Shown here: positions 1 to 64,000 of the stretch, one piece after another | Layout: each line of letters begins with the position of its first letter | Numbering within the stretch: position 1 is the stretch's first letter | DNA from: Protula sp. h YS-2021 | Taxonomy: Eukaryota > Annelida > Polychaeta > Sabellida > Serpulidae | DNA: 64,000 nucleotides | Reading direction: 5' to 3' | NCBI GenBank assembly: GCA_949752745.1 | Contig: OX457031.1 | Span: 27,234,882 to 27,298,881 of the forward strand | Position numbers and translations under genes: made by a program | The notes under the pieces: generated by a model | Databases searched by the model: none | Seen by the model: only the letters and a program-made list of their open reading frames with translations | Told to the model about the DNA's origin: nothing

Positions 1-1284
1 GCGGTGTCCGATCCGAAACGCCCCTACAACAAAGCGCCCTGGAACGAAGTACCCCCCCCCCCTCCCCCATTTTCCAAAGAAGGAACCAAGTGGTCCCGGT
101 ATAAAAGACTCCCTTCTATCCCCCCCCCCCCCAAAAAGTGCCCCAAAGCAAATAAAATCGATCAAAATTATCAATTAATCTCAACTGCAATTGAGATTAA
201 ATGCCTTGTGCAATTGATTAGAATAATTGAGCAATTAAGATCAATGTTGGCCGGGTCAATTTTTACCCCACACAAAAATGTATAAATTCAAGAATCAAAT
301 ACGAAAAACAGAATAGTTGCAATTTTCTTGTAAATACAGGTTCACTTCTATACCATCCAACTCACTTTCATCGACAAGTTTTACAAGTTCTTATATGCCA
401 CACATTACTCCCCCTCCCCACCCCCACCCCCACCTTACCTTCGTACGTTGTTTTTTTTTCGAATCCCCAAGCAGTCTTCATAATACTGGCAACAAATTTT
501 CTTTCAAAATGTTTATATTATATGTTCCGTTGTAGTACAGGAATCAATTATTTGTAGATTCTTTTTTTTTTTACTCACGCAGTGTGATCCTATTCCAAAT
601 ATATGCAATGTTTGATAATCTACTGAACAACTACAGTACTTGAATTACTGGAGGCCAGCGGGCAAATGAAGCAGAATGTTTTGAAATAGAATAAAGCCCA
701 TAACAAAACCTTATATAGGATCGTTTTTTCTAACAGTGCATGTCATAGATAAGGCAGGTACCCACACACGATTAAAGGCAGTTCTCTGAATAATTCATTG
801 GTGCACTTCTATCTGCTTGTCGGTAACGGGGATTACCCATTATTCCGAAGGATCTCTGAAGAAACAGTACTCAGAAATCTGAGTACAGCGGAGCCTCGAC
901 ATACCCAGCAAACAACCCTTGAAAAAAGGTTGGATTTTGGTCGCAACGACTTCACAACCATATTCTTACCTATTCCCCCAAACCCGACTATATTCCGACG
1001 TCGAAACGACGTCGGTTTTCTGACGTCATACCGACGTTGCAAAAAAACCATTAATCCGAAGAACCAACGGTACAATCGTCTGTCCATAAGATTATTCTCC
1101 CCATTTCTATTCCAAGTGATTTATGCGAAATGCATTTTTTAATATATCAGCTAAATATATCACACTGAAGATAATTTTTTTCGAAAGAAAATATTTTAAG
1201 GATATTTTGAAGTTACAGCGCCATAGTATCACCACAGTGACAAAATTGTCAAAGGAGAATGTCCAGCTCCAACAAAATAAGCAC

Positions 1285-1307
1285 ATTATTATTATTATTA
1301 TTATTAT

Positions 1308-1344
<37 letters not shown>

Positions 1345-1373
1345 TGTTGTTGTAGTAGTAGTATTACTCTAAG

Positions 1374-1426
<53 letters not shown>
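1285..1426. repeat. Compound trinucleotide microsatellite (TTA)n(TAG)n(TTG)n(TTA)n
   Basis: About 140 bases of uninterrupted trinucleotides change from ATT to AGT, then briefly TTG, then AGT and back to ATT. The homopolymeric Ser/Asn/Leu open frames on both strands are artefacts of this array. Confidence 0.95.
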
Positions 1427-2291
1427 CGGACACTCAAGGGAAGGATATGTGTTAAAATAACACTTAATGCCTTGGAAAACAGCAACATTCGAGCTCATTT
1501 AATACTACGGGAATGTGTAAAAAATGTTGGGTAGCCAAGTCGTCGCGAATTTTAAACCGCCCATGTTCGAAATCATTAACTTATGCTGCATATTTATATA
1601 TAGGTGACTAATTTTTTCCGCACCAAAATTGACAGCAGGTGACTCGAAAAATACCGCCCCCTCCTCTTTGGCCATCAATTGTCGGATTTTTTTTTTGCTG
1701 GAGGTCTTGCCAGCTGAACTGACTGTTTCAAAATTGATCACAAAATGGTTTTGGAGTGTTTTGCCTTTTGGAAATACCGCATAAAACGGTCAAATAGTTG
1801 ACGGTCAAAACGTCGACTGCTAAAAAGGTCGCCGGATAAAATGTCAACCAAGTAATGTTGGCTGTTAATAAACGTCACTAATTGAACTTCATTTAATACA
1901 TCAGCGGTGTGTTCAAATACAATCATTTATTACCACTTTCTATCACAGAAATAAGCACTTTTTTAATTCCAAACGGCTCAGATATGTTGCTGCAATCTGA
2001 ATTCTGAACAATAGATGGACTGGGGTCAAAACGCAGCTCTCCACTTAAAGACCGTAATAAACACCGGTTGCCGCCCACCCCTCCCCCCCCCCCCTGAAAC
2101 AAATCCAGACTGGATGTCTGCTAGAGGGGTTGGACGCATACACAGAGGCCATCAGCACCCTAAATACGCAGTCTGTTACTTCTACTTCTCAAATAAGGGG
2201 TACCTTACAACCAGAAACCATGATGGACTCTAAATTCTATATAATTCCTAAAAGCAACACGAATCCTGGCCAGACCTTCGACCCAGTCATG

Positions 2292-2834
2292 CCGGTGTAA
2301 TGAAACGTTTTGACCCCCAAACAAATGGACCCCTGGTCCATTTGTTTTAAAACAAATAAACTCCCGGTCGATTTGTTTTGGAAAGCCCGCCATAACAAAC
2401 AGACCTCACCTATAATAACATGACCCCCTCCAAATAATCATGTTTAAATATAAAATGGGAGTGAAAAAGGTGCATATGGTTTTTAAATACTATCTTAAGC
2501 ATTTTCTACCCCTTGATGTAGAAAATTATTATTTTGAGCCTTTGAAATGCCATTATTGAGCTTGGACAGATTTTTTGGTGATTGTATGTTAGTGGTGTTG
2601 AGGTGTTTTCGTGTTTGAAAATGTAGATGTTAATTGCTAAATAAATTGTTATTCATGGATATAGTTTTTATTTCAATTAAAGAAACTAATAAGCTGGCCA
2701 TATGTTGAAAGGAATAAAGAAATCAAAAAATAAGAGGGTTAAACATTTCGGGGGGGGGGGGGGTCTGTTTGTTTTAAAACACATCGACCGCTGGGTCGAT
2801 TTGTTTTGGGGGTCAAAACGTTTCCTTACACCGG
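2292..2834. mobile_element. Foldback MITE-like element with long imperfect inverted arms
   Basis: The left arm (2292 to about 2403) begins CCGGTGTAATGAAACGTTTT. The right arm (about 2762-2834) is its imperfect reverse complement, ending AAAACGTTTCCTTACACCGG. Both arms carry the same run of GACCCCCAAA-type sequence, an ACAAAT-rich segment and a CAGACC end. The interior is AT-rich with no ORF. No clear target-site duplication was found, so superfamily is unknown. Confidence 0.6.
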
Positions 2835-4944
2835 GCCCGTTGATTTTCATGGTGTATGTAGGGGGCGGGGGGGGGGGGGGCGGTGTAGCAGCTAACCAGA
2901 TTAAACATTTCTAGAGAACTATCGACTTTTATCCGCTTTTTATACGTGTCGAAGTTTTTGGACTTTGGCGCTTTCTCCGCCTATATACTTGTCGACGTTT
3001 TGACTGTCTACGTTTTATCCGGATAACCCCTTTTTGGGCCACACATTGCACGTGATATGTCTTGAAAGACTGTCCTGATTTCTCGTCATACTGGAAAATT
3101 ATTTTCTACAAGGAATCCATTTCTTAAAAAAAAACGTTCCACCAAATCATATTTTAAGTAAACATCTGGTAAACAGCAAGCTTACTGTACATTTCTTTGA
3201 AAGTGCGCATGACCTTCAAGGTTCTGCTCTTATATAAACTGTTTTTAAGTTTCGTCGTTGTGCACGACTTTTCCTCTTTTATCCAGAAGCTTTGGTTCAC
3301 TTATATTTTCCAAAACATATATGAGAATGTTGGGTTATTTTTCGAATACTCACTTCATATATGAAGCCTTTAATCTTACAAAAAAAACTTCAAAAGCATA
3401 AAAAGAAAAAATCTAAATGTGTCTCATATATAATCAGGAGATACCAGTGAGTGAATGAATAAACAAATGTTAAATACTGTCAGAGGACATAGAGAGATGG
3501 TGAGTTCGCAACAAAAATGCCTAAAATGCATTGCTTTCTTCGTGTAGTTTCATTTTCGATATCGATGATGCAGACCCACAGATTACACAAATGAAAAGGT
3601 CACAAGCGCAAACAGAGAAGTAAAACTTTAAAAAATAAAGGCATTTCATTTCTGAAAGTTACTTTGTTATTTATTACATAAATCAATATTTAAATTCATT
3701 TTTGAAAGACAAAAACGTTCGCAAGATTGTTTGTGCTTTTTTAAATTCAAACTCACAAAAAACTGCACAGAACTTAGACGTCAGATTATGATGGCAGAAT
3801 TCTTTCATTTTTCAAAGAATAGTAGCTAAAATTCATATAAAAGTGTATGGAATCTAAATCTACATATGTTGTATCATTTTGACAGTTTTGACTGTTATAT
3901 GTTTTCAACTGTTCAAAAATGTTTTATGTGATTTAAATACTTTTTCAGTCATGCAAAGATATTTATTTGAATTAAGTCTATAGCGAATTCACAGTTTCGT
4001 CTACGAGATTTACGTAAAACACGGGAATCCCGTTTGGGGGGGATAAACATAGAAGCCAATAGGGAAACACATCAAAATCACTTTGAAACAGGTACACAGC
4101 TATTTCTGTGTAAGAAAACCAATTTTAAAATATATTTAAAATAAATTTTCAAATAAATTTTTCCACATTCTAATAACGTTTTGACAATTTATCGACAAGT
4201 CACGACTGAGAAAATAAACTTTTAACATTTTCTTTGTTTGTTTATCTGTGTTTTTGTCCACAGTGTATCCTGCGAATTTTCTCTACTGAGCTTGCGCACT
4301 TGAAACTGTGAACTGGCTTTTTAAAAACCTTATAAAGTAAAGGCATTTAAAAGACACAAAAATGACCAAAACTGGTCGATTTTATTTGCATTACATATTG
4401 ATGAAATCAATTAGACATTGATAAAATCAATTAAAAACGACACAAAGCCATATCTTTCATTTGAAGTTTCTTTTCATAATTTTGCAAACAATTAGAAAAG
4501 ATCCAACACAAAATCTTTGGTAGTGTTTTGTTCCCTTTGTAGGTATTTCATTTTAATAGCATCACTGGCCTTCTGCATCGTGCTCGTGTGTAGTGTGAAT
4601 GCTCTCGACACAGTTCATTTATCTATAACAAAAATATTTATATATATAAATTAATTTATGCCGTTAATGTGTATCGTTAATCATTTTTGTAGAAAAAAAA
4701 ATGCAAGTGATTTTATGCAAAAGAAAATTAGAAAATGGTTAGATTTGTCAAAAATGCATGGATTGTTTCCGACACAAAAGTTATCGGTAAATGCGGACCA
4801 TATACTTCTTACATTGTATTGTATTACAAAGGGGTGTTGTTTTGAAAAAAAAAATTTAGCAACAGCAAAATACATAAAATACAAAATTATCAAAAGAGAA
4901 AAAATCCAAGACTTAGTAGTGCACACCCGACAGTTTTGTTTACT

Positions 4945-5095
4945 TTTATGGGGCGGGGGGAGGGGGGGGGGTTGGGGTCAGATGGGGTCCGCGAGTATTG
5001 CTAATTTTGTTTTATTCAGTATACTCCGCATGTCCCATAAAAAGGGGGTGGTATTTGTTTCGCAACAGCACTGTGCGGAGAACAGACTAGAATGC
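4945..5095. repeat. G-rich dispersed repeat fragment
   Basis: A poly-G tract is followed by GGTCAGATGGGGTCCGCGAG, a TTTTATTCAGTA segment and a CTCCGC motif. The same modules recur near 34580-34680, 41840-42110 and, inverted, near 56640-56830, which points to a dispersed family. Confidence 0.5.
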
Positions 5096-5430
5096 GTGAA
5101 CTGCAGTTGGTTTGTGTATGTGTGTATATATATAGGAAACTACAAACACGATCTACACATACCCCCTCCCCATCCCCCACACCCACTCCCAACCCAAATA
5201 ATCAAGCCCCCAACTTCTCAAGTAAGCGAAAATGCTGCTGTATTTTCCAGTTAAGCAGGAAAAACGAAACAATCCTCTTTTGCTTGTCTTGAAGTACATG
5301 TAACATGTATTTGCCTCATGCGCTATATGCACATGATCTGTACAGCGACAACCGTGTCTGTGGTACGAATCAGTCGCAGCCAACTACTACAGTATATCCG
5401 AAAAATGCCTGACAGCCAGCATAGAATTGA

Positions 5431-5436
5431 TTTATT
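5431..5436 (-). terminator. Candidate polyadenylation signal of the neuropeptide gene
   Basis: AATAAA on the minus strand lies about 145 bases beyond the in-frame TAA at 5584-5582. This fits a short 3' UTR if the peptide exon is the last one. Confidence 0.4.
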
Positions 5437-5581
5437 GACGTTGTTACATTATTATTGGATAAAGTTATTGCTAAATGTCATTGTTAAATTAACGTTATGC
5501 AGGAAAGCCAATCAATAAATTCTAATTTAAATGTATATTAATAAGGCAAAACAGAGTAATTCAGGGAATTCGGCGAAAATC

Positions 5582-8099
5582 TTACCTGTCATAGATTCCC
5601 ATTTTGAGGCATGAAGTTTGCACAGCTCTACAGACTGCAGTGGCCTCTTCGTAGCTGATTTTATTATTGTAAGATTCGTAGCCTCTCTTGCCGAAGAGAA
5701 GTGACGACATCTGTGGATGCGATCGCTTTCCGAAAAACAGCCCTGGAATGATTATAACGACATGAATAAACTCTTAAGCCCTTAAGTTTTTTAACGGTAT
5801 TATACAAATTGTGGTTATTTTTTCAAGCGAAAATTGTCACAGTGATCCCTAGATATCCAGGATCAACTTAGAGGCCATCCACACCTGGTAAAATTATGAC
5901 GTCTATCTAATGTCTGTTTGAAGTCGCGACGTATATTGGCCAATTCAAAAGTTGAACGTCTTTGCTCGACGTTGTTTAGGCATCCGGGAATGAACCAAAA
6001 AAACATGTTATTCCTCAGCGGGAAACTGCAGTTCTGATTTGTCTGTCAAAAAATGTTAAGTCAAAACAATGATTTAAACTTAATCTGAGGAAAGCGCAAA
6101 GTTCTTTTATCGCCTATTTTTTGGGAAAATGCAAACGAAAATGACATAGTCTTATATACTAGATGGCCCGAGGGAGGAGGGGGTAGGGTGCTTGATGGAA
6201 AGGTATGTCAGGAATGTCGAGTTCCCCATCTTTACACAAAGGAAATTTATCGGCGCCCAGACGTATGTGCAAACGTCTTTCCCCCACATCTTTCCAACGT
6301 CCACATCAATTATAGCATCGTGGTAGAACCCTCCCCCCCCCCCCCCCCCCCACTCCCTCACATATCTCCTTGCTTACGTACTTTTTGATCTATGACAAAC
6401 AATACCACAAAAGGCACGGTGCTTGAGATACAGTGGACTGAAATACATATCATTAAAAGATGGTAGACAGTCTGAAAGTTCTGCATCAGTAATTTATGGT
6501 TGACATGTTTTGTTGATACATGGCTCTTTGCAGCTGCTGGACTGTTCAGTAAATAGAACAGCCCAAAAACATTCAACAGCCAGGTAACCAAATTGATATT
6601 GACAGTAACACGACCAGGGAGAGTTTGCTTGTTCATATATTCTATGTATTTATTGAATAATTGGTTAGTTTCTTAATTTACTTCAGGAGCTGGAATGAAA
6701 TTAGTTTTTATGTGAGATATCTCCGCTTTCACAAAATTATTCAAAAATATCAATTTCAACTTGATTAGAAATTTCAATGAGGAATATATGTAAGATTTCA
6801 ATGAGGTGTTCTATGGAGATTCACTAGGGAAAAGAAGTGCAAACCCCCCTCCCCCACTCTTCAGCGTCTCTAGTCCAGTTTGAAACTAGAACCTCATTTC
6901 GCTAGCGAAATGTTAAACACTTGAGCGAAACTAAAACGCAAAAATGCTTCCTTCAATGTGTTATTTCTTGAAAAATATATTGCAAACAACACAGCTTGAG
7001 TACATCTTATAAGCCGAGTAGCATTTGGGTTTTGTTGACTTAAGGTTTTATTGACTGATCAGGCATACACCGTGTTATCTATTTACGCAGTTAGAGTTCG
7101 CACAAAGCTGAGCAACTGTGTATACCGTGTTGTGCATTAAATGCTCCACATTTACTTGCAAATAGAAAGTGACATGCACACGTTCAGATCAAGCTCTTCA
7201 TAAGTCCCAAGTTTCATGGTCCTAGGGCCCATAGTGTCAGAGAAGAGGGCACAAAAAATCGGAAAACTGTCAAGAAGAAAAAAAGGACGAACGACTGCTC
7301 ACACAAATTCACATAACCCTTGCAAGCTAACAGCTTGTCAAGTGTTAATTATGACCTGACGACATCTGGTTGATTAATTGGAAACCGTTCAGCTCAGTAT
7401 CACTCTGCACACAAACTGCTCCCACAACAATAACGGTAATTTTATCAAAAGCCTACGTTTATTGTGAAAGTGAACCTTCACTCATCCCATTGGAGACTCA
7501 GAAACAACGTATTTACACATGACAAGTCTTTGACTTGGTCAAGGCTTATATGACTTTGTGCGGGCAGCCGTTGGTGCTTTTCTTCTTGGCACTAAAAATT
7601 CATTTTCTTGTCTCAGCTTCTTCTCTGACACTACAAGCCCTAGGACCACAAAACTTTGTACTTATGTAGAACTTGATCTGAGGGTGTGCATCCCGCCTTT
7701 TTCCGTCTACGATTTCGTTTCTATGCTTAAAACGCCATGTGAACACAGCTGATTTTAGAATAAATACAGCGCATTTAAAAGCAAAGTAACGGTTGAGCAA
7801 AACATCACAGCTTATGGGCGTTACGCGAGCTCTGCCGGCATAGAGAAAAAGTGCTAGTCCGTTCAATTAATAAAGTCGTTGAGCCAACATAACCAAGCAG
7901 ATGTACACAGTTTATAAACGGAATTTCAACTGTGATATTTGCTAATATATTTGTATTACAGACTATGTGGCTTATAAAAAACTTCATGTTGTTCAAGAAA
8001 TAATAAACTGTTCAAAGAGATATTTTAAACTTTTAATGTTTGTCAAGTGTTGAAGAATTTGCTTGCGAAATGCGGTTCTAGTTTTTTTTCGTTTTCTTA

Positions 8100-8149
<50 letters not shown>

Positions 8150-11100
8150 TCACGCGTCATGTACACCGCTTATTATTCTAAGCGGAAAATATAGCAAGAT
8201 TAATAAAAAATACGAACAAACCAACTAAAAAAGATGTAGTTCTAAAAAAAGAATAATTGTAAGACAAATAGTTAAATTCATAACACTGCTAAAAGTACTT
8301 TGACCAAGATAACATTCACTGCTAAATTTAAGACTAGACCTCGCAATACTGTTTGAATAAGAACGTCTATAAGGAACGCTTGAAAGATCCGAGACTGGCA
8401 CTGTTTCGGATCCGGTAGGGCAATGAGTTCCAAAGTGTTGGAGCCGAAAAGCGGAATGAGCGGTCACCGTATCTGTTCTTGCTCCTTGGAACGACTAGTT
8501 GGAGACTGTCATATCCTCGGAGACAACGCGGAGGTTATGGACGCATAGATATAAGGTCTGCCAAATATTGAGCAGCAGCACTGTCCAGGGATTTGAACAC
8601 GAGTGTAAGAATCTTGAATTTCGATCTTTCATATATAGGTAACCAGTGAAGCTCTTTCAGATTATCCGTTATACTAATGTCACGGTTCCGCCCAATTCCT
8701 TTAAACACGCGGGCCACGTCATTCATTATCAGTTGTAGACCATGTATTAGGTGCTTAGGTAGGCCATGATACAGACTGTTACAGTAATCAAGTCTCGATA
8801 TGACCAGAGCATGTACGAGCAGTTTGGCATTATTTTCGGAGAGAAATGATCTAATTTCTTAAATCCGGCCAATGTAGAAGTAACACAATCTACGGATATT
8901 GGACACGTGAAGCTGCATTTCCAAATGCGAATCCATTGTGGCTCCTAGGTTGCGGACATTCACTGAACACTTAGTCACACTATCACCCAGTTTAAGTATG
9001 CTCGTATTCGAGAGGATTTTGATGAGGATAGCGCTGGCGCTTTTGAATTTGAGACCCCAACCCACGTTTGAACAGGTTGCAGAAAAAAGGAACAGAATTG
9101 ATCAGCAAACTTCTTCGTGAAACTGCATTCAGGAAGAGGGTTGGATTTGGACCTATGTATGGTAGTGTTCATCGATCTGAACAGTGTTTTTGACTCATTA
9201 CGGTTCCTTGAAATGAGAACGGAGAGGCAATCTGATTTTGCATTTCGAAGTTTGTTACGCCATGCGCTAAAACTGTAAGGCATTAGAACTATCGTCTTTG
9301 CCAGTCTTATGTCATAACTTACTATTTGACAGCAGACTTGCTGTCTTTTCAAACACTTCTCCAGCCCAGGCTGCACAGTTTTTAAGGTCAGTGCTACACA
9401 AACCAATTAAAAAAATCTAGAATTTTAGAATCAAAGAAATTTTTTAAGACTGGAATAGCAAAAGTGCAACAGAGACCTTGTTTTGATAACTTAGTCTCTT
9501 CTGTTTTATGGTATAATTGTCTGGCAGATGGACGTGGCCTTTTGAGCCCCGCCCTCTTGTCTCCTTCTGATTATTTGAAGAAGCCAAACTTCAAGGTATT
9601 TTTGCGTGATCATCATTGATGTAAACAGTAAAAGGATCTAACCTTTAGACTCAAACTGAAGTAATCCTCACGGGGTCATTTGATATCTGTAAACACTCTA
9701 AGAGGTATTTCGTCTTGTGTACCGGATATTTTTAGAATTAAACGTCACTGAAATGGTTTTTCGTTTTAGTACACCCTTGGCAAACCAAAAATATAAGTGT
9801 ATAAATATTGCAAAAAAATTGTTTCGGGACATTATGGACAGTATTCGATCATAGATTGGATGCGAAATCTCCTAATCTGGAGATGGAAAATAAAAAAAAC
9901 ACAAAACAATGGTTATGACCTAAGAATAACAATGAAACCAACATTGAAAGATTTTACCAAGAACTTATATATGGAAAGAAAAAAAAGAGAGATTGGCATT
10001 TTTCACTATTTGTTACAAAACCTACTTGTATTTCCTGTGGATCCAATTAAAATAAATTTACATAGACGAAAAAATTCAACATAGAGTCTTTCATCTTGTA
10101 AATAAAATAAAAATAAAAGGTGTATTCTGAATTAACTCAGCATTGTCAAACTTTTGAGCCACTAACCTCTATTTTTACACATATATAAGGCCATCCCCTA
10201 ACTTCTTGCAAAATATAATGGTAAGAAGAATTATTGTTCTAAAGGAATTGCGATAGAGACGCCCCAATAGGAAGACCATGCAAACAGCACCTTAACGTAC
10301 TAGACTCTTCTTTTAATAGTTTCATTCCACTTATGGTCCATTGTGAACAATCTCAATATAAGACCTCCGTGGATATCTGAGCACAAAAGTTCAGTCCCAC
10401 TGACCAGTTTGAGGGGGGGGGGGTGTTTAGGAGAATTTCCTTCCTTGAAAGAGTTGGCTTTGCTTTATTTTGGGAAGGATAGGTATACCCGATACATAAC
10501 TGGTTACGCCCAAGGTCTGTGTGGAATATTGACTTTGAGAGAAAATGGGTGTCGTCTTTTGAACGCATTGCCCCTCGTAGCACTGGTCAATCCGTAGACA
10601 GTTTGAGATTGTTTACAGCTTAGCCCAGAGATTAACCATAACAGCTTCGTGTTTGTCGATACTTGTCGCTTAGCCCATTGACAAAGAATCTCCTAAGCCA
10701 CGTTAAAACTTCTGTATTAATGATAAAACGAGGACATAAAACTATAGAAAACAGGTCTTGTGACCAAGTTAAGAGAGTTAGAGACCATCGTCACATCTCA
10801 ACCTGTTTAAGAGTGTGAAACAATTTTTAAAATGTGAAGGGTTATATGCGCACTTAAAAATAATTTCGAAATGCAGAGCCAGTTTTGAAACAATAGTTCA
10901 TTTAATGTGAATGCAATATTATGTTTGCTTTTTCTGAAGCAAAACAAGCTGTTGACAAAAAAAATAAGATTGTTTACAAGGGCAGCATTGGACAGAAGAG
11001 AAATGAGTTGACATTTAATTGCCTTTGAGGCGATACATCAAGTTTGATATCTGCCTTGAAGAAAGGACAATTGCATGCTAGATAATTGTTACACCAGAAT

Positions 11101-14100
11101 ATGACGAGCAAAAATAGCATTATTCACACGGAAAAACAATGTAATATCACAATACACGGAAACAATTGCTTATTTTCCGACGTGCCATTTTTGTGTCTTT
11201 TCCGGAGTTTTTTCAGCTTTGACATTTTTTAGCATATGGGTTGATGATAATAGTCATGCTTAATTTAATTCAGCGTCTATTTTTAGAACGCTGCCTCATT
11301 GAAACAATGGTAAGTTTAACCGGACACAAGATTTTCTACCGAATTGTGTGCTTTCGTCGAAATATCCAGCTGTTCAACTATTTAACATAGAAAAAACCTG
11401 TAAAAACTACATAAAATCTGAACCATTTAATACACCCGACCGAGCCTCCATAAGATAAAAAACTAAAGCAATATTAACATTTTACCCATGGAACAAAACT
11501 AGTTTAAGTAACGGTTAACTGAACATATTTCTGATTGGTGCGCTTGCGCACTGCAGTACATAAAAGCGGCCTTTATGGTTTCTGCAAAGGTTGCTTTTCT
11601 TCAACTATTTGCTCTACTGAGGTCTTTCTTCTGCTTTTTATCACCTTAACAGCAACTCTCTGAGAGGAAAGTCAAGAACCATGAGGAACCCAGAAGGCGC
11701 TGGTACATGGCGGTATACAGCACACCCCTCTCGTGACCTCCGAAAAAACATTGAATGAAGTATCAATTAAATCTCTTAACGCCTCATCAAACTAGTCAAA
11801 TATTTTCTGGTCAACCAAACCACAATGGTAATTTCTGTTACTGGCAACATTTACAGGGCTTGCAGTTTCCACACAGGGGAAAAGAGATGCAGTTGAACAG
11901 AAGCTCAAAATTAGGTAACAGTTAAAAGGTTAATCTATTGTATGAATACGGTCTTCTTGTTTTGCAGTTTATTGTCTGGGCTGTTGGGTGAAACCCCATT
12001 AAATGAAAATGCTTTTTAGAGTTACAGTTTTGGTTTTGAGGTCAAGTGACCCGTTAAAAAATTTTAACTAGTTTCGATAGATTGTTAAATTGCTTCTCGC
12101 TTGCTTCTACACCCACAAATTAGTGGACTGGACAGAAAATAAGACGATCGAATAAAAATTCATAAAAAAAATAATTCAGGAAAAGAAAGAAAGAAAGAAG
12201 AAGAAGAAGAAGAAGAAGAAGAAGAAGAAGAAGAAGAAGAAGAAAAGAAAAGAACGTAGGAGGTTTTAAACAAGCTGTCAGGCTGTTCACATCTCCACTC
12301 CTGTAACAAGCTGGCATGCTGCTGAGCAAATGCATGCTGGTTTAATCAATGTGTTGTTTTACTATAATTTTTACAGTCACTTTATCTGGTGAAAATCAGA
12401 AGACATTTGGTCCCCCTTTTGCCAAGCAGAGATGGACCGAGGCCAGGTTTGAGGGATACTGTCTCCCATTTATTGTAAGTTTCTTTAAGTCCTTATTTCA
12501 TTTCTTAAAGTATTCCATCTTTGGCGTTCGCATATATTGATGGTAATGTACGCAGAAATTTTGAAATGAACAGAAAAACTTGAGACCTATCGTAAAAAAG
12601 ATTTTACAAAGAGCAGCGTTGATAAAGTTTAAAATTTATACAAATATAGTAACTTTGAATACTGATGTATATATACACGTAAAAAATTAGAAATGTGTTA
12701 TTTAAGACATCAAATTGAAATTTCTATGCAATCTTTACGACGAAATTTAGACAGCTATAGAAATTTAGAAGCATCAAACCACAGCCCTACTCATTCCTAC
12801 ATTTTGCCATTAAAAGGTTAAGTCCAAGTTCCCCCATGGTGCAGTAGGGCTCAGGATGTAAATAGGATGGGGGTGGGGGGAGGGATAACGATGAAAGGGT
12901 TGCCCGCCATACCCGGACCAGTCAATGCCATATCGGAGGCATCCGTAGATTATCTGACACAGAAATTAAGCTGCTGAATGAAAGCAGTACGCAAGTTTTA
13001 TGGGACGAGCATCGTTGTCACATTTTCCTTTCCAAAAACTAAGTGAAGAGGGCTTTTTTACGACAGTTACCCTTGCTCACAAGGATCCTCCAAAATAAAT
13101 TATTTTATTACATTTTCATGGAGCATTTTATATCGGTCATATTTTCATGTGAGGTACTTGATGTCGCCGATATTTCTGTCTTAAGACAGGAGCAAGATTT
13201 GGTTAGCATATGGTTAAATGATTTCTCATATTTCGGAAACTGTTTGAAAGCCAAAGCAAACGCAAGGGAATGAATGCATTAAACGCTTAATAGTTAAATG
13301 TATTTTACAAGAGTCAAAGTCAAGGATAGCTTTCAATTCAATTTTTAGCTTTCAAGTTGAAAAGCAGAGAAGAAAATAAATTTTATGGCAAACTTTCAAG
13401 ATGTGTCCATGAAACAATGTTTTAACTTTCTCCAAATAACAGGGAAAACAAAAACAAGAACGAAACAAAGAGTATTTAAGAGTGTCTTCCGATGCAATTA
13501 CTCGCAATTTGAACATATGGATACTCATTTGTTAGAGTTCCCTTAATGGACAAAAGTAGCCCAGTGGAATTTGCGGCTGACTAGACATTCTTTAAGTTAG
13601 TTAAGCGACTATGACAAACTGGAGATTCGCTTCTAAATAGCCCACTACATATTCAGTTTTCATTCACTTGTATTCATTATTTTAAAACGAAATATAAGGC
13701 TAACTTGAGTTTCTTTTCAATTAAATTTTTAGTCATCCTTCACCGTGTTATAACTGAACGTTAAAAACTAATGTAAAATTAAATCAAGGGTCGAAAACCT
13801 TCGAGAAAAAAAAACGAAAGTGGGCCGAAAATATAAAATTTAAAGTATAAAAAAAATTATCTGGAATGCAGAAAAATACTAACTTCTCCGAGGATAAATT
13901 TATCTTAAAATGTGACGTTGGTGTCTTCGGCGCTCGTTTCTTCATACAGGAACACTTAAAACGTCTCAGTTTATAGCAGCTTATAAGTTGATAATATAAG
14001 TGTTGAGTCATATAAAGATTTTATAAATACATTAAACCTTATTCTGCGAGAGAAAAGAAAAGAAGCGAGAATTTTGAGCCGGGTCACCGAAAGTTTCAAA

Positions 14101-14565
14101 AATAAGAAAAAGTTTTGGGCTTGGTCGGGTCTATTTTTAGAGAACAAAAAAATACTTTTATATAATCATTTTGAACAGAAATTTTCAAGCTAAGTGCGAT
14201 TATATAAAAAGACGTAATTTTACGCACAGTTTTGTACAATTTTTTTCTCCTGATACAGCGGATCCCCGGGACCCCCCTCCTCCCCGCCTCCCCCCCCCCC
14301 CCCGACCTCCGCAAATGACCACTTTTCAATAGTCCAGGTACCTTACATTATCGGTAATCCCATAAATAGGACCGCTCAGGAAATCCGAGCACAGTACAGT
14401 CCCGGCTGGTGGCCGTATATCCACGGTTCGGTAGCATTTTCACTCACCTGTGGTGTCGGGAAGCTGTTCCTCCAATGGAGCTGTGTACACTTGCACAGAA
14501 AATAGCACCAAAAATAAGGTTGAATACAAACACACTGCTTTTGTATTCATTGTGCAATATCTCAT
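5582..14565 (-). CDS. SIFamide/FFamide-type amidated neuropeptide precursor
   Basis: Two coding exons join in phase on the minus strand: 14565-14448 (signal peptide; in-frame Met codons at 14565 and 14550) and 5742-5582. The first ends CCACAG|GTGAGT in phase 1 and the second starts after ATTCCAG, giving a protein of 87 or 92 residues. Numbered from the inner Met, residues 1-24 are a hydrophobic signal sequence. LFF-GKR (36-41) and SHPQMSSLLF-GKR (42-54) are Gly-Lys-Arg amidation/cleavage cassettes. A spacer leads to a pair of cysteines, VCRAVQTSC (71-79), spaced C-X6-C. Arthropod SIFamide precursors have the same order: signal peptide, GSIF-GKR, spacer, C-X6-C. Molluscan counterparts are called FFamides. 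The last codon reads AGG-TAA; this AG|GTAAGA is also a good donor, so a further 3' exon is possible, as is a missed middle exon in the 8.7-kb intron. Family call is from architecture only. Confidence 0.72.
5743..8097. other. Intron of the neuropeptide gene, left part
   Basis: AT-rich intronic sequence between the peptide exon and the LINE relic. It includes a poly-C tract near 6331-6351. No splice-flanked exon was recognised, though a short extra peptide exon could be missed by eye. Confidence 0.45.
8098..8150. repeat. (TTA)n microsatellite, possible LINE tail
   Basis: A run of ATT/TTA trinucleotides lies just beyond the 3' side of a minus-strand LINE relic. It could be that element's simple-repeat tail. 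Confidence 0.7.
8226..9406 (-). mobile_element. Degenerate non-LTR retrotransposon (CR1/L2/Jockey-like LINE), RT core deleted
   Basis: On the minus strand, the segment upstream of about 9060 resembles the linker before the RT domain (ending near FADQFCSFFLQPVQTW). It passes directly into sequence typical of the region after the RT catalytic core: NLGATMDSHLEMQLHVSNIR, LKELHWLPIYERSKFKIL, LQLVVPRSKNRYG and RSFRFSAPTLWNSLP. These motifs belong to the C-terminal part of CR1/L2-type ORF2 proteins in invertebrates. The palm with its YADD-type motif is missing, and there are several stops and frame breaks. It is a dead relic inside the long intron of the neuropeptide gene. Clade assignment is approximate. 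Confidence 0.75.
9407..14447. other. Intron of the neuropeptide gene, right part, with an AAG microsatellite
   Basis: Mostly AT-rich DNA. It contains an (AAG)n microsatellite at about 12185-12253, a poly-G tract at 10414-10423, a poly-C tract at 14289-14303, and a possible plus-strand promoter/exon pair (about 11537 and 12373-12472). Nothing else was recognised. Confidence 0.45.
12373..12475 (+). other. Candidate plus-strand exon of unknown transcript
   Basis: The segment is bounded by a TTTTTACAG acceptor and a TTTATT|GTAAGT donor. It is open in one frame throughout (core GPPFAKQRWTEARFEGYCLP) and richer in GC than its surroundings. I do not recognise the peptide. It could belong to a non-coding RNA or an unidentified gene antisense to the neuropeptide intron. 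No partner exon was established. Confidence 0.22.
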
Positions 14566-14573
14566 CTTCGTGC
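14448..14573 (-). other. Signal-peptide exon of the neuropeptide gene
   Basis: The upstream acceptor has a strong pyrimidine tract ending CTCTTCTCTCTTCAG, so at least one 5' UTR exon must lie to the right. The exon encodes MRYCT-MNTKAV, then a hydrophobic run and VYTAPLEEQLPDTT. The donor CAG|GTGAGT is close to ideal. Confidence 0.7.
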
Positions 14574-15159
14574 CTGAAGAGAGAAGAGGAAAACAATGGA
14601 ATGAAACACAATGCAATAAAAAATCTGTAACAAGGACCCAGTACTGAAATAAGCTTCGTCTTCAGTAATAATGTCGTTCTATTTTGATGAGGGCATTTAG
14701 TAGTAGTAAAGCAGAATACTCAAAGGAAGGCCTGTTCTCCGACCTGTGATCTTACTATCAGATAAATTATACTTTTGTTTTAACGGATTGCTATTTTTCA
14801 TTCAAAAATTATTAATTAAATCTTAATATAAGATACGAGATATTGATATATAGAGCTCAGTGCAATATTTTCCATATAACATTTTACTAACAAAAGCCAT
14901 TCCTTGCTAAAACTTAGAAGAATTCAACACCTTTGAACGTGTTTTGCTCAGCGTCTCAAATGCCTTTTTCAGTTCTGCTCTAAGTCAACAATGATTCTGT
15001 TAGTTTGCTTTATTATTTCACAATTTCTTACCGGCTTCAAACTTTTATTCACTGTTCAGCATTTACGTCATCCTCTTACACACTTAGAATTTTAGAACTT
15101 TCAATCTCAGTTTCAAACTTTATCGGATATTTTAAGTAAATAAACGTTCAAACTACACA

Positions 15160-15450
15160 ACATTGTATTTTGGCATTACATTTTATAGATATTAACTTAT
15201 GCTGAGTTAACGTAAAGTAATATTGACCAGAAAGAAAATGTTTACATTTAACATTATTGTATCTGATCAATAATGTATTGACGTTGAAGTCAATATATGC
15301 TGTGTTACATATGTTGTGACTGATCTGGCGTTTTGATTGCAAATAACTGCAATATCGATCGACTTTTGGTCAACATTGAAAAATTATTGACTTGAAAATA
15401 GGCCAGTCATATTGCAGCATTTACCCAAGTTATGCAACAATTGAATTTAA
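15160..15450. repeat. Dispersed foldback repeat copy
   Basis: This segment shares ordered modules with 37570-37735: GTCAATATATGCT, GTGTTACATATG, CTGGCGTTTTGAT, TAACTGCA, AAAATTATTGACTT and GCAGCATTTACCC. It is therefore a diverged copy of the same non-coding element, lying in the 5' UTR intron of the neuropeptide gene. Confidence 0.5.
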
Positions 15451-16216
15451 ACAGCAACATGCTGTTTTTTTCCGATGAATATTAATTGTTAAATGTCATT
15501 ATGATAATTTGGTTTTGGCATATTCCAGTGCTAAATTTTTTTTTAAGTATTTCAAGTATTGAAAAGCTTCTGTTATTTTTATCTCATAAGCAGTTCCTTA
15601 CATCCAGTTACAGTGAAAAAAAAAACATTCGATAAAACGTTGAAATATTTCGCGTTTCACTTGGGGGTAAATGCCTACTAAAACTAAGTTGACAAAGGAG
15701 AATAAAATATTGAAAGAATTCATACATTTTCAAGAAACGAGACCTTTCATTCCAAACTTCTGGTAAAACTCCCAGTTTTAATGGTGATACTAAATTTGTA
15801 GAATAATGTTTTGAAAGTATGCTAACAAAACAACAAACTATAGACAAATATAAATACAACGTCACAATTTAGCATTTCAATATGTAGCATCAGTCATAAA
15901 TAACATTATTTCTGATTGGAATCAACAGAGAGATTCAATATGAGGTGTAAAAATAAATGTATAGCATCTTTATTCCGCTTCTCCTTTCAAACATTAACAT
16001 GCAAAAAAATACATGAAAAACTTGTATAATATCAAAAATGTACTCAAATCTAAATAACCAAGGAGAAACGAATTTTCACGAATAACCTTGCCACCTACCT
16101 CTTCCAAGTAAAATTTCTTATTTATTTGTTTACTTTTGTATTTTTTAAAATACTCTTAATACTAGTTAATACTTTATTAACACTTGTTTACATATAAAGT
16201 AGAAGCTGTACTCTAC

Positions 16217-16310
16217 CTTAAGGATTGTCTTTGAAATCGAATGTCTGGTGTTAATCCTGCTTTGTTACGTCTTTGAGTTGACCCTTTCTTTACACCTCAT
16301 TCATCGTATG
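16217..16310 (-). other. Candidate 5' UTR exon of the neuropeptide gene
   Basis: The stretch lies just downstream (minus strand) of a CRE/CCAAT/TATA cluster. It ends at CTTAAG|GTAGAG, a usable donor that could splice to the acceptor at 14574. The start is an estimate, about 30 bases after the TATA-like box. Confidence 0.3.
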
Positions 16311-16335
16311 CTGACTGTCAGCTATGTTCCTCACT

Positions 16336-16440
16336 GCTATTTATGTGGAGATGTTTTCATCAAACACGTGGGATGATGCCATTGCTCGGAAGATTAATTC
16401 CTAGTGACGTCACAGTTCTGTATTCATTGGCCAATCAGAG
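16336..16440 (-). promoter_or_regulatory. Candidate promoter with palindromic CRE, CCAAT and TATA-like box
   Basis: Read on the minus strand, the order is a CCAAT palindrome (ATTGGCCAAT, 16426-16435), a consensus cAMP response element TGACGTCA (16405-16412), then CATAAATAGC (about 16337-16346). This is a plausible order for a promoter directing transcription leftward into the neuropeptide gene. CRE sites are common in neuropeptide promoters. The assignment to this gene is inferred from distance and splice sites. Confidence 0.42.
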
Positions 16441-19400
16441 ATTCATTTCCTATAATGTATCCGCAAGTTTCCGCAAACATCCACTATATCAATTTGTCCT
16501 TAAGGCAAGAATAGAGGGTTCAAATTAATGCCTGTCAGTTTCGCGTCTAATTGATTGACGTTTCTTCATATCTGATCATGCAGGCCATTATTTACTTATT
16601 GTTCATGTGTAAGAATACTGTATTTCAAACAAATATAGCGTTAGTTTGATTTATAAATTAATCATCCTTAATTATGCATAATAAATGTGCACATTTAATT
16701 TCCTGTAAAGTTAGAATGGAAACAAGTTTAAGGTTGCAATTAAGTAACATCAAGAAATTTCCATTTTGGAAACGTTGCCATTCCGTACAAGAAAGACGTC
16801 CTAAAACTTTGAATCATTTTTTTTAAAGATTTTCAGCTCTTGATCGAGACAAACAATTTCAGGAAGCCAATTAAAATAAGAAAAAATTGGATTTCACGAA
16901 TGGTAAATGACATAAAAACTACACTAAATTTAATATGGTTGTTTCAGTGGGTTGATTAATTTGATTAAATTAATGAAGCCTAGGGACCGGCGGTCTGAAG
17001 AGAGCAGTGTCCACAGCTTTATGAAGCCTTTTTCAATTTTTATTTTTGTTTTTGTTGCTTTTCGTAAAAACTGTCTGAATATGAGTCAGACTAATACATG
17101 TAAATACATATAAATTATGTGAATATGTTATAATTTGCATTATATCCTTTGGTTTACGTAAATGGTTCTTTGGCGTTCTAGACTGGAAGTAAATTAATGA
17201 GTTTCCCAGAACAACATTTATTCAATCATCAGTTTCAACAATGGTATATTTGCTGAAGTGCTGTGACATGAAATAAGTTTTCATTTCACAATGACTTTGA
17301 TATTTACTCTTTATTAACAACTGTAATTCGATAAATTAATCCTGAAATTATGTTTAATATGCGTGACTTACCAATTTATGTCTGTCAATAATTATGACTG
17401 TTATCAGCACGAACAAAAATAAAAAGATGTGACTGATTAGGAAGCGTTTAGTTAAACAGTCATTGGACAATGGATAGAACTCTGTCAAGAAACAAAAACG
17501 TTATGTTTACTTTTATGTGGATCTAGAACATATGCTCGTGGTAAATGGATTGCGTTCTAAGCACGTTGGATACTCGTTGGGAACTCGTTGTTCGATACGT
17601 TGTGAGAGTTGAACCAACGCAGTTTTTTTAAAATGGTGACTAAAAGGATTAGATTTCATTGCACTGACTGCATTTTGGGAATGCACGACGATGCGCGTTG
17701 CCTGATTTATATGTTGGCAAAATGATTTATTTATAAGTGTTGCTTTTGCAGAAAACCCCTTTCATTAAAGACATTCACACGATATTTACCTATAAATATC
17801 AAGCGGACGCAGATCTCATTGGAATCACATAATTTGAAATTAAATGGGATAATTTTTTTATATTCTAGAGCTTTAACAGCAAATTAAATTATTAGCAAGT
17901 CCGTGCACATTAATGCTTGACGGCAGAGCAAATGTTTTGTGTTTTTTGTGGAGTAAAGCAAGGTTAATCCGGACAGCGTTGGAACTGACAAAATGTGCCT
18001 CATTTGGTAAAGAGTCCCCGATGCCCACAGTGTGTCAATAATTTATGATGTCATCACTTAATTCTAATTTAATTCATAAGTTGAATAGAATTGAATGATC
18101 AATTGCGGAGGATGAAAATATGAATATTCAATAGATTCTTTTCATGAAAAGGAAAACAATTTAGTTCTCTATTAGCAACCAACCCCACCCTCAAACCCCC
18201 CACGCCTAAAGTTGAATCAGTTAAAGGAGAGCAGATAATTAGTGGGAGAATTGCGGTGTACCACAATTGAAAATGGTGTCCGGTGTCCGGAATAGGCAGG
18301 TGTCCGAATTATCTAGATTGTTTATTACACAGAAACAGAAACAGAACGGAAATTAATAGAGGCTGAATATTTTGGCCAGATTAGGCAGTTGTCCACAGTA
18401 TACAGTGTTTTTTCCGGAGGCAGGTTTTACTGTATTTAAATATGATATTTATGTAAATTTCAGTTGAAAAAGACTGTGGGTGTTGCATCGCCTAGTGAAT
18501 TGTAATAAGTGTGCCTGAGAATTGGGATGGTCCCTCTCTATGAAGTGAATGAATGAACGAATGATGTGGTGGTTACCGTTGAATTCTATTTGTGCGAATA
18601 AAATAGATTATTTTCTCAAATTGTGTATAGGTCGGAAAAACAAAATGCATGTAAGCGACATGACATTTGGTTGGAACTTCGAGATCGAAAAAGCGCTTAT
18701 ATAACGTTTTAAAAAGACGTAATATAGAATATGTGATTTGGTTCCGACATAAAAAAAGCAAAACAAACTAGAAATGTGCCCATAGGAACACGGATGCCCC
18801 ACAACTGGATAAATCAGGCGAGTGTTTATATCGTAAAATCACATAGAGGGGAACACCCCCTCCCCCAATAATGACGTCCTGCCACTTCATTAATAATTAG
18901 GGTTGTTTATAAAAAGTTTTCCGTTGAATAAATCTCAATTTCATACCTCTTGCACCACGGTCTGGTGGTAGAATACGGGATTTGTTCAACCACGGAGCGT
19001 GGTTTAAATAACATGTCCAATAAAAGGATGGCAGTTTGGTTGCGACCACAATGAACTCCCAAACGGCTTGTTCAACCTCTGTTTAGAGTTGTGTCAAAGA
19101 CGTTGATCTTTGGTAGCGACCAATCACAACCAAATTACAAGCATGTTAATGTGGTTTAGTCGGGGAGACGCTGGATTGGCTGGAATGTTTACTGAAGAGG
19201 GGGGCACCAACCCCTCCCAGAAACAAAGTGCCCCATCCAAGGAGCTACGTCGCGATGGCAGCCCATAAACCTACGTGCGTCCATGACTTTTTGAAACGAT
19301 CCCTAAATGATCCTGTTTTCTTACGCAAACCCTGCAAAAATTATAGCAATAATAGGTTTAAAATCATCGTACAAATCATCATGCAAGTCATCACACAATC

Positions 19401-22400
19401 ATCACACGACTTAGAAAGTAATAACTCATGTTCCTGGATCATTCAACTTTTAAAGAAAAAAACCTTCTCCTTTTGGCTTAGAACATTTTCCCACCATATA
19501 TTCTTTACCTAATTGTAAAGAAAATATACTATTTAATATAAAATTGAACAATAAAAGTTACAACAACTGTCGTGTATTTCAGCACCATGGTTTGTTTTAA
19601 ATATGTAGCAAAATGCCATTTGCGTGTGATTAATTATAAATAGGTTATGTGTATATTCTACTGCAACTGCAACTTGTTTTGGCGACGGTATGTAATTTAA
19701 AGTATCTGAGGCACTCATTAAAATCTTTTAATAAATATGTCATTCTCGAAAAGTTGCCTAAATCTGTTACCTGTGCTGTGTTGAGAATACAGCAACACAA
19801 AATCACGGGAATGATAGTGTTTACCAGGGTATCGGAGGTTCAAAAATGTAAAAAAAAAAAACAAAGAACAAAAATTATATTTACAAAGAGAAATTGGTGG
19901 CATGATTCCATTTCAGAATCTGAGGGCTTAATAATTCGGTTCTTATTTAGAATAAAATGTTTGTTTTAAAAAACACAGTTTGCTAGATACGATAAATATT
20001 CGTGCTACAATTAGTTCTCGAATAAGGCTATTTTGTTGACAAAGGCATCTTTCCCTATAAGCTACATTTGTAGTTACACATGTGTAGTTAACCACGTTTA
20101 AGTGTGGCCTTGTCATTATAAATGTAAGCTAATTGTGTTGTGTTAGGTTAGCTTGTTGTGTTGTGTTGTTTTACTGCATTTCTTCGTTACACTTAAGCCT
20201 CGTTCTGTTTTAACTTCTTGAACTACTTAAAACTAAAAAATAGAAAAAACTAGAATACCAGTTAGGTGCTACTAGAACACTTTCAATATTTTTTCATAAT
20301 TTCATTAAAAACGGTTGAGAAAGCTGTTAGAAAGATTACAAACTGCGTATGGCAAATCTGGTAACTTAGATTTAAAAGCAGCGATATTGTTTCTTTGTTC
20401 ACTTTTAAAAACAATGAAGCAAATGAAAACATGGAGAAAACTGCTGTACCGATATGACTCACCAAATAAAACATCTCTTAGTAATACCTATCTTGTTTGC
20501 AAATATCACACAGTGCTTTTCAGATATTTCCTTAATCTTTAATGATTACCAAAGGGTCTCGAGGTTGCTGAAAATATAAGGACGTTTACACACTAAATGC
20601 AGACATGGTAACACGAAAATGAAGCATTTGTATAAAAATGAAATGGTTTGCTACCAGTAATATCAGATCTTTCCTATCATTATCGTTATGCAGTCACAAG
20701 CAAGGATTTCTTTAAAATATAGCAAAATTTGTCTCAGTATTACTAATATCAAAAATGGTGGTATTTGTATTATTAAAGAATAACAATTATTGTGACTATT
20801 TTGCATATTTAATAAAATCAAAATGAACTGTTGTAAAGTTGCGACATGATTTTTACTTGTTTAAGCAACAGGGTTACTGACAGTGGCTGTACACTGTCTT
20901 CTTCCTGAATAAATAGATAATGTAATTTACCGAGTATGACTAAACCTAGATTTCGCAGACAATTCCAAAGAGGAAATGACAAATAATTACACAATGTCCA
21001 CTCCATTAGGCTAAGGCAATATTCAGTCTCCAAGCAGTTACATGAGCTACTTCTGCGTGAGCAGCAGACAAACCTTAAAGGAGTATCTTATCCAAAATGA
21101 ATTTTATACGGAATTAACTTAAAAGTAGCCGATAAGATAAAATCTATTAATTCTATTTATTACCGGAGTAATGTCATAACTAAATTTATACACCCACCTA
21201 ATGTCATGAGAAATACCCAAGGGCCTGTGAAACAATCTATTTCCGACCTGGATGCGGTTCTATCACAGACTGGCATATGAAATACTAATTAAGAGTTGAT
21301 AAATTGTGCCTAAGTTGGACAATTACCTGTAATTTATTACTTTGCTTAGACAAAAGACAAGAAATAAAGTGACAGCATCGCATAGGAACAGTGCATAACA
21401 TCCAAATGAAGTGAAAACAGCAATATACTGGACAGTACAGTGTCTGTTGTGAAAGGTAACATGTCAATGCGGGGATGGGGGATTGCTAGAAGGGTCGTTT
21501 TTATAATGTACATCGTTGCCATCCACATTACTCTCACGATTAATTGCCAATTTTACCACATATTTGTGTTATGTGTAAAACCCAGGTATTATTACATCTT
21601 ATGTCGAATTCATATATTTGCTTCTACATATTCCTTGTATTTTTGTGCGAGCTATATGTATAATATTCCAGGTCTTTGGAGTTCACGCTTTTAACCGCTT
21701 GCATTTCTTGTAATACTGGATGTTGCCCTGAAAGAGAACAACAGTTGTGACGGCATCTCTTAGTGATAGTCCTATAGAAAAGAAAATTGCAGGTAAGGGC
21801 TGTCAGCAGTGAATTAGAGGGTGTCTTAAGGTCAAAGCAGTTAGTGGAAATGTTCCCGTACCATGTCAAATATGCATTAGGAGAAGAAAATGTCCGGAAG
21901 AGAGATTGTCCCTTCACAAAACTACGTGTTTCCGGTTGACGATTCTACCAGTTCCTCATTGTTCATCTATTTGTGGGTTGTAAGAAAATCTTAGTCGTAA
22001 AATGATCATCTATAAAAACAGTATTTATAACACAAGCTGTTTTGACAAAAAGTCTCTAGTAGATGTTTTTGTACTGTTACTGTAATTTTAATGCAGAGAA
22101 TGGTTGTGTATTTTGTTCTTGAATCAGTGACGTGTTTTAGCAAAGTTCATTACAGTCTTTTCCTAACCAAAATTGCTATGTGACACACTCTTAATACTTG
22201 GAAGTTTGTATTATCAATTAGAAATAAAGGTTACAATACAAAGGCTTCGCTTGGAAGAGGATAAATAACTAATTTCTTTAAAAGGAGGGCGTAGTTTGTA
22301 TTTTGTTTTAGAACATTAAATATTAAACAGCACGGACCTATGTTTGTTTTTAAACATTTCTGTTTGTCAGAGAAAAACTTGTTTATGAGAACTTTCAGAG

Positions 22401-22917
22401 CACTTACGTAATTTGGTACACCAATAAAACGATAAATTTAGTGGAATTAGCATGTATATTTAATAGACCGCGCATTAAGACAAACAGAATATCACCACAT
22501 GACATCAAGATGAAATAGACACGCAGCATTTACACATTTCTTTATCGCACTGCCTCATAGCATTGCATCGGTGATATTACATGGAGCGGAATTCAGGAGC
22601 TCACTTGATTAGAAGCACTGAAAATGTGCAATGTAGAAGACATATATTTATGAATACGAAAACAGAAATTACAAAGCAATGTTAAATTAAGCCATTGTTA
22701 ATGAAAATGAACAATAATAACAGTGTTTTCGTTTTAAATATCAGATAAAGTTATTTTTGGTCAAAATAAACCTTTATAACAACTATAATAAGCATTTCTT
22801 TCGGTAATGAGGATTCCCAGGGGACATTGAGAACTCGACTTTTTCTTTTCAATGCTCGATTAAATCATTCTTTACTCAATAACTCATTCTTGACAAACTT
22901 CGATCACCTTGACAAAA

Positions 22918-23200
22918 TATTATGACCAGGAAAGAGGCTCCTCTAAAATTTATAAAATAGGCTGACAGGGTATTTGCACGACATTCAGCATGCAAAAACA
23001 TCATACAAAGTTAATATCTTAAAAAATTCAAATTATTACCTAAAGGCTAAATAAAGGTTATTTGCACGACAAACTGCGTGCAAACACCCTGCCAAAAATT
23101 TTATGACTAGGTAAGAGGCTATAAAATTTATAAAATAGGCTGACAGGGTATTGACACGGCATTCAGCATGCAAAAAGCATCATACAAAGTTAATATCTTT
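22918..23200. repeat. Two-copy imperfect direct repeat (about 105 bp)
   Basis: The run TTTATAAAATAGGCTGACAG, then GGGTATT, CATTCAGCATGCAAAAA and ATCATACAAAGTTAATATCT, occurs at 22948-23022 and again at about 23126-23200. The flanking TATGACNAGG-AAGAGGCT is also duplicated. The copies are roughly 178 bp apart. Confidence 0.8.
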
Positions 23201-23519
23201 TGTTTCTGTTGCTTCGGTATGACGCTCACCAAAGAGTATACAGAAGCCGATGACAGCGACTCAAATAAACTTGTGATTGCGCAGTCGATAGATTTGGTGC
23301 AGGGGGGTGCGATGGTGGGGTTGCTATTTGATTTGACTGGAAATCGTCTCCGCTGGTCCTCGATGGCAAATTGACCACAAGGCATTCTGCGGCAACTGTC
23401 TTAGAAGGCGACGTCGTGCCCTAATGTATAAACGACCTTACAGCGATTTTCATGCGCCTCACGCCCCCTCATCTGGCTGAAACTTGTACAAATGTGCTAA
23501 TCAGCTCTAGACCCTACAA

Positions 23520-23577
23520 TGGCCTCTGCACTTTTCTAATCTGAACCCTAATGAACACGTTTGGAATATGCAGTCGT
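23520..23577 (+). pseudogene. Tc1/mariner transposase C-terminal relic
   Basis: One frame reads WPLHFSNLNPNEHVWNMQ, which matches the conserved WPxxSPDLNPxEHVWDxL region around the third catalytic acid of Tc1/mariner transposases. The surrounding frame is broken, so only a scrap remains. Confidence 0.5.
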
Positions 23578-24258
23578 ATAGTTTTAAAGTTTCCCTGACA
23601 ATGAAAGTTAATTTAATCTTGGATGATTCAGAGGCAATTTTATCAATACAGATGAGAAATATAATTGCACATTAATCAATTTGTTTTTAAACAAGTACAT
23701 CGTGTCAAATTGTTGTGAACAAAATTAGGAGAATTGCTTACTGATCTAACCTGGGGTTCTTTTGGAAATAAACAGCAAATATACATAAAAGTGTTTTTTT
23801 TTTTCGAAAGACAAATTAAGTTATTGTAATTATCACTGAAAGGTATTTAGAGAAGAACGCAAGTCCGATTACTTGTGATTGCCTTCTGTGATACGTTGTT
23901 TGTGTGTTTGTTCGGTCTTAGTCCGGATGCGAACATCTCATCAACATTTTACTTACTGCGGCCTTTCACAACAACATTCTGTGATGTTTTAAGTGTAGAA
24001 ATTCGAAATCGCATTGTCGTCACTAGAGAACCTGGTTATTTCATTTTAAAGCCTTCAAGAGTCAACCTCGATAAAACAACCACTTCAGCGATCCTATCAT
24101 TTTGCGAGACTTGTTTCTGACTCTCTTCGTGTTTGTGAAGGCAATACAAGTTTGTTTCAAGATAGAATTCAATATTTATGACGCATGCAATGGAAAATAA
24201 TATCGATTTTTTTTCCTGCCCAAATCCGCCCCACCCAAAAATATCCTAGACTTGAAAC

Positions 24259-25767
<1,509 letters not shown>

Positions 25768-25857
<90 letters not shown>
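25768..25857. repeat. (TA)n microsatellite, right half
   Basis: About 44 TA units immediately follow the transposon's right end and run into AT-rich DNA. Confidence 0.95.
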
Positions 25858-25860
<3 letters not shown>

Positions 25861-26074
25861 TTTTATAATTATATTTTATTAGTTATGTTATCACATTAAA
25901 TTTTATGTTATTATACTTATTGTTGATGTTGTTGTCAGTATTATTGCTATCATTATTATTATTATGACATTCTCACATTCAATTCCGCTCTCGGTAGAAC
26001 TGTTGGTCTTGTTTCCTTATTGGCTAGTCTTTTCGGTGCTGTAATAGCCCTGTCTTTCCTTTATTAAACCTGTG

Positions 26075-26253
26075 ATGCTAACAGTAACGCCGGCCAACGC
26101 TATCTTCAGTAACAGGACGGCAGGTCGCGCCCAAGAAGAAAATGCTTTAAAACCCAGTTCTTACAACCCAGCTACCGATCGTGACAAGTGGTTCAAAGAA
26201 CATCCGCTAAACGGAAAAACATCGTGCACGGTTCCATTACATGAATACAAGAG
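26075..26253 (+). other. Candidate exon of unknown gene
   Basis: An ATG-initiated open stretch, GC-richer than its flanks, has a hydrophilic protein-like composition (SSYNPATDRDKWFKEHPLNG near its centre). It ends at AAGAG|GTGGGT, a possible donor in phase 2. No matching next exon and no family were recognised. Confidence 0.25.
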
Positions 26254-26339
26254 GTGGGTTTTATGTTTTCCCAGCAGTTACTAACTTTATCTCAAAGTAT
26301 CTAAATGTTCTCGGTTAAATTAAAGGAAACAGTGAACGC

Positions 26340-26584
26340 GTGAATATCCGAATTACTTGCGCAAAACAAAACGCGGATCATCGCGTGACGTATGCAGTTC
26401 AAACAACAGGCTTCGTGCTTGAGAAATGGCATTGGGCGTGCGGTCAAGTCTTCTGCTAGCTGTTCGTCTCTGATTTCCTTTGCTGTGTGCTGATTGATGT
26501 GTCTTGTAAGACGGAAGCAGTGTGGCTTCACTGGCTTGCCTTGCGATGTGGTGATGCCGTAGTTACAAACATGTCAACATGCAA
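26340..26584 (+). other. Possible non-coding first exon, with a MSTCK upstream ORF
   Basis: A locally GC/CpG-richer stretch ends at ATGTCAACATGCAAG|GTAAGT, a strong donor. The next strong plus-strand acceptor noted is TATTACAG just before the ACE start codon (about 31016), so this could be an ACE 5' UTR exon. Spliced that way, the short ORF would end almost at once. The linkage is speculative. Confidence 0.22.
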
Positions 26585-27579
26585 GGTAAGTTAAAAATAA
26601 AATTTGCAAAAACACATATTTTTTGGTGTAATAGTAAGCGCAGATCTTTTTTACCTACTTATTTTTGGATTCCTATTAAAAGAACTTTATACACCCACTA
26701 GAACCCCGGAAAACAGCTTTTCGACTGAACAAAGTGGTCTTAATTCTGTGTTGTCTAATTTTCTGGATTCTCTATAATTGGAGTGAACAGTAACGAGACC
26801 GGCGAAAAGTGGTCTTTTTCCGGGTTGTCTATCCCAGGGATCTGATGTGTTCTAATTTGTGATATGAGAGGGAAAGCGAGGGGAATCTTGTCAAAGTGCA
26901 GCTGTACTCTTAGATTGTTTGTCAGACCTCTATATACAGCGACACCCTCAAGGCACAAACGTCACCATAAAAGGCGGTCTTCCGACTTCTAATTCAAGAG
27001 CTTTCTCCAACGTCAATCCCACGTCGGATGTGTGGACAATTTGAAAATGTGAAGAACTCAACGCCAACTGAACAGCAATCTGATTAGAGGTTCCCCAACT
27101 TTAACTCCAATAAATTCGAACTCTGACTGATTTATATGTTGGTTTGTATAAGTTATGATCACCAAAACTACACGTCACTAAAAGATTTGAAATATTAATA
27201 TTTAAAAATATAATATAAAGGACAGTTCATGGGGAGCAGTTAAACATCAATTAAAAATCAATACTGGGCGTATTTTATTGTATGAACAAACTCACCATTA
27301 CTGTAACCCATCGCAAACACCTATATAATGTAAAAAAAAAATACTGTGGCGAGACTGACTGGCGGTTGATGCAAATGTACTACATGTCTTGCTCACCTAC
27401 ATTATGAAGTGACGATATCAGTGGCTTATAGCTCCTGCATTTACAAGGACAGTTATAGCGAATAAAAATTGAGCCATCTCCTATTATCACCTAAAATTAC
27501 TCCCCTTTCTCTGTGTTTTTGGGGCAGGCATAGTAACACATGTGCTGCCTGGTACTTCCCCTCCCCTACCTTCTTTGGG

Positions 27580-27905
27580 ATTCATCCCTCTTGGCATCGA
27601 TGTGATGAGCACATTGATTTAGCACTGCGGTATGCGGTACCAGTCCCCTAAAATCCTGATGCACGTACGCGCTAGCGTGAGAGGCTGGCTGAGGCGTACC
27701 AAAGCGAACTGTTCAATCCAGGATATCTAAAAAAAAGTGCTCTACAGGATTCACGTCGGAAGGGTAAAGCGGAAACCGTAGAACATTAATATTGTTGCGG
27801 GGTAGCAAATTCAGACGAATGGCAGGAACAGTTGGGGCGAAACATGAAATAAGCCATAATTTCATCCCCTAAAACAGTATTTAGGTATCGCCGAGTCGTC
27901 AGAAC
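27580..27905 (-). pseudogene. Tc1/mariner transposase relic
   Basis: On the minus strand, fragments in slightly broken frames read LTTRRYLNTVLGDEIMAYF, then VLRFPLYPSDVNPVEHFF, TVRFGTPQPASH and WYRIPQ with LITSMPRG. These correspond in order to the Tc1 catalytic segment, the SPDLNPIEHLWD region and the C-terminal IPQ...LxxSMxRR region. Stop codons and frame breaks show it is dead. Confidence 0.65.
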
Positions 27906-28589
27906 ATTATCAGTGATTATGAGCCGAGATTTAAAAACAAATTTTATCGTTCCTCACACCACGGTACTCCCGCTCTGAATCTATTTTCGTGAACTCATGT
28001 TTGGCAATATCATATGCTTGCTGTCCGAAATTATCAAACACTGGTCCAAAACAAACACGGTGGACAATAGAGACCCCTTGAAATAAGTAAAAACTTCTCA
28101 TTTTACGCCCCATTTTAATTCTTATGCGTGCCGTCTGCAAAATAAAACGTTTCTTGAATCCCTTGTACCAACATTAAATAGTTTGCATTTACATTTCACA
28201 TTTTAAACTGGAAAATTTTCTTTTTAAAAAGATGCTGAACATTTACCCGTGTTTATTGAAAATAACTTTTACCGCTTCCAAAACACGTTTTGCCAAAAGA
28301 CTTTACAGGTGTCAAACTTTGGCAAGTTAACTTCTTGGAAAAAAGTATAATATTGCGCTCATGAAAACGTTGTAAAATGACAGGTTCTTGGGCCTATTTA
28401 CGGGTTGTGTTTGCCTGGTGTTGTCTCCACAGCACTAGGAAATCTAGTTGAGTTTAAAGATCCTGATGTGCGGTCGTTACTCCCAACGAGGACCCGAGCT
28501 TCCTTGTGGTACATTTTCTGATCTGCTGATCCGGCAACACCGAACTGTCTCGGGAAGCATAACTCAGCAGCACCCGTATTACAGTCTGT

Positions 28590-28684
28590 CACGTGTGTTC
28601 CGTTCTGTGTTAGCGGACATTTTGGAACAATTTGTAATTAGCGGACATTTCGGTACAGCGGATAAAACGGAACGGAACACACGT
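28590..28684. repeat. GC-rich palindromic hairpin
   Basis: CACGTGTGTTCCGTTC near 28590-28605 is matched by its inverse GAACGGAACACACGTG near 28669-28684. The arms surround about 62 bases that contain two TTAGCGGACATTT-like repeats. It looks like a small MITE. Confidence 0.7.
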
Positions 28685-29109
28685 GTCGTTTTCGGAAATC
28701 GCTGCATCGCAACTTTCGCATTGAACGCAACCTTTTAACCCGCATTGATTTGTAGTGTGGAGTAACATTTGGTTTTTAAAACCATACAGCCTTTCTAAAC
28801 CATGTCGCAGAGCGCCTCAGTATCCAGGCCTCGATCAACTCAGCATGATACAGGAGGAAGGATAGGTGGATCATACGGCATAGTACTGATGCCATAAAAT
28901 TGCTTTATTTTGCTTTTAAAGTCTGTAATTTGAAGTAATAAGAGAATTATTTATATATTTCACAGCGAATTCGCGGTATTTGTAAATTAATAGTGATATC
29001 TCTCGGTATTTACAAATATCTTTAAATGTGTATGTATTTCCAGATATCTTAACTGTTAATAAATGTAGATGAAAATGACATTCCATGCACTGTTACGCGC
29101 TCCAGAAAT

Positions 29110-29371
29110 GATACCAGACCATCAAGATAACATCGCAGGTCACCCCCCCCCCCCACCCCTCCCCCCCTGACAGAGCGTTGGTATAAAGCCCTCGTATGTA
29201 ATCACGACAGCTGGAGTAAGACGAGTGCATTTTGATAGGCGTTGTGACAGCTTCGAAGTAGCCTTGGTTTTTCAGCATTTTTCCGGTTACATTGGGATGT
29301 TCTGTTGCGACCAAACAAAAACAACCAACAAATAAACAAGCAAAAACAACAAAAAATACATATATTTTCAT
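29110..29371 (-). CDS. Candidate small secreted ORF, low support
   Basis: From a Met at about 29371 the minus strand reads MKIYVFFVVFACLFVGCF, a signal-peptide-like start, followed by EHPNVTGKMLKNQGYFEAV and KMHSSYSSCRDYIRGLYTN before a poly-G tract. The hydrophobic part coincides with low-complexity GTTT-rich DNA, which can mimic a signal peptide. No homologue was recognised. Confidence 0.2.
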
Positions 29372-30590
29372 GTTAATGTCACCAAATGTCACGCTCGATT
29401 GCAGTTTGACTAGGATGGCCAGTGTCAGGACTCAGTGAACATTTCATGATTACAGAAGTTGAATTCCGAGGTCGATTGGGTCTGAGTGCCCGTATAGGAA
29501 GATCAGTATTCTAAGTAGCTAGAATCAGTTTTTTCCTCCCACATACTGAGTATTTCCACTTCAAACCTCGTTATCGTTCAACATATGTGCTCAAACTAAC
29601 TCATTTAACGATTTCAGCTGCTTCAACAGGCGGTTTTATACACTAACAGGCATGTAACCTAAATGTCCTCGTGTACAGGCTTTGTAGTCTACAGGCCATA
29701 GAACTGACAAAGAAAAGCTTGTGTTGATATTCCTGCCCACTCGTGCGTTTACATGTCATGCCCAAAATAAACTTTATTTACATGTATATATATTTTGAAT
29801 CAGGGCATTTGAACGACTGAACTTCCGCTCTTGTGTCATATTCGTCTCAGTAAAAATGTAGGATTTTAAAGGCGAAGTGTTGTTTTATTGGATGTCAATT
29901 GCACGTAAGTCTCTCGTTTACATATATTCACTTAATTTCTCAGTTTAATAAAGTGACGTAATTGTGTTTATGTCAGTGAAACGACCGTGCAGTATGTAAC
30001 AACCATATGTTTCAAAATTGAGCGAAAACACGAGGCGATCTGATGTTTAAATTGATTATGTTTGAATCAAATTGATTCAAAAACTAAGTTTATTTATCTA
30101 TTATGAGTATAAGATGACTTTTTTCTTGGGTGAACTTATGAAAATGCACCTATTCCCAAGGAGGAGCCCTGATATCAAATTGCCATAAATGCATCGCCGT
30201 AACATATGGAGTAAATTTATTCACAATCAAGTACTATTTCACCAAATTTATGGGTATAAGTAAATTTTTACCGGAAATCAGTTTCACCTTTATCAGATGC
30301 CATCACTGGATTTCCAGCCACGAGGCAAAGATGGAAAGAGAGAAAGAGGATACAGCGAGACAAAAGAAAGAGAGAACGACAGAGAAAGAGAAAGAGAGAG
30401 CGAGTGAGAGAGAAGACAGAGACAGACCGACAAACAAACAGACAGACAAGCAGACAGAGAGAGAGAGAGAGACAGACAGACAGAGCTAGGGAGACTGAAA
30501 CCGGGAGTTCGACACAGGCAAAGCAACAGAGACAGAGATACAGAGATGTAGATAAAGAGAGCGAGAAAGAAACAAAGAGAGAGAGAGAGA

Positions 30591-30918
<328 letters not shown>

Positions 30919-31016
30919 GCAATAGTCTTTGCAACGCCTCTTGTTTACCGGAGTTATAAGAGACATTCTTTTAGTATTTTAATTACAATATTCATAAAAA
31001 TATATTTTTTATTACA

Positions 31017-31029
31017 GTGTAAATAGAGA
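31017..31029 (+). promoter_or_regulatory. ACE 5' UTR segment after a splice acceptor
   Basis: TTTTTTATTACAG lies immediately upstream, so the start-codon exon probably begins at 31017 and at least one untranslated exon lies upstream. Transcription could instead start here. Confidence 0.4.
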
Positions 31030-43222
<12,193 letters not shown>

Positions 43223-43581
43223 ACACTTCGGAAATCAATTGAAAGTTTTATTTACATTTTAACCTTAAAGTGGTGTTATCTCATTGTCTTTAGAATTTAG
43301 AAACGTCATTTCAGTTCGATTATTTTCTTTTAAAATGAACATTTCATTCTTAAAGTGAAATCATTTTTGAATATTTTGATGCTGATAATTTCAAACCTTA
43401 TTTTATCTTCCAGTTAATTTCGCATCACACTCGTCATGCCAAATGTAATTGTTACTGAATATTTTAAATGGAATAGCCATGCTGTTTGAAAATATCTGTG
43501 ATAAGAATATCTGTTATAAACAAATTGCGTGATAAATCTTTCCTACAGGTTGATTTATTAAGCAGCTGTTTCTGTCTGAAA

Positions 43582-43587
43582 AATAAA
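43582..43587 (+). terminator. ACE polyadenylation signal
   Basis: AATAAA lies about 360 bases after the stop codon and is followed by an A-rich stretch. It is the first canonical signal noted downstream. Confidence 0.5.
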
Positions 43588-43589
43588 AA

Positions 43590-46500
43590 AAAACAAACAA
43601 TTGAAACGTCAAGGTGTTTTTATACCTTATAAAGTCGCAATACAAAGAAAACCGACTTCTCTCCCTTTTGATGTGATGGGAACCGAAAAAAAAAACTAAA
43701 CCGAAAGTTGCTGTAGCACATTCAAACCTAAGACTGTCATGGTCATAAACAGGTCGCAGTCACTGTCTCTAGCCCTCGCCAGAATAAGTCACGTGACTTC
43801 TAGCACTGTATGGATGGTGATACGAATATGAGGCTAATATATCTCGACTTGTAACGGATCTACAGATACGGATGTTACATGCCCTTCGACTTCAAACAAA
43901 ATGCTTCTTAGAATAGTGGAGTGAATCTTGTTAACTTAATTTTAAAGTCGACAACCCAAGTGACAAAGCGACACAAGCAACCAGACAAAATGACGTCAGC
44001 AAGCCAAGATCAAAAAATCAGTTCATGAAGTCACTGTTTCCAGCACACTGCATTGTGGTTTGAGTCATATGTGATAAACAAAATCGTATCCCACATTCAA
44101 ATTAAAGCGATATGTCAGAAAACAAAAACAAAAACAAAACAAAACAGCAACAAACAACGCACAACATTGTGAGGTAGTTTGTCCGTCCGACCTATTTTTG
44201 AGTTCTGACGTCTCTGCATGAAACTAATTTCCAAATTAAGAAAAAAACGGAATTTATTGACTAGAATTTGCTCAGCCCAAAATTTTTTTATTATTTTTTT
44301 TATTATTTGACATGACGAAGTTAAAAAGTCGTCGATAATCCTGAGAAACATACCTGTCACAAGAAAGGTATTTAAACTGTCTAAAATTTATGGAATTATA
44401 CACAACATTTGTGCAACATGGAGATAATACAAAGTGAAAGAGCGAAAGCTAAAATTCTGCTCAACGGTTTCATGTACAATAAGAAAAACGAAACAAAACG
44501 ATTTATTATTTGTACTGCGTTAGGCGTTATGGCAGCTCTTGCACTCTGTACTCAAAACATCACTAACAATGACAGAGCCAGAGCTTACTGCTAATCACGA
44601 TGCGAATAAAATATAAAATTTAAAATAAAAAACACACAAAAAAATTAAATAAATAAACAAAAATCTCACACATAGTTATTCTGTTTTGCCAGCAAAATAT
44701 AGTTGAAAGTTAGAAAGTTTTGTTGAATTGTCGCACAGAGTCACTTTAGACCAATTGTCGGTGGATGAATTGTCGCTAGACGAATTGTCGCTAGACAATT
44801 GTCATGGATTCGCAAAAAAGTACAGATTCATAAATAAGTCTCCATTATGGAGAGGTGACTGAGAAGCAACAGCACCTATTTTATAGATCAAGGCATAGAA
44901 TATGAGCATTTGGTGGCAATGCATGGCTTTTACTGTATTGTCAGTCTTTTAATAATTAAATAAATCGAGACTTTTTGGCATTGATTCCTTTGAAATGAAC
45001 TTCAGTCAGTTACACAAACTCTATAATAGTGCATTGGCTGCTTAGTTGTTTATTGTAACATATGACGTGGCCTGCTGTTACCAACAATTAAATAACACTG
45101 GAAGGTATTTACTTAACCCTGAGCTGAATGCTGTCATATAGTGTGACGCAAGCAGTGAATTTTTAAATCACTTCCAATAGTTTGGAATGCAACTGTGCAT
45201 TGTTTATGCAAAAAAAAACTTACAGAGAGAGACAGTTTAATGACTCAAAGCGGTCTGTTACTTTGGTTAGTTCTTTATTTGCCACCATGAAAATGAACTT
45301 CGTCAACAGTTGACGACTGCCTTTACAGTGCAGTACAATCAGTTATGTAAATCAACATTGACAGTTGCTTGCTTTTACGGCAAAGCTTCATATCAACTAC
45401 GGCTCTTTTTCTTTGCTATAAACCAAACAAAGATAGCTGTGGAAGTCCTTCTCAGTAAATCTTTAATTACCACAATGGCAAGCGTTAACATGTATATTCC
45501 ATTGTGTATTTGAAGGATTCTATTATTAGAATTAAAAGGATAAAAAAATGCAAAATTAAAGACATCACAACAGCTTTTACTTCAATGCAGTAATAGCATT
45601 TACTAGCATGAAAAACATATAAGAACTAATGATACCAATGAGAGTGGCTAGGAGAATTCTACAAAATAGGGTTGTATTATGGTTTGTGAGCGACAAGTGA
45701 TTAGGGCGAGAGCGTTAGTTCGAGGTCAGTCCCTGAAACAATACCACGCATTTTCAGACAGAAATATCTGTCAAATGTAATAAAGTTCTCTTGTAATTTC
45801 AATACTACTAAAATAGCATATTTGTTAGTAAGAATTTTTTATATTGATATTGGTGTCTGTATAGCTACCATTAGTGAAAGAGATCAAAGACGACGTGGGA
45901 CAAAAAATGTGGCGATAAATCACACGTTTGGAGTTTTGTGATGGTTGTTAATGATTATTACTTAAAATGTGGCTATTATTTATAAACACAAAAGAAATAC
46001 TAAATTGAGAAATTATATTTCAAGCATTTAATCAGTAGCTTTGTTAAATCCTGACTAAAGGGTTCGCATAAAATAATTTTTAAAACTGGCATCAAAAGAT
46101 CATATGGGATAAATGTTACCTAGACGTACGATATTTGGTCCAGATTTTTCTTTTCATAAGGATAGTTTATGAGTTAAACAAAAGATTAACATTTATATAG
46201 AATCATACTGATTATATATCTCCAAGTTCAATGAACTACGTATCTTTGTTTAACTCCAGCGGATAACAAACCATTTGGATAATACACCGCCTGTTTACCC
46301 TACAAATATAATTTCCAGCGGTCATCGAAAAGATTTGACAGAAATCGTGTAGCTTTTCACGCCACTGTTTACTCAATAAACACTTAGTTAATTAAAGAAC
46401 AATATTCTATTTGGGATTTATTTGTTTTTAGTTACCACTTGCATAGCACGCAAAAGTTTGTTTAGTTTGAATTAACGGGTGTACGTTGACCAAATAGTGA

Positions 46501-48420
46501 ACTTTTGAAACCACGCTTTTCCGCCTTTTGTGAACATTTAAGAATAGAGATTTTAGTTTTACAGGACAACCATTGCTGATCTGTTATTTGTAAAGATACT
46601 GAGCTAACCTTTTGATCAATCGTTATTCATGCCTCAGTATCATCTTTACGTTTTTTCCACACCTTTTCGAAACCGGCATCCATATTATATTTTCAGCAAC
46701 ATTTGTTATAGTTACTGTTGTGTAACCAGGTATTGTGGCCCACCTTTGCAGATTTTATTTGTTCTCTTGCTAAATTATTTCAAACAATTTTGACAAATTG
46801 ATTGATTGCTATATCTGATAACTTTTTATTTTGAATGGGACGGTGTAGTGGTATGCAAATGTAAATGGCCTTTTAATGTGCTGATAATATTGTTACTTTA
46901 TTATCAGAAGACAATTTAAAAATAAATTATACAATATGGAATAAAATAAAATAAAAAAACTATGGTATGGAAGTATTTGATTATGGCATCCTGATATTTA
47001 AAGTATGTAATAAGAACATGCAAAAAGAATAGTAAATTCCGTATATGACATGGTTATGTTTCAAAGAATTAAAAAAAAGAAGCTAAATTGCTCCTCTGAA
47101 TTCAACAGTTTACATTTCTATTGCCTAGAGTTGAAGAGGTCCGGTGTGAGTTATTTTTAAAATACTTTTAGCATGATAAAAGATTCATATTAAATATGAT
47201 TGAAATTATCGTAATGTTTTTTGGGTACTCCTAGATAAGCTTTTCGTGCGTTGGATGAAAATAAATCAGCGAATTAAATTTGTGAATTCATGAAAAGGGA
47301 AAGTTTATATTTTTGGGAACAATTACTTAATCCAGAAATCTCCCAGAACTTAGCTATTATTTACGCAAGACATAATTTCCAACTTAAATTGATTCATTGT
47401 TATGTATTATTTAAGCACTGAAAAGGTACCGAGAATGTCCTTCGGCCTCGAAGGCACCAAAAGATATCAATTATAATCCAAGACAATACCTCGATAAGCT
47501 GCTACTGTTTCAAAATTAGTGCCAGTCTGTATTCTAAATCGGTCTGGCCCTGCAATTAGAGAAAATGCTAACCCCTTTTGGCATGGGATTAAGTTGGTCG
47601 TTTGTTATTTTACTGTGGCTTCCGTTAGCTCAGGTCACATCAATAGACGTTATTTAATTTTTTTCTTTAATACTGAATGGCTAGGATAACCAGTAAACAC
47701 ATACACTTCAATAGGGTATTAATATCATAATAACTGCTAACATTGATCCTAATAAATGCCAATTAACTTAAATTGAAATGGAGCTCGATTGTTACCAAAC
47801 GGAATTGCAAGCTGTCTGTTTTCATTTCCTGCCATCGGAGGCCAAATAAAAGTTTTATTTGCTAAACTAATGGCCATCTATCAACACGTTTCATGAATGG
47901 TAATGAACCGGTCATTATTGAAATGAACCATTGAAACTGAGTAAACAAATTTGACTGAATCGTAGTTCTGTGACGCACGTAAACAAAGCAGATATTTCTG
48001 TGTCTTGCTTGTCTGTGTTTTAGAATCTTTGTTTTAATTAAATTATTTATAATATTACATCACTTCAGTCGCTTATCTAGGTATTACGATTACCTCCAAT
48101 TTGTACATAAATTATTTTATATTTTACAGATTTACGTATGTATAGGCTAGACACCGTTGTCGCTGGCTGTACAAATATTACCTTGGATATGTTTAAATGA
48201 TTTTGAGTACTGGATCTTTGCAAGGATTCCAATAATGAATTAAGCACACTGATTTGTGATAAGAACACAAAGCACCAAGGACAGCAATTAAAGACAAATT
48301 TGTGTTTTTGGGAATACAGTTCAAATTTTCAACTTTATTGTGATTTAAAAGTTTCAGCAATGAGTAGAGCTACAGTAAAGATATATAACTCTAACACCTT
48401 TTAATTTATTGCGCCAAAAG
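43590..48420. other. Gene-poor intergenic region
   Basis: AT-rich DNA between ACE and the TMEM26-like gene. No splice-supported exon was found. A short degenerate repeat of the ATTGTCGCTAGAC type occurs near 44752-44806. Confidence 0.5.
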
Positions 48421-48499
48421 GCTGTAATGTTTACATATAGGAACAAATAAACTCCAGGAATACATCTTTGACGAATTTTGCTGGATATAATAGACAAAA

Positions 48500-51400
48500 A
48501 TGTCTTTTCTCAAGATACATAATTTTGTGGATACTGACAACGAAAATGTTAAAACAGATAAACGAGTACAATCAAAAAGTGAAAATCCGCGCGATAGATG
48601 CTGCTGGAAAGGCCGCTACTTCTTTGATGCTTTGAAAGCTGTAATAACGCGAATGATGTTCGCTCTACATGCTATGTTAGCTATTTGGCAAGTGACTATA
48701 GTAACCGACCGGGTTTATTGGTGGCTGGCGGTGTCTTTTGCCGGTATTTTAATTGAGACATTTGTTGTTTTATTCAAAAGGCGTGGCCAGGAGTGGAAAT
48801 GGTATTACTTCCTTTTATGTGTAAAAATAATTTGCAATTGAAAGTCACTTTTTCAAGAAAACGTCTAAAAACTTATCCTTTCCAAGCAAGTCTATGCTAA
48901 TTATTTTTTATGCTTTAATACTTTTTTATTTTGTTATTTAAATTTTCTTGTTATTTTTTCATCTCCATGTTTTTCGCTTTAAGGCTCTTTCAAGCGAAAT
49001 GTAGGACTCCATAAAGTTCGTTAATGGCATTACATAAAAAATGGGCTGTGTCTTTTTCTGAATAAAAAACGTGTGTTTACATTAAAATGAATAAGCATTG
49101 CAGGATAGCATTCTAGACACAAAAGCATTAAATAAAGTATTGAAAGTATATATATACACAAGTTCAATCTTCTTTTAATAAAACACTAACCTTAATTGAT
49201 AATAGATTATTAACAAAGTAGGTTTTAATAACGATACTGCACGTTAGAAAAATCTTTTTGCGAGCAGATTGCTTTCACGGGAATTGCTTTCACGTTTCTT
49301 ACTCTGCTAGGCCAAGTACCCACCCGATATTAAATGTGTCTTATGAACTCCACGTTTAAAGAAAAAACAATTGCAATACTTTTTGCAAATTTATTCTCCG
49401 TATTTGTTTCAAATTGAGTGATATCTTTTTCCTCTCGACAGGGACATCTATCTAAAAATAAATATAATAAAAATAACACGAGTAATTAATTTTGTCAATA
49501 CTAAATGTAACTATTTATTTCACTTTTCACTGTTTCACTGTGAATAAATTAAAACAGTCTGGAACTTTTAGCAATCAAATTAAAATCCTGGTGCTTTCTA
49601 GTAATGGCTGAATGAAGTAAAATTCTTCTTTCTTACACTAATTAATCTTTAAAATTTTCACATTACCTCTATATATGTTGTCTTGAAAGAGTGTGCATCA
49701 AATCACTTTGGACTCATATGTATATATTTCGACATGCTCTGATTATATTTTCTTTCACATTTCTGTGAAAGATATGTTGTAAAATCCGGATCTGAAAAGT
49801 GCCTACATGCATTTTTGTATGACATGAAAGGATGTTAATGTAATTAATAACAATGTAAGTTGACAAACATAAAGGAGCAAGCATCGGAAATTGTTTGATT
49901 AAAAGAGGAATTTCACGGGGTGGCCTAAGCTGACAATACCTGTTTTTCCATTGATTTGACAAATATTTGTTTTGCATGTATTTTTATCTATTTTTGGATG
50001 TTGAGTCTCCAAGTATCAGATGGGCTATGACTGTAAATTTATTTACTTTCTAGGTTTCAATTCAGTATTTTTCTTTATCTGGCGGCAGCGGTACCACCTA
50101 TTTGGATATTGGAGCTTACTAAATTAGGAACATGGAGCACCGCCTATAATTCCAGTCTTTTGTCGTCAGGAGTTGAAAACGATGGGGTAACATATATCAT
50201 TGCAACATGATTTTGGCAAATGCTATGATCTGATTGATGTTCTCCAGTTAAAATTTTGTAATGTGATGTCAAATGTCGATAGATAATGCAGCTATTTGCA
50301 GTCAATGCACCAGTGAAGTCGTGTAACGAAGCATATACTGCGGTATTTCGAGTCAAGACAAAAATACTTCACCTTTACTCTGTAAACATATTTGCTGTTT
50401 GGAACAGAGCATTGGAGTTGTAACTATAAACCTGACGTCACAAGAGTGGACAATAGTACTTGAACAAGGTCTTGTTTTGCTCATTATAATTGGGCGATGG
50501 CTTATGCCTAAAGGTAAAGTAAATCTTTGTGAGTCAAATGGGTGACTAAAAGTATATATTACAATGCTAGAGTATAGCATTTTGATCCAATTGTAATAAA
50601 AGCATATAAAGGATAACTCAATAGTTTAATATATCAATACAATTAAAGTAAAATAAAGCACAAAACTATCTGTTACAGTCCAAATAAAAATTGTCATAAA
50701 ATGAATATTTAGCCATAAACCTTGTTAAGTAATATATTGAAAACTGAATCAGAAACTTGTCATAAACTCACATCTATAATCAGATGTGCACAAAAACAAA
50801 GTAGTCATTTTTCATATGTATTCTTGTTGTGTTTTGTTTGTAGGAGAACTGACGAGAGAACAGCTGTCAGCATTGTTACTTACACATTTGGGAACGGCTT
50901 CGGATATTGTCGATTTCATGTCAATCCTTTCCGAACCAAATATCATAGGCACAGGTGCATTTCTTTACGCAGTCCTTGCAATGTGGACTTGGAGCCTTTG
51001 CCAGGTATGATTTTGTCATCATTAAACACAGCCAAATTATTCATAGTAAAATTAATTTGACAGAAGAACACGCAGTTTTTCTCATTTAGCTCTTATTTTT
51101 AGTCGTTGCAACCAATTGCTTTTGAATTATGATAATTCATTGATATTTCAATATATTCACAAAAACTTTACGTTTATGACAGCATGATGTAATATGCGTT
51201 TTGTAACAGTTCCCCTTTGTGGTGACGTCAACCTCAGACAACACAGATGACGAGGATGACGACGCAGTTTATGATTATGACAAAAGTGTAACCGTCAAGT
51301 CAAACACAAAAGTTACAGCTGCTTCAACTATCATCAAACGAAAACTCAATTTTCTTGAAGCATTTTTAGAAACCGAAATGTGGGGAATTTTAGTATCTGT

Positions 51401-51692
51401 ATTAATGCAAGATGGACCTTTTGCTATTATGCGCATAATATCAATATCAGCTTATAGAATCGTCACTTACACCAATTATTTTTTCACTGGTAAAAATGTA
51501 CTTGTCTTATTTTTGCAACTGTATAGACTGCTGTCCATTTATTATGAAAGCAAAGAAAAAAAGAAGAAGCAAAAGGAACAGAAACGCGTCATTAAATTAG
51601 CAAAGCTGTATGAGGGCGCATTTTTAGCTCATCAAAAACGCACTCAAGCAAGCCAAAAGACTTCAGAAATAAATTTAACTGAAGTCGTGTAA
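48500..51692 (+). CDS. TMEM26: TMEM26-like multipass membrane protein
   Basis: A complete five-exon model of 394 residues with exact phase agreement: 48500-48801, 50054-50186, 50408-50513, 50844-51004, 51210-51692. Human TMEM26 is about 368 residues. Conserved landmarks include a first helix with FALHAMLAIWQVT followed by YWWL, EWKWFQFSIFLYL across the first junction, VLLIIIGRWLMPKG, the TREQLSALLL...GTASDI segment, YAVLAMWTWSLCQFPF, and WGILVSVLMQDGPFAIMR followed by NVLVLFLQLYRL. An acidic loop (DNTDDEDDDAVYDYD) begins exon 5, and the C-terminus is Lys-rich and cytosolic-looking. The molecular function of TMEM26 is poorly known. In vertebrates it is mainly used as a surface marker. The start is the first Met upstream of the first helix. 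Confidence 0.92.
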
Positions 51693-51869
51693 AGATTAGA
51701 AATGTTTTGACAGTAACTGAACGACAGGCTCAAACTTAAGTCTTGTATTAGCATTTATTGTTGTTTGTGATTTTTGCAATTATTTTCTCTCTTGTTTATT
51801 TATTTGCGTGTGTTGAACCCTTTGTTGCATTTCTTGAAATTAAATTTACTGAAGGAAACTACTTTTTAA

Positions 51870-51875
51870 AATAAA
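51870..51875 (+). terminator. TMEM26-like polyadenylation signal
   Basis: AATAAA lies about 180 bases after the stop codon. Confidence 0.5.
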
Positions 51876-52142
51876 ACTGAATGTGAAGAAAATTGAAAAA
51901 TAGAACAGCCTTTATTTTTTTATAGCACGTATCTCAGTGACAATACACTCCCAGATACAGAAGTGATAAAAAAATTTTGGCTTCTCTAACCGCGCACGAA
52001 ATTTTTCTGCTTGCATTTACCCGAATGTCATAGATCTAAGCCAACGTGACCCTAACAGAGGCTTTATAACAAAACCGCTTTTGCTTTGCTTAAGAAAAGT
52101 TGCCAAGCAACCCACAGGCGACGTCACAGTACAAGAAAATAC

Positions 52143-52439
52143 CTGAGAGTTAAAAGAAGTTGCGCTCTGCTTGACTATCAAACCATGATTATATGTGTCC
52201 ATATTATAATAACGATAGATCAGAGGGTTGATGTACTTGGATTCGGGCATTTGGGGAAATCCAAAGAATTCATCTTTGCTCGGTATGTTCACAGGCCTTT
52301 CATGCGTGTCCAAATCCAATACAAAGTACTCAGCCCTATGATCTATCCCTATGTTAAAATATCAAAAAGTCACATAGAAATTAAACATAGGCATATCAAA
52401 AATGAAAGGATCATCTGCTTCGATTTCTCTATGTATATG
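52143..52439 (-). pseudogene. Candidate exon or pseudo-exon of unknown gene, one in-frame TGA
   Basis: On the minus strand the segment runs from an AATAACAG acceptor to a TCTCAG|GTATTT donor, exactly 99 codons in phase 0-0. The encoded sequence is hydrophilic and protein-like (EIEADDPFIFDMPMFNF, DLDTHERPVNIPSKDEFFGF, NPLIYRYYNMDTYNHG), but one TGA interrupts it at 52364-52362. The long plus-strand frame across the same bases (52086-52550) is His/Arg/Ile-rich, as expected for an antisense reading. I do not recognise a family. It may be a decayed gene, a chance frame or, less likely, a selenocysteine codon. Confidence 0.3.
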
Positions 52440-52559
52440 CTGTTATTTAAATACGAGCACGTGAGTTTTCTTTTAGCTTGGGTTCTTGTGAAATATGTTA
52501 ATACAATTTCTCATTCACATTTTACGCAGCATCTATGGCGGTTAAAATGAGAGCAGTAG

Positions 52560-54000
52560 TTTCATTAGTACTTTAACAGCGATAAAAATTTTACCTTAAC
52601 ATATTAATGCATTTACACAACTTATAAATTATGAAATTACACATTTTCTTTCTTAAAGGAATGCTTGTTTGCATGTTGGTGAAAGCTTGTTTGCATCAAA
52701 AGATGTTGTTAGATTAACCAAATTTCCTTGCTTAGTAGCATAATTTACACTTGAAAAATAACACTCCTGAAGGTTTAAGGATGTATGATTTGACATGGAA
52801 CTTTTCCATAAAGTAATTAAGCAGACACAACCACCTTAGTTTCAAGCAAATTGATAAGGAAGCAAACATAGCTATTTACACTCAATTTTGGTGCCTTTTC
52901 AGTAGAGAGCCAGAAATAATTTAAATCTTTATGCATAGTGCTTTGAGCTAAGCGAGTGTAATTCATTTGTTACTGTATTATTATGCACTAGGGTTATTAC
53001 ATGAAAGGAGCATAATCTATGCAGGGTACCAAAACCAATATAGTTGTAGGCATTCTGCTTTATACAGGCGATTTGTGCCGTCATACGTTACAATGTATGT
53101 CGTGTATGTCATAGCGCTCTTTGTTGCAAAAACGTTATCTCATGGCGTATTGTGCAACAAATTTTGCAGAGTGTTTTCAAAATATTTGACGTCATAAGAA
53201 GACGATAATGACATTGTACGTCAATAATATTTCCCGTGATCCTAGCTATCATCGTGTAGAAGGAGAAAACCAACAGATGACGAACAAATCGAAGGCAAAA
53301 ACAAGGAGAGTTTTCTTGTAAAACAGCAGTAACAGTATAAGGGGAATTAAACTTGAACTTTCAGTAAGTATAGGAACTGGAATGACTTGCTTATTTAGCT
53401 AACTAATCGAAGTACATAATATCCCGTTAATATTGTGCATATTCATGGAATAAACAGCAATCATTTCTTGCGTCACAATACCAACAAAACATTTTTACTT
53501 CTGGTTATAATTAATTTTCACGCAATTTCGCTGCTTCAAAGAGCCTTGCTTTGTACATTTATTGTTGGTACTCTCAAGACTCAAGTAATTTAATAAAGTG
53601 TGAAATAAGTTAGAAAGTGTGCTGATTATGCTTTGCTAAGGTATTACTAAAAACGTTATGTTATATTATTTTACATTGTTATATTAGCTGCATGTATGTA
53701 TTTTGAAGTAAAACGAAATTTCCATATCGCTATAAGAAATGCTTTATCAAAACTAATTTAAACTTCCTTTAAGAAGAAAACTTCGAGTCAAAACAACTTA
53801 TTATGCTGTGAGTTAATAATGTATTGTTTTAATTGTAATTGACGGCTTCTACGAAAGGGGTCACTTTAGATGTTGATTTTTGTCAAACAAATTGAGACAC
53901 CATTAATTCTGTAAATAGCTTAGTGCGATGGTTGCGTTTTTTGTCCTATTGACGTGTAAAGATTCGTGATACCGTGTTTTTAAAAACACCAGACACACTT
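52560..54000. other. Intergenic region
   Basis: AT-rich sequence between the possible pseudo-exon and the unknown secreted-protein gene. No feature was recognised. Confidence 0.45.
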
Positions 54001-54018
54001 ATTACCCTATCAAACATC

Positions 54019-54088
54019 ATGGCTTCTTGGTTGTTTTGTTTCTTCTACTTATTTCTTACGGCTTTAGCCGGAAAATGTTCTCACGACG
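54019..54088 (+). other. Alternative or duplicated first exon with a signal peptide
   Basis: The ATG frame reads MASWLFCFFYLFLTALAG-KCSHD and meets a G|GTTAAG donor in phase 1, the same phase as the main first exon at 54742-54805. Both begin M-x-SW-x-F/C-C. Joined to 55098 it would give another secreted form. GTTAAG is a weak donor, so it could be a decayed duplicate. Confidence 0.4.
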
Positions 54089-54741
54089 GTTAAGGGCATA
54101 CTAGATAACATACCAGGTAGCATCATCACGGTGCATCGTGTGTATGGCTTAGCTAAGCCCCCGGGCGGATTTATCTATGCTAAGACTCAGTATTGTACTG
54201 ATGCAAGGATAAACAGACAACACATACATATATTAGTAAGTGGTCAACTTGTTTCCATATACTTTTAAACAGATGATAATGTTTACAGTAAAGCAGGTCA
54301 ATAGTCACAATATATTCGTATGCAATTCCACAACAATATCAAGAAGTAAGGTCTTATTGTGGTGTGCCCCTTAAAACATAGTTATAGTACGTTTTGATAC
54401 GAATTAATATGTGCATTTCTCTATTTTGGAGAGTATGTGTTATCATTTTAGGCAAATTTGTCCAATGACAGGGTGGGAGTTGACATGAAAGCGGTGGTGC
54501 ATATTCTCTTCCTTTAAACTTAACTCACAAATAAACTCGCAATTATCTCATTTCAAAATTTTGATGGGTCACAAATTAGTTAATTCCTAATTTTAAAGTA
54601 ACCAGCGGGATTTTTAAAAAGAGAAACAAAGTAGGAGTTTCTTTACAGCTTGTTTATTAATGTTTTGGTGCTAAAGTAACGCCCAAAATTTAAATGTTAT
54701 GCTATGTTATTCTAGGTGGAAGCCGATTATAATATGTAACT

Positions 54742-56333
54742 ATGGACTCTTGGTTTTGCTGTTTAGTCGTATTGCTACTGATTAAGATCCAAGGCTCTGT
54801 ACAAGGTACGAATTTATATATGACCAATTCCACGGATGGAGCATAATTGCATGACTTATTTCAGCCAAAGAATATCCATAATGGATATGGATATTCTTTG
54901 TTTCAGCCAGCTGGTAGAGTCCGTGCCAGGTTTTGCATTAATTTTGCTATAATGTGAACTATACTTGCTACATGCACAGCGCATCAAAATGCTAAAAGAT
55001 GTGTCTATCATTTTATACAATGTATGACATGCACAACAAAGAAAAAAGAAGAGTGAAAAGCTACATAGCCAAATAAGTGATTCCCTTGCCGTTTTAGATG
55101 ACCACGATTATCACAATTGTCATTTTGTGATTCAAACTACTGCAGCTCAGTTACGACGTCACAATGATTTAGTGACGTCAATGGTGGACCGTATTGCTCA
55201 GTTCGAACTGCAAACTACCTTAGATGGGGTTACAGTTCCAGCTTTAGTGCTAGATATGCTAAATAAATGGAATCAAGCCGCTGAGAAAGCCAAAAATATG
55301 GCAAGGGATATGCTACACTGTATGACAGCTACCATTCCAAGAAGTTATAGAGGTAGGGCATACAGACGTATTACATGTAGTGGTATATATTGAGGTAGTA
55401 CACATAGAGGTAGTACATATAGAGGCAATGCACAAAGAGGTAGTACACAAAAATCTCAATATTCAAAATGTATTTGGTGCAAATTGTTCCTGGTGTTTTC
55501 TTCTGTGATTGCCCTTCTTAGTTTATCTTGGAGCTTGCCCAGATTTGTTCAGACAAGAAAAGAAGTTTTTCGTATAAATTCAAAAGCATTTAAGGAAAAA
55601 TTGAAACAAAAGCAGTTTTGGTCAAGGGAGGTTGGGGGGTTCAATTGAAGTAGCCAGATTATTACTTTTTTAAATTTAGAGGGGAAAGGTTGCAGCCCCT
55701 AACCTCAACATGGAAAGCCCATACTCAGGACTAAATAATCGTAGCTAAATTAACCCTGAGCAAAGCCTCAAGATTACGCATTTTCTTTGTTCATTTTGCT
55801 CGATATCTTTGCTGAAATTCTCGATATCATAACTGCGTAACGCCACATATTAATATTGTGTTCTTTTGCAAAGTGGGTAAGTCAGCTGGACTGACTGTGT
55901 TAAACAGAGCAAGTTAAGTTGAAATTAATGGCCGTTGACTTTATTGTGAGGTAACCTTTTAAGTTATATTGATTTAGTGATTCAAATGATGCAAAGTGTT
56001 CTAACGCAGCATATTTTCACCGTAACAGGATGTGCCACAGGAGTTTTCAATCACATTTGGCTGAATGGTTGGATTGCAGCCGTAGAAGACGTTTCTTGGC
56101 CTTCTTCCGGTACATCGTTTCCGATGGACGTAGATTTTGCTTTGACCGAATACAAAATAGCTTTTCAAGGCCTTATTTCAGCATGGTATCGGGTGCGCTC
56201 CTGCCTTATGTCACGTGATGATAGCCCCGGTGATGACGGTTTGAGGTTTTGGCGGGCTGCTGGTTGGAATGGCGGTGGTTGGGCGGCAAGACCCTGGTAC
56301 CATCACGACGATGTTTATGACGATGATAAATAA
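54742..56333 (+). CDS. Secreted protein of unrecognised family
   Basis: Three exons join in phase: 54742-54805 (phase 1 donor CAAG|GTACG), 55098-55352 (TAGAG|GTAGGG) and 55978-56333, giving 224 residues. Residues 1-20 (MDSWFCCLVVLLLIKIQGSV) are a clear signal peptide. The mature protein starts with a DDHDYHNCHF segment and is mostly predicted helix, with TTAAQLRRHNDLVTSMVDRI, LVLDMLNKWNQAAEKAKNM and LTEYKIAFQGLISAWYRV. Four cysteines occur in mature HNCHF, MLHCM, VTGCA and RSCLM. The C-terminus is Gly/Trp-rich, then Asp-rich (HHDDVYDDDK). No enzymatic motif or known domain was recognised. It is probably a lineage-specific extracellular protein. An alternative first exon at 54019-54088 supplies a second signal peptide in the same phase. 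Confidence 0.72.
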
Positions 56334-56334
56334 A
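56329..56334 (+). terminator. Polyadenylation signal overlapping the stop codon
   Basis: AATAAA overlaps the TAA stop (56331-56333) of the secreted-protein gene. If used, the 3' UTR would be very short. Confidence 0.4.
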
Positions 56335-56639
56335 CACGATGTTTGCAAAAAAAGTGATATTTTAATTTTTGATTTGTATTTACACTGAATTTGTACAGCA
56401 AAATTTGAAATCCCTTCTAATAACCACTATTACCAACAATTCAAATTTATTTTTGGAATAAGTATGCAGTACATTTTGAATGCTTTTTCGTACAAGAATA
56501 ATTGGTCGTCTTTTGTTTGTGTAGCTGCTGCCTAATAGGCGTTTCTGAACACGTGGTTTTGCTAGAATTCTGGATGAATTCAAAGCGATTCAAACGCCAA
56601 CTGACCACCATGCGTGCCCAAGAATTTTTAAAACGAACC

Positions 56640-56830
56640 CTAAACGAGGAGTGCTAATTTTGAAATAACACACCTTCAATAACCAAAGTCGAGTGCGAAT
56701 TCTGAAAGATCATCCCTTTTGCGGAAAAGGCAAAGTACTGAATGAAAACTACCCCCATTTTTTTAAAGATTTGGTACTCCGTGCGGACACTGTGGTAGCA
56801 CATATGCCACCAAGTGCCCCCACCCACACC
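56640..56830 (-). repeat. Inverted copy of the G-rich dispersed repeat
   Basis: The minus strand reads GGGGGCACTTGGTGGCATATG, then CTACCACAGTGTCCGCACGG and a CATTCAGTAC module. This matches the family at 41840-42110 and resembles single 31-bp satellite units. Confidence 0.55.
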
Positions 56831-57734
56831 GGCATTGACACCACTCTGCAAGACCTTCGTCTCAACCGGCATGCGGTTGCAATTTTGGAGCACTACAACC
56901 AGGCACGTCGACTCCATAACGACCAGTTCGAGCCCTTTCACAGTCACGCCAGGCTAGCCCAGCTGCCAAACCCTGGTCTACATAAAAGAACTATACACGA
57001 AAATTAATTGCTACTATGCCCACAAGTGTTGTTATTGCTGGAATACGCGCAACCAACACGGTGCATATGCCGATAACCGTTGAAAGAAGCGCTAAAGAAC
57101 TTGCAGTCGTCACAGGTAAACTTAGAACCATCGGTATATTTCGATTTATTACTCTGTGGCCTTCTAAATGTATCCAAAATCCAACGTTGACTGATATTGC
57201 CAGCTTCATAAAAAATTGTATTTTCAAATTTACAGCAAATTGATACTGGCTTGTCAATTTTACAACAAATTTCACACCAGCCAGTGTTTATTTTAACTAC
57301 AATCATCGCATAGCTACCCTGTTTGTTACAGAAATAGTCAAGCTGATCGCCACCGATATACAAATTCATGCCTTTTAAAGCTCAACCTACTTGCATGCTT
57401 CTAACGGGCTCGCCGTTAAAAAGGTTCCCTAAAAACAATTGAAATGCAAAACGTTCAGTTGTTGATGTGAGCTTCCAGCCCCACTTGCCTGTCAAATTGT
57501 TTATTTCTGATGAAATTTTCCTATATCTTATTATGGATGGCCGCTTACCCGAGCCGTGACTTCGAAAACCGACATACTGTTGACCATTTGCGTGGAATTG
57601 CCCACAACATCAGGTTTTAAATGGCAGAAAAAACTTTCGTTCTAGATAGAAAAATTTTGCATTTTTGATTTTAAGGTATTTTAAAAATAAAGACTTTGGC
57701 ATTCAAAGTAAAATAAGATATAAAAATTAAGTGG

Positions 57735-57830
57735 GGGATAGTCCTCGGGGGTAATTGTTCGGAGGGGAATTGTCAGGGGGAAGGTGTTTGAGGGGAGTTG
57801 TCTGGGGGGGGGGATTGTCCTAGACCCCTT
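57735..57830. repeat. G-rich degenerate tandem (GGGG-AATTGTC type)
   Basis: Short units such as GGGGGTAATTGTTC, GGGGAATTGTCA, GGGGAGTTGTCT and GGGGATTGTCCT follow one another. Confidence 0.7.
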
Positions 57831-58689
57831 AAAGGCATCTTAAACCGATATCTTAAAGGCATATCAAATTATATCACCGAAAAGACTGACATTTTTGTGG
57901 CATTTCTTGACAAAACTCTATTTTTATGTATTTTTATGTACGCAAGATCTCTGGTCTCAGTTTTGGTGTTGGTTTTGAACTATACACTACCATACTGGTT
58001 TCGTATGTGATGCAAATGCACTCGTACCCTTTCTGTAGCATTGCAACATGTGCTCGGGTCCATGAATCTGACTGCAAACACGCATAAGGCGACCTCCTAT
58101 CCCCCTCACCCTCCTCACCCCCAGGAAACGTCATGCCATTCGTCAGCCGCTCTATCCGTGGCTGTCCAAGGGCCCTTGCTACCTAAAAGAACTACTGTCA
58201 CTTATCGGTAAACTGCAACACCTTTCATGCTGCGTCCATTTTGGCCAGATCTTTATTAACAGACTGCTTATCACTCTATGGACAAGACTTCACTCAAGCA
58301 CCAAGTCTTCTCATAACATTGATTTAAAAATTATAAAAAATAGCAGATTTAAGTTTGAAGAATGCCTTTTATAGAGAATCAATAATGAGCATGCTACGGC
58401 GGCGCTGTGCCAGAAAATCGCTATCTTGAAATGTTATCTCTGATCTTGTGTTACAAAGTATGGGATGAATAATTCATTTTAGGAAACTTGATGTTAAAGA
58501 TCATAATGTACAAGGTTTATCATTTGCCTATGGAACATTAAGGAACAGTCAATATCAGATCTTGATAATATGATATCTTAAAGTGAATCTCTCCTAATTT
58601 TACATCAAAGGCATTTGCTTACCCTGCCGATAATCAGGTGTTACCTATTACGAAGACTGCTTTTGTCGCACCTTTAAAACAACTTGTTG

Positions 58690-58845
58690 CACAATGTGGT
58701 ATAGCCTTTGATCACTACATGGGGATCGCACAATGTGGTATAGCCTTTCATCACTACATTGGGATCGCACAATGTGGTATGGCCTTTCATCACTACATGG
58801 GGATCGCACAATGTGGTAGACCCTTTGATCACTACATGGGGCATT
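58690..58845. repeat. 39-bp tandem repeat, four copies
   Basis: CACAATGTGGTATAGCCTTT plus GATCACTACATGGGGATCG repeats at 58690, 58729, 58768 and 58807 with few changes. The 39-base period equals 13 codons and stays open on both strands, but there is no support for translation. Confidence 0.92.
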
Positions 58846-59772
58846 CATGGATGCGAACCAGCTGTGTATCTGCTCCTTACGGCGTTTCACTGCCAGTATT
58901 AAGTGGAGATACATGGAGTGGCTTTTTCAGCCGTCCATAAATATTTAGATAACGACACACGCATTCGTATCTTTTCTATGGAAGTGATGCGAAATAAAAT
59001 GGTTAGCAATGAAAAATAATGTTGTATCTATCTGGTGTTTTTCATTGCATATCGTATATTTTAAAGAAGAACGTAGAATTAAGTTAATTGTATAATATAA
59101 TTTGTCTCATTATTGGCTGACTTCTCCAGGTTCTTCTATGCAATAATTTAAAAAAAACTTCGCATTTGTTTTGCTGCTTACTAAGAATCAACGATGATTC
59201 TAAAAAGTCATAACACGTATATACATTATTTAACTCCGAGATCAAATTTGCCCTACGATTTTCGCTAATGCTTATCAAAGAATTTCATTCTATTTGCAAA
59301 TAAATCTAACAAAAAAGAAATAATTCTTATTTAATTTGCTTCGAAAATGTCAGCAGGAGAGAGGGGTAACAGTGAAACATTCAAATTACATTTGTAAAAG
59401 CATAAATAGGTGCATCACTTTAATATTACTGAAAGCAATAGTTAAGCAACATGGACTTACAAAGGAATTCATGATACTGAAAACGTTCATGTGGCATAGG
59501 AACCCTAAGCTTACTGGATGCACTCTAAGCTTTTCAAAAAGGTTTTCTGGTTGTGAAATATAGAGTGAGCAATTAGGCTACAAGCAGCGACATAAGTAAA
59601 AGTTGCATTAATGGTCCCGTGTATAGTAGGCAGTCACTGTTTCATTGTTGTGCTAACATTCATTTACCCACATCTGTCTGGTCAAGACACGGCAAACAAC
59701 ACTCCGAATTCCCCGTAATATTGATAGATGAATAAGATATGGTTAATTAGGATACTGCTCGTGAAGAATACT

Positions 59773-61413
59773 TCATACAGTCTCATCACTGTCTTCTGTT
59801 TTGGTGACGTCATTCTCATCTTCCATGACGTCACGTTTCGAGTAAGACGACGCCTTGCGCCTGCGCGAATAGGACCTGCTTTGCTCGATTTCGTCATCCG
59901 TACTTTGCTGTCGTCCGTAGTCTCGCTTGCTTGCTCTTATATAATCTCTTTTCCCCTTTTTCCTCCCCAGTGTCTCGTTTCCCGAGTCCTCGTTACTTTC
60001 CTCCTCCTCTGTACTAACGCCAATTTTATTACGCCGGAAGTCAGTCCGGGACGTCTGTTTACTGCCGCGTATAGAATCACGGAGAGAACTACCTAAGGTA
60101 CGGTCTCTGGTAGAAATGGAACCTCTTGGCGGGCGACCGATATCACGAGTGTCAGATTTTCTGCAACAGATGAATAAACATATTTTCAACATTTTTGAGA
60201 AAGCAAACATTCTATAAGTGTGCAAAGATATCTACCGTTAATTTGTATCTTCAATATTCACACAAACAAGACTATGAAGTTTCACATTTAAAGTACAAAA
60301 AAAAAAACGATTTTGCTTATATTTAATATCTTAGAAGAGGAACTATATAGCCTTGTTTCTCGTACCCCGGCCGGGTCACAAAAATAAATAAGTGGTCAGA
60401 AAGAAGTAGTCCGGCTGTGTCTAAAGAAATTCGACCTGCCGGCTGGGTGTATAAAATTTTGAAGGAATTTATATAAAAAATTGTGACTCGCAAGATCAAA
60501 TTTTTTAACCCATTCTTTGTGAGTCGAGTTGGTCACAAATACTACCTGTTGCCTTCTTCTGCTGTGTGCCCCTTGCCTTGTGACATGAGGTCGTGAAGCT
60601 GAGCACTTCCAGGTTCTACACCATGTTTGGTTATCAAATGTTTCCAGAGTGATTTCACATCTTTGTAGCATTTTGGGCAAGTTCGATTTCGGACAGAAGT
60701 TATTTTGACATGGTCTGGACTTGTCATATGAACTCGCAATTCATGTGCATCCTGTAATTGTCATTGCCAAAATTCATGCCATCGTTAATTATACAGCCAA
60801 CACTATCTTCCCACTAGAACCTTTTTCAGAAAATATGTACGATATTCCAGTTAGCAAATGAATACCCATGGCTATATCTAAGATTCCACATTGCACTACG
60901 TCATGTTAGCGTTACATTATAATTTCACCCATGCCAGTAATTTACTAATGACCCGCTTTTAGTAATATCTTTAAGAAACTTCAGTCCGAATTACAGCGAA
61001 TTTTTCAGAGACAGAGAAAGCACTTGTATCCTTGTATTGATACGTACGCCGAGTTCTGACTGGAGCGTGGCGGTACTTTGAGATCTCATCTCTACTTGAC
61101 GCTTCGGCTTTGAATCTGTAATCAAACATTGTCTGAAATATTTACTGTCTAATGCATTTGTCGGTCAATTGCATACGAACGTGGCATATGAGATTAGTGA
61201 ATACTGGTATTTTTTATTAGAAGTGTTAATCTCCTGGCTCATCCGCCACAGTCAGCTTTGAAAAAATTCTGATAAGTACACAGATTAACATTTCGGTGGG
61301 ATTCCGTCAAAAATCATAGAGTTGGAAGGAAGCATAAAATGTGCAAGATTATGTCGTGTTTCGATTGATTGACACTCTCGAAATTATCAAGAAGCGTGGA
61401 TGGTATACACACG

Positions 61414-61461
<48 letters not shown>

Positions 61462-61520
61462 AACACACACGCACAGAGAGAGAGAGAGAGAGAGAAAGGC
61501 ACACACACACACAGACACAA

Positions 61521-61618
<98 letters not shown>

Positions 61619-63697
61619 ATGTGTGTGAGGGGTAGTGGGATAAGGCAGCGGACGACTCACCTAGATACACGTCCATGAGTTTTAAACGACCCCTAAAAAC
61701 ATTTTGGGTCCATTTTTATTTAGACGCAAAGTATAGTAAATATCCCCTCCCCTCCTTTTGTGGGAAAATTCAATTTTCTCTCACTTGTTACATAAGCTGA
61801 TTCTGCATATACTTCACTTTGAGCTTTATTTTTTCTCTTCTTCCTAATAATATAATGTACAAAATACAAAAATCACTTTTCAGTAAAAAGTCTATGTAAT
61901 TCGACAAACGGCGGCATTGTTGTGACAAAACTGTCATGGCGCAACAATCAGAACCTTGCTACGCAAAAACAAAATAACAAATTTTACTTTTGAAATTAAG
62001 TTAACATTACTTATCTAGTAACGGTTTAATTAAATGACTCACTCCTCTTTCTTCTTCCTCAGTAAACAAACGACCACAATAACAACGACGATTCCTACGA
62101 GCAGCAGCGCGCAAATGACAAGCATCACTAAAACCAAAACATACACAAAAGTTAAGGTAGAAGAGTTAAAATTTAAAATGAAAACATCCAAAATTAGCAG
62201 AAGTATGGAAGAGCCTGAAAAATAGCTGCACTGGCAGTCAATGAGTAAGGATTTAAAAGTAATAAGCGATTTTATTTATTTCGAGCGCATCACAGGGTGT
62301 TCATGTGCACGTGTGCTCGTACCATGCACAGCAAAATGAAAAGAAAAAAACACGTGTTAAAAGACATGACAAAATAAAATAATAATGCGTTTCGTAACCT
62401 TTAAGATAAAAAAATCAAGCTCGCTTATATTAAATTTGATAAATTTAAATTCTTAAGATTTACTTTTTGAAAAGCAGAGTTTAAAATAATATCTTTACTG
62501 TAAAACACGTATATGATAAAGCAATAATGTACCTATATACACAGTGTTTTGGTCACTCTCGTCTTGCTTTGACTTATTGCTATTAGGCTGTCCTGCTCCT
62601 CCAGAACCACCTGAAGCTGTTGTAAGGATCTATAAAAATGCATAACAAGCTACGATAAAATCGATGCATATACAGCATTTGTATATATTTATTATAAAGA
62701 GCAAAACTGTGTAGCTTTTTTGCCTATAGCTTAATTTCAGCATTTTTAATTATTAGTACGTTTTATTAATAAGAAATGTGGAATAGCTAACAAAATGCCA
62801 CATACTTGTTATGCTTGGTGTCAAAATTCTAAAAGCAATTAACAAGTAAACGATCTTATGTTCGTTGGTTCATACATTCATTTGCTCCCATTCTTTATTT
62901 GCCTTTCTGTGTTTCAAACGAGATATAGTTTTGCAGTTTTTACCTAGAATGTAGACTATACCTTGAAATCTAGATCTACAGTCTTTATATATATTCTATT
63001 AGTATCTTTAACTTCAACGTATATTTTAAAAATTTATTCAAGCAAGTTAAAAAGAAACACTTCTTTAATTTTCTTAAACACATATGCGAAAAGGGGCTGT
63101 AATTACAAATGAAAACATGATTGAAGAATTACCGTGGTAGAACTAGAAAAACTTGTAGAGGAAGTGGGTTCTGTGGAAGACATGGAAGGAGAGTGAATTG
63201 TGGAGCTTGAGAGAGGTGTTGAACGGGTAAGAGACATGGAATTGGTACTAATGCTGGTTGTGGATAGCAGTGACGGTGAAACAGCAGTGGTGGTACTTTG
63301 TGATGCCAGATCTGTATCAATAACAAGTATTGTTACAAAAATAATACAATATTGAAAACATTACGATGGTCGACGTCAAGTTATTTTCATGAAGGGAACA
63401 GGTCGTGACAATAACAACAGCAGCAAAACAACAGTAACAACAATAACAATAATAATAAAATGAATAAATGAATAAATAAAAATAAAGTTTAAACATTCCA
63501 GTTTGAGAAAAATGGGAGGGTTATGGGTTTGAAGGGGGTTACTGGGTATTACTTACCATACTGGCAAAAGAACGGCTTCATCTGTGTACAGGAATGATCA
63601 GTCCACATATAGGCATTGTCTTCTTGTATTGCTAGGCACTTTTCTGTATCGTCAGTTAGTGCGCTTGGTGCATAATTGGTGTATGTCCCATAATCAC
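59773..63697 (-). CDS. C-type lectin-domain type I membrane protein (3' part; 5' end off window)
   Basis: Six exons on the minus strand join in phase: 63697-63557, 63311-63133, 62629-62533, 62127-62043, 61115-61044, 60160-59773, giving 319 residues plus stop. The first holds the C-terminal half of a C-type lectin domain ([39 protein letters not shown]), with the WTDxxC and FxC motifs of the fold. A Ser/Thr-rich mucin-like stalk follows, then a Gly/Ser-rich linker, a transmembrane helix ([19 protein letters not shown]), a RKKKEE stop-transfer signal and a cytoplasmic tail of about 155 residues rich in Arg, Ser, Asp and Glu. The N-terminal half of the lectin domain and the signal peptide should lie beyond 64000. 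A role as a surface pattern-recognition or adhesion receptor is inferred. The visible half does not settle sugar specificity. Confidence 0.85.
60546..60751 (-). other. Orphan C2H2 zinc-finger exon inside the lectin gene's last intron
   Basis: The stretch is bounded by an AATTACAG acceptor and an AACAG|GTAGTA donor. The phase 0 frame encodes [11 protein letters not shown] and then [19 protein letters not shown], a C-X2-C-X12-H-X4-H zinc finger. The exon runs from phase 0 to phase 2. It does not fit after exon 5 or exon 4 of the lectin model. It would fit between exon 2 (ends phase 0) and exon 6 (begins phase 2), but that would skip the membrane helix. It may be a stray exon of another gene or of a captured element. 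Confidence 0.45.
61385..61625. repeat. Compound (GA)n(CA)n(TA)n microsatellite
   Basis: GA arrays (61419-61459, 61474-61494) and a CA block precede a TA array (about 61524-61614), within an intergenic/intronic stretch between exons 4 and 5's flanks of the lectin gene's 3' half. Confidence 0.95.
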
Positions 63698-64000
63698 CTA
63701 AACGTAACCAGCACGTGTGAATAGCATGTAGTTAGGGTGTATCATCTCTTGCTTCGTGACACTAAGTGTCAGCCAAGTGTCAGCTTCCTCAAGTGTTGGA
63801 GAGATGGTGTCCTCCAGTAAACAACACATTAAGTTGCGGTTACTATGTGCCAACTACATGAGTCAGGTTATGCGGGGAAGTCACGGGGTGCTATGAGGCA
63901 ACTACATCATGTTACGGGGTTGGTATGTGGCAACTACACTAAAGTGCGCGGTTGCTATGCAGCAAGTACACCAAGTCATGGGATTGCTAGCGGCGACTAC
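63698..64000 (-). other. Upstream intron of the lectin gene
   Basis: Intronic sequence beyond the acceptor GTTACGTTTAG. It contains several diverged GGTTGCTATGTGGCAACTACA-like direct repeats (about 63835-64000) and runs off the window. Confidence 0.6.

What the first reader, a model, noticed from the sequence alone, without database searches (positions are those of the whole stretch)
5582..14573. SIFamide/FFamide-like neuropeptide precursor split over a large intron
Two short exons missed by simple ORF calling join in phase to give signal peptide, xGLFF-GKR, SHPQMSSLLF-GKR, spacer, C-X6-C. The Cys-pair spacing and position match arthropod SIFamide precursors, while the -LFF/-LLF amide endings differ from SIF. 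The predicted products are two amidated peptides, the first ending TTGLFF-amide and the second SHPQMSSLLF-amide.
Basis: partly seen in the sequence, partly recalled or inferred. Interest (0 to 1): 0.85.

Follow-up and report, generated by a model that had tools for sequence, protein, structure and literature searches.

The report
Annelid FFamide/SIFamide neuropeptide gene
This stretch of what is most likely worm DNA holds an ordinary, intact gene for two small nerve-signalling peptides of a family already known from worms, snails and insects; it is real and was correctly recognised, but it is not new in kind.

Summary
Two minus-strand exons (14573-14448 and 5742-5582) splice in phase over an 8,705-base intron into a 92-residue precursor (87 from the second Met): signal peptide...LPDTTGLFF-GKR, SHPQMSSLLF-GKR, spacer, C-x6-C, stop. 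Its best relative among 5.8 billion proteins has E = 3.4e-27. A profile built only from relatives finds these two pieces first among the window's 2,821 (E 1e-18 and 7e-6); 0 of 100 shuffled windows reach either score. They are the only two matches at E <= 0.001 in the 863-Mb genome.

It is a FFamide/SIFamide-type precursor. The two named annelid relatives share its peptide order; the five named gastropod and bivalve relatives have the reverse. The genome carries erythrocruorin-linker domains, so the host is most likely an annelid. LFF/LLF endings are the norm for lophotrochozoans, not a departure. The Cys-pair link to arthropod SIFamide holds. Minor oddities: peptide 2 lacks two near-invariant asparagines, and the intron position is shared by only some relatives. 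No transcript, peptide or receptor was tested. New member of a known kind; low interest.

The parts
14448..14573 (-). Exon A: 8 bases of 5' UTR, start ATG (Met1 at 14565-14563, Met6 at 14550-14548), signal peptide, and the N-terminal part of peptide 1 up to TT|G
   Evidence: profile hit 23.4 bits; genome hit E 7.1e-19; BLASTP of exon A alone to P0065 64% over 39 aa
14482..14565 (-). Probable signal peptide, residues 1-28; hydrophobic core residues 10-24; cleavage after T28 inferred
   Evidence: best 15-residue Kyte-Doolittle mean 2.27; the cleavage site is inference from the aligned relatives; no signal-peptide predictor was available
5743..14447 (-). Phase-1 intron, 8,705 bases, GT..AG
   Evidence: same position implied by relatives P0062 and P0065 (donor side) and P0034, P0038-P0042, P0045, P0046 (acceptor side)
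5582..5742 (-). Exon B coding part: end of peptide 1 (GLFF-GKR), peptide 2 (SHPQMSSLLF-GKR), spacer, C-x6-C, stop TAA 5584-5582
   Evidence: profile hit 64.6 bits; genome hit E 3.7e-29
5723..5742 (-). Peptide 1 C-terminus GLFF, amide-donor Gly, KR cleavage site
   Evidence: L35 to R46 (LPDTTGLFFGKR) invariant in the 12-row alignment
5684..5722 (-). Peptide 2 SHPQMSSLLF, amide-donor Gly, KR cleavage site
   Evidence: aligned with HPNMNNLLF-GRR of relatives
5609..5632 (-). Cys77-x6-Cys84 pair of the C-terminal precursor peptide
   Evidence: C-x6-C behind the last peptide in 49 of 68 family rows, the other 19 including truncated rows
5431..5436 (-). AATAAA, candidate polyadenylation signal, about 150 bases after the stop
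   Evidence: motif only

Best explanation
A single-copy, intact gene, most likely annelid, for a FFamide/SIFamide-type neuropeptide precursor. The two exons are spliced and the product enters the secretory pathway (inferred). The signal peptide is removed, prohormone convertase cuts at the two KR sites, and the exposed C-terminal glycines are turned into amides. This releases [A]PLEEQLPDTTGLFF-amide and SHPQMSSLLF-amide plus a Cys-bridged C-terminal peptide (processing inferred from motifs and from mass spectrometry of a gastropod relative). The amidated peptides most likely signal through a SIFamide/NPFF-type GPCR on muscle, heart, gut or reproductive tissue (inferred from family knowledge). 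Shown here: the exons, phase, homology, family membership, and no second copy at E <= 0.001. Not shown: transcript, mature peptides, receptor, function.
For: Homologues at E 3e-27 to 3e-7 for 10 of 11 hits; 68 hits at E <= 10 with a profile. Organism names among them: SIFamide/FFamide [Urechis unicinctus], FFamide 2 [Deroceras reticulatum], and proteins of Lamellibrachia, Lottia, Mactra, Lymnaea, Bradybaena. A profile of relatives alone picks the two exons, with a shuffle control; genome-wide only these two at E <= 0.001. Tree: the window sits in the half that holds both named annelids, split from the half with all five named molluscs at 100/97 (caveats in the full report). In a gastropod, Theba, both LLFamide and LFFamide were identified by mass spectrometry (PMC4408573 passages). 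Platynereis has a SIFamide precursor (PMC3890597 passages). SIFamide peptides are ligands of NPFF/GnIH-type receptors in protostomes (PMC4062910 passages). FFamide raised larval heart rate by 20.3% in Charonia (PMC8270824 abstract).
Against: No transcript could be checked. Peptide 2 departs from the family at two near-invariant positions (Q at -7, S at -5). The exon B acceptor is unremarkable. The end of the coding region is ambiguous because a donor-like motif overlaps the stop. Pfam gave no match over its cut-off, only adipokinetic hormone at E 0.17. No receptor was sought, and the deeper search for a paralogue did not complete.
Confidence: 0.94

Rival explanations
1. The gene is a decaying copy or pseudogene: the lost asparagines in peptide 2 reflect relaxed selection, and the active gene lies elsewhere.
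For: Q and S at positions where 42 and 43 of 44 LFF-first rows have N; long window branch in the tree, 0.82 against a median end branch of 0.25.
Against: No other place in the 863-Mb genome at E <= 0.001 (a second search with the Urechis protein did not complete). Frame, both KR sites, both amide glycines, C-x6-C and the splice donor are intact. LPDTTGLFFGKR is unchanged.
Confidence: 0.03
2. An unrelated precursor with convergent LFF/LLF-amide endings (for example an RFamide- or allatostatin-like gene), not of the SIFamide family.
For: Short amidated motifs converge easily; PMC5627052 suggests convergence for an echinoderm precursor with an IFamide ending (passages).
Against: Similarity runs through the LPDTT segment, both peptides and the Cys pair. 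The prawn SIFamide precursor pieces score 15.1 bits on the profile without the window, reached by 0 of 1000 shuffles of either kind.
Confidence: 0.02
3. Chance pairing of two ORF fragments over 8.7 kb, not a gene.
For: The exons are short (126 and 161 bases with the stop) and no long ORF covers them.
Against: as above; relatives encode the joined sequence contiguously.
Confidence: 0.01

Closest known systems
Annelid FFamide/SIFamide precursors (Urechis unicinctus P0021, Lamellibrachia P0028; Platynereis and Capitella SIFamide precursors in the literature)
   Same: Signal peptide, LP(D/E)T(T/S)GLFF-type peptide first, (H/N)PN(M/L)NNLLF-type peptide second, C-x6-C at the end, similar length. 48% identity to Urechis over 75 residues. 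The Platynereis and Capitella sequences were not compared.
   Different: Peptide 2 is SHPQMSSLLF (SSHPNMNNLLF in Urechis); GKR after it where Urechis has GRR; one residue fewer between the peptides.
Molluscan FFamide (Lymnaea GLTPNMNSLFF-amide, Theba, Crassostrea, Patinopecten)
   Same: Two amidated peptides ending LFF and LLF near the signal peptide.
   Different: Order reversed, LLF first and LFF second, in all five named mollusc rows (12 LLF-first rows in all); the three named pulmonate rows lack the C-x6-C.
Arthropod SIFamide precursor
   Same: Peptide right after the signal peptide, F-amide, dibasic site, then a C-x6-C in the following peptide (ICQVAVEAC in the prawn, PMC4449106 passages).
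   Different: One SIFamide peptide, ending SIF-amide; N at -5 kept, which the window lacks.

Membership tests
Lophotrochozoan FFamide/SIFamide precursor | Signal peptide followed by two short amidated peptides ending LFF and LLF | tested here: met
   hydrophobic core by Kyte-Doolittle only, no signal-peptide predictor available
Lophotrochozoan FFamide/SIFamide precursor | Gly + dibasic site behind each peptide | tested here: met
   GKR after both peptides
Lophotrochozoan FFamide/SIFamide precursor | C-x6-C in the C-terminal part | tested here: met
   C77-x6-C84; found behind the last peptide in 49 of 68 family rows
Lophotrochozoan FFamide/SIFamide precursor | Significant homology to named members | tested here: met
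   Urechis SIFamide/FFamide at 2.0e-27 in the profile search, whose profile includes the window; BLASTP of the window product to Urechis 48% over 75 residues; tree
Lophotrochozoan FFamide/SIFamide precursor | PNxN core of peptide 2 (common, not defining: N at -5 in 54 of 56 and at -7 in 53 of 56 parsable rows) | tested here: not met
   window has PQMS; Lottia P0048 has PDMS and P0030 has S at -5, so members may lack it
Arthropod-type SIFamide | C-terminal SIF-amide | tested here: not met
   endings are LFF and LLF; it is filed as the lophotrochozoan member, not as SIFamide in the strict sense
SIFamide/NPFF receptor ligand | Activates the SIFamide/NPFF-type GPCR | not testable with these tools
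   needs a receptor assay
Lophotrochozoan FFamide/SIFamide precursor | Expressed and processed in neurons | not testable with these tools
   no RNA-seq or peptidomics of this species at hand

The most novel reading that the evidence does not exclude
In this lineage peptide 2, the one that aligns with arthropod SIFamide, has lost the asparagine at -5, which 54 of 56 parsable relatives and prawn SIFamide keep, together with that at -7. The ligand-receptor pair may have co-evolved here, with peptide 1 (LPDTTGLFF unchanged) now carrying the ancestral signal and peptide 2 free to act elsewhere.
Probability: 0.1. Interest if true: 0.4.

Novelty: new member of a known kind. Interest (0 to 1): 0.2.

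Why it matters
It gives a gene model for an annelid-type FFamide with an intron position, and a peptide pair with exact masses that can be looked for. The wider comparison shows a clean split among named rows: the two annelids carry LFF then LLF, the five gastropods and bivalves LLF then LFF. That makes the peptide order a usable evolutionary character and bears on which of the two peptides corresponds to arthropod SIFamide (the second one, by alignment with the prawn precursor). It does not open a new kind of system.

Tried and rejected
Cephalopod origin: my first guess, from the TA and tetranucleotide repeats, was an octopus. Dropped because an ACE-like gene in the same window has no close named relative among the 120 listed of 7,962 hits (best Ridgeia piscesae, annelid, 52%), the LFF-first order matches the two named annelids, and erythrocruorin-linker domains are in the genome (7 matches over the cut-off, two of them with stops inside; 0 of 14 control genomes ring; that the linker is annelid-specific is recalled). 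The mollusc haemocyanin domain PF14830 gave 0 matches, but it rang in no control either, so that says little. The ACE tree alone does not settle it: the window falls in an open group of 14 rows with Ridgeia and one of the two Capitella rows (93/92), and by path length Lingula is slightly nearer (1.67 against 1.73).

Pfam: only Adipokin_hormo at E 0.17 (12.8 bits, cut-off 22.9). Rejected. PDB by sequence: no match. Rfam and tRNA: none.

A second FFamide copy in the window: the next best profile piece has 9.0 bits, E 0.23 (34493-34708), inside the range that shuffles reach. Rejected. A further genome search for paralogues with the Urechis protein did not complete.

Papers: 14 were opened, all by 'find' (passages only; for PMC8270824 also a passage of its abstract). 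Two gave nothing on this peptide: PMC7737342 (Urechis; 0 occurrences of SIFamide or FFamide in the main text) and PMC4307165 (reference list only). Literature searches; the letters TTGLFF and MSSLLF occur in none of the 13 papers listed of 14 found. The library holds open-licence papers only.

Full report
What was checked. The finding claims two minus-strand exons that join into a neuropeptide precursor. I read both and spliced them. Exon A runs 14573-14448 and exon B 5742-5582, stop included. The intron is 8,705 bases. Its donor, CAG|GTGAGT, is the only 9/9 consensus donor among 3,575 minus-strand GT sites of the window; exon A is preceded by an acceptor with 19/20 pyrimidines, which suggests a separate 5' UTR exon upstream; exon B's acceptor is unremarkable.

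Is it more than chance? A search of 5.8 billion proteins with the product gave 11 hits, 10 of them at E 3e-27 to 3e-7 and one at 0.02. The relatives carry LPDTTGLFFGKR as one string, so what the splice recreates across 8.7 kb is the invariant part of the family alignment. Because the relatives were found with the spliced product, I built a profile from ten of the eleven (P0011 left out as truncated) without the window. Against all 2,821 stop-to-stop pieces of the window it hits exon B (64.6 bits, E 1e-18) and exon A (23.4 bits, E 7e-6); the next piece is at E 0.23. Over 100 dinucleotide shuffles the best score was 12.2 bits. In the whole genome, 863 Mb in 218 contigs, the product matches these two places and nothing else at E <= 0.001.

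What it is. A profile search, with the window in the profile, gave 68 proteins at E <= 10. Seven carry an organism name: SIFamide/FFamide of Urechis unicinctus (2e-27), Lamellibrachia satsuma (2e-24), Lottia gigantea (2e-6), Mactra antiquata (2e-5), Lymnaea stagnalis (3e-4), Bradybaena similaris (2e-3) and FFamide 2 of Deroceras reticulatum (0.03). The last few of the 68 are weak and P0066 is probably unrelated. The Lottia protein is number 176362, which PMC4062910 lists as Lottia SIFamide precursor 1 (passages). P0057 (Lymnaea) contains GLTPNMNSLFF-GKR, the peptide whose isolation from Lymnaea, as involved in vas deferens motility, is cited in PMC4670828 (reference list only). So the family is the FFamide/SIFamide family of lophotrochozoans. 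In Theba pisana both an LLFamide and an LFFamide were seen by mass spectrometry (PMC4408573 passages); PMC6425005 reports SIF/FFamide in all eight mollusc classes (passages); PMC3890597 reports a SIFamide precursor in Platynereis (passages).

Relation to arthropod SIFamide. The prawn SIFamide GYRKPPFNGSIF-amide and its precursor-related peptide with ICQVAVEAC are printed in PMC4449106 (passages). Joined by GKR they score 15.1 bits on a profile of 45 family rows without the window; 0 of 1000 full shuffles (best 3.7) and 0 of 1000 shuffles of the tail alone (best 10.8) reach this. The alignment pairs SIFamide with the second peptide of the window, not the first.

Which animal. Both named LFF-first rows are annelids (Urechis, Lamellibrachia; taxonomy); all five named LLF-first rows are gastropods or a bivalve. 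A tree of 44 of the 68 rows, two second cassettes and the window splits the two types at 100/97 and puts the window with the LFF-first rows. Caveats from that call: a short alignment (104 columns), 18 of 44 inner branches open, bootstrap not settled, and a warning that long branches, Lottia above all, may join falsely. An ACE-like peptidase in the same window is nearest to Ridgeia (52%) and then Lingula (51%) among the 120 hits listed and falls in an open group with Ridgeia and one Capitella row. The genome carries seven matches over the cut-off to the erythrocruorin-linker domain PF16915, six of them within 30 kb, two of the seven with stops inside; none of 14 control genomes rings. That this domain marks annelids is recalled knowledge. 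I conclude: most likely an annelid, species unknown.

Intron position. Several relatives seem to come from unspliced DNA and stop matching exactly at TT|GLFF. P0062 and P0065 run from the signal peptide through LPDTTG and then into unrelated residues; P0034, P0038-P0042, P0045 and P0046 start matching at GLFF, six of these eight being near-copies of one another. P0034 is identical to the complete precursor P0019 for 50 residues from GLFF on and diverges just upstream. So this intron most likely exists in other lineages. P0065 is the nearest exon A (64% over 39 residues) and shares the upstream MRY. In contrast P0011, P0018, P0030, P0033, P0036 and P0037, on contigs of 0.13 to 11.9 Mb, read straight across this site, as does P0044 on a short contig; the intron is absent there if those proteins were called without splicing (inference). 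P0028, an annotated NCBI protein, could have been spliced and is not counted.

What is unusual. In peptide 2, position -7 from the amide is Q and -5 is S. Of the 44 LFF-first rows that could be parsed (of 68), 42 have N at -7 and 43 have N at -5; of the 12 parsable LLF-first rows 11 have N at each, Lottia being the exception at both. The remaining 12 rows did not fit either pattern and were dropped. The rows hold only 26 and 7 distinct peptide strings, so the counts overstate independence. Prawn SIFamide also keeps N at -5. The change could alter receptor fit; nothing here tests that.

How it most likely works. Shown: exons, frame, motifs, homology, no second copy at E <= 0.001. Inferred from the family: secretion, cleavage at KR, amidation at the two glycines, a disulfide in the C-terminal peptide, action through a SIFamide/NPFF-type receptor. 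[quoted passage not shown] Likely effects are on muscle, heart or reproductive organs: FFamide raised larval heart rate by 20.3% in Charonia (PMC8270824 abstract and passages). For this animal no effect is known.

Open points. A donor-like CAG|GTAAGA overlaps the stop; with AATAAA about 150 bases on, exon B may be terminal, or it may splice on. The 5' UTR exon and promoter were not sought. No transcript, peptide or receptor evidence was available. A search for distant paralogues in the genome did not complete.

Verdict. Observation confirmed, interpretation supported, kind already known. Interest 0.2.

Noticed in passing
36995-43219 (+): Exons of an angiotensin-converting-enzyme-like peptidase (Pfam M2, best E 4e-25) with the HHEMGH zinc motif at 39391-39576; nearest named relative among the hits listed Ridgeia piscesae, 52%.
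   Followed up: partly
51207-51692 (+): Exon of a TMEM26-like protein, matching the C-terminal part of the Pfam model (E 2e-18).
   Followed up: no
24469-25146 (+): DDE_1 transposase fragment, Pfam E 5e-39; pogo/Tigger-like by my recollection of that family.
   Followed up: no
33343-34575: Tandem array of a 31-base unit with a 469-base higher-order period; it gives long open frames by repetition.
   Followed up: no
30564-30918: AGAA tetranucleotide array, 89 copies.
   Followed up: no
7174-7246 and 7619-7691: 73-base inverted repeat arms, 85% complementary, 372 bases apart inside the intron; possibly a small transposon.
   Followed up: no
8978-9406 (-): 143-residue open frame inside the intron that reads like a retrotransposon-linked piece (my impression; no significant Pfam match, best E 0.042).
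   Followed up: no
P0001, P0012 (related proteins without organism names): Precursors with a doubled cassette LFF-LLF-LFF-LLF in place of one LFF-LLF pair.
   Followed up: no
P0047-P0063 versus P0001-P0046 (related proteins): The order of the two peptides is reversed between the five named molluscs (LLF then LFF) and the two named annelids (LFF then LLF); the three named pulmonate rows lack the C-x6-C.
   Followed up: partly
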